DNA of 64,000 nucleotides from Achromobacter xylosoxidans. GTDB taxonomy: Bacteria; Pseudomonadota; Gammaproteobacteria; Burkholderiales; Burkholderiaceae_B. The translations under genes and the position numbers were made by a program. The DNA lies in contig NZ_LN831029.1 in the NCBI RefSeq assembly GCF_001457475.1, forward strand, positions 1 through 64,000. Reading direction: 5' to 3'. Of this stretch, positions 1-64,000 are shown one piece after another (within the stretch, counting starts at the first letter, position 1; every line of letters starts with the position of its first letter). Under the pieces are notes generated by a model. The model was not told the origin of the DNA. It worked only from the letters and a program-made list of their open reading frames with translations, and ran no database searches.

Positions 1-1461
1 ATGAAAGAATTCTGGCAGACCTGCGTCAGTCGTCTTGAGCAGGAACTCCCCCCCCAACAAATCAGCGCGTGGATACGACCGCTGGTCCCGCTTGCGTATG
101 ACGAGACGCAGGCGGTGCTGCGCGTTGCCGCCCCCAACCGGTTCAAGCTGGACTGGGTGCGCAAGAACTTCTCCCACCAGATCGAAGCGTTGGCCGCGGA
201 GTGGTTCGAGCGTCCGGTACAGGTTTTGTTCGAATTGCCCACGCAAGGCACCACCCCGCGCATGCCGGTGGCGCCGGTGCGCGCGCAGCCGCCCGTGCAG
301 ACCGCGCCTTCGGCCGCCGCGCCCCTGGGCGGCGCGCCGCCACCCGGCATGCCGGCGCAGCCCGCCGCGCCCGCTCCCGTCGCGACCACCGCGGCGGCCG
401 CGGCCGTGAACGCGGACGCCGCCAACATCGTGTACGAGCGCTCGCGCCTGAACACCGACCTGACGTTCGAGAACTTCGTGACGGGTAAGGCCAACCAGTT
501 GGCGCGCGCCGCCGCGCTGCAGGTGGCCGAGAACCCGGGCACGTCGTACAACCCGCTGTTCCTGTACGGCGGCGTGGGCCTGGGCAAGACCCACCTGATC
601 CACGCCATCGGCAACGCCATGGTGGCGGCGGGCACCGGGGTGCGCGTGCGCTACGTGCATGCCGACCAGTACGTGTCCGACGTGGTCAAGGCGTACCAGC
701 GCAAGGCGTTCGATGACTTCAAGCGCTACTACCATTCGCTCGACCTGCTGCTGATCGACGATATCCAGTTCTTCTCCGGCAAGAACCGCACGCAGGAAGA
801 ATTCTTCTATGCGTTCGAAGCGATGGTGGCGCAGCGCAAGCAGATCATCATCACCAGCGATACCTATCCGAAGGAACTGTCGGGCATCGACAGCCGCCTG
901 ATCTCGCGCTTCGATTCCGGCCTGACGGTCGCGATCGAGCCGCCCGAACTCGAGATGCGCGTGGCGATCCTGCTGCGCAAGGCCGAGTCCGAAGGCGTGC
1001 CGATGCCCGAGGAAGTGGCGTTCTTCATCGCCAAGCACCTGCGCAGCAACGTGCGCGAACTCGAAGGCGCGTTGCGCAAGGTGCTGGCCTACGCCCGCTT
1101 CCACGGCCGCGACGTGCTCACCGTGGACGTCTGCAAGGAAGCCTTGAAGGATCTGCTGTCCGTGTCCAACGGCCAGATCACCGTCGAGAACATCCAGAAG
1201 ACGGTGGCGGATTTCTACAAGATCAAGGTCGCCGACATGTATTCGAAACGCCGGCCGGCCAATATCGCTTTGCCGCGCCAGGTCGCCATGTACCTGGCCA
1301 AGGAGCTGACCCAGAAAAGCCTGCCGGAAATCGGCGATCTGTTCGGTGGCCGTGACCACACCACCGTGCTGCACGCCGTGCGCAAGATTTCCGACGCCCG
1401 CGCCAAGCAAGCGGAGCTCAACCATACCCTGCACGTGTTGGAACAAACTCTAAAAGGATGA
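1..1461 (+). CDS. dnaA: Chromosomal replication initiator DnaA
   Basis: AAA+ ATPase that binds DnaA boxes at oriC, melts the origin and loads DnaB. The 486-residue protein has the full four-domain layout: an N-terminal domain (about 1-80), a long Pro/Ala-rich linker (about 80-140), the AAA+ core with Walker A GGVGLGKT (Lys196) and Walker B LLLIDD (Asp253-Asp254), and a C-terminal DNA-binding domain with signature RDHTTV (451-456). The window starts at its ATG, so promoter and oriC are outside. It heads the conserved dnaA-dnaN-gyrB order. The linker is richer in Ala/Pro than in enteric DnaA, as expected in high-GC betaproteobacteria. Confidence 0.98.
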
Positions 1462-1463
1462 CC

Positions 1464-2573
1464 ATGCAACTCGTACAAACCACACGCGATGCATTGCTGA
1501 AACCGCTGTCGACCGTGGCGGGCATCGTCGAAAGACGCCATACCCTGCCCATCCTGGCGAACATCCTGATGCGCAAGGAAGGCAACAAGGTCGCCTTCAT
1601 TGCGACCGACCTCGAAGTGCAGATCACCACGCACGCCGATTTCGGCGTGGGTCACGACAACGAGTCCACCACGGTCGCGGCGCGCAAGCTGCTGGACATC
1701 CTGAAAGCCCTGCCGGACACCGGCGACGTGCGCCTGGCGCTGGCCAGCAACAAGCTGTCGGTGCAGTCGGCCAAGAGCCGCTTCGCGCTGCAGACGCTGG
1801 CCGCCAGCGAATTCCCCACCGTGGCCCAGCCCGAGCAGTGGGACGTGTCGCTGACCATGCCGCAACGCACGCTGCGCCACCTGTTCAACATGGTGCACTT
1901 CGCCATGGCGCAACAGGACATCCGCTACTACCTGAACGGCATGCTGCTGGTGTTCGAACCGGGCCGCGTGCGCGCGGTCGCCACCGACGGCCACCGCCTG
2001 GCGCACTGCTCCACCGAAGCCGACGGCATCAGCGAGCGCCACGAAGTGATCGTGCCGCGCAAGACCGTGCTGGAAATGCAGCGCCTTCTGGAAGACTCCG
2101 ACGAACCCGTCTCGATCGACGTGGCGCCGGGCCAGATCCGTTTCCGCTTCGGCGACGTCGAGCTGGTGTCCAAGCTGGTCGAAGGCAAGTTCCCCGACTT
2201 CACCCGCGTCATCCCGACCAACTACACGCGCCACTTCCTGGTGGGCCGCGAAGCCTTGCAGGGCAGCCTGCAGCGCGCCGCCATCCTGACCACCGACAAG
2301 TTCAAGGGCGTGCGCCTGCAACTGGCGCAGAACCAGATGAAGATTTCTTCTTCCAACGCCGAGCAGGAAGAAGCGCAGGAAGAAATCGACATCGACTACG
2401 GCCACGAGCCGCTGGACGTGGGCTTCAACGTCGGCTACCTGCTCGACGTGCTGTCCAACGTCAAGGTGGACAACATCCAGTGGTCGGTCATGCCCGATGC
2501 CAACGCGTCGGCGCTCATCACCCTGCCCGAAGACGACCAGTTCAAGTACGTCGTCATGCCCATGCGGATCTGA
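1464..2573 (+). CDS. dnaN: DNA polymerase III beta sliding clamp
   Basis: Ring-shaped processivity factor that tethers DNA polymerase III to DNA; also a hub for repair and for regulatory inactivation of DnaA. The 369-residue product begins [15 protein letters not shown] and ends in the hydrophobic VVMPMRI typical of beta clamps. An ATG at 1458 overlaps the dnaA stop, but AAAGG at 1453-1457 is well spaced for the ATG at 1464, and family members start with MQLVQT, so 1464 is preferred. It lies directly after dnaA and is probably cotranscribed. Confidence 0.97.
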
Positions 2574-2650
2574 GTCCGCGCAGCTGTGGGTTTGTGCCGC
2601 CCGCGGGCCCGATGGCCCGCCGGCGGTCCGGCCGCCAGGCCGTTCTTTAA

Positions 2651-5116
<2,466 letters not shown>

Positions 5117-5170
5117 TCGCGCAGGTTCTCATTGACCTTGCAAGTATTCTCGCTGCTCGCAAGCATGAAT

Positions 5171-5199
5171 GGAAACGCCCGGCATTGCCGGGCGTTTCC
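5171..5199. terminator. Bidirectional intrinsic terminator between gyrB and the bcr-like gene
   Basis: A perfect 13-bp stem (GGAAACGCCCGGC / GCCGGGCGTTTCC) with an ATT loop lies between two convergent genes. A/T runs sit within the stem ends rather than in a long U tail, so it can serve both strands. Confidence 0.75.
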
Positions 5200-5224
5200 G
5201 CATCGGGCCGTGCGAGGGAGCCTG

Positions 5225-6397
5225 TCAGGCCACTTCCGTTTGGCGCCCAGGCCGTGGCAGGCAGGTGGACAGCGCGATCAGGCCGAGCGCCAGCACCGTG
5301 CCGCCGAGCACGCCAAAGCCGGTGCCGAAGGCTGCGCTGACACCCATAGCGACCAGTGCGGCGCTGCCGATCTGGCAGAATCCCACCAGTCCGGACGCGG
5401 TCGCCGCATGCCCATGCTCGCTGGCGATGGCGCCGGACACGGCCAGTGACAGTGACGAGCCATTGGCGAGACTGACCAGGCACATCGGCATCACTACCGC
5501 GGCCGCGCCATGGAGTCCCAATGCCATCACGGCCAGGAATGCCATTCCGCCAAGCACGAAGCACATAATGCCGGCGGCGAGGATGCGATCGTAGGGCCAG
5601 CGATCGAGCAGCCGCCTGGCCAGCAGGTTGGCACTGATGATGCCGGCCGTCAGCGGCAGGTACAGCCAACCGCTTTGCTCCTCGCTCAAGCCTTGGCGCG
5701 CGAAAAGAAACGGCGATTGGGTCAAGTAGACGAACCAGGCGCAATAGATCGCGCAGACCACCAAGGTATAGCGGCGAAAAGTGCGGTCGCGCAGAACATG
5801 GCTGAAGCCCGCAAAGGGAGAGGTCCGGGTGCGGGCGGCGACGGGGAGCGTTTCCGGTAGCAGCGTCATCACCATCAGCAACGCGACGACACCGAACGCG
5901 ACGACGAAAAGGAAATCAGCCCGCCAGCCGAAAGCCGCGGCCAGGTGCCCGCCTAGGGCCGGCGCCAGCGCAGGCGACAGCGACACCAGAGGGTAGATGA
6001 CCGCATAGACCTTGGCGCAGGCGCGCTTGTCGCAGGTGTCAGCGATCAGCGCGCGGCCAACGACAAGGCCCGCAGCCGCGCCGACCGCTTCCAGCATGCG
6101 CCAAGCCAGGAACCCGTTGTAGCTGTCGGAAAGGGCACAGCCCACCGACCCGACGATGTAGAGGCCGATGCCGGCTAGCAGCACGGGCCTGCGGCCATTG
6201 CGATCCGACAGCGGCCCGTAGGTCAATTGGGCAATTGCCAGAGCCAGCAGGTAGAACGAGATGGTCTGCGGCATCTGCCAGTCGGCGACGCCGAATTCCC
6301 TGGCCATGCTTGGCATGGCGGGCAGATAGACGTCCGACGCGATCAGCCCGAAGGCGTTCAGCATGGCGACGGTCAGAATGAACGATAAGCGAGGCAT
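5225..6397 (-). CDS. Bcr/CflA-family MFS drug efflux transporter
   Basis: Inner-membrane proton antiporter of the major facilitator superfamily, 390 residues with about 12 hydrophobic segments. Residues about 60-73 carry the MFS motif A (GPLSDRNGRRPVLL). The first helix DVYLPAMP and loop sequences resemble Bcr/CflA proteins, which export bicyclomycin, chloramphenicol or sulfonamides; the substrate here is unknown. It is divergent from the LysR-type gene at 6544, across 146 bp containing short inverted repeats, so that regulator is the obvious candidate controller. Its 3' end faces gyrB across a bidirectional terminator. Confidence 0.85.
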   Translation of the reverse strand: MPRLSFILTVAMLNAFGLIASDVYLPAMPSMAREFGVADWQMPQTISFYLLALAIAQLTYGPLSDRNGRRPVLLAGIGLYIVGSVGCALSDSYNGFLAWRMLEAVGAAAGLVVGRALIADTCDKRACAKVYAVIYPLVSLSPALAPALGGHLAAAFGWRADFLFVVAFGVVALLMVMTLLPETLPVAARTRTSPFAGFSHVLRDRTFRRYTLVVCAIYCAWFVYLTQSPFLFARQGLSEEQSGWLYLPLTAGIISANLLARRLLDRWPYDRILAAGIMCFVLGGMAFLAVMALGLHGAAAVVMPMCLVSLANGSSLSLAVSGAIASEHGHAATASGLVGFCQIGSAALVAMGVSAAFGTGFGVLGGTVLALGLIALSTCLPRPGRQTEVA

Positions 6398-6498
6398 AGT
6401 GGTTCCCGGCAGCTAGGCGAGCTGGCTGCGCGTCAAGGTTCAGAAGAGGCGAGTTCCCATGCTACGGAGATGCCTTCCATGTGAAAATGCACAAAAAA

Positions 6499-6525
6499 GC
6501 AGCCCATGGCTGCGTATTTGCATAC
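6499..6525. promoter_or_regulatory. Adjacent inverted repeats in the bcr/lysR divergent region
   Basis: GCAGCC-CAT-GGCTGC (6499-6513) is followed at once by GTAT-TTGC-ATAC (6514-6525). Both lie about 20-45 bp before the LysR-gene ATG and 100-130 bp from the efflux gene start, where a LysR regulator would bind. Their position argues that the in-frame ATG at 6481 is not the true start. Confidence 0.4.
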
Positions 6526-6543
6526 ACATGCGACGAGGCCGGG

Positions 6544-7440
6544 ATGAATTGGGACGACGTGCGGATATTTCTGGCGATTCAGCGCGCCGGCACCTTGCGC
6601 GGGGCGGCGCAGGAGCTGGCCATAGACCAGACCACGGTGAGCCGCCGCCTGACGGGGTTGGAGCGGGCGCTGGGCAGTCGACTGTTCTTGCGCACCACGG
6701 GGGGCTTGGCGCTGACGGACATCGGCCAGGACGTGCTGCACATGGCCGAGGACATGGAACGCATGGCGGTCTCCTTCGAGCGCCGCGGCGAAGGCGCCGA
6801 TGCGCGCGTGGCCGGTGAGGTGCGTTTGACCACTACCGATGCGCTGGCGATGGACTTTGTGGTTCCTGCCATCGAAAACCTGCGTGCCAGCCATCCCGAA
6901 CTGCGGGTGATCCTGAGCACGACGACGCGGTTGCTCGATCTGGCGCGGCGGGAGGCGGACATCGCCGTGCGTACCCTGCGGCCGGAGCAGCCGGATTTGA
7001 TCGTTCGCCAACTCGGCTGCTGGGAAGTTGGCTTGTACGCGACCCGAGGCTATCTGGCGAAACATGGTGAACCGCAGCCCGGGCAAGGCCTCGCGAATCA
7101 CGATATTGCGCTGTACCAGCAGGGGGTGACCGCCCGGCAGGACGACACGTTGGCGGGGGAATCAAGAGCGCAGGGGCGCGTGGTCGCCGAATTGGATTCG
7201 AGCCTGATGCTCGCGACTTTCGTGCGCGCCGGCTTGGCCATAGGTGAGTTACCTGAGTACGTGGCTCGGCGTGATTCCGCGCTGGTGCGGCTATGGCCGG
7301 AACGCCATCGGGCCAAGCCTTACGAGGCGTGGCTGGTGCTGCACCAAGATCTGGCGCGCACGGCCAGAGTCCGTGTCGTGGTGGAGGCAATCACGTCAGC
7401 TTTCGCCGATTGCGCGCCGGGCAGGGGCAAGGCTACGTAG
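6544..7440 (+). CDS. LysR-family transcriptional regulator
   Basis: A 298-residue LysR-type regulator: N-terminal winged helix-turn-helix (MNWDDVRIFLAIQRAGTLRG, then a recognition helix around TTVSRRLTGLE) and a C-terminal periplasmic-binding-like effector domain. An upstream in-frame ATG at 6481 would add 21 residues, but that stretch holds inverted repeats and low-GC, non-coding-like sequence; LysR proteins of this subgroup begin near MNWDD. Divergent orientation suggests it controls the Bcr-type efflux gene. Effector unknown. Confidence 0.88.
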   Translation: MNWDDVRIFLAIQRAGTLRGAAQELAIDQTTVSRRLTGLERALGSRLFLRTTGGLALTDIGQDVLHMAEDMERMAVSFERRGEGADARVAGEVRLTTTDALAMDFVVPAIENLRASHPELRVILSTTTRLLDLARREADIAVRTLRPEQPDLIVRQLGCWEVGLYATRGYLAKHGEPQPGQGLANHDIALYQQGVTARQDDTLAGESRAQGRVVAELDSSLMLATFVRAGLAIGELPEYVARRDSALVRLWPERHRAKPYEAWLVLHQDLARTARVRVVVEAITSAFADCAPGRGKAT

Positions 7441-7491
7441 TCGCTGCCATGCCCCTGCGGGCCTGCTCGCGCCAATGCCGCGGCGCGTTGC

Positions 7492-8415
7492 CTATCCCTG
7501 CACGTCGTTGGCCCAAGGTTCCGCCGTCAACCGTTCCGCCAGGTACTCGATCAGCGCCTGCACCCGCGCCGGCCGCCGGCGCCCCGGCGGCGTGACGATG
7601 TGCAGCGCGATCGGGTCGACCTGCCAGTCGTCCATGGCGGTTTCCAGCGCGCCCGATTGCAGGTCTTCCCAGGCCAGGAACTCCGGTTGCAGCGCCAGGC
7701 CCAGGCCGGCCTGCAGCGCGGGTGACAGGGCTTCGGCGTTGTTGACGTTCAACTGCACCGGCAACGACTGCGAGAACTCGCCGTGCTTGTCGTGGCGAAA
7801 GCGCCAGCTCGACCCGTTGCGCGCATACATGTATTGCAGCGCGGTGTGCTGGGCCAGGTCGCGCGGGTGCTTGGGCCGGCCGGCGCGCTTGAAGTAGCCG
7901 GGCGCGCCCACCAGCAGGATGCGCACCGAACACAGGCGCCGCGCCAGCAGCGTCGAGTCCACCAGATTGGAGATGCGCAGCGCCAGGTCGAAGCGTTCGG
8001 ACACCAGGTCCGATTGCTTGTCGTTGAATTCGATCTCCAGGTCGACGTCGGGATGGGCCTGCATGAAGGGCGGCAGCATGGGCGCCAGGTGCGTGACGCC
8101 GAACGACATGGGCGCGGCCAGGCGGATCTTGCCGCGCAGGCTGGTGGACTTTTCCGTGACCTCGGCCTCGACCGCCTCGCCTTCTTCCAGGATGCGGGCG
8201 GCGCGCTCGAGCGCCGCGTAGCCGGATTCGGTCAGGGACATGCTGCGCGAGGTGCGGTGGAACAGCATGGTCTTCATCTTGGTTTCCAGACGCGTGATGG
8301 TCTTGGACACCGTGGCCTGGGACAGGGACAGTTCGGCCGCCGCCTTGGCGAACGAGCCCGTGTCGGCGACCTTGGCGAAGATCGCCCAGCCTTCCAGATC
8401 CGGCAGTTTGTTCAT
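7492..8415 (-). CDS. LysR-family transcriptional regulator
   Basis: A 307-residue LysR-type regulator with an N-terminal HTH (about 8-65, including the recognition region SQATVSKTITRLE) and a C-terminal effector domain ending in the basic GRRRPARVQALIEYL typical of the CrgA/DsdC-like subgroup. It faces away from the isochorismatase-family gene at 8731 across a 315-bp spacer holding a LysR-type box, so it probably regulates that gene and the genes behind it. It converges with the LysR gene ending at 7440. Confidence 0.9.
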   Translation of the reverse strand: MNKLPDLEGWAIFAKVADTGSFAKAAAELSLSQATVSKTITRLETKMKTMLFHRTSRSMSLTESGYAALERAARILEEGEAVEAEVTEKSTSLRGKIRLAAPMSFGVTHLAPMLPPFMQAHPDVDLEIEFNDKQSDLVSERFDLALRISNLVDSTLLARRLCSVRILLVGAPGYFKRAGRPKHPRDLAQHTALQYMYARNGSSWRFRHDKHGEFSQSLPVQLNVNNAEALSPALQAGLGLALQPEFLAWEDLQSGALETAMDDWQVDPIALHIVTPPGRRRPARVQALIEYLAERLTAEPWANDVQG

Positions 8416-8730
8416 GATGATTCTCGCAAAGAAAGTGGCGTCGATGATAGCGGCTGGCTATGTGACGAACAAGAACGCCCGGGGAAGGCCGGGCCGGAAA
8501 CAACCGGGTCATGGGGATCATGCAAAAAATGGAAAGGATGCAATTCCCCGTTGCGGATTCTCAGGCGAAGGGCGGATCCCTAATATGCCCATACCGACAG
8601 ACGACGTGAACGAAACCCCTCAAGCGGCATTCGGACACGACGGCAGCGGGGCAGGCCGGAACGGTTTGCGCAGTGCCCGAATTCACCTAGCCGCATTTCC
8701 CTGAACGATTCCTTGAAAGAGAGAGCCACC
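8416..8730. other. Intergenic region between divergent lysR and ycaC-like genes
   Basis: A 315-bp spacer with no credible gene. It includes a relatively A-rich stretch near 8520-8545 and a LysR-type palindrome at 8540-8554. Promoters for both divergent genes should lie here, but no convincing -35/-10 pair could be chosen by eye. Confidence 0.6.
8540..8554. promoter_or_regulatory. Candidate LysR-type binding box
   Basis: GCAA-N7-TTGC forms a perfect interrupted palindrome of the T-N11-A class bound by LysR regulators. It lies 125 bp from the lysR start (8415) and 177 bp from the hydrolase start (8731). Confidence 0.45.
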
Positions 8731-9417
8731 ATGTCCGCCAACAAATACCTCGAAGTCCTGACCCCGCAGAACAGCCAGATCATCTTCATCGACCAGCAGC
8801 CGCAGATGGCGTTTGGCGTGCAGTCGATCGACCGCCAGACGCTCAAGAACAACGTGGTGGGCCTGGCCAAGGCCGCGCGCACTTTCAACATCCCGACCAC
8901 CATCACCACCGTCGAAACCGATGGCTTCTCGGGCAACACCTACCCCGAACTGTTGGCCGTGTTCCCCGAGAACAAGATCCTGGAGCGCACCTCGATGAAC
9001 TCGTGGGACGACCAGAACGTGCGCGACGCGCTGGCCGCCAACGGCCGCAAGAAGATCGTGGTGGCGGGCCTGTGGACCGAAGTCTGCAACACCACCTTCG
9101 CCCTGTGCGCCATGCTGGAAGGCGACTACGAGATCTACATGGTGGCCGACGCCTCGGGCGGCACCTCGGCCGACGCGCACAAGTACGCGATGGACCGCAT
9201 GATCCAGGCCGGCGTGGTGCCGGTGACCTGGCAGCAAGTAATGCTGGAATGGCAGCGCGATTGGGCTCGCCAGGAAACCTATGACGCCGTGACCGGCATC
9301 GCCAAGGAACACTCTGGCGCGTACGGCATGGGCATCGACTACGCCGTCACCCACGTGCACAAGCTGGCCGAGCGCGTGACGCACGGCGAACGCATCGGCC
9401 CCAACCCGGCCAAGTAA
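8731..9417 (+). CDS. Isochorismatase-family hydrolase (YcaC-like)
   Basis: Cysteine hydrolase of the isochorismatase superfamily, 228 residues. The catalytic Asp21 (IIFIDQQP) and nucleophile Cys119 (WTEVCNTT) are present, as in YcaC and related amidases/nicotinamidases. The ATG at 8731 is chosen because AAAGAGAGA stands just upstream; a TTG at 8713 would give six more residues. YcaC-type proteins are cytoplasmic oligomers of poorly known substrate. It is the first gene of the rightward 8731-14642 group and is divergent from a LysR gene. Confidence 0.88.
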   Translation: MSANKYLEVLTPQNSQIIFIDQQPQMAFGVQSIDRQTLKNNVVGLAKAARTFNIPTTITTVETDGFSGNTYPELLAVFPENKILERTSMNSWDDQNVRDALAANGRKKIVVAGLWTEVCNTTFALCAMLEGDYEIYMVADASGGTSADAHKYAMDRMIQAGVVPVTWQQVMLEWQRDWARQETYDAVTGIAKEHSGAYGMGIDYAVTHVHKLAERVTHGERIGPNPAK

Positions 9418-9532
9418 GCCGCGTGCCGGGCCGGCGGTGGCGCTGCCACGGCCGGCCCGGCCGTCATTTTCCGATCACGGCAGGCGGCATGCTGAACGCC
9501 CCTGGCGACCCCGAGCGATCCAGGAGCGTTCC

Positions 9533-11125
9533 ATGCCGAACAACAACACCCGTTCTCCGGGCAGCGGCTTCGCGCCGCTGCGCCAACCCGTCTTTGCCGT
9601 GCTGTGGGCGGCCACCGTGCTGGGCAACGTCGGCAGCTTCATGCGCGATGTCGCCAGCTCGTGGCTGGTGACCGACCTGTCGGCCAGTCCGGCGGCGGTG
9701 GCGCTGATCCAGACAGCGGCGACGCTGCCCATCTTCCTGCTGGCGATTCCTGCCGGCGTGCTGTCGGACATCCTGGACCGCCGGCGTTTCCTGATTTTCG
9801 TGCAGTTGCTGTTGGCGTCGGTCAGCGGCACGTTGCTGCTGTTGTCGCACTTTGGCGCTTTGACGGTGGACTACCTGATCGCGCTGACGTTCGTCGGCGG
9901 CATCGGCGCGGCGCTGATGGGGCCGACCTGGCAATCGATCGTGCCCGAGCTGGTGCCGCGCGAGGACCTCAAGGGCGCGGTGGCGCTCAATTCCCTGGGC
10001 ATCAATATCGCGCGCGCCATCGGCCCGGCGGCGGGCGGCCTGATCCTGGCCAGCTTCGGCGCGGCGGTGACCTACGGCATGGACGTCTTGAGCTATGTGT
10101 TCGTGATCGCGGCCCTGCTGTGGTGGAAGCGGCCGGCCAAGGTCGATAGCGCCCTGTCGGAGAACTTCTTCGGCGCGTTCCGTGCCGGCCTGCGCTACAC
10201 GCGGGCCAGCAAGGAACTGCATCGCGTGCTGCTGCGCGCCGCCGTGTTCTTCCTGTTCGCCAGCGCGGTCTGGGCATTGCTGCCGCTGGTGGCGCGGCAG
10301 ATGCTGGGCGGCTCTTCCGGCTTCTACGGCGTGCTGCTCGGCGCGGTGGGCGCAGGGGCCATCGTTGGCGCCCTGGTCATGCCGAAACTGGGCGCCAAGC
10401 TCAATGCGGACGGCCTGGTGCTGCTGGCCTCGGTGGTCAGCGCGGTGGTGATGGGCGTGCTGGTGTTCGCGCCGCCCAAGTGGCTGGCGGTGCTGATGCT
10501 GGTGCTGCTGGGCATGGGCTGGATCACCGCGTTGACGACGTTCAACGGCGTGGCCCAGGCGATCCTGCCGAACTGGGTGCGCGGCCGCGGCCTGGCGGTG
10601 TACCTGATGGTGTTCAACGGCGCGATGGCGGCCGGCAGCCTGGGCTGGGGCCTGGTGGCGCGGGAGATCGGCGTGCCGTATGCGCTGGTGGTCAGCGCGG
10701 TCGGCCTGGTGGCCGTGGCGCTGCTGTTCCACCGGGCGCGGCTGCCGGTGGGCGAGGCCGACCTGCAGGCGTCGAACCACTGGCCCGAGCCGCTGGTGTC
10801 CGCGCCGGTGGCCAATGACCGCGGTCCGGTGTTGATTCAGGTCGAGTATCGCGTTCGGCAGGAGGATCGTCCCGCCTTCCTGGAAGCGATGCAGCGCCTG
10901 TCGCAGGAGCGGCTGCGCGACGGCGCCTACGCCTGGGGCGTGGTTGAGCATACCGGCGATCCGGAGCGCGTGATGGAGTGGTTCTTCGTGGAGTCGTGGG
11001 CCGAGCATCTGCGCCAGCATCACCGCGTCTCGCATGCCGACGCCGACCTGCAGGCCGAGGCGCTGCGCTTCCATATCGGCCCGGACAAGCCCGAAGTGCA
11101 TCACTTCCTGGCGTTGAAGCGCTGA
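9533..11125 (+). CDS. MFS transporter with C-terminal monooxygenase-like domain
   Basis: A 530-residue protein: residues about 1-410 are an MFS_3-type (EntS-like) 12-helix transporter, and the last 100 or so residues form a soluble cytoplasmic domain (from VLIQVEYRV to the C-terminus) resembling the antibiotic-biosynthesis-monooxygenase/dimeric alpha-beta barrel fold. CAGGAG at 9521-9526 supports the ATG at 9533 rather than the in-frame one at 9437. MFS_3 members often export siderophores or small aromatics; substrate here is unknown. The ABM-like tail may be a dimerisation or ligand-sensing module. Confidence 0.85.
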   Translation: MPNNNTRSPGSGFAPLRQPVFAVLWAATVLGNVGSFMRDVASSWLVTDLSASPAAVALIQTAATLPIFLLAIPAGVLSDILDRRRFLIFVQLLLASVSGTLLLLSHFGALTVDYLIALTFVGGIGAALMGPTWQSIVPELVPREDLKGAVALNSLGINIARAIGPAAGGLILASFGAAVTYGMDVLSYVFVIAALLWWKRPAKVDSALSENFFGAFRAGLRYTRASKELHRVLLRAAVFFLFASAVWALLPLVARQMLGGSSGFYGVLLGAVGAGAIVGALVMPKLGAKLNADGLVLLASVVSAVVMGVLVFAPPKWLAVLMLVLLGMGWITALTTFNGVAQAILPNWVRGRGLAVYLMVFNGAMAAGSLGWGLVAREIGVPYALVVSAVGLVAVALLFHRARLPVGEADLQASNHWPEPLVSAPVANDRGPVLIQVEYRVRQEDRPAFLEAMQRLSQERLRDGAYAWGVVEHTGDPERVMEWFFVESWAEHLRQHHRVSHADADLQAEALRFHIGPDKPEVHHFLALKR

Positions 11126-11164
11126 CCGCACTGACGATTCGATAACCCGACCTGGAGTCTGCCC

Positions 11165-11869
11165 ATGATCGAGCGCCGTCCCCTTACCACCCTGGGCCAT
11201 GCCCGCCGCGGCTGGCTCGACGTGAAGCATCATTTCTCGTTCGCCAATTACCAGGATCCCGAGCGCATGCGCTGGGGCGCGTTGCGGGCCTGGAACGACG
11301 AGACCATCGCGCCGGGCGCGGGCTTTCCGCCGCTGCTGCATACCGATGTGGAAATCATTACCTGCGTGCGCGAAGGCGCGCTGACGCACGAGGATGACCT
11401 GGGCAACCGCGGCCGCACGCGCGCCGGCGACGTGCAGGTCATGAGCGCGGGCAAGGGCTTGACGCACGCGGAATTCAATATGGAAGGCGGGCCCGCACGG
11501 GTGTTCCAGATCTGGCTGGAGCCGGACCGCCGCGGCGTGCCGCCCAGCTGGGGCCGCAAGTCGTTCGCGCGCGAGGCCTGCAACGGCCGGTTCATCACGC
11601 TGGCCAGTGGCATCGAGGGCGACGACGACGCCCTGCCGATCCGCAGCGACGCGCGCGTGCTGGCGGTGGCGCTCAAGGCCGGCGAAGCCGCCACCTACCG
11701 CTTTGCGCGCGGGCGGCGCCGTGGCTATCTGGTGTCGTCCAAGGGACGCCTGACCGTCAACGAGGTCGAGATCGGCAGTGGCGACGGCGCCGCCATCCTG
11801 GACGAAACCGACCTGCGCATCACCGCGCTGGACGATGCCGAGGTGTTGTTGGCCGATACCCATGCATGA
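11165..11869 (+). CDS. Pirin-family protein with altered metal site
   Basis: Bicupin of the pirin/YhhW family, 234 residues; relatives are quercetin 2,3-dioxygenases or redox-sensing cofactors. The N-terminal cupin keeps His59, His101 and Glu103 (GLTHAEFN), but the position of the first ligand, normally His in an H-x-H pair (His57 of YhhW), is Leu57 in PPLLHTDVE. The metal centre is therefore predicted to have only three protein ligands or to be lost. It sits between the MFS gene and xapX-like gene with a 39-bp gap upstream, probably in one operon. Confidence 0.87.
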   Translation: MIERRPLTTLGHARRGWLDVKHHFSFANYQDPERMRWGALRAWNDETIAPGAGFPPLLHTDVEIITCVREGALTHEDDLGNRGRTRAGDVQVMSAGKGLTHAEFNMEGGPARVFQIWLEPDRRGVPPSWGRKSFAREACNGRFITLASGIEGDDDALPIRSDARVLAVALKAGEAATYRFARGRRRGYLVSSKGRLTVNEVEIGSGDGAAILDETDLRITALDDAEVLLADTHA

Positions 11870-11892
11870 CCCCATCACACACGAGGACGCAC

Positions 11893-12153
11893 ATGAAGAT
11901 CTATCTACTTTCCCTGGGCGCCGGCCTGCTGGTCGGCGTGGTGTACAGCCTGCTGCAGGTGCGTTCGCCCGCGCCGCCGCTGGTGGCGCTGATCGGCCTG
12001 CTCGGCATCCTGGTCGGCGAACAGATCGTGCCGGTGGGCAAGCAACTGCTGAACGGCACCGCCTTCGCCGCCGCCTGCGACAAGGAGAAGGCGGTCAGCC
12101 ACGTGTTCGGCCAGCTGCCCGGCCGCCAGGCGCAGGACAAAGACCAAAGCTGA
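11893..12153 (+). CDS. XapX-domain (DUF1427) small membrane protein
   Basis: An 86-residue protein with two hydrophobic segments (about 3-20 and 29-45) and the XapX pattern LLVGVVYSLLQVRSPAPP, LIGLLGILVGEQ. The start is MKIYLLSLGAG at 11893; an upstream in-frame ATG at 11866 overlaps the pirin gene. Function of the family is unknown. In this window it is bracketed by a pirin gene and a YtcJ-like amidohydrolase, with a short gap to each. Confidence 0.8.
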   Translation: MKIYLLSLGAGLLVGVVYSLLQVRSPAPPLVALIGLLGILVGEQIVPVGKQLLNGTAFAAACDKEKAVSHVFGQLPGRQAQDKDQS

Positions 12154-12183
12154 TTCCTTCCCGTCACCAAAGGAGATAATCGC

Positions 12184-14175
12184 ATGCCGACTCGCCGCGA
12201 CCTTATCGGTGCTGCCTCCACGCTTGCACTGAGCAGCCTCTTGGGCGGATGCGCCCCTGCCCGTTCCAAAGGAGAACCCCCCATGTCAAACGCCTCAAAC
12301 ACCACGCCCGACATCATTTTCCACAATGGCCGCATCACGACCCTGGACCGCGCCAAGCCGCTGGCCAGCGCCGTGGCGATCAAAGACGGCCGCTTCGTCG
12401 CGGTCGGCACCGACGCCGAGGTCATGGCGCTGGCCGGGCCGGCCACCCGGCGCGTCGATCTCAAGCAGCGCGGCGCCCTGCCCGGCCTGTTCGACAACCA
12501 CACGCACGTGGTGCGCGGCGGCCTGAACTACAACATGGAACTGCGCTGGGACGGCGTGCGCTCGCTGGCCGACGCCATGGCGATGCTCAAGCGCCAGGTC
12601 GCCATCACGCCGGCGCCGCAATGGGTGCGGGTGGTGGGCGGGTTCACCGAGCACCAGTTCGCCGAGAAGCGCCTGCCGACGATCGAGGAGATCAACGCCA
12701 TCGCGCCCGACACGCCGGTGTTCCTGCTGCACCTGTACGACCGTGCCCTGCTCAACGGCGCCGCGCTGCGCGCGGTGGGGTACACCAAGACCACGCCCAA
12801 CCCGCCGGGCGGCGAGATCATCCGCGACGCGCAGGGCAACCCGACCGGGCTGCTGCTGGCCAAGCCGAATGCGACCATCCTGTACGCCACGCTGGCCAAG
12901 GGCCCCAAACTGCCGTTCGACTACCAGGTCAATTCCACGCGCCATTTCATGCGCGAGCTGAACCGCCTGGGCGTGACCGGCGTGATCGACGCGGGGGGCG
13001 GTTTCCAGAACTACCCTGACGACTATGCCGTGATCCAGAAGCTGGCCGACGAAGGCCAGATGACGGTGCGGCTGGCCTACAACCTGTTCACGCAGAAACC
13101 CAAGCAGGAGAAGGAAGACTTCCTCAAGTGGACCTCGAGCGTGAAGTACAAGCAGGGCACCGACTACTTCCGCCACAACGGCGCCGGCGAAATGCTGGTG
13201 TTCTCGGCCGCCGACTTCGAGGACTTCCGCGTCGAACGCCCGGACATGCCGCCGGAGATGGAAGGCGAGCTGGAGGAAGTGGTGCGCGTGCTGGTGCAGA
13301 ACAAGTGGCCGTGGCGGCTGCATGCCACCTATGACGAGACCATTTCGCGCGCGCTGGATGTGTTCGAGAAGGTCAACCAGGACACGCCGCTGACCGGCCT
13401 GAACTGGTTCTTCGACCATGCGGAGACGATCTCGGACAAGTCGATCGACCGCATCGCCGCGCTGGGCGGCGGCATCGCCGTGCAGCACCGCATGGCCTAC
13501 CAGGGCGAGTACTTCATCGAGCGCTACGGCGCGGCCGCGGCCGAGGCCACGCCCCCCATCGCCAAGATGCTGGATCGCGGCGTGAAGGTCTCGGCCGGCA
13601 CCGACGCCACCCGGGTCGCCTCCTACAACCCGTGGGTGTCACTGTCGTGGATGGTGACCGGCAAGACCGTGGGCGGCACCCGCCTCTATCCGGCGCGCAA
13701 CTGCCTGGACCGCGAGACCGCGCTGCGCATGTGGACCGAGAACGTGGCCTGGTTCGCCAACGAGGAAGGCAAGCGTGGCCGCATCCAGCTGGGCCAGTTG
13801 GCCGATTTCATCGTGCCGAGCAAGGACTATTTCCGTTGCAGCGAGGATGAGATCTCGTTCCTGACGTCGGAGCTGACCGTGGTCGGCGGCCGCGTGGTCT
13901 ACGGCGCGGGCGAATTCGGGCCGCTCGATGACAACCCGCTGCCGCCCGCCATGCCGGACTGGTCGCCCACGCGCCTGTTCGGCGGCTATGCCTGGGGCGA
14001 TCCCGACGGCGCCGGCCGCAATTCGCTGGGCTACCGCAACATGGCGGCCTGCGCTTGCGCCAGCAGCTGCGGGCTGCATGGGCATGACCACGCCAAGGCC
14101 TGGGCCTCGAACGCGCCCAGTTCCGACCTGCAGGGCTTTTTCGGCGCCCTGGGTTGTTCCTGCTGGGCAGTCTGA
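12184..14175 (+). CDS. Tat-exported lipoprotein amidohydrolase (YtcJ-like) with Cys/His tail
   Basis: Amidohydrolase_3-family metal hydrolase of 663 residues. The N-terminus carries a twin-arginine motif (TRRDLIG, 3-9) and a lipobox LGGC with Cys23, predicting a Tat-exported lipoprotein. The core starts near residue 38 (DIIFHNGRITTLDRAKP) and includes FDNHTHVVRGG, a metal-binding HxH-type motif, and later SAGTDATR. The last 46 residues are an unusual extension rich in Cys and His (Cys623, 625, 629; His632, 634, 636; Cys658, 660). AAGGAGATAA precedes the ATG at 12184, but a second strong SD precedes Met34 (12283), so exported and cytoplasmic forms may both be made. Substrate unknown. Confidence 0.85.
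   Translation: MPTRRDLIGAASTLALSSLLGGCAPARSKGEPPMSNASNTTPDIIFHNGRITTLDRAKPLASAVAIKDGRFVAVGTDAEVMALAGPATRRVDLKQRGALPGLFDNHTHVVRGGLNYNMELRWDGVRSLADAMAMLKRQVAITPAPQWVRVVGGFTEHQFAEKRLPTIEEINAIAPDTPVFLLHLYDRALLNGAALRAVGYTKTTPNPPGGEIIRDAQGNPTGLLLAKPNATILYATLAKGPKLPFDYQVNSTRHFMRELNRLGVTGVIDAGGGFQNYPDDYAVIQKLADEGQMTVRLAYNLFTQKPKQEKEDFLKWTSSVKYKQGTDYFRHNGAGEMLVFSAADFEDFRVERPDMPPEMEGELEEVVRVLVQNKWPWRLHATYDETISRALDVFEKVNQDTPLTGLNWFFDHAETISDKSIDRIAALGGGIAVQHRMAYQGEYFIERYGAAAAEATPPIAKMLDRGVKVSAGTDATRVASYNPWVSLSWMVTGKTVGGTRLYPARNCLDRETALRMWTENVAWFANEEGKRGRIQLGQLADFIVPSKDYFRCSEDEISFLTSELTVVGGRVVYGAGEFGPLDDNPLPPAMPDWSPTRLFGGYAWGDPDGAGRNSLGYRNMAACACASSCGLHGHDHAKAWASNAPSSDLQGFFGALGCSCWAV
12268..12285 (+). promoter_or_regulatory. 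Internal ribosome binding site and alternative start
   Basis: AAAGGAG (12268-12274) lies 8 nt before an in-frame ATG at 12283 (Met34), just past the lipobox Cys23. It could initiate a signal-less form of the amidohydrolase. Confidence 0.55.
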
Positions 14176-14186
14176 GGAGGCCGGCC

Positions 14187-14642
14187 ATGAACGCGACCTT
14201 CCAATGGGAACAGCGGCTGGCCGGCCTGGCCCGGCCGTTGTTCGGTTCCCCCGCCGTGCGGTTCCTGGCCTACCTGGGCCTGTGCGCCGCCTATCTACAG
14301 GGCGGGCTGGTCAAGCTGACCGACTTTCCCGGCGCGCTGGCGGAGATGGCGCATTTTGGGCTGGCGCCGGGGCCGGTGTTCGCGGTGTTGGTGATCGTAT
14401 TGGAACTGCTGGCATCCGCCATGATCCTGGTGGGGCGGTTGCGCTGGCTGGGGGCGCTGGCGCTGGCCGCCTTCACGCTGGTGGCCACGGGCATTGCGCT
14501 GCGTTATTGGGAAATGGCGCCCGGGCAGGAGCGCTTCATGGCCGCCAATGCGTTCTATGAGCATCTGGGGCTGGCGGGGGGATTGCTGCTGGTGGCGTGG
14601 CTGGATTTGCGCGAGCCGCGCCCGGACGGCGCGACCGCCTGA
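14187..14642 (+). CDS. DoxX-family membrane protein
   Basis: A 151-residue protein with four predicted membrane helices and the DoxX/DUF417-like pattern (YLQGGLVKLTDFPGA near residue 35). GAGGAGG at 14174-14180, overlapping the end of the upstream amidohydrolase gene, supports the ATG at 14187. DoxX-like proteins are linked to redox balance or quinone-dependent respiration, but this member has no assigned role. It ends the rightward 8731-14642 group before a terminator. Confidence 0.78.
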   Translation: MNATFQWEQRLAGLARPLFGSPAVRFLAYLGLCAAYLQGGLVKLTDFPGALAEMAHFGLAPGPVFAVLVIVLELLASAMILVGRLRWLGALALAAFTLVATGIALRYWEMAPGQERFMAANAFYEHLGLAGGLLLVAWLDLREPRPDGATA

Positions 14643-14665
14643 CGGCGGGCCGCCGCAGGCAAAAA

Positions 14666-14687
14666 AAGGCCCCGATTCCGGGGCCTT
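14666..14687. terminator. Bidirectional terminator after doxX-like gene
   Basis: A 9-bp stem AAGGCCCCG / CGGGGCCTT with an ATTC loop, preceded by a run of A's and followed by TGTCGTTT, lies between convergent genes. Confidence 0.75.
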
Positions 14688-14716
14688 GTCGTTTCCGGGC
14701 GACGGGGCCGCTGCCC

Positions 14717-15649
14717 TCATCGCCCCGGCCGCGCCTTCAGGTCCGCCATTTCCTCCTGCATCAACTGGTGCGCATAGCGCGAGAACACGCTCACCAGCCG
14801 GGTGCGGGTATGGTACGGCGGGTACAGCAGCGCCACCGTGACCGGCACCGCCGGGCTGAAGGGGCGGACCTCGACGCCGTTGGCCTCGTATTCCTCGCGC
14901 GCGGCCAGCGGATTGATCAGCGCCACGCCCAGGCCGGCGCCGACCAGCGCACAGACGGATGAACCCAGGCCGGCCTCGGCCACCGTCTGGCGCTCGACCT
15001 TGGCGGCCTTGAAGACCGCGTCGATCTTTTCGCGCAGCGGCGTGGCGCTGGGGAAGGCGATGAAGGGTTCGCCGGCAAAGTCGGCGGGCTTGAGCTTTTT
15101 CAGCTTGGTCAGCCGGTGGCCCTTGGGCAGCACCGCCACGCAGTTCATGGTCAGCACCGGCTCGACCTGGATGCCCGGGCTGTCGCCCGACAGCATGGCC
15201 AGGCCGGTGTCGCAGAAGCCCGAGCTGATCCAGTTGTGCACGGCGCTGGCGTTGCCGGAATGGATCGAGACCATGACGTCCGGGTATTCGGTCTTGAACG
15301 CGGCCACGATGCGCGCCAGCAGGCCGCCGGCCAGGCGCGGCATGGCCGCCACGCTCAGGCGGCTGGCACTGAACGAGCGGATGCTGGCCGCCGCCGATTC
15401 CAGGCCGGCCAGGCCGATGAAGGTTTTTTCAACCTCTTGAAAGAAGCGCGACCCATCCTGCGTGGGGGTCAGGCGGCTGCCATTGCGATCGAACAGGGGA
15501 AACTGGGTGATTGCTTCCAATTGCGCGATTAAGCGGCTAACGTGCGGCTGCGAGGTATGCACTCGGCGCGCCGCCGCCGTCATGGATCCGGTCATCATGA
15601 CGGCCCGGAAAGCCTCGATGTGTCGCAAGCCCATTCGTGTAATGGCCAT
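14717..15649 (-). CDS. LysR-family transcriptional regulator
   Basis: A 310-residue LysR-type regulator: HTH domain at about 5-65 (MGLRHIEAFRAVMMTGSMTA, then SQPHVSRLIAQLE) and a C-terminal effector-binding domain. The similar length and divergent position relative to the amino acid ABC operon starting at 15821 suggest it controls that operon. Met6 (15634) is an alternative start, since many relatives begin MGLRHIEAF. Its 3' end faces the doxX-like gene. Confidence 0.9.
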   Translation of the reverse strand: MAITRMGLRHIEAFRAVMMTGSMTAAARRVHTSQPHVSRLIAQLEAITQFPLFDRNGSRLTPTQDGSRFFQEVEKTFIGLAGLESAAASIRSFSASRLSVAAMPRLAGGLLARIVAAFKTEYPDVMVSIHSGNASAVHNWISSGFCDTGLAMLSGDSPGIQVEPVLTMNCVAVLPKGHRLTKLKKLKPADFAGEPFIAFPSATPLREKIDAVFKAAKVERQTVAEAGLGSSVCALVGAGLGVALINPLAAREEYEANGVEVRPFSPAVPVTVALLYPPYHTRTRLVSVFSRYAHQLMQEEMADLKARPGR

Positions 15650-15820
15650 ATCAAATCCGTATAGAGGAATACCCGATTGGAACTGGATAAAACCATAACG
15701 CTAGTTGATACTTTTTGCCAGCCGCGGGGCTCATCGCGGGACGCGGCGGGCCGCCTGCAATCCGGCACCGCTGTTCGTGAACATAAACACGCGCCGCACG
15801 ATCGGCGCCAAGGGAATACG

Positions 15821-16729
15821 ATGAAAGCACTTGCCGCGATTTCGGTCGCCGCCGCCCTGTTCGGCAGCGCCGCCGCCCACGCCGAAGGCCCCAGCCGCCT
15901 GGACAAGATCCGCGATACCGGCGTGATCACCATCGGCCATCCCGAGACCTCGGTGCCGTTCGCCTACCTGGACGGCAACCAGAAGCCGATCGGCTACACC
16001 GTCGAGATCTGCCAGGAAATCGCCCAGCACATCAAGACCGCCCTCAAGCTGCCCAAGCTGGACGTGCGCTACAACCCGACCACGTCGGCCACGCGCATCC
16101 CGCTGCTGGCCAACGGCACCATCGACCTGGAGTGCGGCAACACCACCAACAACCTGGAACGCCACAAGCTGGTGTCGTTCGCGCCCACCACGTTCGTGGC
16201 GCAGGTGGTGCTGGTGGCGCGCAAGGACGGTGGCGTCGATCCCAACAACCTGGCGTCGTTCCGTGGCAAGACCATCGCCGCGCAGGCCGGCGGCCAGACC
16301 TTCAAGCTGATTTCGCGCCTGAACGCCGAGGGCAACCTGGGCATCAGCATGGCGCCCACCAAGGATACGGCGGAAACGCTGCTGATGGTGGAATCGGGCC
16401 GCGCCGCCGGTTCGGCCAATGACGACGGCATCGCCTATGGCGTGGTGGCCTCGTCCAAGAACCCGGACGTGTTCGTGATCGGCACCAAGGGCCTGGAGCT
16501 GGCGCCCTACGGCATCATGCAGCCCAAGGACGACCCGGCCTTCAAGAAGGTGGTGGACGACGCCGTGCTCGACATGATGAAGAGTGGCCGCGTCGCCGCG
16601 ATCTACGACAAGTACTTCAATTCTCCGATCCCGCCCAAGCAGATCAACCTGAAGTACCCGATGAGCGACGCGCTCAAGCGCGCGCTGGCGCATCCAACCG
16701 ACTCCGGCGATCCCAAGGCCTACGAGTAA
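15821..16729 (+). CDS. Polar amino acid ABC transporter substrate-binding protein (GltI-like)
   Basis: Periplasmic binding protein of the glutamate/aspartate family 3, 302 residues. It has a Sec signal peptide cleaved near Ala-His-Ala (residues 1-22) and the signature RDTGVITIGHPETSVPF followed by GYTVEICQEIA. The start at 15821 follows AGGG; an in-frame ATG at 15677 would put the signal peptide 48 residues inside. It heads an operon with two permeases, an ATPase and a threonine aldolase. A terminator-like hairpin after this gene probably keeps it more abundant than the membrane parts. GltI homology does not fix the ligand. Confidence 0.88.
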   Translation: MKALAAISVAAALFGSAAAHAEGPSRLDKIRDTGVITIGHPETSVPFAYLDGNQKPIGYTVEICQEIAQHIKTALKLPKLDVRYNPTTSATRIPLLANGTIDLECGNTTNNLERHKLVSFAPTTFVAQVVLVARKDGGVDPNNLASFRGKTIAAQAGGQTFKLISRLNAEGNLGISMAPTKDTAETLLMVESGRAAGSANDDGIAYGVVASSKNPDVFVIGTKGLELAPYGIMQPKDDPAFKKVVDDAVLDMMKSGRVAAIYDKYFNSPIPPKQINLKYPMSDALKRALAHPTDSGDPKAYE

Positions 16730-16783
16730 GCCGGCATGCCGCGGCGCTCCATGACGGGGCCGCCGCGGGGCCGCGCGATCCAG

Positions 16784-16807
16784 GGCGCCGCCCGCCGGCG
16801 CCTTTTT
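16784..16807 (+). terminator. Attenuator-type terminator after the binding-protein gene
   Basis: GGCGCCG / CGGCGCC with a 5-nt loop is followed at once by TTTTT. It sits between the binding-protein gene and the first permease gene on the same strand, so it probably lowers readthrough rather than ending the operon. Confidence 0.7.
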
Positions 16808-16833
16808 CTTTCGTTGTCCACAGGTCCTGAAGC

Positions 16834-17586
16834 ATGAACTACAACTGGAGCTGGAGCATCTTCCTGGAGATGTCGCCCGACGGCGTGCATACCTTCCTGG
16901 AGACGATCCTGATCGGCGTGGGCTGGACCCTGGCGCTGGCCCTGACGGCATGGGTGTTTTCGCTGTTGCTGGGGTCGTGCCTGGGCGTGATGCGCACCGC
17001 CTCGTCGCGCCTGGCCAATGCCATCGGCGCGACCTATGTCGAGATTTTCCGCAATGTGCCGCTGCTGGTGCAGATGTTCCTGTGGTATTTCGTGCTGCCC
17101 GAGCTGTTGCCGCACGCCTGGGGCCTGGCGATGAAGCAGATGCCGCAGCCCTGGGGCCAATTCCTGCCGGCGGTGCTGTGCCTGGGCTTCTATGGCTCGG
17201 CGCGGGTGGCCGAGCAGCTGCGCGCGGGCATCCAGTCGCTGCCGCGCGGCCAGTTCCAGGCGGGCACGGCGCTGGGCCTGACCGAGACGCAGGTGTACCG
17301 CTACATCATCCTGCCCGAGGCCTATCGCATCGTGCTGCCGCCCCTGACCTCGGAATTCATGGGCACGATCAAGTATTCGTCGGTGGCGCTGACCATCGGC
17401 CTGCTGGAACTGACCGGCCAGACCCGCTCGATGGCCGAGTTCAGCTTCCATATCTTCGAGGCCTTCACGGCCGCGACCGTGATCTACCTGATCCTGAACG
17501 GCATCGTGGTGCTGGGCATGCGCCTGCTTGAACGCCATGTGGCGGTCCCCGGCCTGATCGGCGCGGCGGCCAGGAACGGGCGCTAG
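16834..17586 (+). CDS. Amino acid ABC transporter permease (GltJ-like)
   Basis: Inner-membrane permease of the HisM/GltJ family, 250 residues with about five helices. The EAA loop is visible (ALGLTETQVYRYIILPEAYR, about 148-167), which couples to the ATPase. It starts 104 bp after the binding-protein gene, below an attenuator hairpin, and ends 8 bp before the second permease gene. The ATG is preceded by GTTGTCCACAGGTCC, a sequence nearly repeated before the ATPase gene. Confidence 0.88.
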   Translation: MNYNWSWSIFLEMSPDGVHTFLETILIGVGWTLALALTAWVFSLLLGSCLGVMRTASSRLANAIGATYVEIFRNVPLLVQMFLWYFVLPELLPHAWGLAMKQMPQPWGQFLPAVLCLGFYGSARVAEQLRAGIQSLPRGQFQAGTALGLTETQVYRYIILPEAYRIVLPPLTSEFMGTIKYSSVALTIGLLELTGQTRSMAEFSFHIFEAFTAATVIYLILNGIVVLGMRLLERHVAVPGLIGAAARNGR

Positions 17587-17594
17587 GAATCGAC

Positions 17595-18284
17595 ATGGGC
17601 AAATTCGATTTCGACGTCATCGGCAGCGCGCTGCCGTACTTGTTCCAGACCGGCATGACGTTCACGCTGACCCTGACGCTGCTGGCGGCGGTGATGGGGC
17701 TGGCGCTGGGCACGGTGCTGGCCATGATGCGGCTGTCGCGCTTCAGGATCCTGTCGGTGCCGGCGGGCATCTACGTGAACGTGATGCGTTCGGTGCCGCT
17801 GCTGCTGGTGATCTTCTGGTTCTATTTCCTGGTGCCCTACATCGCCGCCTGGATCGTGGGTTCGCCCACGCCGCTGCGGGTGGGCGCGTTCAACTCGGCG
17901 GTGGTCACGTTCACGCTGTTCGAGGCCGCGTACTTCTGCGAGATCATGCGCGCCGGCATCCAGTCGATCGCGCGCGGCCAGGTATCGGCCAGCATGGCGC
18001 TGGGCCTGAACCACTGGCAGGGCATGCGCTACGTGATCCTGCCGCAGGCAATTCGCAACATGGTGCCGGCGCTGCTGACGCGGGTCATCATCCTGTTCCA
18101 GGACACCTCGCTGGTGTATGTGCTGTCGCTGACCGACTTCCTGGGCGCGGCCGCCAAGATCGGCCAGCGCGATGGCCGGCTGGTGGAACTCTATCTCTTC
18201 GTGGCGGTGGTGTATTTCGTGATCTGTTTCACGGCATCCCGTCTGGTCAAACGGCTGGAAAAGCGCGTGCGGGTGCTGCGCTAG
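17595..18284 (+). CDS. Amino acid ABC transporter permease (GltK-like)
   Basis: Second permease of the importer, 229 residues. It shows the family's N-terminal helix, VMRSVPLLLVIFWFYFLVP, and an EAA loop (ALGLNHWQGMRYVILPQAIR, about 135-154). The 8-bp gap from the upstream permease and the 27-bp gap to the ATPase gene indicate one transcript. The two permeases would form a heterodimer as in GltJK. Confidence 0.88.
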   Translation: MGKFDFDVIGSALPYLFQTGMTFTLTLTLLAAVMGLALGTVLAMMRLSRFRILSVPAGIYVNVMRSVPLLLVIFWFYFLVPYIAAWIVGSPTPLRVGAFNSAVVTFTLFEAAYFCEIMRAGIQSIARGQVSASMALGLNHWQGMRYVILPQAIRNMVPALLTRVIILFQDTSLVYVLSLTDFLGAAAKIGQRDGRLVELYLFVAVVYFVICFTASRLVKRLEKRVRVLR

Positions 18285-18293
18285 GCGCCCAGG

Positions 18294-18302
18294 TTATCCA
18301 CA
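18294..18302 (+). promoter_or_regulatory. Perfect DnaA-box sequence in the gltL-like leader
   Basis: TTATCCACA, identical to the DnaA box consensus TTATNCACA, lies 9 bp before the ATPase start. It may instead act through its AGG as a weak ribosome binding site. Functional DnaA binding is not shown by sequence alone. Confidence 0.4.
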
Positions 18303-18311
18303 GGTCCAACG

Positions 18312-19070
18312 ATGCAACTCTCTTCGAAACCCCCGATGATCGAGATCAAGCAGGTCAGCAAATGGTATGGCGATTTCCAGGTACTGGATGATTGCAGCAC
18401 CACCGTTGGCCGCGGCGAGGTGGTGGTGGTGTGCGGCCCCTCCGGCTCGGGCAAGTCGACGCTGATCAAGACCGTGAACGCGCTCGAACCCTTCCAGAAG
18501 GGCGAGATCGTGGTCAACGGCATCCAGGTGGGCGATCCGCGCACCAACCTGCCCAAGCTGCGTTCGGTGGCCGGCATGGTGTTCCAGCACTTCGAGCTGT
18601 TCCCGCACCTGTCGGTGACCGAGAACCTGTGCCTGGGCCAGGTCAAGGTGCTCAAGCGCGGCAAGGACGAGGCCCGCGCCCGCGCGCTGGCGCTGCTGGA
18701 GCGGGTCGGCCTGTCGGCGCACAAGGACAAGCATCCGGGCGAGCTGTCCGGCGGCCAGCAGCAGCGCGTGGCGATCGCCCGCGCCCTGTCGATGGACCCG
18801 GTGGTGATGCTGTTCGACGAGCCGACCTCGGCGCTGGACCCGGAGATGGTCAACGAAGTGCTGGACGTGATGACCGACCTGGCCGGCGAAGGCATGACCA
18901 TGATGGTGGTGACCCATGAAATGGGGTTCGCCCGCCGCGTCGCCGACCGTGTGATCTTCATGGACGGCGGCAAGATCGTCGAAGACTGCCCGAAGGCGGC
19001 CTTCTTCGACGATGTCGAGGCGCGCGCGCCGCGCACGCGCCAGTTTCTTTCCAAAATTCTGCAGCACTGA
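18312..19070 (+). CDS. Amino acid ABC transporter ATP-binding protein (GltL-like)
   Basis: ATPase of the polar amino acid importer, 252 residues, with Walker [10 protein letters not shown], signature [15 protein letters not shown], Walker [14 protein letters not shown] and the H-loop in VVTHEMGFA. Met9 (18336) is an alternative start matching the usual [12 protein letters not shown] beginning, but it has no clear SD. It is followed after only 5 bp by the threonine aldolase gene. Confidence 0.92.
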
Positions 19071-19075
19071 TCGTT

Positions 19076-20134
19076 ATGACCCAGCGGATTTCCGTCGACT
19101 CTTCCAGCGCACTCGTCGACCTGCGCAGCGACACGGTGACCCACCCCACCGCCGCCATGTACGAGCGCATGCGCACCGCCCCGATCGGTGACGACGGGCT
19201 CGACGGCGACCCCAGCGTGCGCGCGCTGGAGGCCCACGTGGCGGCGCGCCTGGGCAAGGAAGCCGGACTGTTCGTGCCCAGCTGCACCATGGCCAACCTG
19301 CTGGCCGTGCTGGCGCAGACCCAGCGCAACGAGCAGGTGGTGCTGGAGTCCGCCGCGCACATGTACACGTCCGAGCGCGGCGCCGCCACCTTCACCGGCC
19401 TGTTCTACCAGGGCGTGCCGGGCACCGATGGCGCCATGGACCTGAACCGCCTGGAAGACGCGATGCAATCCGGCGGCCACAAGCTCAAGACCGCGCTGGT
19501 GGCGATGGAAACCTCGCACAATAACGCCGGTGGCGCGGTGCTGCCGCTGGACCACATGCAGGCGGTCCATGGCATGGCGCAGGCCTGCGGCGTGCCGGTA
19601 CACCTGGACGGCGCGCGTCTGTTCAACGCCGCCGTCGCGCTGGGCGTGGCGCCGGCCGAGATCACGCGCCACGCCGACACGGTGTCGCTGTGCCTGTCCA
19701 AAGGGCTGAGCGCGCCGGTGGGCGCGGTGCTGACTGGCACGCGCCCGGTGATGGCGCGCGCCCGCATGCTGCGCCGCATGTTGGGCGGCACCCAGCGGCA
19801 GGCCGGCATCATGGCCGCGGCCGGGCTGGAAGGCGTGCAGACCATGGGCGACCGGCTGGTCGAAGACCACGCGCGCGCCCGTCGCCTGAGCGACGGCCTG
19901 AACCGCCTGGACCCGTCCTTGTCGGCGACGGTGCCGCAGACCAACATCGTGCAGGTCGAGACCGCCGATACCGGCATGACCAATGCCCATTGGGTCACGG
20001 CGCTGGAAAGCGCGGGGTTGCTGACGCGTCCGTGGGGCCGCACGCGGTTGCGCTGCGTGACTCACCGCCATATCGACGACGAGGATATCGACCGCGCCAT
20101 CGAGGCCTTCAAAAAGGTGCTGGCAAGCCGCTGA
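19076..20134 (+). CDS. Low-specificity L-threonine aldolase
   Basis: PLP-dependent fold-type I aldolase that splits L-threonine or L-allo-threonine, and often phenylserine-like 3-hydroxy amino acids, into glycine and an aldehyde. The 352 residues include the N-terminal DLRSDTVTHPT signature, HLDGARLFNA, and the Schiff-base lysine Lys209 in SLCLSKGLSAPVG. The 5-bp gap after the ABC ATPase gene makes it part of the importer operon, which suggests that the imported ligand, or a product of it, is a 3-hydroxy amino acid. Exact substrate and stereochemistry are not decided by sequence. Confidence 0.88.
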   Translation: MTQRISVDSSSALVDLRSDTVTHPTAAMYERMRTAPIGDDGLDGDPSVRALEAHVAARLGKEAGLFVPSCTMANLLAVLAQTQRNEQVVLESAAHMYTSERGAATFTGLFYQGVPGTDGAMDLNRLEDAMQSGGHKLKTALVAMETSHNNAGGAVLPLDHMQAVHGMAQACGVPVHLDGARLFNAAVALGVAPAEITRHADTVSLCLSKGLSAPVGAVLTGTRPVMARARMLRRMLGGTQRQAGIMAAAGLEGVQTMGDRLVEDHARARRLSDGLNRLDPSLSATVPQTNIVQVETADTGMTNAHWVTALESAGLLTRPWGRTRLRCVTHRHIDDEDIDRAIEAFKKVLASR

Positions 20135-20174
20135 ATCGGCGGTTTTCGGGGGCGGGCGATGCGATAATGCAGGG

Positions 20175-21080
20175 ATGTCCGCTACCCACCTCTCCAAGAA
20201 AGATTATCTCTGCGCGCTGGCGGTAGTGGTGATCTGGGGCCTGAACTTCGTCGTCATGAAGATCGGCCTCAAAGGCCTCTCGCCCATGATGCTGGGGGCC
20301 TTGCGATTCGCCCTGGCGGCGTTCCCCCTCATCCTCTTCGTACGGCCGCCGCGCCTGCCGTGGCGCTGGATCGCGGCCTACGGGCTGGTGCAGGGCCTGG
20401 GCCAGTTCGGCCTGCTGTTCACGGCCCTCAAGTTCGGCATGCCGGCGGGCATGGCCTCGCTGGTGATCCAGACCCAGGCGTTCTTCACCTTGTTGCTGGC
20501 CGCGCCGATGCTGCGCGAGCGCGCCCGGCCGCATCACTGGGCCGGGCTGGCGGTGGCCGCGCTGGGCCTGGCGGTGATTGCCGCCGGCCGGGGCGAAGGG
20601 CCGGGGCAGATGACCATGGTGGGTTTCGTGCTGACGCTGGGCGCCGCGTTCATGTGGGCGGTGTCCAATATCATCGTGCGGCTGGCCAGCCGCAAGGCGC
20701 CCGGCTACGATCCATTCGCCTTCATCGCCTGGAGCAGCGCCGCGCCGGTGCTGCCCTTCCTGGCGCTGGCGGTGATGGCCGACGGCTGGGACGCGGTGGC
20801 GGCCATGATCCTGGGCATCGGCTGGGGCGAGGCGCTGTCGGTGCTGTACCTGGCGGTGCTGGCCACCTTGCTGGCGTATACGCTGTGGACGCAGCTGTTG
20901 ACGCGCCATCCGGCCGCCAAGATCGCGCCATTCTCGCTGCTGGTGCCGGTGGTGGGCCTGTGGGCCGCGTCCGCGGCCTTCGACGAGCACCTGCGGCCGC
21001 TGCAATGGGCGGGCGCGGGCTGCGTGCTGGCGGGCCTGGTCATCAACCAGGTCGGCGGGCGCTGGCTGCGCAACCGCTGA
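20175..21080 (+). CDS. eamA: EamA-type DMT-family exporter
   Basis: A 301-residue inner-membrane protein with ten predicted helices in two EamA repeats. It resembles Escherichia coli EamA (O-acetylserine/cysteine exporter) along its length, for example VVIWGLNFVVMKIGLKG, FGMPAGMASLVIQTQAFFT and APFSLLVPVVGL. It follows the threonine aldolase gene by 40 bp on the same strand and may be cotranscribed. An amino acid or metabolite export role is likely. Confidence 0.85.
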   Translation: MSATHLSKKDYLCALAVVVIWGLNFVVMKIGLKGLSPMMLGALRFALAAFPLILFVRPPRLPWRWIAAYGLVQGLGQFGLLFTALKFGMPAGMASLVIQTQAFFTLLLAAPMLRERARPHHWAGLAVAALGLAVIAAGRGEGPGQMTMVGFVLTLGAAFMWAVSNIIVRLASRKAPGYDPFAFIAWSSAAPVLPFLALAVMADGWDAVAAMILGIGWGEALSVLYLAVLATLLAYTLWTQLLTRHPAAKIAPFSLLVPVVGLWAASAAFDEHLRPLQWAGAGCVLAGLVINQVGGRWLRNR

Positions 21081-21176
21081 CGGCGTTGCGCGGGTCCCCT
21101 GCCGCGCCGCTCACGCGGCGGCCCTCATTCTTTCTCGCTCCGTCATTTGGATGAGCGGCGCGTCCGTCGCGGCGCG

Positions 21177-21461
21177 CTACAGCTGTTCGAAATGCGCGTA
21201 GCGCTTGTCGGTGTATTCGCGGCGCGTGACCATTTCGGTGACCTCGGCCCCTGGCGGGCCGCGCCGCAACCATTCCAGCATGTGGTCCACCTGGTCGGGC
21301 GTGCCCTGCACCAGGGCTTCGACCGTGCCATCCAGCATGTTCTGCACCCAGCCGCGCGCGCCCAGCAGGTGCGCGCGCCTGACGGCCGCGTGGCGATAGC
21401 CCACGCCTTGCACGGTGCCGCTGACGGTGACATGGACGGTTTCTATATGGGTGTCTTGCAT
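21177..21461 (-). CDS. Acylphosphatase
   Basis: Small 94-residue enzyme that hydrolyses acyl phosphates such as carbamoyl phosphate or 1,3-bisphosphoglycerate. The family signature is complete: GTVQGVGYR with catalytic Arg23, and GWVQNMLDGTVEA with catalytic Asn41. It is divergent from the phytanoyl-CoA dioxygenase-like gene, with 161 bp between them. A stand-alone gene as usual for the family. Confidence 0.93.
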   Translation of the reverse strand: MQDTHIETVHVTVSGTVQGVGYRHAAVRRAHLLGARGWVQNMLDGTVEALVQGTPDQVDHMLEWLRRGPPGAEVTEMVTRREYTDKRYAHFEQL

Positions 21462-21622
21462 TGGAATTCCTTCGGATGATGCGCCGCGGCGCGCCGGTGC
21501 ATTAGACGCTTCCGGCTACAGCGGATGATCGATAGGCCCCCCGGGCATCGAAGCGATACGTTAGAGCACATGTCAAAACGTGCCAACGGGAACGCCCGCA
21601 AGCAAAGCTTGGAGAAGCCATT

Positions 21623-22519
21623 ATGGAAGAGACCAGTTTGTTGTCGGAAGCAGAAACAGCGCGCTACAGGGAACAGGGCTACCTGGCTCTGCAAGATATG
21701 TGCCCACAGGACGAGGTGGGCTATATCCGGCGCACGCTGCTGGAATTGTTCGCGAACAAGACCGGCTACAACGAGGGGGCGCAATACGACTTCATCAGCC
21801 GCGACGACCCGTCCAAGCCGGCCAAGTTTCCCAGTCTGCACGATCCGCGCCATTATGCCCCGGGCCTGCTGAAGACCGCCTATCACGAGCGCACGCTGGA
21901 GCTGGCGCGCCAGTTGCTGGGCGAGGACGCCGCGCTGTATGGCGAGCACGCGTTGCTCAAGCCGGCGCTGGTCGGGCCCGAGACGCCGTGGCACCAGGAC
22001 GAGGCATTCCGTTCGCCGGATTTCGTCTACAACGAGTTGAGCATCTGGCTGGCGCTGCAACCGGCGACGCTGGAGAACGGCTGCATGCAGTTCATTCCGG
22101 GATCGAACAAGGGCGAGGTGCTGGAGCATCGGTCGCCCGGCGGCGACAAGACGCTGCATCCGCTGGAATGCTGCGCTGACTTTCCGCGCGACCAGGCGGT
22201 GGCCGAGCCGCTGCAACCCGGCGGCTGCACCGTGCACGATGCGCGCACGCTGCATTTCACCGGCGCAAACACCTCGCCGCAGCCGCGCCTGGCGTACATC
22301 CTGATCTACAACACGCCGCCGGTCTACAAGCCGGGGCGGCGCGAATTTCCGTGGCTCGAAGGCCGCTGGACCGACAGCCAGACCCGCAAGAAGGAATGGC
22401 ATCGCCGCGGCGGCCTGGCGGTGGACGTGATGCGGCGCCTGCCGGGGGCGCGCCTGACCAGCCCGCGCTGGGTGGCGTGGGCCACGATACGGGCGGTCAG
22501 CAAGGTCTGGCCGAGGTAG
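21623..22519 (+). CDS. Phytanoyl-CoA dioxygenase-family protein
   Basis: Fe(II)/2-oxoglutarate-dependent oxygenase of the PhyH family, 298 residues. The facial triad is present: His124 and Asp126 in WHQDEAF and distal His211 in TLHFTGANTS, with Arg222 placed to bind 2-oxoglutarate. TTGGAGAAGCC precedes the ATG. Bacterial PhyH proteins hydroxylate diverse small molecules, including ectoine and secondary metabolites; the substrate is not predictable here. No operon partner is evident; 209 bp without a gene separate it from the next. Confidence 0.88.
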   Translation: MEETSLLSEAETARYREQGYLALQDMCPQDEVGYIRRTLLELFANKTGYNEGAQYDFISRDDPSKPAKFPSLHDPRHYAPGLLKTAYHERTLELARQLLGEDAALYGEHALLKPALVGPETPWHQDEAFRSPDFVYNELSIWLALQPATLENGCMQFIPGSNKGEVLEHRSPGGDKTLHPLECCADFPRDQAVAEPLQPGGCTVHDARTLHFTGANTSPQPRLAYILIYNTPPVYKPGRREFPWLEGRWTDSQTRKKEWHRRGGLAVDVMRRLPGARLTSPRWVAWATIRAVSKVWPR

Positions 22520-22728
22520 CGGTCGGCACACAGTGGCCGTGAAAGCGGTCGCGACGAATGGGGGACACGGGGCCGGCAAGGGGCGCTTGCCGGCCCCGGC
22601 GCGTATACTGGGCGGCGCCGCGGGGCCCTGGCACCCGGCGTGGACGGCGGGCGCCCTGGTCGGCGCAGCGGGTTCGCGCGGGGCCGGTCGCCGCGCAATC
22701 GCGTTCCACTTTCCCCAGAAAAACAACC

Positions 22729-23892
22729 ATGACCGCTGACCTCTCCACGATCACCTGCATCGAAGACCTGCGCGCGATTGCGCGCAAGCGCGTGCCGCGC
22801 ATGTTCTACGACTACGCCGATTCGGGCGCCTGGACGGAAGGCACGTACCGCGCCAACGAAAGCGATTTCCAGAAGATCAAGCTGCGCCAGCGCGTGGCGG
22901 TGAACATGGAAGGCCGCTCGCTGCGCACCACGCTGGTGGGCCAGGAGGCGGTGATGCCGCTGGCGATTTCGCCGACGGGCCTGACCGGCATGCAGCACGC
23001 CGATGGCGAGATCCTGGCGGCCAAGGCGGCGGCCGATTTCGGCGTGCCGTTCACGCTGTCGACCATGAGCATCTGCTCGCTGGAAGACGTGGCCGCGGCC
23101 ACCGGCAAGCCGTTCTGGTTCCAGCTCTACGTGATGCGCGACCGCGAATTCGTCGGCGACCTGATCGACCGCGCCAAGGCCGCTGGCTGCTCGGCACTGG
23201 TGCTGACGCTGGACCTGCAGATCCTGGGGCAGCGCCACAAGGACATCAAGAACGGGCTGTCGACGCCGCCCAAGCCGACGATCCGCAACCTGATCAACCT
23301 GGCGACCAAGCCGCGCTGGTGCCTGGGCATGCTGGGCACCAAGCGCCGCACTTTCGGCAACATCGTCGGCCACGCCAAGGGCGTGAGCGACCTGTCGTCG
23401 CTGTCGTCGTGGACGGCCGAGCAGTTCGATCCGCGGTTGAGCTGGGACGATGTGGAATGGATCAAGCAGCGTTGGGGCGGCAAGCTGATCATCAAGGGCA
23501 TCCTGGATGTCGAGGATGCGCAGCTGGCGGCCAACAGCGGCGCGGATGCGCTGATCGTCAGCAACCACGGCGGGCGCCAGCTCGATGGCGCGATGTCCTC
23601 GATCGCGGCGCTGCCGTCGATCGCGGATGCGGTGGGGTCGAAGATCGAAGTGTGGATGGATGGGGGCGTGCGCTCGGGGCAGGACATCCTCAAGGCGGTG
23701 GCGCTGGGCGCGCGCGGCGCGATGATCGGGCGGGCGTTCCTTTACGGCCTGGGCGCATATGGGCAGGCGGGCGTCAAGCGCGTGCTGGAGATCCTGTACA
23801 AGGAAATGGATACGACGATGGCGCTTTGCGGGCGGCGCAATATCGAAGTCGGGGATCGGAGCATTCTGCTGCCGGGGACTTATCCCGTTTGA
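22729..23892 (+). CDS. FMN-dependent alpha-hydroxy acid dehydrogenase (LldD-like)
   Basis: FMN-dependent enzyme of the L-lactate dehydrogenase/glycolate oxidase family, 387 residues, converting an L-2-hydroxy acid to a 2-oxo acid and passing electrons to quinone or oxygen. The active-site motif SNHGGRQLDG supplies His280 and Arg283, and the phosphate-binding region is MDGGVRSGQDI. MTADLSTITCIEDLRAIA at 22729 matches family starts; an in-frame ATG at 22558 is too far out. Similar to L-lactate dehydrogenase LldD, but specificity may be for another hydroxy acid. Confidence 0.88.
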   Translation: MTADLSTITCIEDLRAIARKRVPRMFYDYADSGAWTEGTYRANESDFQKIKLRQRVAVNMEGRSLRTTLVGQEAVMPLAISPTGLTGMQHADGEILAAKAAADFGVPFTLSTMSICSLEDVAAATGKPFWFQLYVMRDREFVGDLIDRAKAAGCSALVLTLDLQILGQRHKDIKNGLSTPPKPTIRNLINLATKPRWCLGMLGTKRRTFGNIVGHAKGVSDLSSLSSWTAEQFDPRLSWDDVEWIKQRWGGKLIIKGILDVEDAQLAANSGADALIVSNHGGRQLDGAMSSIAALPSIADAVGSKIEVWMDGGVRSGQDILKAVALGARGAMIGRAFLYGLGAYGQAGVKRVLEILYKEMDTTMALCGRRNIEVGDRSILLPGTYPV

Positions 23893-24350
23893 GCGTTTCT
23901 CTGATCGGCTGGAAGCCGGTGGGTCGCTGTTGCGGCTTGCCGGCTTTTTGTTTTCTGCTCGCGAATCTTTCTTCGTAGGTCGGCCGGCGCGGCGAGGGGC
24001 GGGCGGGGCGCGCCTACGATTGCGGTCCGGAGCCTTCGCTCCGGACTGCCCCATCGTCATCCTCGTTGCCGCCTGCGGCGGCTGCCTACGGATTCCCTCG
24101 GGCGCATCTACACGGCGCGCCCCGCCCGCCCCTCGCCGCGCCGGCCTGCATATGTCGAGAGTTGAGGCGTTGTTGGAGCGGAGGGGGCATGAAGAGTGTG
24201 TGTTGCCCGTCATGGTCGGCTGCGCGGGCAGCCGGCCATGACTTACGCGATGTCTTGTGGTGGCGCGATGTGCGCTGCGCGACGTTGACGCGGGGCTGGG
24301 TTGGCCCGGCCCGGCCTTGGGTGGGAAGAGGGGCGGTGTGGCTGGTCGTT
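23893..24350. other. Intergenic region holding repeat copy 1
   Basis: A gene-free 458-bp stretch between two convergent genes. It carries the 165-bp structured repeat at 23982-24146; the remaining part shows no credible gene, and short frames across it are shadows of the repeat. Confidence 0.7.
23982..24146 (+). repeat. Structured dispersed repeat, copy 1
   Basis: Perfect 33-bp inverted arms (23982-24014 and 24114-24146) enclose a 99-nt core. The core begins TACGATTGCG, holds hairpin A (GTCCGGAGC-CTTC-GCTCCGGAC) and hairpin B (GCCGCC-TGC-GGCGGC), and ends GCGCATCTACAC. Copies 2 (minus strand, 33273-33430) and 3 (63647-63810) share the core and the 33-bp arm length but not the arm sequence. 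Core lengths 99, 92 and 98 are not frame-preserving, so it is not coding. Confidence 0.9.
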
Positions 24351-25193
24351 TCAGTCGCGGTTGCCGGTGCCGAGGAATTGGCTGGGGCGCCTTAGCGCCG
24401 GGTCGAAGGGGTTGAGTTGGGCGCTGATGCCGGCGGCTTCGCGGCGCAGGATTTCGACGATGAGGGGCAGGCGTTCGTCGCTGATGCGTTCGACGGGGGC
24501 GGCGATGCTGAGGGCGGCGACGGTGACGCCGTTGGGGTCGTGCACGGGAACGGCCAGGCCGGCGATGTTGGGGAAGATGCCCTGGCCCTTGCTGCGGGCG
24601 TATTGGAGTTCCTGGCATTCCTTGATGCCGGCGCGCATGGTGATTTCGTCGACGAAACCGAGGTGGTGCAGGCGCGGGATGTTGAAGCGCAGGACTTCCT
24701 CGCGTTCGGCTTCGGGCAGGTTGGCCAGCAGCAGCAGGCCGCCCTGGCCCAGGCCGAGCGGGACGCGGCCGCCGATGTCGCCGGTGTGCGAGCGGACCGG
24801 GAAGGCGCCGTCGATGCGGTCCAGGCAGACGGCGTCGAAGCCGCTGCGCACCAGCAGGAAGATGGTGTCGTTGAGCATGCCGCTCAGGCGCAGCATGGCG
24901 GGGCGGTAGATCGCGCGCAGGGTCGATTGGTGGTTGCCGGCGTTGGCGGCGAGCGAGAAGAAGGCGACGCTGAGCTGGTAGCCCTTGCTCTGCGCGGGCT
25001 GTTCGACCATGCCTTCCTGCACCAGGCCTTGCAATACGCGATGGACGGTGGCCTGGGCCTGGCCGGTGCGGGCGGCGATGTCGGTCAGGCGCAATTTTTC
25101 GCCCTTGGCGTCGGACAGGACACGCAGCACGGCGAAGGCGCGTTGCAGGACGCCCTGGGCGCCGGCGTCGTCGGCGGCTTCTGATTTCTTCAT
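24351..25193 (-). CDS. IclR-family transcriptional regulator
   Basis: A 280-residue IclR-type regulator: N-terminal winged HTH (about 12-75; LTDIAARTGQAQATVHRVLQ) and C-terminal GAF-like effector domain (DAVCLDRIDG, NIAGLAVPVHDPNG). It is divergent from cluster A's ABC-oxidase operon, across an AT-rich 197-bp spacer with repeated TTCCG-type half sites. It is therefore the likely local regulator of that operon. Effector unknown. Confidence 0.9.
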   Translation of the reverse strand: MKKSEAADDAGAQGVLQRAFAVLRVLSDAKGEKLRLTDIAARTGQAQATVHRVLQGLVQEGMVEQPAQSKGYQLSVAFFSLAANAGNHQSTLRAIYRPAMLRLSGMLNDTIFLLVRSGFDAVCLDRIDGAFPVRSHTGDIGGRVPLGLGQGGLLLLANLPEAEREEVLRFNIPRLHHLGFVDEITMRAGIKECQELQYARSKGQGIFPNIAGLAVPVHDPNGVTVAALSIAAPVERISDERLPLIVEILRREAAGISAQLNPFDPALRRPSQFLGTGNRD

Positions 25194-25200
25194 TGTTCAA

Positions 25201-25286
25201 TTCCGATAATCAAAATATACGTCTGTATTTTTATCAGGAAATTCAGCTATACGGAAATAATAAGTAGAAAATTCGATTATTCGGAA
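25201..25286. promoter_or_regulatory. Candidate IclR operator half sites
   Basis: TTCCGATAAT (25201-25210) recurs inverted as ATACGGAA (25249-25256) and ATTATTCGGAA (25276-25286), a TTCCG-(N)-ATAAT theme in an AT-rich patch unlike its surroundings. They lie upstream of both divergent genes. Confidence 0.45.
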
Positions 25287-25294
25287 AACCCTAA

Positions 25295-25324
25295 TTGACC
25301 GGTCTTTTCGGCCCCTCCTAGACT
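25295..25324 (+). promoter_or_regulatory. Candidate sigma-70 promoter of cluster A
   Basis: TTGACC, an 18-bp spacer and TAGACT lie 67 bp before the ATPase start, just downstream of the TTCCG-type half sites. Matches are 5/6 and 4/6 to the consensus hexamers. Confidence 0.4.
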
Positions 25325-25390
25325 GCCCTGCATCGATTGCAACGCGGGCGGGTCCCGCGCACCGCGCCTTACCGGGCAGGGGGTTGGAAT

Positions 25391-26461
25391 ATGTCATTTC
25401 TGCGGCTGGACAACGTCTCCAAGAATTACGGCGACCTGCGGGTGGTCTCGGACCTGAGCCTGGCGGTCGAGAAAGGGGAATTCGTGTCCTTGCTGGGACC
25501 CTCGGGCTGCGGCAAGACCACCACGCTGCAGATGATCGCGGGCTTTGCCGATGTGACGCGCGGCAGCATCACGCTCGATGGCCGCGACATCACCCATGCC
25601 AAGCCGAACACGCGCGGGCTGGGCATCGTGTTCCAGAGCTATGCGCTGTTCCCGCACCTGACGGTGGCGGACAACGTCGCATTTGGCCTGAAGATGCGCA
25701 AGGTCGAGCGCGCCGAGCGCCAGGCGCGGGTGCGCGAGGCGCTGGCGCTGGTGAAGCTGGACAAGCACGCCGACCGCTTTCCGCGTGAACTGTCGGGCGG
25801 GCAGCGCCAGCGGGTGGCGCTGGCGCGCGCGCTGGTGATCCGGCCGCCGGTGCTGCTGCTGGACGAACCGCTGTCGAACCTGGACGCCAAGCTGCGCGAG
25901 GACATGCAGTTCGAGCTGCGCAGCATCCAGAAGCAGATCGGCACCACCACCGTGATGGTGACGCACGACCAGGCCGAAGCGCTGTCGATCAGCGACCGCG
26001 TGGTGGTGATGCAGGACGGCCGCGCCACGCAGGTGGATGCGCCCTACCGCATGTACGAGCATCCGCAGAGCGAATTCATCTCGCGCTTCGTCGGCAAGAC
26101 CAACCTGCTGCCGGGCCGCGTGACGCGCTGCGGCACGCAGGCCGAGGTGGAGACCGGTGCGCTGCGCGTGCTGGTCGACGGCGCGGGCCTGCGCCACGGC
26201 GACAGTGTGCAGTTGTCGCTGCGGCCGGAGAAGCTGGTGCCGGTGCCGGCGGGCCAGGGCAAGCTGTCCTGTGTGGTCAGCACCCGCTACTTCCTGGGCA
26301 GCCAGTGGATGTACGGGCTGGATTCGCCGGTGGGGGCGCTGACGGTGCTCACGCCCAACGACGGCCGCCGGCCGCACGACGATGGCGAACAGATCGGCCT
26401 GGACTGGGCCGAGGGCGTGCTGCGCGTGCTGCCCGTCGCGGCCGTTGCCGAAGAGGCCTGA
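25391..26461 (+). CDS. Spermidine/putrescine-type ABC transporter ATPase (PotA-like), cluster A
   Basis: ATP-binding subunit of a PotABCD-type importer, 356 residues. Walker A GPSGCGKTT, signature LSGGQRQRVALARAL and Walker B LLLDEPLSNLDAKLRE are intact, followed by a C-terminal TOBE domain from about residue 235. MSFLRLDNVSKNYG at 25391 is the natural start; an in-frame ATG at 25337 is rejected. First gene of an operon that continues to at least 32136. The ligand is not known; this ATPase class serves polyamines, amino acids, opines and other organic cations or anions. Confidence 0.9.
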   Translation: MSFLRLDNVSKNYGDLRVVSDLSLAVEKGEFVSLLGPSGCGKTTTLQMIAGFADVTRGSITLDGRDITHAKPNTRGLGIVFQSYALFPHLTVADNVAFGLKMRKVERAERQARVREALALVKLDKHADRFPRELSGGQRQRVALARALVIRPPVLLLDEPLSNLDAKLREDMQFELRSIQKQIGTTTVMVTHDQAEALSISDRVVVMQDGRATQVDAPYRMYEHPQSEFISRFVGKTNLLPGRVTRCGTQAEVETGALRVLVDGAGLRHGDSVQLSLRPEKLVPVPAGQGKLSCVVSTRYFLGSQWMYGLDSPVGALTVLTPNDGRRPHDDGEQIGLDWAEGVLRVLPVAAVAEEA

Positions 26462-26462
26462 C

Positions 26463-27350
26463 ATGGCGACGCTGACCCAACCCGGCGCCGCCAGCGCGCC
26501 CAAGCCGCGCACCGACGGGCTGCTGGCCATCCTCGGTTCGATTCCGCTGGCGATCGTGTTCCTGACGCTGGTGCTGACGCCGCTGGCGTTGACGCTGGTG
26601 CTGTCGTTCCGCCCGTTCGACTACAGCGCGGGCATCCTGCCCGGGCACACCTTCGAACACTACCTGGCGGTGGTGACCGACAGCTATTTCCTGGAGATCT
26701 TCTGGCGCACATTCTGGATCGCGGGCGTGACCACGCTGATCTGCGTGCTGATCGGCGCGCCCGAGGCCTACATCCTGTCGCGCATGGGCAAGCCGTGGCG
26801 TTCGATCTTCCTGCTGGTGGTGCTGTCGCCGCTCTTGATCTCGCTGGTGGTGCGCGCCTTCGGCTGGAGCATGCTGCTGGGGCCGGGCGGGGCCATCGGC
26901 CGCGCGGCCGCGGCGCTGGGCCTGGGGCCGCTGCTGTACACGCCCACCGCGGTCATCATCGGCCTGGTGCACGTGATGCTGCCGTTCATGGTGATCCCGG
27001 TGTGGACCTCGCTGCAGAAGCTGGACCCGACCGTGGAGCATGCGGCGCTGTCGCTCAATGCGTCGCGCTTGCAGACGCTGCTGCGCATCGTGCTGCCGCA
27101 GGCCATGCCGGGCATCCTGTCGGGCAGCCTGATCGTGTTCGGGCTGTCGGCCAGTTCGTTCGCGATTCCCGCGCTGCTGGGCGGACGCCGCCTGAAGATG
27201 GTGGCCACGGTGGTCTACGACGAATTCCTGACCGAACTGAACTGGCCGCTGGGCGCGGCCATCGCCATCGTGCTGCTGGTGGTCAACGTCGTCATCATGA
27301 TGGCGTACAACCGCGTGGTGGAACGTTCCTACCGGCGCAGCCTGGGTTGA
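26463..27350 (+). CDS. ABC transporter permease (PotB-like), cluster A
   Basis: A 295-residue inner-membrane permease with six predicted helices. The EAA loop reads ALSLNASRLQTLLRIVLPQA (about 196-215). It starts 1 bp after the ATPase stop. Paralogous to the gene at 43471 in cluster B. Confidence 0.88.
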   Translation: MATLTQPGAASAPKPRTDGLLAILGSIPLAIVFLTLVLTPLALTLVLSFRPFDYSAGILPGHTFEHYLAVVTDSYFLEIFWRTFWIAGVTTLICVLIGAPEAYILSRMGKPWRSIFLLVVLSPLLISLVVRAFGWSMLLGPGGAIGRAAAALGLGPLLYTPTAVIIGLVHVMLPFMVIPVWTSLQKLDPTVEHAALSLNASRLQTLLRIVLPQAMPGILSGSLIVFGLSASSFAIPALLGGRRLKMVATVVYDEFLTELNWPLGAAIAIVLLVVNVVIMMAYNRVVERSYRRSLG

Positions 27351-27365
27351 GCGAGGACAGCGATC

Positions 27366-28160
27366 ATGCAGAAGAACGGTCCCTTCGCCCTGCTCTTCAA
27401 TGCCCTGGTGGTGCTGTTCGTGCTGGCGCCGCTGGCCATCGTGTGCCTGGTGGCGTTCACTCCCGAGTCGACGCTGACGGTGCCGACCACGCAGTTTTCG
27501 CTGCGCTGGTTCCACGCGGTGTTCGAGCATCCCAACTTCATGCAGGCGTTCCAGAACAGCCTGTGGCTGGCGTTCCTGTCGGCCAGCATCGCCGTGTGCC
27601 TGGCGCTGCCGGCGGCCATCGCCATTACGCGCTACCGCTTTCCGGGACGCGATGCGCTCAACGGCCTGTTCCTGTCGCCGCTGATGATCCCGCACCTGGT
27701 GCTGGGCGTGGCGCTGCTGCGCTTTTTCGCGCTGCTGGGCACCACCGGCAGCTTCGGCTGGCTGGTGTTCAGCCACGTGGTGGTGATCACGCCCTACGTG
27801 ATGCGGCTGGTGATCGGCGCGCTGGTGGGCTTTGACCGCTCGGTCGAGCACGCCGCGCTGTCGCTGGGCGCGAGCCGCGCCACCGTGTTCTTCCAGGTGA
27901 CGCTGCCGCTCATCATTCCGGGCGTGTCGGGCGGCTGGCTGCTGGCCTTCATCAACAGTTTCGACGAGCTGACCATGTCGGTGTTCATCACCGCGCCGTC
28001 GACCATCACCCTGCCGGTGCGCATGTACATGTATGCCACCGAGTCGATCGATCCGATGATGGCGGCCGTGTCGGCGCTGGTGATCGGCCTGACCGCGGTG
28101 ACCATGCTGCTGCTGGACCGCGTCTACGGCCTGGACCGCGTGCTGGTGGGACAGAAATGA
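27366..28160 (+). CDS. ABC transporter permease (PotC-like), cluster A
   Basis: Second permease, 264 residues, with six predicted helices and EAA loop ALSLGASRATVFFQVTLPLI (about 165-184). It starts 15 bp after the first permease. Pairs with it to form the channel. Paralogue of 44339-45139. Confidence 0.88.
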   Translation: MQKNGPFALLFNALVVLFVLAPLAIVCLVAFTPESTLTVPTTQFSLRWFHAVFEHPNFMQAFQNSLWLAFLSASIAVCLALPAAIAITRYRFPGRDALNGLFLSPLMIPHLVLGVALLRFFALLGTTGSFGWLVFSHVVVITPYVMRLVIGALVGFDRSVEHAALSLGASRATVFFQVTLPLIIPGVSGGWLLAFINSFDELTMSVFITAPSTITLPVRMYMYATESIDPMMAAVSALVIGLTAVTMLLLDRVYGLDRVLVGQK

Positions 28161-28197
28161 CGATCAAGCCGGGTACGCAACAGGAGACCCCGCCATC

Positions 28198-28527
28198 ATG
28201 GCAATACTGAAACGCCTGGCCGAAACGGCCCGGCCCGCCGTCGCCTTCACGCTGGACGGCAAACCCTGCACCGCGCTGGCCGGCGATACCGTGCTGACGG
28301 CGGTGCTGACGCAGGCCGAACGCCTGCGCGTGTCGGAATTCGGCGGCGGGCCGCGCGCCGGTTTCTGCATGATGGGCGCCTGCCAGGACTGCTGGATGCA
28401 GCGCGAGGACGGCACGCGGCTGCGCGCCTGTTCCACCTACATCGAAGCCGGCATGCGCCTGCGCAGCGCGCCGCTGCGCGCGGAATACGTGCCGGGCACG
28501 CTGGCGGCGGAGGGCGACGCATCATGA
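28198..28527 (+). CDS. Small (2Fe-2S) subunit of HcnA/opine-oxidase type, cluster A
   Basis: A 109-residue protein with the ferredoxin-like motif C-x4-C-x2-C-x12-C (Cys57, 62, 65, 78), as in HcnA and the gamma subunits of D-hydroxyproline dehydrogenase and opine oxidases. It would carry one [2Fe-2S] cluster for electron transfer between the two flavoproteins encoded next. It overlaps the following gene by 4 bp, which implies coupled translation. Confidence 0.87.
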   Translation: MAILKRLAETARPAVAFTLDGKPCTALAGDTVLTAVLTQAERLRVSEFGGGPRAGFCMMGACQDCWMQREDGTRLRACSTYIEAGMRLRSAPLRAEYVPGTLAAEGDAS

Positions 28528-29903
28528 TCCTGCCCGTGATCGTGGGGGCCGGTCCGGCCGGCATCCGCGCCGCGCAGACGCTGGTGGCGCAGGGCCTGCG
28601 GCCGGTGGTGCTGGACGAGGCGCCGCGCGCCGGCGGCCAGATCTACCGCCAGCCGCCGCCGGGCTTCGCGCGATCCAAGGCGGCGTTGTACGGCTTCGAG
28701 CACCGCAAGGCCGATGCGCTGCACCGCAAGATGGACGAGCTGGCGCCGCAACTGGACTACCGGCCCGGCAGCCTGGTGTGGAACGCCGAAGGCAAGACGC
28801 TCGATGTGCTGCGCGACGGCAAGAGCGCGCCCGTGCCCTACACCCATTTGATCCTGGCCACCGGCGCCACCGACCGCGTGCTGCCGTTCCCGGGCTGGCT
28901 GACGCCGGGCGTGTACACCCTGGGCGGTTCGCAGGTGGCGTTGAAGCACCAGGGCTGCGCCATCGGCGAGCGCGTCGCGTTCCTGGGCACCGGCCCCCTG
29001 CTCTATCTGGTCGCCTATCAGTACGCCAAGGCCGGCGCCCGTGTTGTCGCGGTGCTGGATACCTCGCGCTTCGCCGACCGCCTGGCGGCCTTGCCCGCCA
29101 TGCTGCGCGCGCCGGGCCTGCTGGCCAAGGGGCTGTACTACATGGCCTGGCTGCGCGCGCATGGCGTGCCGATGGCCAGCGGCGTGCGGCCGGTGCGGGC
29201 CGAGGGCGAGACGCGCGTCACCGGGCTGGTCTACCGCCAGGGATCGCGCCAGCGGCGGGTGGATTGCGACGCGTTGGGCTACGGCCTGTCGCTGCGCTCC
29301 GAAACGCAACTGGCCAGCCTGGCGGGCTGCCAGTTCATTTTCAACGCGCGTGACCGTGCCTGGACGCCGCGCCTGGACGCGGCCGGACGCAGCAGCGTGG
29401 CCGGCGTGTACGTGGCTGGCGATGGCGCCGGCATCGGCGGCGCCGACGCGGCCGAGCTGGCCGGCGAGCGCGCCGCGCTCGCCTTGCTGGAGGATGCGGG
29501 CCATGCGCAGCCGGCGCAGCGGGCGCGCGAACTCGAAGCGCGCCTGGCCGCCAATGGCCGCGTGCGCGATGCGCTGGAGCGCGCCTTCCCGTTTCCCGAG
29601 GATTGGGCCGCCGCCATCGCTGACGACACCGTGGTATGCCGCTGCGAGGAAGTCACCGCCGGCACACTGCGCGCCGTGATCCATGGCACCGGCGCGCGCG
29701 AGCTGAACCGCCTGAAGGCGCTGACGCGCGTCGGCATGGGACGCTGCCAGGGCCGCATGTGCGGCGCCGGCGCGGCCGAAGTGCTGGCGCACGCCTGCGG
29801 CGCCGGACTGGACGGCGTCGGCCGCCTGCGCGGCCAGCCGCCGGTCAAGCCGATTCCCGTGGATATCGTCTATCTCGATCGCACGGAGAAGGACGCGCCA
29901 TGA
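28524..29903 (+). CDS. HcnB/opine-oxidase alpha-type flavoprotein, cluster A
   Basis: FAD-dependent oxidoreductase of 459 residues. An N-terminal dinucleotide motif VGAGPAG (7-13), an internal LATGATDR motif and a second dinucleotide motif FLGTGPLL mark the pyridine-nucleotide-disulfide oxidoreductase fold. The C-terminus is a BFD-like domain with Cys372, Cys374, Cys408 and Cys413 (C-x-C ... C-x4-C) for a second [2Fe-2S] cluster. This matches HcnB and the alpha subunit of opine/D-hydroxyproline dehydrogenases. ATGA overlaps link it to the genes on both sides. Confidence 0.88.
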   Translation: MILPVIVGAGPAGIRAAQTLVAQGLRPVVLDEAPRAGGQIYRQPPPGFARSKAALYGFEHRKADALHRKMDELAPQLDYRPGSLVWNAEGKTLDVLRDGKSAPVPYTHLILATGATDRVLPFPGWLTPGVYTLGGSQVALKHQGCAIGERVAFLGTGPLLYLVAYQYAKAGARVVAVLDTSRFADRLAALPAMLRAPGLLAKGLYYMAWLRAHGVPMASGVRPVRAEGETRVTGLVYRQGSRQRRVDCDALGYGLSLRSETQLASLAGCQFIFNARDRAWTPRLDAAGRSSVAGVYVAGDGAGIGGADAAELAGERAALALLEDAGHAQPAQRARELEARLAANGRVRDALERAFPFPEDWAAAIADDTVVCRCEEVTAGTLRAVIHGTGARELNRLKALTRVGMGRCQGRMCGAGAAEVLAHACGAGLDGVGRLRGQPPVKPIPVDIVYLDRTEKDAP

Positions 29904-31072
29904 GCGAACGCATCGACACCGAAGTCGCCATCCTCGGCGGTGGCATCGTCGGCGGCAGCGCCGCGCTGTTCCTGCGCCGGCTGGGCGTGCCGGTGGTGCT
30001 GCTGGAGGCCGCGCTGTGCGGCGCCCGCGCCAGCGGCGTCAACTACGGCGGCGTGCGCCGCCAGGGCCGTGGCCTGGAGCAGATGCCGCTGGCGCGCCGC
30101 GCGCACGAATTGTGGGGCCAACTGCCGCAACTGATCGGCATCGACGGCGAATACGTGCGCTCGGGCCACTTGAAGTTGGCGTGCTCGGATGCGGACCTGG
30201 ACGCCTTGCACGCCTATCGCGCGCAGACCCGCGGCTTCGGCATGAACCTGGAAATGCTGGACCGCGCCGCGCTGGCGCGGCGCTTCGGCTGGCTGGGCGC
30301 GCACGTGGTGGGCGGCTCGTTCTGTCCCGAGGACGGCCACGCCAACCCGCGCCTGGTCTCGCCCGCCTTTGGCCGCGCGGCCCGCGCGCTGGGCGCAGAC
30401 GTGCGCGAATCGACCCGCGTCACCGAAGCGGTCCATGACGGCGACCGCTTCATCCTGCGCGCCGGCGACGCGCTGGAGGTGCGTTCGCGCTTCCTGCTCA
30501 ATTGCGCCGGAGCGTGGGCCGGACGCTTCGCGCAGGACTTCGGCGAGAGCGTGCCCGAGACTTCCATCCATCCGCTGATGATGGTGACCGAGCCGCTGCC
30601 GCTGTTCATGGACGTCAGCCTGGGCATGCAGGGTGGCGGCATCTATGCGCGGCAGGTGGCGCGCGGCAATTGCGTCATCGGCGGCGGCCGCGCCGTGTCC
30701 GCCGGCCCCGATTACGCCCGTCCCGGCCGCGAGGCGCTGGGCCCGCTGATGGCCAACGCCGCGCGCCTGCTGCCGCCATTGCGCGGCGCGCAGGTCATCC
30801 GCTTCTGGACCGGGGTCGAGGGCAACATGCCCGACCACAATCCCGTGCTGGGCCCCAGCGCCACCGTGCCGGGTCTGTTCCATGCTTTCGGCCTGTCGGG
30901 CGCGGGCTTCCAGATCGGCCCCGCCGTGGGCGAAGTGCTTTCCGAACTGGTCGTTAACGGCCGGTCTTCCATTCCCATCGACGCCTTCGGCATCGGACGA
31001 TACACGGGGACCGCTCACGGCGCCGTGGCTCGGTTGGGGCCTGTTCGTGAGCAAACGCTGGAGTCACCATGA
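29900..31072 (+). CDS. DAO-type flavoprotein (HcnC/opine-oxidase beta-like), cluster A
   Basis: FAD-dependent amine/amino acid oxidoreductase, 390 residues. LGGGIVGG near residues 12-19 is the FAD-binding motif, and SGVNYGGVRRQGR and the C-terminal HAFGLSGAGFQIGPAVGE are typical of glycine/sarcosine oxidase-like DAO proteins. It should be the catalytic subunit oxidising a C-N bond. The true start at 29900 overlaps the previous stop; a longer upstream open frame is a reading-frame artefact. Closest paralogue in the window is the gene at 48040. Confidence 0.88.
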   Translation: MSERIDTEVAILGGGIVGGSAALFLRRLGVPVVLLEAALCGARASGVNYGGVRRQGRGLEQMPLARRAHELWGQLPQLIGIDGEYVRSGHLKLACSDADLDALHAYRAQTRGFGMNLEMLDRAALARRFGWLGAHVVGGSFCPEDGHANPRLVSPAFGRAARALGADVRESTRVTEAVHDGDRFILRAGDALEVRSRFLLNCAGAWAGRFAQDFGESVPETSIHPLMMVTEPLPLFMDVSLGMQGGGIYARQVARGNCVIGGGRAVSAGPDYARPGREALGPLMANAARLLPPLRGAQVIRFWTGVEGNMPDHNPVLGPSATVPGLFHAFGLSGAGFQIGPAVGEVLSELVVNGRSSIPIDAFGIGRYTGTAHGAVARLGPVREQTLESP

Positions 31073-32136
31073 AGCACAACAAACAGGGCGTTCGCCGCCC
31101 GTCCAAGGGGAAGTGGCTGCTGGGCCTGGCGCTGGCCGCGCTGTCGGCGGGCGCCATGGCGCAGCAGAAGACGCTGTACGTCGGCATGAACGGCGGCGAC
31201 ATGGAACGCGCCTTCACGCAGTACGTGTTCCCGGATTTCGAGAAGGCCAACAACGTCAAGATCGTGGTGGTGCCCGGCACCTCCACCGACGTGCTGGCCA
31301 AGGCCCAGGCGTTCAAGGACAAGCCGCAGATGCACGTCATGTTCCTGGACGATGGCATCATGGCGCGCGCCATTTCCATGGGCCTGTGCGAGCCGCTCAA
31401 TGACGACCCGGTGCTCAAGGACCTGTACCCCACCGCCGTCATGAAGGACCGCATGGCCGCCGGCATCGACATCGGCATGACCGGCCTGGGCTACAACACC
31501 CGCCTGTTCAAGGACAAGGGCTGGGCGCCGCCGACCTCGTGGGTGGACCTGGCCGATCCCAAGTTCAAGGGCAAGGTGGTGTTCCAGTCGGCCTCGGGTA
31601 GCACCTTCGGCCTGCACGGCTTCCTGATGTTCAACCGCATCCAGGGCGGCAACGACCAGAACACCGAGCCCGGCTTCAAGCAGTGGCCGTCCACCATCGG
31701 CCCCAACGTGCTGGAATACATCCCCAATTCGGCCAAGCTGGCCGAGATGATCCAGTCCAACGAAGCCGCCATCTTCCCGCTCACGCCCACCGCCATCGCC
31801 CGCCTGAAAAAGCGCGACATCCCGGTGGAATACGCCCAGCCCAAGGAAGGCTCGGTGATCCTGATGGTGGCCGAATGCGTCATCGCCAAGAACAGCGAGC
31901 CGGAACTGGCGCAGAAGCTGGCGCTGTACCTGCTGTCGCCGCAGGCGCAGGCCAAGGCACTGGAAATGGGCGGCCATTTCCCGTCCAATAAGAACGTTCA
32001 ACCGCCGGCCGGCACCGAAGAAGCGCTCAAGCGCTTCCAGGGCTACATGGCCAACGCCAAGATCCTGGACTGGGACCAGATCAACGCCACCCGTCCCGCC
32101 TTCAACGCGCGCTGGAACCGCACGGTCGAACGCTGA
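31069..32136 (+). CDS. ABC transporter substrate-binding protein (PotD-like), cluster A
   Basis: Periplasmic binding protein of the spermidine/putrescine family, 355 residues. A long basic N-region and hydrophobic stretch ending in AGAMAQQ give a Sec signal peptide of about 35 residues. An ATGA overlap with the oxidase gene places it in the same operon. In cluster B the equivalent gene is first, not near the end. Confidence 0.88.
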   Translation: MKHNKQGVRRPSKGKWLLGLALAALSAGAMAQQKTLYVGMNGGDMERAFTQYVFPDFEKANNVKIVVVPGTSTDVLAKAQAFKDKPQMHVMFLDDGIMARAISMGLCEPLNDDPVLKDLYPTAVMKDRMAAGIDIGMTGLGYNTRLFKDKGWAPPTSWVDLADPKFKGKVVFQSASGSTFGLHGFLMFNRIQGGNDQNTEPGFKQWPSTIGPNVLEYIPNSAKLAEMIQSNEAAIFPLTPTAIARLKKRDIPVEYAQPKEGSVILMVAECVIAKNSEPELAQKLALYLLSPQAQAKALEMGGHFPSNKNVQPPAGTEEALKRFQGYMANAKILDWDQINATRPAFNARWNRTVER

Positions 32137-32151
32137 CGTCAGGCGCGCCGC

Positions 32152-32174
32152 GCCGTCCGCGCATCGCGGGCGGC
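32152..32174. other. Hairpin after the cluster A binding-protein gene
   Basis: GCCGTCCGCG / CGCGGGCGGC with a CAT loop pairs over 10 bp with one G-U pair. There is no U tail, so transcription may run through to the next gene; the hairpin could instead protect mRNA ends. Confidence 0.45.
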
Positions 32175-32226
32175 ACGGCGCCGATCACACCCAGGGCGCG
32201 CGCGCCCGCAACGCAGGAGGCCAGGC

Positions 32227-33165
32227 ATGCGGCTCATCATCAGGTCCGGCGGCGAATCGGCCATGGAAGAATGGCGCGAGCAGTTCAAGCGCCACGCGCC
32301 CGATCTGGAGATCGTCAGCTGGTTCGACGACGTCGACCCCGCCTCGATCGACTACGCCCTGGTCTGGGCCCCCGACCCCGGCCGCCTGGCAACCTTCCCC
32401 AACCTCAAGCTCATCATCAGCGCCGGCGCCGGCGTCGACCACATCGTCTCCGACCCCGCCTGGCCGCGCCACCTGCGCATCGCCCGCATGGTCACGCCGC
32501 GCACCGAAACCGAGATGGCCGAGTTCGTGCTGACCAGCGCCCTGATGCTGACGCGCGACCTCAAGCGCGCCATCGACCAGCAGGCCTGCCGCCACTGGGA
32601 ACTGTACGACTCGCTGCGCGTGGCCGCCGACATGCGCGTCGGCATCATGGGCCTGGGCCACCTCGGCATCGCCGCCGCCCGCCTGCTGGCCAAGGTCGGT
32701 TTCCCCGTCAGCGGCTGGTCGCGCGGCGCCACCACCTTGCCCGACGGCCTGCCGTCCTACGCCGGCCCCGACCAGTTCCCCGAATTCCTGTCCCGCACCG
32801 ACCTGCTGGTCTGCCTGCTCCCCGCCACCGAAGCCACCCGCGGCATCCTCAACCGCGACACCTTCGCCCACCTGCCGCGCGGCGCCAGCCTCATCAACGC
32901 CGGCCGCGGCAGCCACATGGTCACGCAGGACCTTCTCGACGCCCTGGACAGCGGTCACCTGCACCAGGCCTTGCTGGACGTCTTCGACCCCGAACCCCTG
33001 CCGCCCGAGTCCCCCCTCTGGACCCACCCCAACATCATCATCACCCCCCACTGCGCCGCCATCCCCGACCGCCAGGAACGCGCCCGCCACACCGCCTGGC
33101 TCATCACCGCCAACGAACGCGGCGAGGCCCTGCCCAACATCTACGACCCCGTTCGCGGCTACTGA
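32227..33165 (+). CDS. D-2-hydroxyacid dehydrogenase (GhrA-like)
   Basis: NAD(P)H-dependent 2-oxoacid reductase, 312 residues, of the glyoxylate/hydroxypyruvate reductase A group. The Rossmann motif GLGHLG (about 141-146), the substrate Arg in NAGRGSHMV, LLDVFDPEPLP and the catalytic His in TPHCAA are present. It follows cluster A's binding-protein gene by 90 bp on the same strand; a product of amine oxidation such as glyoxylate or another 2-oxo acid would be a reasonable substrate. GCAGGAGGCCAGGC gives a strong SD. Confidence 0.88.
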   Translation: MRLIIRSGGESAMEEWREQFKRHAPDLEIVSWFDDVDPASIDYALVWAPDPGRLATFPNLKLIISAGAGVDHIVSDPAWPRHLRIARMVTPRTETEMAEFVLTSALMLTRDLKRAIDQQACRHWELYDSLRVAADMRVGIMGLGHLGIAAARLLAKVGFPVSGWSRGATTLPDGLPSYAGPDQFPEFLSRTDLLVCLLPATEATRGILNRDTFAHLPRGASLINAGRGSHMVTQDLLDALDSGHLHQALLDVFDPEPLPPESPLWTHPNIIITPHCAAIPDRQERARHTAWLITANERGEALPNIYDPVRGY

Positions 33166-33181
33166 AAACACCGCCAAGCAC

Positions 33182-33229
33182 TTATCCACAGCCGGGGCGT
33201 TGCGCAAGAAAACCAAGGCCTGTGGAAAA
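33182..33229. promoter_or_regulatory. Pair of DnaA-box-like sequences
   Basis: TTATCCACA (33182-33190, consensus) is followed by TGTGGAAAA on the same strand (33221-33229), the reverse of the one-mismatch box TTTTCCACA. They are about 30 bp apart and in opposite orientation, in an intergenic region. Confidence 0.35.
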
Positions 33230-33272
33230 CCCGCTTTCCTCCCCCAGCGCCGGTAAAGTGAAATCAACAAGA

Positions 33273-33430
33273 GCCAGGAGCGCCGTGCCGAGGGGTGGGC
33301 GGGGCGTGTAGACGCGCCCGACGGAATCCGAAGGAGCCGCAGGCGACGAGGATGAGGATGGGGCAGTCCGGAGCGAACGCTCCGGACCGCAGTCGTAGCC
33401 CCGCCCACCCCTCGGCACGGCGCTCCTGGC
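33273..33430 (-). repeat. Structured dispersed repeat, copy 2
   Basis: Core homologous to copies 1 and 3, read on the minus strand (92 nt, 33306-33397), between perfect 33-bp inverted arms 33273-33305 and 33398-33430. Hairpin A is GTCCGGAGC-GTTC-GCTCCGGAC; hairpin B is short here (GCC-TGC-GGC). On the minus strand it is preceded by CTTTAGAC (33431-33438), nearly the CTTAAGAC that precedes copy 3. Confidence 0.9.
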
Positions 33431-33540
33431 GTCTAAAGAACGCCGCCCTCCACCAGCAAAAAAACTCCATCCACCCAACAAAAAAACCGCAAAATCTGCA
33501 AACCAAGGCCGCCTACATTGCTCCCCAAGGAGCCACGCAA

Positions 33541-34374
33541 TTGAAACCCCAAACTCGCGCCACCTACGCCCACCGCCTGGACCCCGTCCTGCGCTGGCTG
33601 GCAAGCCACCCCGACGCCGACCCCGACCTCTACCAGTTGGCCGACCTGGCTTGCCTCTCGCCCTATCACTTCCACCGCGTCTACCGCGCCGTGATGGGCG
33701 AAACCGTGAACGCCACCGTGCAACGCATCCGCATGCATCGCGCGGCCGTCTCGCTGGGCAGCACCGGGGATTCCTTGCGTGACGTGGCGCAGCGCGCCGG
33801 CTATGAGTCGGACGCCGCCTTCAACCGCGCGTTCGGCGCGACCTTCGGCATCCCGCCGGGGCGCTACCGCGCGACCCGCTCCCGACCCTTCGACCCCAAG
33901 GAGCTAGGCATGTACCCCATCACCATCGAAACCTTCCCCGGCGCCGTGCTGGCCGCCCTGCCGCACCATGGCAGCTACCAGGAAATCGGCCCGGTCTTCA
34001 CCCGCGCCTTCATGCTCGCGGCCAGCCGCGGCCTGGCGCGTCCCGAGGCCATCGGCTTCGGCGTCTACTTCGACGACCCCGAGCAGGTGCCGCCGGCCCA
34101 GTTGCGCTCGATGGCAGGCGTATCGGTCGCGCCCGACGCCGAGCTGGGCGACGAACTGGAACGCTTCGAGATCCCCGCCATCCGCTGCGCGGTGCTGACC
34201 TACACCGGCCCGTACAACGAGATGGACAAGCCCTACAACTGGATGTTCTCGGAATGGCTGCCCGCCAGCGGCATGGTGCCGGCGGACTTCCCCATGTTCG
34301 AGCAGTACCTGAACGACCCGCGCAGCACGCCGCCCGCGCAATTGCAGACGCGTATCTGCATGCCGTTGAAGTAA
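33541..34374 (+). CDS. AraC-family regulator with GyrI-like effector domain (TTG start)
   Basis: A 277-residue regulator: N-terminal AraC-type double HTH (about 14-110; LADLACLSPYHFHRVYRA, then LRDVAQRAGYESDAAFNRAF) and a C-terminal GyrI-like small-molecule binding domain (about 122-277). TTG at 33541 is chosen because AAGGAG (33527-33532) lies 8 nt before it. An ATG-initiated frame from 33295 would begin inside repeat copy 2 and read a non-coding leader. Rob/SoxS/BmrR-like sensors of this kind bind drugs or metabolites; the ligand is unknown. It converges with a LysR gene. Confidence 0.85.
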   Translation: MKPQTRATYAHRLDPVLRWLASHPDADPDLYQLADLACLSPYHFHRVYRAVMGETVNATVQRIRMHRAAVSLGSTGDSLRDVAQRAGYESDAAFNRAFGATFGIPPGRYRATRSRPFDPKELGMYPITIETFPGAVLAALPHHGSYQEIGPVFTRAFMLAASRGLARPEAIGFGVYFDDPEQVPPAQLRSMAGVSVAPDAELGDELERFEIPAIRCAVLTYTGPYNEMDKPYNWMFSEWLPASGMVPADFPMFEQYLNDPRSTPPAQLQTRICMPLK

Positions 34375-34447
34375 GCGCCGCAAGCCGCGCGATGGCCCGC
34401 GTTGACGCGGCCGTCGCGCGCGGCACGGGCGCGGCTTCGCGCCGCCG

Positions 34448-35344
34448 TTAGCCCAGCACGCTCGCCAGATATTGCCGCAGCCACGCATGCGCCGGATCGT
34501 CCTGGTAGCGCTCGTGCCAGTACAGCGACACCGTGATCGCCGGCAGGCTCAGCGGCGCCTTGAGCGTGACGATGCGCGCGCTGCCCGACATGGCCTTGGC
34601 GATGCTCACCGGCATCGTCGCGATCAGGTCCGAGGCCTCGACGATGAACGGGCACACCATGTAGCTCGACAGCGTCGCCACGATGCGGCGGCTGCGGTTC
34701 TGTCCCATCAGGATGCGGTCGATGGCCTTGCTGAAGTAGCGCGTGTGGGCCGCCAGGTCCAGGTGCCCGTAGCTCAGGTAGGCGTCCAGGTTCCAGCGCT
34801 TGCGCAGACAGGGATGGCCTTCGCGCACGATGCACACCGCCGGTTCCTGGTACAGGAAGCGCGTGCGCAGGTCCGGCGCCGGGTCCGGAAAGTAGCCGGC
34901 GATCAGTTCCACATGATTGGTGTCCAGCATGCTCAGGCCGTGCTGCGGCCGCGCCGGCACGATCAACAGCTGGAAGTGCGGTGCATCCACCGCCAGGCGC
35001 GGAATCAGCTTGGGCAGCAGCGTGTATTGCACATAGTCGGTGGCATAGAACGACAGGCTGCGGGCCGAGTGCGCCGGGTCGAACACCTCGCGCGTACGGG
35101 TGGCGCGGCGCCAACCTTCCAACAGCGGCAGAAAGCCCTGGTGCAGTTCGTGCGCGCGCTGCGTCGGCTGCCACGCGCCGCCTTCGCGCACCAGCAGCGG
35201 ATCGCCGAACAGTTGCCGCAGACGGTTCATCGCGGCGCTCATGGCGGGTTGGCTGATGCCGAGTTGTTCGGCCGCGCGCGACACATTGCGGCAGGTCATC
35301 AATGCGTCGAAATGCACAAGCAGATTCAGGTCCGGATGCTTCAC
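34448..35344 (-). CDS. LysR-family transcriptional regulator
   Basis: A 298-residue LysR-type protein beginning MKHPDLNLLVHFDALMTCRN with an HTH (SQPAMSAAMNRLRQ) and NodD/SyrM-like effector domain. It is divergent from the Bug receptor and hydantoinase operon at 35514, which it probably controls. The 169-bp spacer has an AT-rich box TATATCAATATA. Confidence 0.9.
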   Translation of the reverse strand: MKHPDLNLLVHFDALMTCRNVSRAAEQLGISQPAMSAAMNRLRQLFGDPLLVREGGAWQPTQRAHELHQGFLPLLEGWRRATRTREVFDPAHSARSLSFYATDYVQYTLLPKLIPRLAVDAPHFQLLIVPARPQHGLSMLDTNHVELIAGYFPDPAPDLRTRFLYQEPAVCIVREGHPCLRKRWNLDAYLSYGHLDLAAHTRYFSKAIDRILMGQNRSRRIVATLSSYMVCPFIVEASDLIATMPVSIAKAMSGSARIVTLKAPLSLPAITVSLYWHERYQDDPAHAWLRQYLASVLG

Positions 35345-35368
35345 CGCCGCCTACCTATAAATGGCATC

Positions 35369-35380
35369 TATATCAATATA
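35369..35380. promoter_or_regulatory. AT-rich inverted box in the lysR/hyu divergent region
   Basis: TATA-TCAA-TATA lies 25 bp upstream of the lysR start and 134 bp upstream of the receptor gene. It contrasts with the GC-rich surroundings. Could be a LysR site or part of a promoter. Confidence 0.3.
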
Positions 35381-35513
35381 AACCGCAAGGACTGCTGGCG
35401 CGCGCCGCCCAGGCCTAGGATGTTCCCGTTGTTGCAGTGAACCCGGGGCAATGCCTCTCAGGCTCGGCATCCATGATCGGGCCGCAAGGAAGTTCTATCA
35501 ACAAGGGGAAGTC

Positions 35514-36494
35514 ATGAACGCAGCGTTCATTCGCAGTTGCTGTCTTGCATTGGGGGCGGCCGCGCTGGCCGCCGCCGCGCTACCGGCCCGCGCCGAGTGG
35601 CCCGACAAGGTGATCCGCATCGTGGTGCCGTTCGCGGCGGGCGGCTCGACAGACCTGATCGCGCGCAAGATCGCCGAAGGCATGGGCCAGCGCCTGTCGG
35701 CCAACGTCATCGTCGAGAACCGGCCCGGCGCCGGCGGCACCGTCGGCACCGAATACGTGGCGCGCCAGCCGGCCGACGGCTACACCATCCTGATGGGCTC
35801 GGTCAGCACGCACGGCAGCGCGCCCTGCGTGTATTCGAAGCTGCCGTACGACGCGCTCAAGGATTTCACGCCGCTGACCGTCGTCGCCACCATTCCCAAC
35901 GTCATGTCGGTGAACCAGTCGGTGCCGGCCAACAACCTGCGGGAGTTCGTGGCGCTGCTCAAGAAAGAGCCCGAGAAATACTCGTTCGCCTCCAACGGCC
36001 AGGGCACCTCCAACCACCTGGCCGCCGAACTGTTCAAGAGCACGGCCGGCGTGTCGATGGTGCACGTGCCCTACCGCGGTTCGGGCCCGGCGTTGATCGA
36101 CCTGGTGGGTGGCCAGATCAACATGATGATGGACGTGGTGATGACGTCCTATCCATACATCAAGGACGGCAAGATCAAGGCGCTGGCGGTGACCTCGCCG
36201 CAACGCTCGCCGATGCTGCCCGACGTGCCGACGGTGGCCGAGTCCGGCTACCCCGGTTACGAGGCGATGGTGTGGTTCGGCATGCTGGCCCCGGCCAAGC
36301 TGCCCGAGCCGCTGCGCGTCAAGTTGACCGATGCGCTGGCGCAGACGCTGCACGCGCCCGCCATGAAGGCCTATCTGGAACAACAGGGCGCGCAGGTCTC
36401 GGACGTGGCCGGGCCGGCCTTCGGCACCATGATCAAGAGCGAAATCGACAAATGGTGCGGCGTGGTCAAGCAGGCCGGCATCAAGCTGGACTGA
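35514..36494 (+). CDS. Tripartite tricarboxylate transporter receptor (Bug family)
   Basis: Extracytoplasmic solute receptor of the Bug/TctC family, 326 residues with a signal peptide (cleavage near PARAEW, about residue 27). Family patterns IRIVVPFAAGGSTDLIAR and VENRPGAGGTVGTEYVA are clear. AAGGGGAA precedes the ATG at 35514. Bug receptors are greatly expanded in Bordetella and relatives, and most lack adjacent membrane subunits, as here. It leads an operon with hydantoinase A and B, suggesting it binds the substrate that they hydrolyse. Confidence 0.9.
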   Translation: MNAAFIRSCCLALGAAALAAAALPARAEWPDKVIRIVVPFAAGGSTDLIARKIAEGMGQRLSANVIVENRPGAGGTVGTEYVARQPADGYTILMGSVSTHGSAPCVYSKLPYDALKDFTPLTVVATIPNVMSVNQSVPANNLREFVALLKKEPEKYSFASNGQGTSNHLAAELFKSTAGVSMVHVPYRGSGPALIDLVGGQINMMMDVVMTSYPYIKDGKIKALAVTSPQRSPMLPDVPTVAESGYPGYEAMVWFGMLAPAKLPEPLRVKLTDALAQTLHAPAMKAYLEQQGAQVSDVAGPAFGTMIKSEIDKWCGVVKQAGIKLD

Positions 36495-36534
36495 GCGCGG
36501 CCGCGCCCTTCTTTTCTTTCAGGGAAGCACAAGC

Positions 36535-38592
36535 ATGTATCGCATAGGGATAGACGTCGGAGGCACGTTTACCGACTTCACGATGATCGACGAAGATCAA
36601 GGCATCGTGCATTTTCACAAGGTGCCGTCGACGCCGTCGGACCCATCGGAAGCCATCGCCACCGGCATCGGGCAGATGCTGGCCAGTCACGGCGTGGCGC
36701 CGTCGCAGGTGTCGCACGTGGGCCATGGCACCACGGTGGCGACCAACCTCATCATCGAGCGCAAGGGCGCGCGCGTCGGCCTGATCACCACGCAGGGGTT
36801 TCGCGACGTGCTGGAGATCGGCCGGCAGACGCGGCCGCACCTGTACGACTACAGCGTCGGCAAGCCGCCGGTGGCGGTGCCGCGCGAGTTCCGCGCCGAA
36901 GTGGCCGAGCGCGTCAACGCGCAAGGCGAGGTGCTGACACCGCTGGATGGGGACGCGGTGCGGGCGGCGGCGCGGCGCTTTGCCGCCGCCGGCATCGACG
37001 CGGTGACCATCTGCTTTCTGCATGCCTACCGCAACCCGGCGCACGAGCAACAGGCCGCGCGCATCGTGGCCGAGGAAATGCCCGATGCGTATATCAGCCT
37101 GTCGTCTGACGTGCTGCCGGAATTTCGCGAATACGAGCGCCTGTCGACCACGGTGCTGAACGCCGCTGTGGGGCCGAAGATGGCGCGCTACCTGGAACGC
37201 TTCCTGCAGCGCGTGCGCGAGCTGGATATCGGCCACGAGCCGCACACCATCCATTCCAATGGCGGCCTGATGTCGATCGCCACGGTGCGCCAGTATCCGG
37301 TGCGCACCTGCCTGTCAGGGCCGGCCGCTGGCGTGGTGGGCGCGGCCGCGGTGGGCCGCGCCATCGGCAGCCTGAACCTGGTGACGTTCGACGTCGGCGG
37401 CACCAGCACCGACGTGTCGCTGATCTGCGATGGCCGGCCGCTGTTCACCTCGCATCGCCAGGTGGCGGGCTATCCGGTGAAGACGCCGATGGTGGACATC
37501 CACGTGATCGGCGCGGGCGGCGGCAGCATTGCCTGGCTCGACGACGCGGGCGCGTTGAAGGTTGGGCCGCATAGCGCCGGCGCGGTGCCGGGACCGGTGG
37601 GCTATGGCCGGGGCGGCACCGAGCCGACCATCACCGATGCCGAGATCGCGCTGCAGCGCCTGAATCCGGTGGCGCTGCTGAACGGCCGCATGCCGGTGCA
37701 TGCCGAGGCCGCGCGCCAAGTGATCGACGAACGCGTGGCGCGGCCGCTGGGGCTGACGCGCGAGGCCGCGGCCGAAGGCATCCTGCGCATCGCAGCGGCC
37801 AATATGAGCCGCGCCATCCGCGCCGTGTCGACCGAGCGCGGCTACGACCTGTCGCAATTCGCCCTGTATGCCTATGGCGGCGCGGGGCCGCTGCACGCGG
37901 TCGAGGTGGCCGAGGAATGCGGCATCCCCACGGTGATCGTGCCGCAGGAGCCGGGCACCATGTGCGCGCGCGGCATCCTGCTCAGCGACATCTCGTTCGA
38001 CTTCGTGCGCAGCGAGATCGCGCTGGCCAGCGCGGAAAGCTGGGACGGCGTATCGACGATCTTCGACGGGCTGCGCGATCAGGCCGAGCGCTGGCTGGAA
38101 GAAGAACGCGTGGAACCGGCGCTGCGCCTGTACCGCAGCGCCATCGACGCGCGCTACGAGGGCCAGAACTTCGAAGTGCAGGTGGCGCTGGACGATACCG
38201 GCGCCGGCGGCTACGCCGAGTTCGCGCGCCGCTTCGCCGAGGCGCACGAGCGCGAATACGGCTACACCGTCGACGACCGCAAGGTGCAGATCATCAACTG
38301 CCGCATGCAGGCGGTGGGCCAGGTGGTGAAGGCGCCGCTGGCGCCGCGCCAGGTCGATGGCACGCTGGACGGCGCACGCATCGGCGAACGCCGCGCTTAC
38401 TTCGGCGAGCGCCACGGCTGGCTGGATACGCCGGTCTATGACCGCGACCGCGTGCCCACCGGAGTGCGCTTCAGCGGCCCGGCGCTGCTGGAGGAAATGA
38501 GCTCGACCACCGTGGTCGGCGCCGGCCAGGACGTCGAGGTCGACGCCTACGGCAACCTGATCATCCGTTTGCAAGGAGGCTCCCATGCGTGA
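36535..38592 (+). CDS. Hydantoinase/oxoprolinase family subunit A
   Basis: ATP-dependent amidohydrolase subunit of 685 residues, related to N-methylhydantoinase HyuA, 5-oxoprolinase and acetone carboxylase beta subunit. The N-terminal IGIDVGGTFTDFTMID and internal VTFDVGGTSTDVSLICDG are the paired ASKHA-type nucleotide-binding motifs. It starts 40 bp after the receptor gene and overlaps subunit B by 8 bp. Confidence 0.9.
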   Translation: MYRIGIDVGGTFTDFTMIDEDQGIVHFHKVPSTPSDPSEAIATGIGQMLASHGVAPSQVSHVGHGTTVATNLIIERKGARVGLITTQGFRDVLEIGRQTRPHLYDYSVGKPPVAVPREFRAEVAERVNAQGEVLTPLDGDAVRAAARRFAAAGIDAVTICFLHAYRNPAHEQQAARIVAEEMPDAYISLSSDVLPEFREYERLSTTVLNAAVGPKMARYLERFLQRVRELDIGHEPHTIHSNGGLMSIATVRQYPVRTCLSGPAAGVVGAAAVGRAIGSLNLVTFDVGGTSTDVSLICDGRPLFTSHRQVAGYPVKTPMVDIHVIGAGGGSIAWLDDAGALKVGPHSAGAVPGPVGYGRGGTEPTITDAEIALQRLNPVALLNGRMPVHAEAARQVIDERVARPLGLTREAAAEGILRIAAANMSRAIRAVSTERGYDLSQFALYAYGGAGPLHAVEVAEECGIPTVIVPQEPGTMCARGILLSDISFDFVRSEIALASAESWDGVSTIFDGLRDQAERWLEEERVEPALRLYRSAIDARYEGQNFEVQVALDDTGAGGYAEFARRFAEAHEREYGYTVDDRKVQIINCRMQAVGQVVKAPLAPRQVDGTLDGARIGERRAYFGERHGWLDTPVYDRDRVPTGVRFSGPALLEEMSSTTVVGAGQDVEVDAYGNLIIRLQGGSHA

Positions 38593-40315
38593 AGCCCATC
38601 AAGCCAATCAAGACAGCGGCGTTGCCCTGGCCGATCCGGTCGGCATGGAGGTGTTCTGCAACCGCCTGCTATCGATCACCGAAGACATGAACAACACGCT
38701 GGTGCGGGCCTCGTTCTCGACCAACATCAAGGAACGCAAGGACTGCTCGGTGGCGCTGTTCGACGCCGCCGGCCGGCTGGTGGCGCAGGGCACGCAGATT
38801 CCGCTGCACCTGGGCTCGCTGGACGGCGCCATGGGCGCGATCCTGCGCACCTTTGGGGCCGACCAGATCCGTGACGGCGACGTGTTCATCTGCAACGACC
38901 CCTACCTGGCCGATGGCAGCCACCTGCCCGACATCAACATCGTCACGCCAGTGTTCTGGGAAGGCACGCTGCGCTTTTTCGCCGCCAACATCGCCCACCA
39001 TTCGGACGTGGGCGGCGCGGTGCCCGGCTCGATCGCCGGCGGCCTGAAGTCGATCTTCGAGGAAGGCATCCGCATTCCCGCCAGCCGCATCGCGCGCGCC
39101 GGCGAGGTGGACGAAGATCTGCTGCGCCTGATCTGCGCCAACACCCGCGACCCCGAGGAACGGGTGCTGGACCTGCGCGTGCAGATGGCCACCAACCGCC
39201 GCGGCGCGGCCGCCGTGCAGGGCCTGATCCGGCAGATGGGGCTGGAGGCGGTGCTGCGCTCGGTCGAGGACGTCATCACCTACACCCGCCGCCGCCTGCT
39301 CAACCGCATCGGCGAGCTGGCGCAGGGTAGCTACACCTTCCGCAGCGACCTGGACGACGACGGCATGGGCGGCGATCCGGTGCCGATCCAGGTGACGCTG
39401 ACGGTCAGCCGCGACCGCCTGCATTTCGATTTCGAGGGCTCCGGCAAGCAGGCGCGCGGCGCCATGAACCTGCCGTTCAACGCGCTGCGAGCCTGCGTGT
39501 ATTACGCGGTCAAGGCGCTGCTGGATCCGGACCTGGCGCCCAACGCCGGCCTGTTCGATCCGATCAGCGTGTCGGCGCCGGTGGGCACCATCACCAACCC
39601 CGAGCATCCGGCGGCGGTGGGCGCGCGCTCGATCACCGCGCAGAAAGTGGCGGGCGCGATCTTCGGCGCGTTCCGCGGCCTGCTGCCGGCGGAAAAGACC
39701 ATGGCGTCCAGCAACGACTGCTGCCCGGCCATCGTGTTCTCGGGCCGCTGGCGCGAGCGCGCCGGCCACTTCGTGTACCTGGAAACGCTGGGCGGCGGCG
39801 CCGGCGCGCGCTTCGATGCCGACGGCATGGACGCGGTGCACGTGCACATGACCAATACGTCCAACCTGCCGGTGGAGGCGCTGGAAAACGAGTATCCACT
39901 GCTGATGGACGAGTACGCCATGATCCAGGATTCCGGCGGCGCCGGCCGCACCCGCGGCGGCATGGGCATCGCCAAGCAGATCCGCGCGGTCGGGCCCGGC
40001 ATCGTGTTCTCGGCGCGTTCCGACAGCCATACCGTGGGCGTGGCCGCGGGAGTGGCGGGTGGCGCCGATGGCCGTCGAGCTCGGCTGGTGCGCAATTTCG
40101 GCACGCCCGCCCAAGAGGAACTGTTCTCCAAGACCGCCAACATCACGCTGGCGCCGGGCGAGAGCGTGCGCATCGAGACCCCGGGCGCGGGCGGCTATGG
40201 CCCCGTGGCCGAGCGGGCCCGCAACCGCATCGAGCGCGACCTGGCCGACGGCAAGATCAGCCCGGCAGCGGCGCGCGCGGCCTATGGCTACGAAGCCCCC
40301 GCTACGCCACGTTGA
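38585..40315 (+). CDS. Hydantoinase/oxoprolinase family subunit B
   Basis: Partner subunit, 576 residues, of the HyuB family. FSTNIKERKDCSVALFDAAG and the Asp-rich FICNDPYLADGSHLPDIN pattern are characteristic. AAGGAGG inside the end of subunit A supports translational coupling. Together A and B would open a cyclic amide (hydantoin, oxoproline) or carboxylate-activating substrate using ATP. Its end overlaps the convergent GntR gene by 14 bp. Confidence 0.9.
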   Translation: MREAHQANQDSGVALADPVGMEVFCNRLLSITEDMNNTLVRASFSTNIKERKDCSVALFDAAGRLVAQGTQIPLHLGSLDGAMGAILRTFGADQIRDGDVFICNDPYLADGSHLPDINIVTPVFWEGTLRFFAANIAHHSDVGGAVPGSIAGGLKSIFEEGIRIPASRIARAGEVDEDLLRLICANTRDPEERVLDLRVQMATNRRGAAAVQGLIRQMGLEAVLRSVEDVITYTRRRLLNRIGELAQGSYTFRSDLDDDGMGGDPVPIQVTLTVSRDRLHFDFEGSGKQARGAMNLPFNALRACVYYAVKALLDPDLAPNAGLFDPISVSAPVGTITNPEHPAAVGARSITAQKVAGAIFGAFRGLLPAEKTMASSNDCCPAIVFSGRWRERAGHFVYLETLGGGAGARFDADGMDAVHVHMTNTSNLPVEALENEYPLLMDEYAMIQDSGGAGRTRGGMGIAKQIRAVGPGIVFSARSDSHTVGVAAGVAGGADGRRARLVRNFGTPAQEELFSKTANITLAPGESVRIETPGAGGYGPVAERARNRIERDLADGKISPAAARAAYGYEAPATPR

Positions 40316-41099
40316 GCGACATCGAGTACTTCATCTTGTCATGCGGAAAAGTGGTGATCGTGGCCAGCAGCAGCACCCCGCCGCTGCCGTAGTAGCGGCG
40401 GGTGATGACGAAGCCCGCCGTCTGCGGTTCGACCTGGAGCTGTCTGGCGATCCCCGCCGCGATGGGCGTGGCCGAGAACTCCTGGTTGACCTCGTGGATG
40501 CGGTTGCCGAAGTGGTCCTCGATCAGCCGCAGCAGCGAAATGCGCGGCTGGATGTCGGCGCGCAGGTCGGAATGCGCCGGATCGGCGTAGATCAGCGTGC
40601 ACGCCACCGGCGTGTCCTGGTCGCCCAGCGTCTTGATGGAGTTGATGTGCAGCCACGGCTGGCCGGGCTCGGCGCCCAGGCTCTCGGCCAGCCGCTTGGT
40701 GAGCTTGACGGTGCGCACGTCCTGCACCAGCAGCGCGGCGTTGCGCGCGTATTGCAGCAGGTCCGGGAACTGCGAGATGCGTTGGGTGAAGCGGGTGCTG
40801 GCGTGGGCGGTCTCGACGCGCGTGCCGACGCCGGGGCGGCGCGACACCATGCCGGCCACCGTCAGCATGCGGATGGCCTCGCGGATGGTGTGGCGGCTGG
40901 CGCCGAATTGTTCGCACAGTTCGTGTTCGGTCGGCAGCAGCGTCATGACCGGATAGCGGCCGCTGCCGATGTCGCGCGCCAACTGCTGGTAGATGCTCTT
41001 GTAGCGCGGGCCGCCAGCCTCGTCGTCCGGCCCCGTGGCCTGGCCGCGGGCCTCGCGCGCGGCGGCCGGGTCGGACGCGCGTTCGGAGGATCGGGTCAT
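40302..41099 (-). CDS. GntR/HutC-family transcriptional regulator
   Basis: A 265-residue regulator: N-terminal GntR winged HTH (about 35-105; LLPTEHELCEQFGASRHTIREAI) and C-terminal UTRA effector domain. AAAGGAG, read on the minus strand, lies 8 nt before the ATG at 41099; an in-frame ATG at 41192 would start within the operator region. It is divergent from cluster B, whose promoter carries three or four TTGT-CG-ACAA-type sites, so it is the likely repressor of cluster B and of itself. Confidence 0.92.
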   Translation of the reverse strand: MTRSSERASDPAAAREARGQATGPDDEAGGPRYKSIYQQLARDIGSGRYPVMTLLPTEHELCEQFGASRHTIREAIRMLTVAGMVSRRPGVGTRVETAHASTRFTQRISQFPDLLQYARNAALLVQDVRTVKLTKRLAESLGAEPGQPWLHINSIKTLGDQDTPVACTLIYADPAHSDLRADIQPRISLLRLIEDHFGNRIHEVNQEFSATPIAAGIARQLQVEPQTAGFVITRRYYGSGGVLLLATITTFPHDKMKYSMSLNVA

Positions 41100-41131
41100 G
41101 GGGGTGGCTCCTTTTCTCGTTCTATCGGGGT

Positions 41132-41219
41132 TTGTACGGACAATAACCCATTGACAGGGCCTGCCCCGCGGATCCATTATTTGTCCGGACATTCATGTAC
41201 GGACAAATTGTACGGCGGA
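41132..41219. promoter_or_regulatory. GntR-type operator array at the cluster B promoter
   Basis: Sites following TTGTNCGNACAA: TTGTACGGACAA (41132-41143), TTGTCCGGACAT (41181-41192), ATGTACGGACAA (41195-41206) and a partial TTGTACGGCGGA (41208-41219). The middle two also form a 12-bp inverted repeat with a 2-bp spacer and one mismatch. They flank and follow the promoter at 41151-41180. Confidence 0.7.
41151..41180 (+). promoter_or_regulatory. Sigma-70-type promoter of cluster B
   Basis: Consensus TTGACA (41151-41156), an 18-bp spacer and CATTAT (41175-41180). The expected start site falls inside the GntR operator at 41181-41206, fitting repression by blocking. Confidence 0.6.
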
Positions 41220-41330
41220 CATGAGGTCGCGGGGCAAGCGGGTCCGCATTTTTTTCTGCGGCGAGTCCATCCCCGGATTCAGGCAGCACCGGCAGTTCTT
41301 GCAGTTCTCTTCCAATAAACGGGGGTTTTC

Positions 41331-42362
41331 ATGGGCAAGGTACTCGCAGTCCTGGCGGCGGCCACGGTGGCCGTCGGCGTATGCGCCACGGCGCAGGCGC
41401 AGCAGAAATTGGTGGTGGCCGGCTACGGCGGCTCGTTCGAAGACATCATGCGCAAGGACATCTTCCCGCCCTTCGCCAAGCAGCATGGCGTCGAGCTGGA
41501 TTACGTGGCCGGCAACTCCACCAATACGGTGGCGCGCCTGCAGGCGCAGAAAAGCAACCAGCAGATCGACGTGGCCATCATCGACGACGGCCCGATGTAT
41601 CAAGCCATCGCGCTGGGCTTCTGCGCGCCGATCCAGGGCCTGCCGGCCGACGATATCTACGGCACCGCGCGCTACAAGGACGACAAGGCGGTTGCCATCG
41701 GCATCGTCGCCACCGGCATCATGTACAACAAGAAGGTCTTCGACGAGCGCAAGTGGGCCGCGCCCACCTCGTGGAAGGACCTGAAGGATCCCAAGTACAA
41801 AAAGCAGCTGGTGGTGCCGCCGCTGAACAACACCTACGGCCTGCACACGCTGGTGGAATACGCCCGCGAGGGCGGCGGCGGCGAGAAAAAGATCGACGCC
41901 GGCTTCAAGACCTTCAAGGACGAGGTCGGCCCCAACGTGCTGGTGTACGAACCGTCGCCGGGCAAGATGACCGAGCTGTTCTCCAGCGGCCAGGCCACCA
42001 TCGCCGTGTGGGGCAGCGGCCGCGTCAAGGCCTTCGCCGACACCGGCTTCCCGGTGGGCTTCGTCTATCCGCAGGAAGGCGCCTACGCGCTGCTGTCGTC
42101 GGTGTGCCCGGTGGCCAAGCCCAATGCCAATCCGCTGGCGCAGGCCTTTGTCAATTACCTGGTCAGTCCCAAGGTGCAGGAGCAGCTGGCCAGCGCCTAC
42201 GGCTACGGCCCCGTCAACAAGCAGGCCAAGGTGGCCGACGATCCGCGCGTGCCGCTGCCGATCGGCAAGCGCGCCACCGACCTGATCGTGATCGACTGGG
42301 ACACCGTCAACCAGAACCGGGACGACTGGAACAAGCGCTGGACGCGTGAAATCGAGCGCTGA
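41331..42362 (+). CDS. ABC transporter substrate-binding protein (PotD-like), cluster B
   Basis: Periplasmic binding protein, 343 residues with a signal peptide (cleavage after TAQAQ, about residue 23). Similar in size and sequence to the binding protein at 31069. It is the first gene of cluster B, with about a 145-nt leader from the predicted start site. A poly-G/T motif GGGGGTTTTC precedes the ATG, so the SD is not clear. Confidence 0.9.
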   Translation: MGKVLAVLAAATVAVGVCATAQAQQKLVVAGYGGSFEDIMRKDIFPPFAKQHGVELDYVAGNSTNTVARLQAQKSNQQIDVAIIDDGPMYQAIALGFCAPIQGLPADDIYGTARYKDDKAVAIGIVATGIMYNKKVFDERKWAAPTSWKDLKDPKYKKQLVVPPLNNTYGLHTLVEYAREGGGGEKKIDAGFKTFKDEVGPNVLVYEPSPGKMTELFSSGQATIAVWGSGRVKAFADTGFPVGFVYPQEGAYALLSSVCPVAKPNANPLAQAFVNYLVSPKVQEQLASAYGYGPVNKQAKVADDPRVPLPIGKRATDLIVIDWDTVNQNRDDWNKRWTREIER

Positions 42363-42418
42363 GGTTTCGTACACCAGCACGCAACGGCGGCGCGGGCGCG
42401 CCGCCAGCGGGAGCATCC

Positions 42419-43474
42419 ATGAGTTATCTCGTATTGAACCGCCTGTCCAAGCGCTACGGCGACCTGACGGCGGTCGAGGACCTGAGCCTGTCGGTCGAAC
42501 GCGGCGAATTCATATCGCTGCTGGGGCCGTCGGGTTGCGGCAAGACCACCACGCTGCAGATGATCGCCGGGTTCGTCGAGCCCAGCGGCGGCAGCATCGT
42601 GCTGGACGGCAAGGACGTCAGCAGGACGCCCGCGAACAAGCGCGGGCTGGGCATGGTGTTCCAGAACTACGCGCTGTTCCCGCACATGACGGCGGCCGAG
42701 AACGTGTCGTTCGGCCTGGAGATGCAGCGGGTCGGCAAGGACGAGCGGCAGGCGCGGGTGGCCGAGGCGCTCAAGCTGGTGGGCCTGTCGCATCTGGCCG
42801 ATCGCCACCCGGCGCGCATGTCGGGCGGCCAGCAGCAGCGCGTGGCGCTGGCGCGGGCGCTGGTGATCCGCCCCAGCGTGCTGCTGCTGGACGAGCCGCT
42901 GTCGAACCTGGACGCCAAGCTGCGCGAGGAAATGCAGCTGGAACTACGCAGCATCCAGCGCACCGTCGGCACCACCACCATCCTGGTGACGCACGACCAG
43001 TCCGAAGCGCTGGCGCTGTCCGACCGCATCGTGGTGATGAACCAGGGCCGGGTCGAGCAGGTGGCCGAGCCGTTCGCCGCGTATGAAGGGCCGTCGAACC
43101 GCTTCGTCGGCGGCTTCCTGGGCAAGGCCAATGTATTCACGCCCTCGCCGCAGTCTTATGACGGCGAGGTGCGGGCGCGCATCGGCGAGGCCCACATCGC
43201 CATGGACGGGCAGCCCGTGCCGCAGGGCGCGGTGATCGTGCGGCCGGAAAAAATCCTGTTCGCCGAGGCCGGCGCCTGTGCCCTGCCCGGCCGCATGAAG
43301 ACGCGCGTGTTCCAGGGCAACCACTGGCTGTGCCAGGTCGAGACCTCGGTGGGCGAAGTCATGGTGATCCGCCAGAACGATGGCGTGCCGGTGCCCGCCG
43401 AGGGCGAGACCGTGCACCTGCGCTGGCGCGCGCAGGACATGTGCGCGGTGGCCGGCCAGGAGCCGGCAAAATGA
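42419..43474 (+). CDS. Spermidine/putrescine-type ABC transporter ATPase (PotA-like), cluster B
   Basis: ATP-binding subunit, 351 residues: Walker A GPSGCGKTT, signature [15 protein letters not shown], Walker B LLLDEPLSNLDAKLREE and a C-terminal TOBE domain. It overlaps the first permease gene by ATGA. Close paralogue of 25391-26461. Confidence 0.92.
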   Translation: MSYLVLNRLSKRYGDLTAVEDLSLSVERGEFISLLGPSGCGKTTTLQMIAGFVEPSGGSIVLDGKDVSRTPANKRGLGMVFQNYALFPHMTAAENVSFGLEMQRVGKDERQARVAEALKLVGLSHLADRHPARMSGGQQQRVALARALVIRPSVLLLDEPLSNLDAKLREEMQLELRSIQRTVGTTTILVTHDQSEALALSDRIVVMNQGRVEQVAEPFAAYEGPSNRFVGGFLGKANVFTPSPQSYDGEVRARIGEAHIAMDGQPVPQGAVIVRPEKILFAEAGACALPGRMKTRVFQGNHWLCQVETSVGEVMVIRQNDGVPVPAEGETVHLRWRAQDMCAVAGQEPAK

Positions 43475-44337
43475 GCGCGCGCGCCAACCCCTGGCTGCTG
43501 AGCGCGCCGGCGCTGGCGGTGTACGCCACCTTCCTGGTGGTGCCGATGGCGCTGGTGCTGCTGATCAGCTTCTTCGACTTCCAGTTCTACGGCGGCATGC
43601 AGGCCACCTTCACCTGGAAGAACTACATCGAGATTTTCAGCGACGGCTATTACTACGAGATCTATGCCCGCACCTTCGGCGTGGCGGCGCTGGTGACGCT
43701 GGCATGCCTGGTGCTCGGCACGGCCGAGGCCTACGTGCTGTCGCGCATGGCCAATCCGTGGAAGGGCCTGTTCCTGATGGTGGTGCTGGGGCCGCTGCTG
43801 ATCTCGGTGGTGGTGCGCACGCTGGGCTGGGCGCTGCTGTTCGGGTCCACCGGTCTCATCAACAAGGCGCTGATGGGCATCGGCCTGGTGTCCACGCCGA
43901 TCGACCTGATGTACAGCAACCTGGGCGTGGGCATCGCGCTGACGCACGTGCTGGTGCCGTTCATGGTGATCGCGGTGTGGGCGTCGTTGCAGCGGATCAA
44001 TCCGTCGACCGAGGCCGCCGCGCTGTCGCTGGGCGCCAGCCAGTTCACCGTGATCCGTCGCGTGATCGTGCCGCAGGTCATGCCGGGCATCCTGTCGGGT
44101 TCGATCATGGTGTTCGCGATGGCCGCCAGTTCCTTCGCCACGCCGGCCATCATCGGCGGCCGGCGCCTGAAGAACGTGGCCACCGCCGCCTACGACGAGT
44201 TCCTCAACACGCTCAACTGGCCGCTGGGCGCGGCGCTGGCGGTGGTGCTGCTGGTGGCGACCGTGGTGGTGCTGCTGTCGGCCAACCGGCTGATCGAGCG
44301 TCGCTATGGCGCGGTCTTCAATCCGTCGGGGGCCTGA
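43471..44337 (+). CDS. ABC transporter permease (PotB-like), cluster B
   Basis: A 288-residue permease with six predicted helices and EAA loop ALSLGASQFTVIRRVIVPQV (about 189-208). Start at 43471 overlaps the ATPase stop; a longer open frame from 43330 runs through the ATPase gene in another frame and is rejected. Confidence 0.9.
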   Translation: MSARANPWLLSAPALAVYATFLVVPMALVLLISFFDFQFYGGMQATFTWKNYIEIFSDGYYYEIYARTFGVAALVTLACLVLGTAEAYVLSRMANPWKGLFLMVVLGPLLISVVVRTLGWALLFGSTGLINKALMGIGLVSTPIDLMYSNLGVGIALTHVLVPFMVIAVWASLQRINPSTEAAALSLGASQFTVIRRVIVPQVMPGILSGSIMVFAMAASSFATPAIIGGRRLKNVATAAYDEFLNTLNWPLGAALAVVLLVATVVVLLSANRLIERRYGAVFNPSGA

Positions 44338-44338
44338 C

Positions 44339-45139
44339 ATGAACTTTCGCAACGGCCCCATCGGCCTGCTGTTCCACACCATCTTCATCCTGTTCATCCT
44401 GGCGCCGATCGTGATGGTGTGCGCGGTGGCGTTCACCTCGGAGGGCTTCATCTCGCTGCCCAGCGGGGGGCTGTCGCTGCGCTGGTTCCGCGCCATCCTG
44501 GACAACCCGCGCTTCATCGAGGCGTTCTGGTTCAGCCTGGGGCTGGGCACGCTGTCGGCCACGCTGGCGATCGCGCTGGCGGTGCCGAGCGCGCTCGCGC
44601 TGGCGCGCAACCGCTTCCGCGGCCGCGAGGCGCTGGTGGCGTTCTTCCTGTCGCCGCTGATGATTCCGCACGTGGTGCTGGGCCTGGCCTTCCTGAAATT
44701 CTTCACCACGGTGGACCTGGCCGGCACCTACGTGGGACTGGTGGTGGCGCACGTGATCCTGGTGATGCCCTATGCGCTGCGGCTGGTGCTGGCCTCGGCC
44801 ACCGGCATCGACCCGGCGCTGGAACGCGCGGCGCAGTCGCTGGGGGCTTCCCACTGGACGGCGTTCCGGCGCGTGGTGCTGCCGCTGTTGCTGCCGGGCG
44901 TGGTCAGCGGCTGGGTGATCGCCTTCATCACCAGCTTCGACGAGCTGACCATGTCGATATTCATCGCCTCTCCCTCCACCACCACGCTGCCGGTGCGCAT
45001 CTTCCTGCACATCGAGGACACCATCGACCCGCTGGTGACGGCGGTGTCGGCCGTGCTGATCTATGTGACCATCATCGCCATCTTCATCCTGGACCGCCTG
45101 GTCGGCCTGGAAAAGCTGTTTGTCGGAAAGGGACGCTAA
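44339..45139 (+). CDS. ABC transporter permease (PotC-like), cluster B
   Basis: Second permease, 266 residues, six predicted helices, EAA loop AQSLGASHWTAFRRVVLPLL (about 164-183). Starts 1 bp after the first permease stop and shares its last base with the next gene's ATG. Confidence 0.9.
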   Translation: MNFRNGPIGLLFHTIFILFILAPIVMVCAVAFTSEGFISLPSGGLSLRWFRAILDNPRFIEAFWFSLGLGTLSATLAIALAVPSALALARNRFRGREALVAFFLSPLMIPHVVLGLAFLKFFTTVDLAGTYVGLVVAHVILVMPYALRLVLASATGIDPALERAAQSLGASHWTAFRRVVLPLLLPGVVSGWVIAFITSFDELTMSIFIASPSTTTLPVRIFLHIEDTIDPLVTAVSAVLIYVTIIAIFILDRLVGLEKLFVGKGR

Positions 45140-46296
45140 TGACGGAAGAAATACAACAGGCGCCGCGCGCGCCGGCGCATCGCGGCGTCTACGACGCCGT
45201 GGTGATCGGCGGCGGCCTGGTCGGCTCGGCCGTGGCCTACGGGCTGCGGCGCGAACTGGACCACGTCGCGGTATTGGACGAAGGCGACGTGGCCTACCGC
45301 GCCTCGCGCGGCAACTTCGGCCTGGTCTGGGTGCAGAGCAAGGGCATGGGCCTGCCGCGCTACGGCGTGTGGACCATGACCTCGGCCGGCGCCTGGCCGC
45401 AGTTGGCGGCCGAGCTGCGGGAGCAGACCGGCGTGGACGTGCACCTGGAACAGCGCGGCGGCCTGCACGCGCTGTTGAGCGACGAAGAGATGGAAGCGCG
45501 CGCCACCTTCATGCGCACGCTGCTGGCGCAGCCCGGCATGGCGCAGTACGACTGGAAAATGCTGGACCGCCACGAGCTTGCCGACATGGTGCCCGGCATC
45601 GGCCCGGAGGTGCGCGGCGCCACCTGGACGCCGGTCGACGGCATCGCCAATCCGCTCAAGCTGCTGCGGGCGCTGCACATGAGTTTTGCACAGCGGGCTG
45701 TGGATTACCTGCCGCGCTGCCCGGCGCAGCAGGTCCGCCAGCGCGACGGCGTGTTCGAGGTGACCACGCCCACCGGCACGGTGCGGGCGCGCAAGCTGGT
45801 GCTGGCCAGCGGCCTGTCGAACAAGGCGCTGGGCGAACAGGTCGGCCTGGCGGTGCCGGTGCGGCCGCAGCGCGGCCAGATCGTGGTGCTGGAGCGCACC
45901 CGCCGCCTGCTGGAAACGCCGCTATCGACGCTGCGCCAGACCGACGAAGGCACCTGGCTGATCGGCGATTCGCAGGAAGAGGCCGGCTATGTGGACAACC
46001 AGGTGGGCTTGCCGATCCTGGGCACGCTGGCCGACCGCGCCGTGCGCACGCTGCCCGCCTTGCGCGAGGTGCGCGTGGTGCGCAGCTGGGCCGCGCTGCG
46101 CGTGATGTCCAAGGACGGTTTCCCCATCTATCAACAATCCGAGACGTGCCCCGGCGCCTTCGTCGCCACCTGTCACAGCGGCGTCACCCTGGCGGCCGCG
46201 CACGCGCTCAAACTGGCGCCCATGATCGCCGCCGGCCAGCTGGCCGACGACATGGCGCCCTTCTCGACCCGGAGGTTCCATGTTCAAGAGGCTTGA
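45139..46296 (+). CDS. Additional DAO-type flavoprotein of cluster B
   Basis: FAD-dependent oxidoreductase, 385 residues, with VIGGGLVGS (22-30) and a glycine-oxidase-like fold. The region ASRGNFGLVWVQSKGMGLP differs from the SGVN-GGVR motif of the other two DAO proteins here, so it is a distinct subgroup and has no counterpart in cluster A. It may act on a second substrate or on the product of the main oxidase. Start at 45139 overlaps the permease stop; the longer upstream frame from 44419 is an artefact. Confidence 0.85.
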   Translation: MTEEIQQAPRAPAHRGVYDAVVIGGGLVGSAVAYGLRRELDHVAVLDEGDVAYRASRGNFGLVWVQSKGMGLPRYGVWTMTSAGAWPQLAAELREQTGVDVHLEQRGGLHALLSDEEMEARATFMRTLLAQPGMAQYDWKMLDRHELADMVPGIGPEVRGATWTPVDGIANPLKLLRALHMSFAQRAVDYLPRCPAQQVRQRDGVFEVTTPTGTVRARKLVLASGLSNKALGEQVGLAVPVRPQRGQIVVLERTRRLLETPLSTLRQTDEGTWLIGDSQEEAGYVDNQVGLPILGTLADRAVRTLPALREVRVVRSWAALRVMSKDGFPIYQQSETCPGAFVATCHSGVTLAAAHALKLAPMIAAGQLADDMAPFSTRRFHVQEA

Positions 46297-46588
46297 CGAG
46301 GCGCAGCGCCAGGCGCAGGGCGCGCCGGTGCGGGTGACGGTGAACGGCGCCGAACTGCAGTGCCGCGCCGGCGACAGCGTGGCCGCGGCGCTCTTTGCCG
46401 GCGGTATGCAGGCCTGTCGCGACACCGCGGTGGGCGAAGTGCCACGCGGCCCTTATTGCATGATGGGCGTGTGCTACGACTGCCTGGTCACGATCGACGG
46501 CCAGGCCAACCAGCAGGGCTGCATGACGGCCGTGCGTGACGGCATGAAGATCGAGCGCCAGCTTGGCGCGCGCAAGGTGCAGGCATGA
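46280..46588 (+). CDS. Small (2Fe-2S) subunit of HcnA/opine-oxidase type, cluster B
   Basis: A 102-residue ferredoxin-like subunit with C-x4-C-x2-C-x12-C (Cys60, 65, 68, 81), the same spacing as the cluster A protein. It overlaps the previous gene by 17 bp and the next by 4 bp. Confidence 0.88.
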   Translation: MFKRLDEAQRQAQGAPVRVTVNGAELQCRAGDSVAAALFAGGMQACRDTAVGEVPRGPYCMMGVCYDCLVTIDGQANQQGCMTAVRDGMKIERQLGARKVQA

Positions 46589-48030
46589 TCGAGACGACGC
46601 AATGCGATTTGCTGGTGGTGGGCGCGGGCCCCGCCGGGTTGGCCGCCGCCACCACCGCCGCCCGGCTGGGGGTGGACACGGTGCTGCTGGATGAGCAACC
46701 CGCGCCGGGCGGACAGATCTACCGCGCCATCACCACCACGCCGGTCACTGACCGCGCGGTGCTGGGACCGGATTACTGGCACGGCGCCTCCCTGGTCGAG
46801 CCGTTCCGGCAGTCGGGCGCGCGTTATGTGCCGGGCGCGACCGTGTGGGCGGTGGCCGAGCGCACCGCGCCCGAGCCGCAGCGCGGTTTCGAGGTGGCGT
46901 ATTCGGTGGCGGGCGAAGCGCGCATCCTGCATGCGCGGCGCCTGCTGCTGGCCACCGGCGCGCAGGAACGGCCGTTCCCGATTCCGGGCTGGACGCTGCC
47001 CGGCGTCATCACCGCCGGCGCGGCGCAGATCTTGCTGAAGTCCGCCGGCGTGGTGCCGGCCGACCGTACCGTGCTGGCCGGCTGCGGCCCGCTGCTGTAC
47101 CTGGTGGCCTGGCAGTACCTGAACGCCGGCGTCAGGGTCGACGCGCTGCTCGAAACCACGCCGGCCGGGCGCCTGCGCCAGGCCCTGCCCAAGGTGTGGG
47201 ATTTCCTGCGCTCGCCGTATCTGGGCAAAGGGCTGTCGCTGTTGCGCGCCGTCAAGGCGGCGATTCCCATCATCAAGGGCGTGACGGCGCTGGAAGCGCT
47301 GGGGCAGGACAAGCTGGAAAGCGTGCGCTACACCACCGCGGCGGGAGAAACCAAGACGCTGCCTGCACAGCAGCTGATGCTGCACCAGGGTGTGGTGCCC
47401 AACGTCAACCTGTCGCGCGCCATCGGCGCCGAGCATCGCTGGAACACGGCGCTGGACTGTTGGGAGCCAGACGTGGACGAGTGGGGCCTGACCTCGGTGG
47501 ACGGCGTAGGCATGGCGGGCGATGGCGCCGGCATCGCCGGCGCGCTGGCGGCTGAACAGCGCGGCCGGCTGGCGGCGTTGCAGGCCGCGCATCTGCTGGG
47601 CCGCATCGACGCGGGGCGGCGCGACAACGAGGCCGCCGCGCCGCGTGCCGCGCTGGCGCGGTCGGTGCGCGGACGCGAGTTCTTCGATGCCCTGTACAAG
47701 GCGCCCGAGACCTTCCGCCGCCCCACCGGCGACACCATCGTCTGCCGTTGCGAGGAAGTGACGGCGGCGCAGGTGCGCGACACCGTCAAGCTCGGTTGCA
47801 GCGGTCCGAACCAGATGAAGGCCTTCCTGCGCTGCGGCATGGGGCCGTGCCAGGGACGCTTCTGCGGCCTGACGGTGTCGGAGATCATCGCCGAGGAACG
47901 CGGCGTGCCGGTGCCGGAAGTGGGCTACTACCGCCTGCGCTTTCCGACCAAACCGCTGACGCTGGGCGAGCTGGCGTCGCTGCCGCAGACCGACGAGTCG
48001 CGCCAGGCGGTGGTGCGGCTGAAGAAATAG
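46585..48030 (+). CDS. HcnB/opine-oxidase alpha-type flavoprotein, cluster B
   Basis: FAD/NAD(P)-type oxidoreductase, 481 residues: VGAGPAG (12-18), LATGAQERPFPIPGW, and a C-terminal BFD-like [2Fe-2S] domain with Cys387, Cys389, Cys422 and Cys427. Counterpart of 28524-29903. With the small subunit and the DAO protein at 48040 it would form a heterotrimeric dehydrogenase. Confidence 0.9.
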   Translation: MIETTQCDLLVVGAGPAGLAAATTAARLGVDTVLLDEQPAPGGQIYRAITTTPVTDRAVLGPDYWHGASLVEPFRQSGARYVPGATVWAVAERTAPEPQRGFEVAYSVAGEARILHARRLLLATGAQERPFPIPGWTLPGVITAGAAQILLKSAGVVPADRTVLAGCGPLLYLVAWQYLNAGVRVDALLETTPAGRLRQALPKVWDFLRSPYLGKGLSLLRAVKAAIPIIKGVTALEALGQDKLESVRYTTAAGETKTLPAQQLMLHQGVVPNVNLSRAIGAEHRWNTALDCWEPDVDEWGLTSVDGVGMAGDGAGIAGALAAEQRGRLAALQAAHLLGRIDAGRRDNEAAAPRAALARSVRGREFFDALYKAPETFRRPTGDTIVCRCEEVTAAQVRDTVKLGCSGPNQMKAFLRCGMGPCQGRFCGLTVSEIIAEERGVPVPEVGYYRLRFPTKPLTLGELASLPQTDESRQAVVRLKK

Positions 48031-48039
48031 GAGCCCGCC

Positions 48040-49203
48040 ATGACGGACGCTTCGCGCTCGGCCGCCGTCATCATCATCGGCGGCGGCCTGCACGGCAGTT
48101 CGGCGGCGTTGCACCTGGCGCGCGCCGGCGTGCCGGCGCTGGTGATCGAGAAGAACTACGTCGGCCGCCATGCCTCGGGCGTGAACGCCGGCGGCGTGCG
48201 CACCCTGGCGCGGCACCTGGCCGAAGTGCCGCTGGCGCTGGCCTCGCGCGAGCTCTGGTACCGCATCGGCGAACTGGTCGATGACGACTGCGGTTTCGAG
48301 CAGCACGGGCAGGTGCGCGTGGCCGAGAACGAGGCCGACGTGGCGGCGCTGCGCGCGCGCCTGGCTACCATGCAACAGCATGGCTACACGCACGAGCAAT
48401 GGATCGATCGTGACGAATTGCTGGCGATGATTCCCGCGCTGGCGCCCACGGTGCGCGGCGGCCTGATCGCGCGCGACGACGCGGCCGCCGACCCCTACCG
48501 CACCACGCTGGCGTTCCGCCGCAAGGCCGCCAGCCTGGGCGCGCGCTTCCTGGAAGGCGTGCGGGTCCTGCGCACCGCGCATGAAAATGGCCAGTGGCGG
48601 ATCGAGACCGACGCCGGCACCTACACCGCGCCGCAGGTGCTCAACTGCGCCGGCGCCTGGGCCGACCGCATCGCCGCCGAATGGGGTGAGCCGGTGCCGC
48701 TGGCCGCCATCAGCCCGATGATGCTGGTGACGCTGCGCATGGATCATTTCCTGGACGCGGTGGTGCTGGGCACCGGCCGGCCGCTGTCGTTCAAGCAGCG
48801 CGCCAACGGCACGGTGCTGATCGGTGGCGGCCGCCGCGCCTGGGTCGATCGCGACGCGGAATGGACCGAGCTGGATTTCCGTTCGCTGGCCGAGGGCGCG
48901 CGCACGGTGTGCGACCTGTTTCCGCATATGCGGCACGCCATCGTGAACCGCGGCTGGGCCGGCATCGAGGCCGCCATGCCCGACGAGATTCCGGTGATCG
49001 GCCGCAGCCGGCGCCATGACCGCGCCTTCCACGCCTTCGGCTTCTCGGCCCACGGCTTCGAGCTGGGCCCGATCGTCGGCCGTATCATGGCCGATCTGAT
49101 CACCACCGGCGCGACCGACCTGCCGATCGCGCCGTTCGCCATCGACCGTTTCACCGGCGCCACGGGCGCGCCGGCATCCACCCCCAAGGAGCAGCACCCA
49201 TGA
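48040..49203 (+). CDS. DAO-type flavoprotein (HcnC/opine-oxidase beta-like), cluster B
   Basis: Presumed catalytic subunit, 387 residues, with IIGGGLHGSSAAL and ASGVNAGGVRTLAR, aligning with the cluster A protein at 29900. The C-terminal HAFGFSAHGFELGPIVG motif is intact. It starts 9 bp after the alpha subunit and overlaps the RidA gene by 4 bp. Confidence 0.9.
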   Translation: MTDASRSAAVIIIGGGLHGSSAALHLARAGVPALVIEKNYVGRHASGVNAGGVRTLARHLAEVPLALASRELWYRIGELVDDDCGFEQHGQVRVAENEADVAALRARLATMQQHGYTHEQWIDRDELLAMIPALAPTVRGGLIARDDAAADPYRTTLAFRRKAASLGARFLEGVRVLRTAHENGQWRIETDAGTYTAPQVLNCAGAWADRIAAEWGEPVPLAAISPMMLVTLRMDHFLDAVVLGTGRPLSFKQRANGTVLIGGGRRAWVDRDAEWTELDFRSLAEGARTVCDLFPHMRHAIVNRGWAGIEAAMPDEIPVIGRSRRHDRAFHAFGFSAHGFELGPIVGRIMADLITTGATDLPIAPFAIDRFTGATGAPASTPKEQHP

Positions 49204-49586
49204 CTGATATCGTGCGCAAGGATTCCAACGAACGCCTGAGCCGCATCGTGATCCACGGTGACACCGTGTACGTGGCGGGCGTGACCTCGTCGGCCGAAGG
49301 CGGCATCACCGCGCAGACGCGCGACGTGCTGGCCAAGATCGACGGCTACCTGAAGCGGGCCGACACCGACAAGACGCGCCTGCTGTCGGTGCAGATCTGG
49401 CTCAAGGACATCGAACGCGACTTCGCCGGCATGAACGCGGTGTGGGCCGAGTGGGCGCCGGCCAATGCGCTGCCGACGCGCGCGACCTGCGAGGCCAAGC
49501 TGGCCTCGCCCGACCTGCTGGTGGAGATCATCGTCACGGCCGCCAGGCGGCCGGGTTACGTCGGCGGGCCGATGTCGGAAGCCTGA
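49200..49586 (+). CDS. RidA-family protein (YoaB-like)
   Basis: A 128-residue member of the Rid (YjgF/YER057c/UK114) family, closest in pattern to YoaB. Rid enzymes hydrolyse reactive enamines and imines. Arg94 in LPTRATCEAKLA aligns with catalytic Arg105 of Escherichia coli RidA. Its ATGA overlap with an amine-oxidising flavoprotein gene fits a role in clearing the imine formed by that enzyme. It is the last gene of cluster B and converges with codA. Confidence 0.9.
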   Translation: MTDIVRKDSNERLSRIVIHGDTVYVAGVTSSAEGGITAQTRDVLAKIDGYLKRADTDKTRLLSVQIWLKDIERDFAGMNAVWAEWAPANALPTRATCEAKLASPDLLVEIIVTAARRPGYVGGPMSEA

Positions 49587-49600
49587 TCCCGCCGGGCGAG

Positions 49601-50887
49601 TCAGCGGGCCGGCGTCTGGAAGCTGACCTGACCCGGACGGCCGGGCAGGTTGAGCGTGGCGGTGGCCGGCGGCGTCGTCGCCACCACCTGCCCGGCGCGC
49701 AGCACCATCAGGCGCGTGGCGCGCAGGCGCAGCGCTTCGACCGGGTCGCGCGCCTGCAGCAGCACCAGGTCGGCGCGCTTGCCCACTTCCAGCCCGGTCT
49801 CGTCCAGGCCCAGGATCTTCGCCGGCGTGGCTGTGACGGCCTGGAAACAGGCGCGCATGGCGTCCTGGCCGGTCATCTGCGCCACGTGCAGGCCCATGTG
49901 CGCCACTTCCAGCATGTCGCCCGAACCCAGGCTGTACCAGGGGTCCATCACGCAGTCGTGGCCGAACGCCACCGGCACGCCGGCGGCCAGCAGCTCGGGC
50001 ACGCGCGTCATGCCGCGGCGCTTCGGGTAGGTGTCGTGGCGGCCTTGCAGCGTGATGTTGATGAGCGGGTTGGCGATGGCCGACACGCCGGCCTCGCGCA
50101 TCAGCGGGATCAGCTTGGACACGTAGTAGTTGTCCATCGAGTGCATCGAGGTCAGGTGCGAGCCCGTGACGCGGCCCTGCAAGCCCAGGCGCTGCGTGTG
50201 ATAGGCCAGCGTCTCGATGTGGCGCGACAGCGGGTCGTCGCTTTCGTCGCAGTGCATGTCCACGCGCAGGCCGCGTTCGGCGGCCAGTTCGCACAGGATG
50301 CGCACCGATTCGGCGCCGTCCTGCATGGTGCGCTCGAAGTGCGGAATGCCGCCGACCACGTCCACGCCCATGTCCAGCGCGCGTTTCAGGTTGTCGAGCG
50401 CGCCCGGCGCGCGCAGCACGCCGTCCTGCGGGAAGGCGACCAGTTGCAGGTCCAGGTACGGCTTGACCTTCTCGCGCACGTGCAGCAGCGCTTCCACCGC
50501 CAGCAGGCGCGGATCGCAAACGTCGACGTGCGAGCGGATCGCCAGCAGGCCGCGCGCCACCGCCCAGTCGCAATAGGCCAGCGCGCGCTCGACCAGCGCT
50601 TCCTGCGTCAGCAGCGGCTTGAGTTCGCCCCACAGCGCGATGCCTTCGAGCAACGTGCCCGACTGGTTCACGCGCGGCAGGCCGAACGACAGGGTCGAGT
50701 CCATGTGGAAGTGGGCGTCGACGAACGGCGAAGTCACCAGCTGGCCGGCGGCGTCGATGGTCTGCGCGGCCTCGGCCTTCAGCGCCGGTTCGAGCGCCGC
50801 GATGCGGCCCTGGGCCACGCCGATGTCGATGTGCTGGCGGCCGTCCGGCAGCGTGCAGTTCTTGAGGATCAGATCGAGCATAGTCAA
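49601..50887 (-). CDS. codA: Cytosine deaminase
   Basis: Amidohydrolase of 428 residues, close to the 427 of Escherichia coli CodA, converting cytosine (and isocytosine or 5-fluorocytosine) to uracil and ammonia. Metal-site and catalytic motifs are present: DAHFHMD (His59, His61), DMHCDESDD with the proton-shuttling Glu, GSHLTSMHSM and GHDCVMDPWYSLG. It is the last gene of the leftward operon with a BMP-type nucleoside importer, 10 bp after a permease gene, which links uptake of the base or nucleoside to deamination. Confidence 0.88.
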   Translation of the reverse strand: MTMLDLILKNCTLPDGRQHIDIGVAQGRIAALEPALKAEAAQTIDAAGQLVTSPFVDAHFHMDSTLSFGLPRVNQSGTLLEGIALWGELKPLLTQEALVERALAYCDWAVARGLLAIRSHVDVCDPRLLAVEALLHVREKVKPYLDLQLVAFPQDGVLRAPGALDNLKRALDMGVDVVGGIPHFERTMQDGAESVRILCELAAERGLRVDMHCDESDDPLSRHIETLAYHTQRLGLQGRVTGSHLTSMHSMDNYYVSKLIPLMREAGVSAIANPLINITLQGRHDTYPKRRGMTRVPELLAAGVPVAFGHDCVMDPWYSLGSGDMLEVAHMGLHVAQMTGQDAMRACFQAVTATPAKILGLDETGLEVGKRADLVLLQARDPVEALRLRATRLMVLRAGQVVATTPPATATLNLPGRPGQVSFQTPAR

Positions 50888-50897
50888 ACCTTGTGGA

Positions 50898-51848
50898 TTA
50901 CCGTTCGCCCTTGCGGTAGGGCTTCATCAGGGCCTGCGGGTAGGCGGCGCGGCGCGCCATCACCACCAGGGCCAGGATGGACAGAATATAGGGCAGCATC
51001 AGGTAGACCTGATAGGGCAGCTCGGGCAGGCCCGGCAGCGCCGCCCCGCCCTGCTGCAGCCGCAGTTGCAGCGCGTCGAAGAAAGCGAAGATCAAGGCGC
51101 CCAGCAGCGCCTTGCCGGGCCGCCACGAGGCGAACACCACCAGCGCCACGCAGACCCAGCCGCGGCCGTTGACCATGTTGAAGAAGAAGGCGTTGAAGGC
51201 CGCCAGCGTGAGGAAGCTGCCGGCCACGCCCATCAGCGCCGAGCCGGCGACGATGGCGCCCATGCGCAGCCTGGTCACCGACAGGCCCTGGCCCTCGGCG
51301 GCGGCGGGGTTCTCGCCCACCATGCGGATCGCCAGGCCGACCGGGGTGCGGTTCAGCACCCACGCCAGGATCGGCACCGCGGCCAGCGCCAGCAGCGTCA
51401 TCGGCGTCTGCCCGGCCAGCACCGGGCCGATCAGCGGAATGCCGTCCAGGAACTTCATCTCGGCGAACGGCGTGATCGTCGGCGGCGTGTTCACGCTGGG
51501 GAAGGTGACGCGGTAGGCGAAGTAGCTCAGGCTGGTGGCCAGCAGCGTCACGCCCAGCCCCGAGACGTGCTGCGACAGGCCCAGCGGCACCGTCAGCACC
51601 GCGTGCAGCAGGCCGAACACGGCGCCCGCCAGCGCGGCCGCCAGCACGCCCACGTACAGCGGCGCGCCCAGGTACACCACCAGCCAGCCGGTGAAGGCGC
51701 CGGCGGCCATGATGCCTTCGATGCCCAGGTTCAGCACGCCGGCGCGCTCGCACAGCAGCACGCCCAGCGTGCCCAGGATCAGCGGCGTCGCCAGCCGCAA
51801 CACCGCGACCCAGAAGGCCGCGGAACTCAACAGGTCCATCCATTCCAT
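50898..51848 (-). CDS. BMP-type ABC transporter permease (NupQ-like)
   Basis: A 316-residue permease of the branched-chain/ribose type (BPD_transp_2) with 8-10 helices, as in nucleoside importers such as NupNOPQ. PLILGTLGVLLCERAGVLNLGIEG is split by hydrophobic helices. It follows the first permease by 10 bp. Confidence 0.87.
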   Translation of the reverse strand: MEWMDLLSSAAFWVAVLRLATPLILGTLGVLLCERAGVLNLGIEGIMAAGAFTGWLVVYLGAPLYVGVLAAALAGAVFGLLHAVLTVPLGLSQHVSGLGVTLLATSLSYFAYRVTFPSVNTPPTITPFAEMKFLDGIPLIGPVLAGQTPMTLLALAAVPILAWVLNRTPVGLAIRMVGENPAAAEGQGLSVTRLRMGAIVAGSALMGVAGSFLTLAAFNAFFFNMVNGRGWVCVALVVFASWRPGKALLGALIFAFFDALQLRLQQGGAALPGLPELPYQVYLMLPYILSILALVVMARRAAYPQALMKPYRKGER

Positions 51849-51858
51849 GGCGTGCTCC

Positions 51859-52932
51859 TCAAGCCCGGTTGCGACGCAGGCGGTACTGCGCGAACAGCGT
51901 CGCGACCAGCATGGCGAGCAACGACGTGGCGACGATGACGTCGGCGATGTAGTTCGGCACCGCGATGGCGCGGCTCATGCTGTCCGCGCCCACCAGCATG
52001 CCGGCCACGAAAATGCTGGCCAGGATCACGCCCAGCGGATGCAGGCCGGCCAGCATGGCCACCACCACGCCGGTGTAGCCATAGCCCGGCGACATGTCGA
52101 GCGTGACGTAGCCGGTGCGGCCGGCCACCTCGATGGCGCCGGCCAGTCCGGCCAGCGCGCCCGACAGCATGGCCGTGCCCAGCATCACGCGATTGACCGG
52201 CAGGCCCAGGAAGCGCGAGGCGTGCGCGTTGGCGCCGACCGCGCGCATCTGGAAGCCGAACACGGTGTAGCGGTTCAGCAGCCACAGGCCCAGCGCCAGG
52301 CCGGCGGCCCACAGCAGCCCGGTGTGGGCGCGGGTGCGCTCGATCAGCTTGCCCAGCTCCAGGTCGGGGTTGAGCGCCACCGATTGCGGCCAGCCCATCG
52401 CCATCGGGTCCTTCATGGGACCGTCCAGCATCATCGAGACGAACAGCAGCACGATGAAGTTGCCCAGCAGCGTGGTCACCACTTCGTCCACGCCCAGGCG
52501 TGTCTTGAGCAGCGCCGGGATCAGCAGCAGCAAGGCGCCGGCCAGCGCCGCCGCCAGCATCATGCCGCCGAACAGCGCCGGCAGGGGCAGGTCGAAGCCG
52601 GTGCCGTCGTGCAGGCCGCCCACCGCCACGGCGGCCAGCGCGCCCAGGTACAGCTGGCCTTCGGCGCCGATGTTGTAGAAGCGCGCGCGAAAAGCCACGG
52701 CGCAGGCCAGGCCGGTCAGCATCAGCGGCGTGGCGCGCGTCAGGGTTTCGGACAGCGCGAACTTGGAGCCGAACGCGCCTTCGAACAGCAGCGCGTAGGT
52801 GCGGCCCACCGGCGCACCGGCCCAGGCCACCAGCAGCGTGCACACCGCCAGCGTAAAGAGGATGGCCGCGATCGGGGCCAGGGCCAGCGCGGCGCGGCTG
52901 GGCTCGGGGCGGCGTTCCAGGATCAGTTTCAT
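51859..52932 (-). CDS. BMP-type ABC transporter permease (NupP-like)
   Basis: A 357-residue permease of the same family with about ten helices; signature region FRARFYNIGAEGQLYLGALA. Together with the other permease it forms the nucleoside/nucleobase channel. It starts 31 bp after the ATPase gene. Confidence 0.87.
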   Translation of the reverse strand: MKLILERRPEPSRAALALAPIAAILFTLAVCTLLVAWAGAPVGRTYALLFEGAFGSKFALSETLTRATPLMLTGLACAVAFRARFYNIGAEGQLYLGALAAVAVGGLHDGTGFDLPLPALFGGMMLAAALAGALLLLIPALLKTRLGVDEVVTTLLGNFIVLLFVSMMLDGPMKDPMAMGWPQSVALNPDLELGKLIERTRAHTGLLWAAGLALGLWLLNRYTVFGFQMRAVGANAHASRFLGLPVNRVMLGTAMLSGALAGLAGAIEVAGRTGYVTLDMSPGYGYTGVVVAMLAGLHPLGVILASIFVAGMLVGADSMSRAIAVPNYIADVIVATSLLAMLVATLFAQYRLRRNRA

Positions 52933-52963
52933 TCGAGAAATGCTCAGTAGAGGGGGCGCGGCG

Positions 52964-54493
52964 TCAGGCGCGCGTGCCCGTCATGGCCAGCCCGACGGTG
53001 GCGGGCGTCCATTGCGCGACCGGCTTGTCGGCGACCAGCTTGCCGCCGCACAGCACCGCGATGCGGTCGGCCAGCGCGAAGATCTCTTCCAGGTCTTCCG
53101 ACACCAGCAGGATGCCGGCGCCGCGCCGGCGCGCGGCCAGCAACTGCTCGCGCACGTAGGCCACCGCGCCGATGTCCAGACCCCAGGTGGGCTGGTCGGC
53201 GACGATGAAGCGCGGTTCGCGCGCCAGGGTGCGGCCCAGGATCAGCTTCTGCATGTTGCCGCCCGACAGGCTGCGGGTGCGCACATCCAGCGAAGCGGCG
53301 CGCACGTCGAACTGCCTGGCCAGCGCCGCCGCATAGGCGCGGCCGGCCTTGGCGCGGATCAGCCCGAAGCGCGAGAAGCGCGGGTCCTTCAGATCTTCGA
53401 CAATGGCGTTTTCCCACAGCGGGCTGTCGCCGATCATGCCTTCGCCGTGGCGGTCCTCGGGGATGCGGCCCACGTGCGCGGCGGTCCAGCCGGCCGGCGT
53501 GGTGGGCGCGGCGGCGTGTTCGGGGCCCAGGCGGATGGTGCCGTCGGCGGGCTGGCGCAGGCCGGTCAGCACCGACACCAGCGCCTGCTGGCCGTTGCCG
53601 GCGACGCCGGCGATGGCCACGATCTCATGCTTGTGCACCACCAGGTCCAGGCTGTCCAGGCGCGGCGCGCCGCCGCGCGGGTCGCGCACGGTGACCTGCG
53701 ACAGCGTCACCACCGGCGCGGCCTGGCCGGCCGCCGCCATGGCTTCGGCGTGCGGCATGGCGACCTTGCGGCCCACCATCAGCTCGGCCAGCTCGGCCGG
53801 CGTGGTGGCGGCGGTCTCGCGCTCGGCCACCAGCTTGCCCTGGCGCAGCACCGCGACGCGGCGCGACACGGCCATCACCTCGTCCAGTTTGTGCGAAATG
53901 AAGATGACGGCCAGGCCCTCGTCGACGAAGCCGCGCAGCGTGGCGAACAGGTCCTGCACTTCCTGCGGCGTGAGGACGGCGGTGGGTTCGTCCAGGATCA
54001 GCACCTTGGCGCCGCGGTACAGCGCCTTGAGGATCTCGACGCGCTGCTTCTCGCCCACCGACAGGCTGCCGACGCGCGCGTCCGGATCCACCCCCAGGCC
54101 GAAGCGCTGGCCCAGCTCGACCAGGCGGCGGCGCGCCGGGCCGCGGCCCGAGGCCAGCTTCCACAGCGATTCGGTGCCGACCATGATGTTGTCCAGCACG
54201 GTCAGGTTGTCGGCCAGCGTGAAGTGCTGGTGCACCATGCCGACCCCCGCCGCCAGCGCGGCGTCGGGCCGGCCCGGCGGCAAGGGTTGGCCGAAGACTT
54301 CGATGCTGCCGGCGTCGGCCACGTAGTGGCCGAACAGGATCGACACCAGGGTCGATTTGCCGGCGCCGTTCTCGCCCAGCAGGGCCAGCACTTCGCCTTG
54401 CGCCAGCGTCAGCGAGACATCGTCATTGGCCGTCAGGCTGCCGAAGCGTTTGGTGATCCCTGCCAGCCGCAGGGCGAGAGGCGCTTGATTCAT
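52964..54493 (-). CDS. BMP-type ABC transporter ATPase (NupO-like, two ABC domains)
   Basis: A 509-residue fused ATPase. The first domain has Walker A GENGAGKST, signature LSVGEKQRVEI and Walker B VLILDEPTAVLT; the second has a degenerate Walker A (GVAGNGQQA) and signature LSGGNMQKLIL, as in sugar and nucleoside importers. MNQAPLALRLAGITKRFG starts at 54493 with an ATGA overlap of the binding-protein stop; a longer frame from 54916 runs through that gene. Confidence 0.9.
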   Translation of the reverse strand: MNQAPLALRLAGITKRFGSLTANDDVSLTLAQGEVLALLGENGAGKSTLVSILFGHYVADAGSIEVFGQPLPPGRPDAALAAGVGMVHQHFTLADNLTVLDNIMVGTESLWKLASGRGPARRRLVELGQRFGLGVDPDARVGSLSVGEKQRVEILKALYRGAKVLILDEPTAVLTPQEVQDLFATLRGFVDEGLAVIFISHKLDEVMAVSRRVAVLRQGKLVAERETAATTPAELAELMVGRKVAMPHAEAMAAAGQAAPVVTLSQVTVRDPRGGAPRLDSLDLVVHKHEIVAIAGVAGNGQQALVSVLTGLRQPADGTIRLGPEHAAAPTTPAGWTAAHVGRIPEDRHGEGMIGDSPLWENAIVEDLKDPRFSRFGLIRAKAGRAYAAALARQFDVRAASLDVRTRSLSGGNMQKLILGRTLAREPRFIVADQPTWGLDIGAVAYVREQLLAARRRGAGILLVSEDLEEIFALADRIAVLCGGKLVADKPVAQWTPATVGLAMTGTRA

Positions 54494-55521
54494 CGTGCCG
54501 ACGACTTGGGTTCTTTGTCGTTGACCTGCACGCTGAAGCTGCCGTCCAGGATGGCCTTCTGCCTGGCCTGCACCTTCGCGATCAGGTCGGCGGGGATCTT
54601 GCTTTCGAAGGTGCCCAGCGGCGCCAGCGACGAACCCTTGTATTTCATCAGCGAGTACTGGCCGAAGTCGGCGGCCTTGAAGGTGCCGGCCTTGACCTGC
54701 TTGAGCGCCTCGTCGATGGTCGGCTCCATGCTCCACAGCGCCGAGGCCACCACGGTCTCGGGGTACTGCGGCTGGGTGTCGATGACGTTGCCGATGGCCA
54801 GCTTGCCGCGTTCCTTGGCGGCGTCCGACACGCCGAAGCGCTCGGCGTACAGCACGTCCGCGCCCTTGTCGATCATGGCGAAGGCGGCTTCCTTGGCCTT
54901 CGGGGGATCGAACCACGAACCGATGAAGGTCACGGTGAATTCGGTCTTGGGGTTGATTTCCTTGGCGCCCTCGATGAAGGCCTGCATCAGGCGGTTCACT
55001 TCGGGGATGGGGTAGCCGCCCACCAGGCCGATCTTGCCGGTCTTGCTCATGCCGGCGGCGATCATGCCGGTCAGGTAGGCCGGTTCCTGGATGTAGTTGT
55101 CGAACACCGAGAAGTTGGGCTGCTGCGGCTTGCCCGAGGAACCCATCAGGAAGGCGGTCTGCGGGTAGTCCTTGGCCACCTTGCGGGCGGCGGCCTCGAC
55201 CGCGAAGGCCTCGCCCACCACCAGCTTGTTGCCCTGCTCGGCGTACTGGCGCATGACGCGCTCGTAGTCGGCGTTGGTGACGTTTTCCGAGAACGTGTAT
55301 TCGATTTCACCCCGGTCGCGCGCGGCGGTCAGCGCCTTGTGGATGCGCGACACCCATTGCTGTTCCACCGGCACCGTGTAGATGGCGGCAACCTTGGTCT
55401 TGGCGGGCGCCTGGGCCTGGGCGCCGGCCGACAGCAGCAGCGCGCCGGCGGCGGCCGCGGCCAGCTTCAGCAGGCCACGGCGGGCGATGCCGCCGGCGGC
55501 CGGGAGGGAAAGGGATTTCAT
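54490..55521 (-). CDS. BMP-family nucleoside-type substrate-binding protein
   Basis: Basic membrane protein (BMP/PnrA) family binding protein, 343 residues. The N-terminus MKSLSLPAAGGIARRGLLKL carries an RR pair followed by a hydrophobic Ala-rich stretch to GAQAQA, suggesting Tat or Sec export. AAGGAGA precedes the ATG at 55521; a frame running to 55896 starts in non-coding DNA. PnrA-like proteins bind purine nucleosides; with codA present, pyrimidine or base uptake is also possible. First gene of the operon. Confidence 0.88.
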   Translation of the reverse strand: MKSLSLPAAGGIARRGLLKLAAAAAGALLLSAGAQAQAPAKTKVAAIYTVPVEQQWVSRIHKALTAARDRGEIEYTFSENVTNADYERVMRQYAEQGNKLVVGEAFAVEAAARKVAKDYPQTAFLMGSSGKPQQPNFSVFDNYIQEPAYLTGMIAAGMSKTGKIGLVGGYPIPEVNRLMQAFIEGAKEINPKTEFTVTFIGSWFDPPKAKEAAFAMIDKGADVLYAERFGVSDAAKERGKLAIGNVIDTQPQYPETVVASALWSMEPTIDEALKQVKAGTFKAADFGQYSLMKYKGSSLAPLGTFESKIPADLIAKVQARQKAILDGSFSVQVNDKEPKSSAR

Positions 55522-55972
55522 GCGCAAGTCTCCTTCGCGAAGAGGGATAGGAAATGGGAGGGATGGCGGCGATGTCCGGACGTCGCGGTGCGGCACGCGT
55601 GGGCGGGCGGGGTCGAAGGCGTGGGATCGGTCATCGGATGGGGGGAGCGCCGGGGCGGCGCGCCCCATCCGAATGGGCGGGTTCGCGGCCAGTCCTGGCG
55701 AAGCAAGTTGTATGCCATGGGGCAATCCCGCGACAAGTCGGGGGAATCCTGATGGCCGGGCGGAATTATAGGCACCCCGGCGGGGAAACGTGGCACCAGG
55801 ATGGTGCGCACCGTCGCGGTGCGTGGACACTTTTCGGCGTGGAACAGCCTGTTGCGGCTGAAAAGGGCCCGAAAGGCCCTGGAAGCCTATCGCCATGCGG
55901 CCATCGGCGCGGCCGCGGGCCTAAAATTCCCTGCATAGCGCCGCGTCCTTGCGCGGCAAGCCGGAATCCATC
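55522..55972. other. Intergenic region between bmp and dedA-rhodanese genes
   Basis: 451 bp without a credible gene between divergent operons. It contains two tandem 15-bp palindromes (55793-55822). Frames crossing it lack SD support and family patterns. Confidence 0.65.
55793..55822. promoter_or_regulatory. Two tandem 15-bp palindromes
   Basis: GCACC-N5-GGTGC (55793-55807) is followed without gap by GCACC-N5-GGTGC (55808-55822). The half sites are identical and equally spaced, which looks like a double operator. The regulator is not known. Confidence 0.6.
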
Positions 55973-56887
55973 ATGCAAGACATTCAATTGCTGCTCGAGC
56001 AGTACGGCGGCTGGCTCGTCTTCGCCAACGTGCTGGTCGAGCAGGCGGGCCTGCCCGTGCCCGCCTATCCCATGCTGATCGCCGCTGGCGCCCTGGCCGG
56101 CGCGGCCGGCTGGCTGGTGCCGTGGCTGGCGGCCACCGTCGCCTGTCTGCTGGCCGACTCGCTCTGGTACGCGGCCGGCCAGCGCTACGGCTCGCGCCTG
56201 CTGGGCGTGATCTGCAAGATGTCGCTGTCGCAGGATTCCTGCATCCGCCAGACCCAGCGGCTGTATCTGCGCATCGGCGTGCGCGCCCTGCTGGTGTGCA
56301 AGTTCCTGCCCGGCGCCGGCGCCCTGTCCACCGTGATGGCCGGCCTGACCGGCACGCCGTACCGCCGCTTCCTGGCGTATGACCTGGTGGGCGCCATGAT
56401 CTGGGCCGGTTCGGCGCTGCTGCTGGGCGGGCTGTTCCACAGCGTGGTCAACGACGTGCTGGACGTGCTGGGCACCTACGGGCCGATGGGCCTGGCCCTG
56501 CTGGCCGCGGTGCTGGCGCTGTACATCATTGCGCGCGCCCTGCGGCGCTGGATCCTCAAGCGCAACCTGCGCGTGATTCCGCGGCTGTCGGTGGACGAGC
56601 TGATGCAGTGGCGCCAGGACGGCCGTCAGGCGCTGGTGTTCGACGTGCGCCCCGAGGCGGTGCGCGAGGAAGACCGCATTCCCGGCGCCATCGCCGTCGA
56701 CCTGCGCGCGCCGCTGCCGGCCCTGGAAGCGGGCAGCGAGGAGGCCGACATCGTGGTCTATTGCGCCTGCCCCAACGAGGTCTCGGCCGCGATGCTGGCC
56801 GCGCGCCTGCGCGCCGCCGGCTATCCCAACACCTGGGCCCTGCGCGGCGGCTACGAGGCCTGGGCGCGGCACGCGCATCCGGCCTGA
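55973..56887 (+). CDS. DedA-family membrane protein with C-terminal rhodanese domain
   Basis: A 304-residue fusion: residues about 1-200 are a DedA/SNARE-associated-type membrane domain (PVPAYPMLIAAGALAG; GAGALSTVMAGLTG), and about 205-304 are a rhodanese domain with active-site Cys in VVYCACPNEVS. DedA proteins act as lipid flippases and affect membrane potential; rhodaneses carry persulfide sulfur. ATG at 55973 is preferred to a TTG at 55949. Both domains are intact, so it is a true fusion. Confidence 0.88.
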   Translation: MQDIQLLLEQYGGWLVFANVLVEQAGLPVPAYPMLIAAGALAGAAGWLVPWLAATVACLLADSLWYAAGQRYGSRLLGVICKMSLSQDSCIRQTQRLYLRIGVRALLVCKFLPGAGALSTVMAGLTGTPYRRFLAYDLVGAMIWAGSALLLGGLFHSVVNDVLDVLGTYGPMGLALLAAVLALYIIARALRRWILKRNLRVIPRLSVDELMQWRQDGRQALVFDVRPEAVREEDRIPGAIAVDLRAPLPALEAGSEEADIVVYCACPNEVSAAMLAARLRAAGYPNTWALRGGYEAWARHAHPA

Positions 56888-57012
56888 CGACGTGCCGCGG
56901 CGGCGTCTGTCCGAGCCATGGGCGCCCGCGCGGTTGCGGCCCGCGCCCGGCGCCGCCACGGGCGCATAATGGCTCCATCGGCCCGCGCCTTTGACGGGCC
57001 AGGGAGACAGGC

Positions 57013-57939
57013 ATGAAGTTGTTGTTCTTGGGCGCCGGCGGTACCGGCGGCTATTTCGGCGGCCGCGCCGCCCAGGCGGGCGCGGACGTGACCTTCCTGG
57101 TGCGCGAGGCCCGCGCCGCGCGCCTGCGCGAGCAGGGGCTGCGCATCGAAAGCCCGTTCGGCGACGCCACGCTGCAACCGCAACTGGCCACCGCCGACAC
57201 GCTGAAGGGCTTCTACGACGTGGTGGTGCTCAGCTGCAAGGCCTATGACCTGCAAAGCGCCATCGACGCCATCCGTCCCGCCGTCGGCCCAGACACCGCG
57301 GTGCTGCCCATCATGAACGGCGTGCTGCAGTACGACGTGCTGGACCGCGAATTCGAGCCGCACCGCGTGCTGGGCGGCCTGTGCCAGATCAACGCCACGC
57401 TCGGCCCCGAAGGCCAGGTGATCCACCTGGGCAAGCACGCCAGCATCGTCTTCGGCGAACGCGCCGGCCCGGCGCGCAGCGCCCGCTGCGAGGCATTGGC
57501 CGAGGCCCTGGCCGGCGGCGAATACGTCAGCCGCCTGAGCGAAAACATCTACCAGGACATCTGGGAAAAATACGTGTTCCTGACGACGCTGGCCGCCGCC
57601 ACCTGCCTGATGCGCGGCACGGTCGGCCAGATCGCCGCCACCGACGACGGCGCCGACATCGTGCGCGGCCTGCTGCGCGAATCGCAGGCGGTCGCCGCCG
57701 CCAGCGGCCACGCGGTGCGGCCCGAGGCCGACGCCAATGCGCTCAAGATCCTGACCGACCCGTCCCAGGCCATGACCGCCTCGATGTTCCGCGACCTGCG
57801 CCAGGGGCTGCCGGTCGAGGCCGACCACATCGTCGGCGACATGGTGCGGCGCGCGCGCACGCTGGGGGTGGATGCCACCACGCTGCGCACGGCCTACGCG
57901 CATTTGCAGGTCTACCAGGCGCAGCGCGCGGCGGCCTGA
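57013..57939 (+). CDS. panE: Ketopantoate reductase-family protein (PanE-like)
   Basis: NADPH-dependent 2-dehydropantoate 2-reductase family, 308 residues. GAGGTGGYFGG (7-17) is the dinucleotide site; LSCKAYDL supplies a conserved Lys, and the C-terminal PSQAMTASMFRDLRQGLPVE holds the substrate-binding pattern. It reduces 2-dehydropantoate in CoA synthesis, but this family has many members of other specificity, so the symbol is tentative. GGGAGACAGGC precedes the ATG. Confidence 0.8.
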   Translation: MKLLFLGAGGTGGYFGGRAAQAGADVTFLVREARAARLREQGLRIESPFGDATLQPQLATADTLKGFYDVVVLSCKAYDLQSAIDAIRPAVGPDTAVLPIMNGVLQYDVLDREFEPHRVLGGLCQINATLGPEGQVIHLGKHASIVFGERAGPARSARCEALAEALAGGEYVSRLSENIYQDIWEKYVFLTTLAAATCLMRGTVGQIAATDDGADIVRGLLRESQAVAAASGHAVRPEADANALKILTDPSQAMTASMFRDLRQGLPVEADHIVGDMVRRARTLGVDATTLRTAYAHLQVYQAQRAAA

Positions 57940-58105
57940 TGGCGGTGACCCGGGCCCATTGGTGCATGGATTGCAAAAAACTCTTCCACGCCCGTGGGTT
58001 CCTGGATCCGATCCGGCCGAATAGTATGGGTTTGCCTGTGCTCCGGACCGCACAGCGCCGCACGTCGCGGCCACCGTCCGGGGCCCACCTTCCAGGAGCA
58101 AGACC

Positions 58106-58717
58106 ATGAAAATCGCATTGATCGGAATCACGGGCCGTGTCGGCTCGCGCGTGGCGGACGAGCTGCTCAAGCGCGGCCACCAGGTCACGGGCATCGCCCG
58201 TAACCTGGGTGACGTCAACGCCCAGCCCGGCCTGACCATCGAACAGGGCGATGCCACCGATCCGCAGGCGCTGACGCCGCTGCTCAAGGGCCATGACGCC
58301 GTGGTCAGCGCCTCGCGCTTCGTGTCGGCCGACGCCAAGCCGCTGCTGGCCGCCGTCAAGGACGCCGGCGTGCCGCGCCTGCTGGTGGTCGGCGGCGCCG
58401 GCAGCCTGGAAGTGGCCCCCGGCAAGATGCTGATCGACACGCCGGAATTCCCCGATGCCTACAAGCCCGAGGCGCGCGCCGGCGTGGTATTCCTGGACGT
58501 CTTGCGTCAGGAAAAGGTGCTGAACTGGACCTTCCTGTCGCCGTCGGCGCTGTTCGAGCCGGGCGAACGCACCGGCGCCTTCCGCCTAGGCGACGACAGC
58601 CTGCTGGTCGATGCCGGCGGCAAGAGCTGGATCTCGATGGAAGACTACGCCATTGCCCTGGCCGACGAGATCGAGACCCCCAAGCACTCGCGCCGCCGCT
58701 TTACCGTGGGCTACTGA
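58106..58717 (+). CDS. NAD(P)-binding short oxidoreductase (YwnB/NmrA-like)
   Basis: A 203-residue NAD(P)H-binding protein. GITGRVGSRVADELLKRGH (7-25) is the atypical-SDR glycine motif, and WTFLSPSALFEPGERTG lies in the substrate region. Members include flavin/biliverdin reductase-like proteins and NAD(P)H-sensing epimerase-like enzymes. Stand-alone gene ended by a strong terminator. Confidence 0.83.
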   Translation: MKIALIGITGRVGSRVADELLKRGHQVTGIARNLGDVNAQPGLTIEQGDATDPQALTPLLKGHDAVVSASRFVSADAKPLLAAVKDAGVPRLLVVGGAGSLEVAPGKMLIDTPEFPDAYKPEARAGVVFLDVLRQEKVLNWTFLSPSALFEPGERTGAFRLGDDSLLVDAGGKSWISMEDYAIALADEIETPKHSRRRFTVGY

Positions 58718-58739
58718 TCCCGCCCGCTCCGGATCGCCC

Positions 58740-58777
58740 GACGCGGCTCCTTGGACACAAGGGGCCGCGTCATTTTT
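58740..58777 (+). terminator. Rho-independent terminator
   Basis: A 14-bp stem with one G-U pair, GACGCGGC ... GCCGCGTC, a GACA loop, and ATTTTT immediately after. It follows the oxidoreductase gene by 23 bp. Confidence 0.85.
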
Positions 58778-58874
58778 CAGGCGAAAGCCGCAATGGCGGC
58801 AGGGTCGAATCGGCCGGTTTTGTTTGTAAACTGGCAAACCGCCAGCCGGCGTCACGATCCCCCGAGTAGTCAGT

Positions 58875-59327
58875 ATGAGCATGAAGTTCAAATCGTTGGC
58901 CCTTTGCCTGCTGCTGGCCGCCAGCTGTGTGGCGCCGGCCCAGGCCGCCGCGCCGCAGTCCAACAAGGACATCGTGGTGGCGTTTTTCCGCATGATGTTC
59001 CAGGACCGCGACATCGACGAGGCGGTGCGCCTGTACGTCGGCAAGAACTACATCCAGCACAACCCCTACATGCGCGATGGCGTCGAGCCGATGGTGGACT
59101 TCTTCCCCCATTACTTCGAGCAGCATCCGCAGGCCAGCGTCGACATCAAGCGTGTCATTGCCGAGGGCGACCTGGTGATGATCCACAACCTGTGGCGCGA
59201 ATCCCCCGAAGACCGCGGCCAGGCCGTGGTCGACATCTTCCGGGTCGAGAACGGCAAGATCGTCGAGCACTGGGACGTCAGCCAGGAAATCCCGGAAAAC
59301 CCCGCCAACAAGAACGGCATGTTCTGA
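58875..59327 (+). CDS. Secreted SnoaL/NTF2-like protein
   Basis: A 150-residue protein with a Sec signal peptide (about 1-24, ending AQA) and a SnoaL-like cone fold (YIQHNPYMRDGVEPMVDFF; VDIFRVENGKIVEHWD). Such proteins are often annotated as polyketide cyclases or steroid isomerases, but exported members have no proven activity. It is 12 bp upstream of the flavin reductase gene. Confidence 0.82.
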   Translation: MSMKFKSLALCLLLAASCVAPAQAAAPQSNKDIVVAFFRMMFQDRDIDEAVRLYVGKNYIQHNPYMRDGVEPMVDFFPHYFEQHPQASVDIKRVIAEGDLVMIHNLWRESPEDRGQAVVDIFRVENGKIVEHWDVSQEIPENPANKNGMF

Positions 59328-59339
59328 GACCGGTAAATC

Positions 59340-59909
59340 ATGTCCGCCATCGAACCCGTCGACCTGCCACGCGCCTACTTGCTGCTGAACCACGGCCCCA
59401 CCGTGCTGGTCACCAGCGCCCACGGCGCCGAGCGCAACGTCATGGCCGCGGCCTGGGCCATGCCGCTGGATTTCAGCCCGCCCAAGATGCTGGTGGTGGT
59501 GGACAAGAACACCTACACCCGCGCGCTGATCGAGGCCTCCGGCGAATTCGCGCTGTGCATCCCGTCGCGCGCGCAGGCCCAGGCCACCTTGCAGGTTGGC
59601 TCGCACTCGGGACGCGACGAAGACAAGTTCCAGGCCAGCGGCCTGGCCACCTTTCCCGCCCGCAGGATCGGCGCGCCGCTGATCGAAGGCTGCCTCGGCT
59701 GGCTCGAATGCAAGGTGGTGCCCGAGCCGCACAACCAGCAGGCCTACGACCTGTTCATCGGCGAGGTGGTGGCCGCCTGGGCCGCGCCCGACGTGTTCTC
59801 CGGCAATCGCTGGCATTTCAACGACGACGCGCGCCGCTCGGTGCACTACGTCGCGGGCGGCTCGTTCTTCGCCACCGGCGAAGCGTTTTCAGTCGCTGAT
59901 CCGGAGTAA
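59340..59909 (+). CDS. Flavin reductase-family protein
   Basis: A 189-residue FMN-binding split-barrel protein of the flavin reductase-like family (GPTVLVTSAHGAERNVMAAA; FSPPKMLVVVDKNTYT). Members reduce free FMN for monooxygenases or act in pyrimidine and aromatic metabolism. It ends 4 bp before the deoxyribosyltransferase gene. Confidence 0.85.
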   Translation: MSAIEPVDLPRAYLLLNHGPTVLVTSAHGAERNVMAAAWAMPLDFSPPKMLVVVDKNTYTRALIEASGEFALCIPSRAQAQATLQVGSHSGRDEDKFQASGLATFPARRIGAPLIEGCLGWLECKVVPEPHNQQAYDLFIGEVVAAWAAPDVFSGNRWHFNDDARRSVHYVAGGSFFATGEAFSVADPE

Positions 59910-59913
59910 GCCC

Positions 59914-60411
59914 ATGCGCCGCGTCTACCTTGCCGGCTTCGACGTGTTCCTGCCCGACGCGGTGGCGCATGGCGAGCGGCTCAAGGCGCTGGCGGCCGCG
60001 CACGGTTTCGAGGGACTCTACCCGCTGGACAACACGCCGCCGCCCGGCCTGTCCGGCGCCGCGCTGGCGCAATGGATCTACCAGGCCAACGTGGCGATGA
60101 TCCAGCGCGCCGACCTGGTGATGGCGAATCTCAATCCATTCCGTGGCGCCGAGCCCGATTCGGGCACGGCCTTCGAGGTCGGCTACGCCATCGCCCTGGG
60201 CAAGCCGGTGTGGGGCTATACGTCGCAGGCCGGCAGCGTGCGTGAGCAGGTCGCCGTGGGCGTGGCCGCCGACGACGCGGCGCGCGCGGTGGACGCGCAG
60301 GGCTACACGGTCGAGGACTTCGGCTTGAACCTGAACCTGATGCTGGCCTGCAGCGCCCGCATCGTGGTGGGCGACGCGGCCGACTGCCTGGCCCGCATGG
60401 CGCGCGGCTAG
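59914..60411 (+). CDS. Nucleoside 2-deoxyribosyltransferase
   Basis: A 165-residue enzyme that exchanges or removes the base of 2'-deoxynucleosides. MRRVYLAGFDVFLPDA at the N-terminus and DSGTAFEVGYAIALGKPVW with catalytic Glu88 are typical. It is probably cotranscribed with the flavin reductase and SnoaL-like genes. The stop codon sits at the edge of a hairpin. Confidence 0.9.
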   Translation: MRRVYLAGFDVFLPDAVAHGERLKALAAAHGFEGLYPLDNTPPPGLSGAALAQWIYQANVAMIQRADLVMANLNPFRGAEPDSGTAFEVGYAIALGKPVWGYTSQAGSVREQVAVGVAADDAARAVDAQGYTVEDFGLNLNLMLACSARIVVGDAADCLARMARG

Positions 60412-60427
60412 GGCGCCAGCGGCGCCC
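60411..60427. other. Hairpin between convergent genes
   Basis: GGGCGCC-AGC-GGCGCCC, a perfect 7-bp stem without a U tail, lies between the deoxyribosyltransferase gene and the convergent TetR gene. Possible weak terminator. Confidence 0.4.
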
Positions 60428-60454
60428 CGTCGGCGCTGGCCGTCGTCCCGGGCC

Positions 60455-61132
60455 TCAGGCCGCGCCGGCGCGGCCGGGCTTGCGCGCCGTGGCGCGGGGC
60501 CGGGCCTTGACGCTGGCGGTCGGCGTGCCCAGGTATCCCATCACCGCATCCACCACCGCCCCTTCCAGTTGCCGCGGATCGAACCCGGCTGGCGGCTCCA
60601 GCGCCACCGCGTGTACCAGCGACTCCATGATGCGCAACACCACGTAGGTCGCCAGCTCGCGATCCTGCTGCGCGATCTCTGCGCGATGCAGCTCCAGCAG
60701 GTGGCGCATGCGGCGGTGGATGTCCTGGTCGGCGCGGCTGTGATCGCGCGGCTGGTCGAACAGCGGGAATTCGCGTTCCAGCACGCGGTGCAGCGCCGGC
60801 TCCAGCAGGTGCGCGCGCAGCGAGGCGGCGACGATGGCCGCGACCCGCTCGCGCAGCGTGGCCGCGGGGTTGCCGTCCAGCACCTCGTCGATCAGCGCCA
60901 GCATCTGCTTGTCGTGGCGGTCGTGCAGCGCCGCGATCAGCGCGTTCTTGTTCGGGAAGTACTGGTACAGCGAACCGACGCTGACCCCGGCTGTCTCGGC
61001 GATCCGGTTGGTGTTGGTGCCGGCGTAGCCGTACTCGGCCAGAACGCGAGCTGTTGCCTGCAGGATGGTGTCCACGGTCTGTTGCGAACGCTGCTGGCGC
61101 GGCGATTTACGGGGCTGCGGGATGGCCGTCAT
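60455..61132 (-). CDS. TetR-family transcriptional regulator
   Basis: A 225-residue regulator with an N-terminal TetR HTH (about 17-63; ETAGVSVGSLYQYFPNKNALI) and a basic C-terminal tail. It is divergent from the MFS transporter gene at 61284, across 151 bp, and is the likely repressor of that gene. No convincing operator palindrome could be picked out by eye. Confidence 0.9.
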   Translation of the reverse strand: MTAIPQPRKSPRQQRSQQTVDTILQATARVLAEYGYAGTNTNRIAETAGVSVGSLYQYFPNKNALIAALHDRHDKQMLALIDEVLDGNPAATLRERVAAIVAASLRAHLLEPALHRVLEREFPLFDQPRDHSRADQDIHRRMRHLLELHRAEIAQQDRELATYVVLRIMESLVHAVALEPPAGFDPRQLEGAVVDAVMGYLGTPTASVKARPRATARKPGRAGAA

Positions 61133-61283
61133 TGGGTTCGGGGAAAGCGAGTTTCAAACCTGAGCATCGGTTCATAAAATTTCGATACGCAACTGGAATC
61201 GCGTCGAGCACCGGCCGATTATGCCATCGTCGATTGCGGCGAGCGGGCTTGCCGGAAGCGTTCCCCTCTTCCAAGGAATCCTC

Positions 61284-62492
61284 ATGTCGACTTCATCCTC
61301 GGCCGCGGCGCTGCCCGCGGCCGGCGGGACCGCGCGTCCCGTTTTCATGCAGATATTGCCCCTGGCGCTGGCGGTCTTCGTCGGCTTTTTCATGGTCGGC
61401 CTGCCCATGCCGGTGCTGCCGCTCTACGTCGACGGCGTGCTGGCGCAGGGCGCGCTGGTGGTCGGCATCGTGGCCGGCCTGCAGTTCGCGGCGGCGCTGC
61501 TGTCGCGCGCCTGGTCCGGTTCGCTGGCCGATCGTCGCGGCGCCAAGCGCGCCGTGGTCACCGGCTTCCTGCTCGGTTCGGGGGCGGGCCTGCTCTACCT
61601 GCTGGCCGACGCGCAGGTGGAGCAACCGCGCGCGGCGCTGGCCGCGTTGATGGCTGGCCGCGCCCTCATGGGCTGCGCCGAAAGCCTGATCGTCACCGGC
61701 GCGCTGAGCTGGGGCGTGGGCCGCGTCGGGCCGCAGAATGCGGGCCGCGTGATGGCCTGGATCGGCGTGGCGATCTACGCCGCGTTCGGGCTGGGCGCGC
61801 CCGCCGGCATGCAGCTGTACGGCGCGGCCGGTTTCGACGGCATCGCCTGGGCCACGGTATTCATCCCGGTGCTGGCGTTGGCGCTGGTGCTGCCGCAGCG
61901 CGGCGTGCCGGCGGCCGGCGGCGTGCGCACGCCGTTCTACCGCGTGCTGGGCCTGGTGATGCTGCCTGGCCTGGGCCTGGCGCTGACCAGCGTCGGCTTC
62001 GGCGTCATCACTGCCTTCATCAGCCTGCTGTTCGCCCAGCGCGGCTGGGATGGCGCGGCGTGGATGTTCAGCCTGTTCGGCGTCGGCTTCATCGTGGCGC
62101 GGCTGTTCTTCGCGGGGCTGCCCGACAAGCTGGGCGGCGCGCGCGTGGCGCTGGTGTGCGTGTTGATCGAGGCGGCCGGCCAGTGGCTGATCTGGATGGG
62201 CCCGACGCCGGCGTGGGCCTTTGCCGGTGCGCTGTTGAGCGGCGCGGGCTATTCACTGGCGTTCCCGGCATTCGGCGTGGAGGCGGTGCGTCGCGTGCCG
62301 CCGGCCAGCCGTGGCGCGGCCATGGGGGCGTATGTGGCGTTCCTGGACGTGGCGCTGGGCATCGCCAGTCCCGCGGCCGGCTGGTTGGCCGGGATGCGGG
62401 GCTATGGGGCGGTCTATGCGCTGGGCGGCGCGTGCGCGCTGGGCGCCGTGTTCGTGGCGATGGCGCTGCGGGGCCGGGTGGCCGCCGCCTAA
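61284..62492 (+). CDS. MFS multidrug efflux transporter (MdtG-like)
   Basis: A 402-residue MFS protein with about 12 helices; motif A-like sequence near GSLADRRGAKRAVV. AAGGAA (61273-61278) supports the ATG at 61284 over an in-frame ATG at 61221. Divergent TetR gene suggests drug-inducible expression. Followed by a strong terminator. Confidence 0.87.
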   Translation: MSTSSSAAALPAAGGTARPVFMQILPLALAVFVGFFMVGLPMPVLPLYVDGVLAQGALVVGIVAGLQFAAALLSRAWSGSLADRRGAKRAVVTGFLLGSGAGLLYLLADAQVEQPRAALAALMAGRALMGCAESLIVTGALSWGVGRVGPQNAGRVMAWIGVAIYAAFGLGAPAGMQLYGAAGFDGIAWATVFIPVLALALVLPQRGVPAAGGVRTPFYRVLGLVMLPGLGLALTSVGFGVITAFISLLFAQRGWDGAAWMFSLFGVGFIVARLFFAGLPDKLGGARVALVCVLIEAAGQWLIWMGPTPAWAFAGALLSGAGYSLAFPAFGVEAVRRVPPASRGAAMGAYVAFLDVALGIASPAAGWLAGMRGYGAVYALGGACALGAVFVAMALRGRVAAA

Positions 62493-62519
62493 GCGTCCGA
62501 AGACTGGTTTGACGATCGA

Positions 62520-62546
62520 GGCGCCCGCTATTGCGGGCGCCTTTTT
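62520..62546 (+). terminator. Rho-independent terminator of the MFS gene
   Basis: GGCGCCCGC-TATT-GCGGGCGCC, a perfect 9-bp stem, is followed by TTTTT. It lies between convergent genes. Confidence 0.9.
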
Positions 62547-62549
62547 CGT

Positions 62550-63269
62550 TCAGACCGTGGCGGCCATTTCCAGCACTTCGTCATCGACCGGCTGGGCCTG
62601 GCCGTCGCGCAGTTGCTGCAGGTGGTCGGCCAGTTCGGCGATGGTCAGGGCGACCAGGCCGTGCTGGGCGGCATAGCGCTCCAGCGCGGCGCCGCGCATC
62701 ATGGTGCCGTCGGCGTTCATCAGTTCGCACAGCACGCCGGCCGGACGCAGGCCGGCCAGCGTGGCCAGGTCGACCGAGCCTTCGGTGTGGCCGCGGCGGG
62801 TCAGCACGCCGCCGGGCTGGGCCCGCAGCGGGAAGACGTGGCCGGGGCTGACGATGTCGTCGGCCTGGGCGGTGGGCGAGATGGCGGCGCGGATGGTGGT
62901 GACGCGATCCACGGCCGACACGCCGGTGCTGACGCCTTCGCGCGCTTCGATCGAGACGGTGAAGGCAGTGGCGAAGCGGCTCTGGTTGCGCTGGACCATG
63001 GGGGCCAGGTCAAGGCGGTCGAGCGCTTCGCCGGGCAGGCACAGGCAGACGATGCCGCTGCCGTCGCGGATCAGCTGGGCCATGACGGGCACGGTCAGCT
63101 TGTCGGCGGCGACGATGAGGTCGGCTTCGTTTTCGCGGTCGAAGTCATCCATGAGGATGACGGGGCGGCCCAGGCGCAGGTGATGCAGGGCGCGTTGCAG
63201 GCGCGCGGCGAAGGGCTGGGCGGCCAGGCTGGGGAGGGGGGACTGCGGGGTAAGGGTAACGTTGGACAT
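62550..63269 (-). CDS. ribB: 3,4-dihydroxy-2-butanone 4-phosphate synthase
   Basis: Riboflavin biosynthesis enzyme making 3,4-dihydroxy-2-butanone 4-phosphate from ribulose 5-phosphate. The 239 residues include [13 protein letters not shown], the metal/substrate motif [12 protein letters not shown] and [14 protein letters not shown]. It has about 20 extra N-terminal residues relative to Escherichia coli RibB and lacks a GTP cyclohydrolase II domain. An FMN riboswitch lies 113 nt upstream of the ATG, so expression should fall as FMN rises. Confidence 0.95.
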
Positions 63270-63309
63270 TGAAACGCTCTCGCGAAAAAGTGGGCGAAAA
63301 ACGTTTCAG
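63267..63309 (-). promoter_or_regulatory. Predicted start-sequestering hairpin of the ribB leader
   Basis: On the minus strand, TGAAACG (63308-63302) can pair with CGTTTCA (63276-63270), which directly abuts the ribB ATG; inner TCGC/GCGA pairs extend it and the SD-like GAGAG falls within the structure. It is a candidate expression platform for the FMN riboswitch. Confidence 0.5.
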
Positions 63310-63382
63310 GGCTAATCGACAGCCGAACGCAAACCGATTGCCCGCGCGTGTGGGGCGCGGACAGGGGGCGTGTGACGGCACA

Positions 63383-63526
63383 TCTTCTCTCATCCGGACT
63401 GTGACCGTCGGCCCTGGCATCTCACCAGATCTGCTGACCCCGGTGTCCGTAAAGGACGCCGGGCGCTCGCGGGCTCGCCAAGTTGCTTGGCATACCGCCG
63501 GTGGGGAATTTCGCCCCGCCCTGAAG
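63383..63526 (-). ncRNA. FMN riboswitch (RFN element)
   Basis: Read on the minus strand, the conserved RFN blocks appear in order: AGGGCGGGGCGAAATTCCCC, ACCGGCGGTA, GAGCCCGCGAGCG, CAGATCTGGTGAGATGCCAG, GGCCGACGGTCACAGTCCGG and ATGAGAGAAGA. It precedes ribB. FMN binding is expected to lower ribB expression, probably through the downstream hairpin at the start codon. Confidence 0.95.
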
Positions 63527-63646
63527 ACGTACTGCTTGTTTGTCGTGTTAACGACGTCGGGGATTTTACGCTGGTCTTGGGAGGGGCGCTGAATATGCTT
63601 ATTGCGGGTGGGGTTTTGGGTGGGGGTGGGGGTGGGTTCTTAAGAC
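63527..63646. other. Spacer between the riboswitch and repeat copy 3
   Basis: The ribB promoter must lie here or just upstream on the minus strand. TAAAAT on the minus strand near 63562 is a possible -10, but no good -35 hexamer is at the right distance. Confidence 0.3.
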
Positions 63647-63810
63647 GCCGGGGGTGGCGGGGCTTGGGGGGAGCGGGGCTACGATTGCGGTCCGGAGCGT
63701 TCGCTCCGGACTGCCCCTTCGTCATCTTCGTCACAGCCTTCGGCTGTTCCTTCAGATTCCCTCGGGCGCATCTACACGCCCCGCTCCCCCCAAGCCCCGC
63801 CACCCCCGGC
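63647..63810 (+). repeat. Structured dispersed repeat, copy 3
   Basis: Perfect 33-bp arms (63647-63679 and 63778-63810) enclose a 98-nt core homologous to copies 1 and 2. Hairpin A is GTCCGGAGC-GTTC-GCTCCGGAC; hairpin B is ACAGCC-TTC-GGCTGT, different in sequence from copy 1 but equally paired. It is preceded by CTTAAGAC (63639-63646), as copy 2 is by CTTTAGAC. Confidence 0.9.
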
Positions 63811-64000
63811 TCGGTCGGTTGCCACTTCACGGGCGTGGGGGCGGGTGGCTTGCTTGGCGTTTTGGCCAAGAGCCGGGCTGGGTCGGAGGGGCTTGCGGGG
63901 TCGCCAAAGGCGGCCACGCGGGTGGCCTTCTTTGGCGTTTGGGTGTCTTGCGTCGGGGCGGTGCTGGGTTGGCTGCCGGGCTGGCGGCCGGGTGTTGGGC
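63811..64000. other. Terminal intergenic stretch
   Basis: No credible gene seen in the last 190 bp; a long hairpin lies at 63902-63937. The next gene is outside the window. Confidence 0.5.
63902..63940. terminator. Long composite hairpin, possible terminator
   Basis: Outer stem CGCCAAAG / CTTTGGCG and inner stem GGCCAC / GTGGCC with a GCGG loop, separated by a small internal loop; TTT follows on the plus strand. The gene it would serve is outside the window. Confidence 0.45.

Follow-up and report, generated by a model that had tools for sequence, protein, structure and literature searches.

A dispersed family of non-coding elements in Achromobacter, putatively a structured RNA, whose long stems differ in sequence from copy to copy

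Why should a repeated element keep two inverted arms that match over exactly 33 bp when the sequence of those arms differs between copies? This question is raised by the first 64,000 nucleotides of the Achromobacter xylosoxidans genome (NZ_LN831029.1; 6,813,182 bases in a single contig), which are hereafter called the window. A preliminary description of the window noted three copies of an element with mismatch-free 33-bp arms and spacers of 92-99 nucleotides, and proposed either that structure is selected or that an arm-copying or conversion process keeps repairing the palindrome.

An inverted-repeat rescan of the 64-kb window confirms all three copies, with perfect 33-bp arms at 23982-24146, 33273-33430 and 63647-63810 and spacers of 99, 92 and 98 nucleotides, respectively. 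No other perfect inverted repeat in the window reaches 33 bp with a spacer of 60-140 nucleotides. When the arm setting is lowered to 16 bp there are 54 matches, compared to none in 20 shuffles of two-base blocks, and 54 is the count expected from three nested 33-bp arms (3 x 18). Pairing ends at 33 bp in all three copies with no outward extension, and copy 2 is oriented opposite to copies 1 and 3.

The element exceeds its arms and continues beyond the right arm in copies 1 and 3, wherein the hairpin part of 158-165 nucleotides belongs to a unit of about 310-355 nucleotides. Among 86 aligned copies, conservation extends across about 355 columns, far past the arms. In the order of the strand that folds, a 5' domain carrying a small hairpin (hairpin II) is followed by one side of the long stem (stem I), the core, the other side of stem I and the sequence GGGCG..C..AAGAAC. 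RNA folds of copies 1 and 3 give z-scores of -8.8 and -11.7. The features are listed below with the evidence for each.

23982..24014, minus strand: copy 1 stem I, 3' arm of the folded strand, 33 bp (inverted repeat and fold)
24015..24113, minus strand: copy 1 conserved 99-nt core with apical hairpin, small covarying hairpin and purine-rich internal loops (fold and covariation)
24114..24146, minus strand: copy 1 stem I, 5' arm of the folded strand, 33 bp (inverted repeat and fold)
24147..24281, minus strand: copy 1 conserved 5' domain of the folded strand (conservation; end approximate, by eye)
24209..24242, minus strand: copy 1 hairpin II, a conserved GC hairpin flanked by variable outer arms (fold and hairpin II alignment)
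33273..33305, plus strand: copy 2 stem I, 5' arm, 33 bp (inverted repeat)
33306..33397, plus strand: copy 2 conserved 92-nt core (sequence comparison)
33398..33430, plus strand: copy 2 stem I, 3' arm, 33 bp (inverted repeat)
63647..63679, minus strand: copy 3 stem I, 3' arm, 33 bp (inverted repeat and fold)
63680..63777, minus strand: copy 3 conserved 98-nt core (fold and covariation)
63778..63810, minus strand: copy 3 stem I, 5' arm, 33 bp (inverted repeat and fold)
63811..63960, minus strand: copy 3 conserved 5' domain of the folded strand (conservation; outer end approximate)
63902..63937, minus strand: copy 3 hairpin II (fold and hairpin II alignment)

The 5' domain of copy 2, which would lie below 33273, is recognisable for its first bases only.

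Spread, pairing and strand polarity of the family

There are at least 38 copies in the host genome when the copy 1 core is used as query, as judged from the best 40 of 87 candidates, two of which belong to one fused scar. None of these 40 matches falls between 3.02 and 5.06 Mb, where weaker copies are possible; this is the part distant from the presumed dnaA at base 1, an open frame at the start of the window read by eye as putative dnaA. Searches at the DNA level find matches in 12 of 13 genomes of the genus and in none of 8 others of the order. The preliminary description had suggested a covariance-model search of related genomes, and the model used here (R1, built from the core and inner arms, with strict filters that miss weak matches) finds the element in 50 of 268 genomes of the family and 3 of its 43 genera. 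These comprise 42 genomes of the same genus, seven of genus g16, which we take to be Bordetella and presumably related to Achromobacter, and one of genus g17; one Achromobacter genome (G003) has no R1 match. Per-genome counts of 40 matches are lower bounds on copy number.

The preliminary description recognised no described family, and the Rfam comparison agrees with it. A known Rfam RNA was rejected as an identity because no family scores above threshold over any element in the whole window or at five loci searched with E up to 5, where the only match over the element is MIR1151, whose 30.6 bits (E 0.28) fall short of the threshold of 90. The only match in the window is an FMN riboswitch (63378-63532, minus strand, 109.7 bits), which adjoins copy 3 and lies upstream of a minus-strand gene call.

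Pairing of stem I was counted in 254 intact copies (263 minus nine without a genome label), which were chosen by exact core words, a choice that favours intact copies and places window copy 2, L088 and L052, among others, outside the stem counts. Of 7942 stem columns, 7746 (97.5%) are Watson-Crick pairs although the arm sequences differ, which bears out the observation that each copy pairs with itself while differing from the others. The pairing score is 0.968 for a copy's own arms versus 0.738 for arms swapped among copies of the same type and length, the latter value being high because the arms are G-rich and C-rich. The description of the arms as exactly 33 bp long without mismatch holds for the window copies and fails for the family as a whole. 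Only 147 of the 254 copies lack any mismatch (not counting seven inner columns that are constant in subtype B), and the 115 stems of subtype A, cut at 34 columns, measure 32 (8), 33 (71) or 34 (36) bp. For uncut stems, the longest unbroken run is most often 33 (15 of 86), then 31 (11) and 34 (9), whereas the most common length is 30 in g16 (9 of 21) and 35 in g17 (8 of 9). Mismatched arms and other lengths had been put forward as signs that the exact pairing was coincidence. Such copies do occur, yet the difference between own and swapped arms indicates tolerance rather than coincidence.

The mismatches are distributed unequally between the strands. On the folded strand, the 254 stems carry 107 G·U, 57 G·A and 14 A·C pairs, 13 others and five gaps, whereas equal tolerance of both strands' mismatches would give equal numbers of G·U and A·C. 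Thus, in copies 1 and 3 it is the minus strand of the window that folds. The same preference is found in g16 (13 G·U versus two A·C in 21 copies with 20 distinct arms) and in g17 (eight versus one in nine copies with five distinct arms), or 21 versus three when pooled. When 36 copies from the host genome are split by replication strand, with the terminus assumed to lie opposite dnaA, the numbers are few (two versus zero and nine versus one). Single-stranded DNA, too, tolerates G·T more readily than A·C, and therefore the polarity names the strand and not the molecule.

There is further evidence for folding in the core. An alignment of 54 copies, drawn from 116 non-redundant copies of which 70 are listed, has 99.9% of its cells paired. 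There are 75 cells changed on both sides, compared to 18.4 on shuffling, and none changed on a single side; 19 of the 26 core pairs never vary, and two of five covariation measures are matched by some shuffles (6 and 96 of 500). One strand therefore folds, with its wobble pairs on that strand and with covariation in the core, and these two observations support selection on structure, the first of the two alternatives proposed earlier.

The apical hairpin is invariant in the 54 aligned copies, and the versions in g16 and g17 differ while still being self-complementary. The cores of L015, L029 and L171 carry, by eye, an extra GC-rich insertion of about 15 nucleotides at the same place. Hairpin II, counted under the same exclusion of unlabelled copies, is represented by 159 distinct flank pairs, in which the aligned arms show 107 distinct sequences. 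Its columns in a local alignment made without a shuffle control comprise 1221 Watson-Crick pairs and 45 others, with no clear G·U polarity (eight versus six).

Genomic placement and the kind of molecule

Among 114 single copies in five related genomes, whose gene context comes from a crude GC3-based gene caller, 71 are located between convergent genes. The others are found in tandem gaps (19 with the gene direction and four against), between divergent genes (4) or in places where no gene is called on one side (16). The window background of 51 gene pairs is nine convergent, eight divergent and 34 tandem. Only the tandem copies are informative about orientation, because in a convergent gap either orientation follows a gene end. 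Beside the outer end of GGGCG..C..AAGAAC, the opposite strand carries a T run in 19 of the host genome's 24 single copies and in 89 of 112 across the five genomes (two of the 114 had too short a flank). At this end there are only 2 and 8 A runs, respectively, and T runs on that same opposite strand number 9 and 33 at the other end of the element. There is no sigma-70-like promoter in two stretches scanned, and a single terminator-like site beside copy 1 is no excess over a shuffle mean of 1.0. At 16 of 30 loci, the site of copy 1 is occupied, holds a remnant or contains unrelated spacer, and no clean boundary or target duplication is recognised there (L192 comes without a right flank).

Some copies are arranged as divergent pairs with their 5' ends inward, totalling about 800 bp, and such pairs are present in g16 and g17 too. 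Several unusual loci are related to this arrangement. L088 (G000 6484630-6484673) consists of two element 3' halves joined head to head at the apical hairpin, and resembles what would remain if a divergent pair had lost the DNA between its two hairpins. L489 (about 3398-3835, genome G112) has at least two tandem stretches like the 5' domain, lacking the long hairpin, inside a divergent pair, and L032 (about 2032-2238, G007) shows, by eye, a small open frame in the middle of a longer pair. A mobiliser carried within the pairs was also considered. The one examined, in G112, encodes a Mutator-family transposase (430 amino acids), presumably of the IS256 type, within an insertion sequence of about 1383 bp that is found inside or beside the element at five of six loci read (L488, L489, L490, L498 and L500). 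Its copies in L488, L489 and L490 are 99.9-100% identical, whereas the surrounding elements are 83-95% alike, and so it looks like an insertion sequence rather than the element's own engine. It may prefer the element as a target.

These features bear on whether the folded molecule is RNA or DNA. One possibility is that the element acts as DNA, wherein a folded single strand or cruciform is used by a mobile-element or replication protein and the free arms serve folding only. The dispersed copies, the gains and losses at individual sites and the resemblance of divergent pairs to element ends are consistent with this, as is a GNA-type loop, which is stable in DNA. A likeness to integron attC sites was considered as well. 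However, there is no linked transposase other than the insertion sequence inside or beside copies in one genome, the host genome has no Y1_Tnp, stems are kept at fixed sites over species splits, and the element is placed at gene ends. We therefore regard a role as DNA as rather unlikely. The strand polarity, the placement and the rich core together lead us to infer RNA instead of single-stranded DNA. This RNA would be co-transcribed with the upstream gene as a 3'-UTR module, and perhaps the element shields or processes mRNA 3' ends. A duplex of 33 bp would be a suitable substrate for RNase III.

Changes in the arms between orthologs

There are 406 copy pairs that share both flanks, a count that retains the nine copies without a genome label, and some of these pairs may be one copy met twice. 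The arms of copy 1, for example, are identical in G048 and G023 and quite different in G008, and a remnant occupies the site in G002 and G034. Changes were counted in orthologs of the same subtype with stems of at least 28 pairs. In G023/G048, 28 stems with 934 columns carry nine two-sided changes, all within five stems, and 10 one-sided changes, and 15 stems are unchanged. The corresponding counts are 19 two-sided and six one-sided changes for G002/G034 (14 stems, 461 columns), eight and three for G001/G004 (4 stems, 134 columns), and 31 and 17 for G000/G002 (20 stems, 665 columns). Three non-overlapping close genome pairs give 36 two-sided versus 19 one-sided changes in 1529 columns.

These numbers were compared to a pair model of 16 states in which mutations are independent and selection acts on mismatches, G·U included, applied to the three non-overlapping genome pairs with K3 of the flanks as a rough clock. 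Summed over these pairs, 36 two-sided changes were seen, whereas independent mutation accounts for 0.9-4.1 under the best models. The maxima are 1.21 for G023/G048 and 1.25 for G002/G034, obtained at 3% mismatches and a tripled clock. Adding a concerted step raises lnL by 53 to 104 over four assumed clocks, a gain whose true weight is lower because columns within a stem are not independent. The two-sided changes are concentrated in few stems, and the concerted model misses their spread (18.6 expected versus 9 seen, and 13.7 versus 19). Transversions make up 17 of 33 two-sided changes in three overlapping genome pairs, near the share in the flanks (1114 of 2487), and thus the two-sided changes are not mainly of the kind that passes through G·U. 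The statement that both arms of a copy change together is therefore upheld between orthologs, above the level that independent mutation predicts.

Changes in length are also paired. Three ortholog pairs (L238/L297, L270/L286 and L280/L298) have paired indels, counted as net length changes because adjacent indel marks may be an alignment choice. In L270/L286 and L280/L298, one base pair has been gained or lost, in a G run of one arm and a C run of the other, and the rest is identical. A gapped alignment of L018/L098 has one two-sided change together with a paired insertion. By comparison, there is one single-arm gap among the 28 stems of the closest genome pair. Paired changes and paired indels between orthologs thus support the second alternative, an arm-copying or conversion process.

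The change could be copied from the opposite arm or from elsewhere. One alternative is ectopic gene conversion, by which hairpins are overwritten in whole or in part from other genomic copies, each of which is already a perfect stem. Some arms do recur at other loci (L018, L146, L106 and L316, and the pair members L004, L016 and L090), a similar arm exists at another locus for the L018 group and L242/L284, and the orthologs L002/L089 and L015/L090 share identical or near-identical arms while their cores are 0.80-0.85 identical. Since the arms of the L018 group recur and some orthologs share arms and not cores, gene conversion between copies probably also acts, and the paired indel of L238/L297 may be such a conversion. 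However, no donor is present for L008/L251 or L270/L286 among the sampled copies (for the host genome, 36 of at least 38), where the best other match is far below, and a donor would not typically give single-bp paired slips. Ectopic conversion is thus unlikely to be the principal explanation. Still less probable is that the arms stay complementary solely through selection with ordinary independent compensatory mutations in the style of rRNA stems, with no copying process needed. Structure is clearly selected and G·U and G·A intermediates exist, yet for the three genome pairs with 9, 19 and 8 two-sided changes the models without a concerted step predict 0.25-1.2, 0.27-1.25 and 0.4-1.6, and paired indels have no mild intermediate.

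A possible explanation and its relation to known systems

The family apparently consists of dispersed, non-coding elements with one folding strand that constitute a putative structured RNA. We lean towards the explanation that this RNA includes a stem of free sequence and constrained length, which is kept complementary by selection and arm-to-arm copying, with some gene conversion. In this proposal, the complement of the core strand shown by copies 1 and 3 would fold into a 5' domain with the small hairpin II and then a stem I of 30-35 bp, tipped by the conserved core. Stem I would be free in sequence but constrained in its pairing and its lineage-specific length, like a rigid spacer; 33 bp may correspond to three turns of A-form RNA. 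Complementarity of the arms would have two sources: selection removes mispaired copies, and whatever changes in one arm is carried over to its partner, most likely when replication switches template within the hairpin. Some conversion between copies would add to the turnover of arms. The more specific proposal, that a stem of about three helical turns with selectively free sequence is rewritten in single events by arm-to-arm copying, is offered only tentatively.

If this is true, each locus is a fast-changing and nearly always perfect duplex, and the family, with its dozens of loci in each genome and its presence in several species, is a natural recorder of bacterial hairpin template switching. 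The way in which long perfect RNA stems survive mutation is an old question, and template switching has been proposed in answer, mostly from rRNA (PMC8794818). In this family a single genome supplies dozens of such stems, 30-35 bp long and fixed in position; sister species serve as time points and slips of one base occur in both arms at once, so that the rates of one-sided and two-sided change are directly countable. Stems of this kind would provide a natural test of how one arm of a DNA hairpin is copied onto its partner. The family is, in addition, a multi-copy element of Achromobacter and its relatives for which no description was found in the literature searched, a body of work with few subscription journals.

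The preliminary description named a REP/BIME-like element as a likely candidate, and this identity was rejected. REPs are extragenic palindromes of 20-40 bp with GTAG or CGTC tags (PMC3733652), and they share with the Achromobacter element the use of alternative paired residues in their stems. However, the element is too long at about 165-355 nucleotides, and the host genome has no match to the Y1/RAYT transposase domain (Y1_Tnp, PF01797). This domain is matched in two of 10 other genomes, nine of the 10 being element-bearing.

Closer in kind are the large structured repeats ERIC (RU-1) and YPAL (RU-2) of enterobacteria, described as intergenic, multi-copy, foldable and MITE-like sequences of 127 and 168 bp (PMC2759123, PMC2229807, PMC2267715). 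The Achromobacter element is likewise multi-copy and intergenic with one dominant long hairpin, a likeness of kind only. Relative to ERIC and YPAL as they are presented there, its arms vary and still pair at a constrained length, its core covaries, it has an extra 5' domain and it resides in other genera. Bor-1 (117 and 93 bp) and Bor-2 (167 bp) are structured intergenic families of Bordetella (PMC2267715). These are also intergenic stem-loop repeats, and Bor-2 is near the length of the hairpin part, as judged by the published lengths. Since the element may be identical or related to Bor-1 or Bor-2, what is new, as far as the searches go, is the behaviour of the arms and the Achromobacter family itself.

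The closest parallel for that behaviour is template switching, by which multi-base compensatory changes arise in one event and perfect stems are kept by copying one arm (PMC8794818). Those cases are inferred from rRNA and Rfam histories wherein perfect stretches are usually short, whereas the stems described here span 30-35 bp, are found at dozens of loci and carry paired indels.
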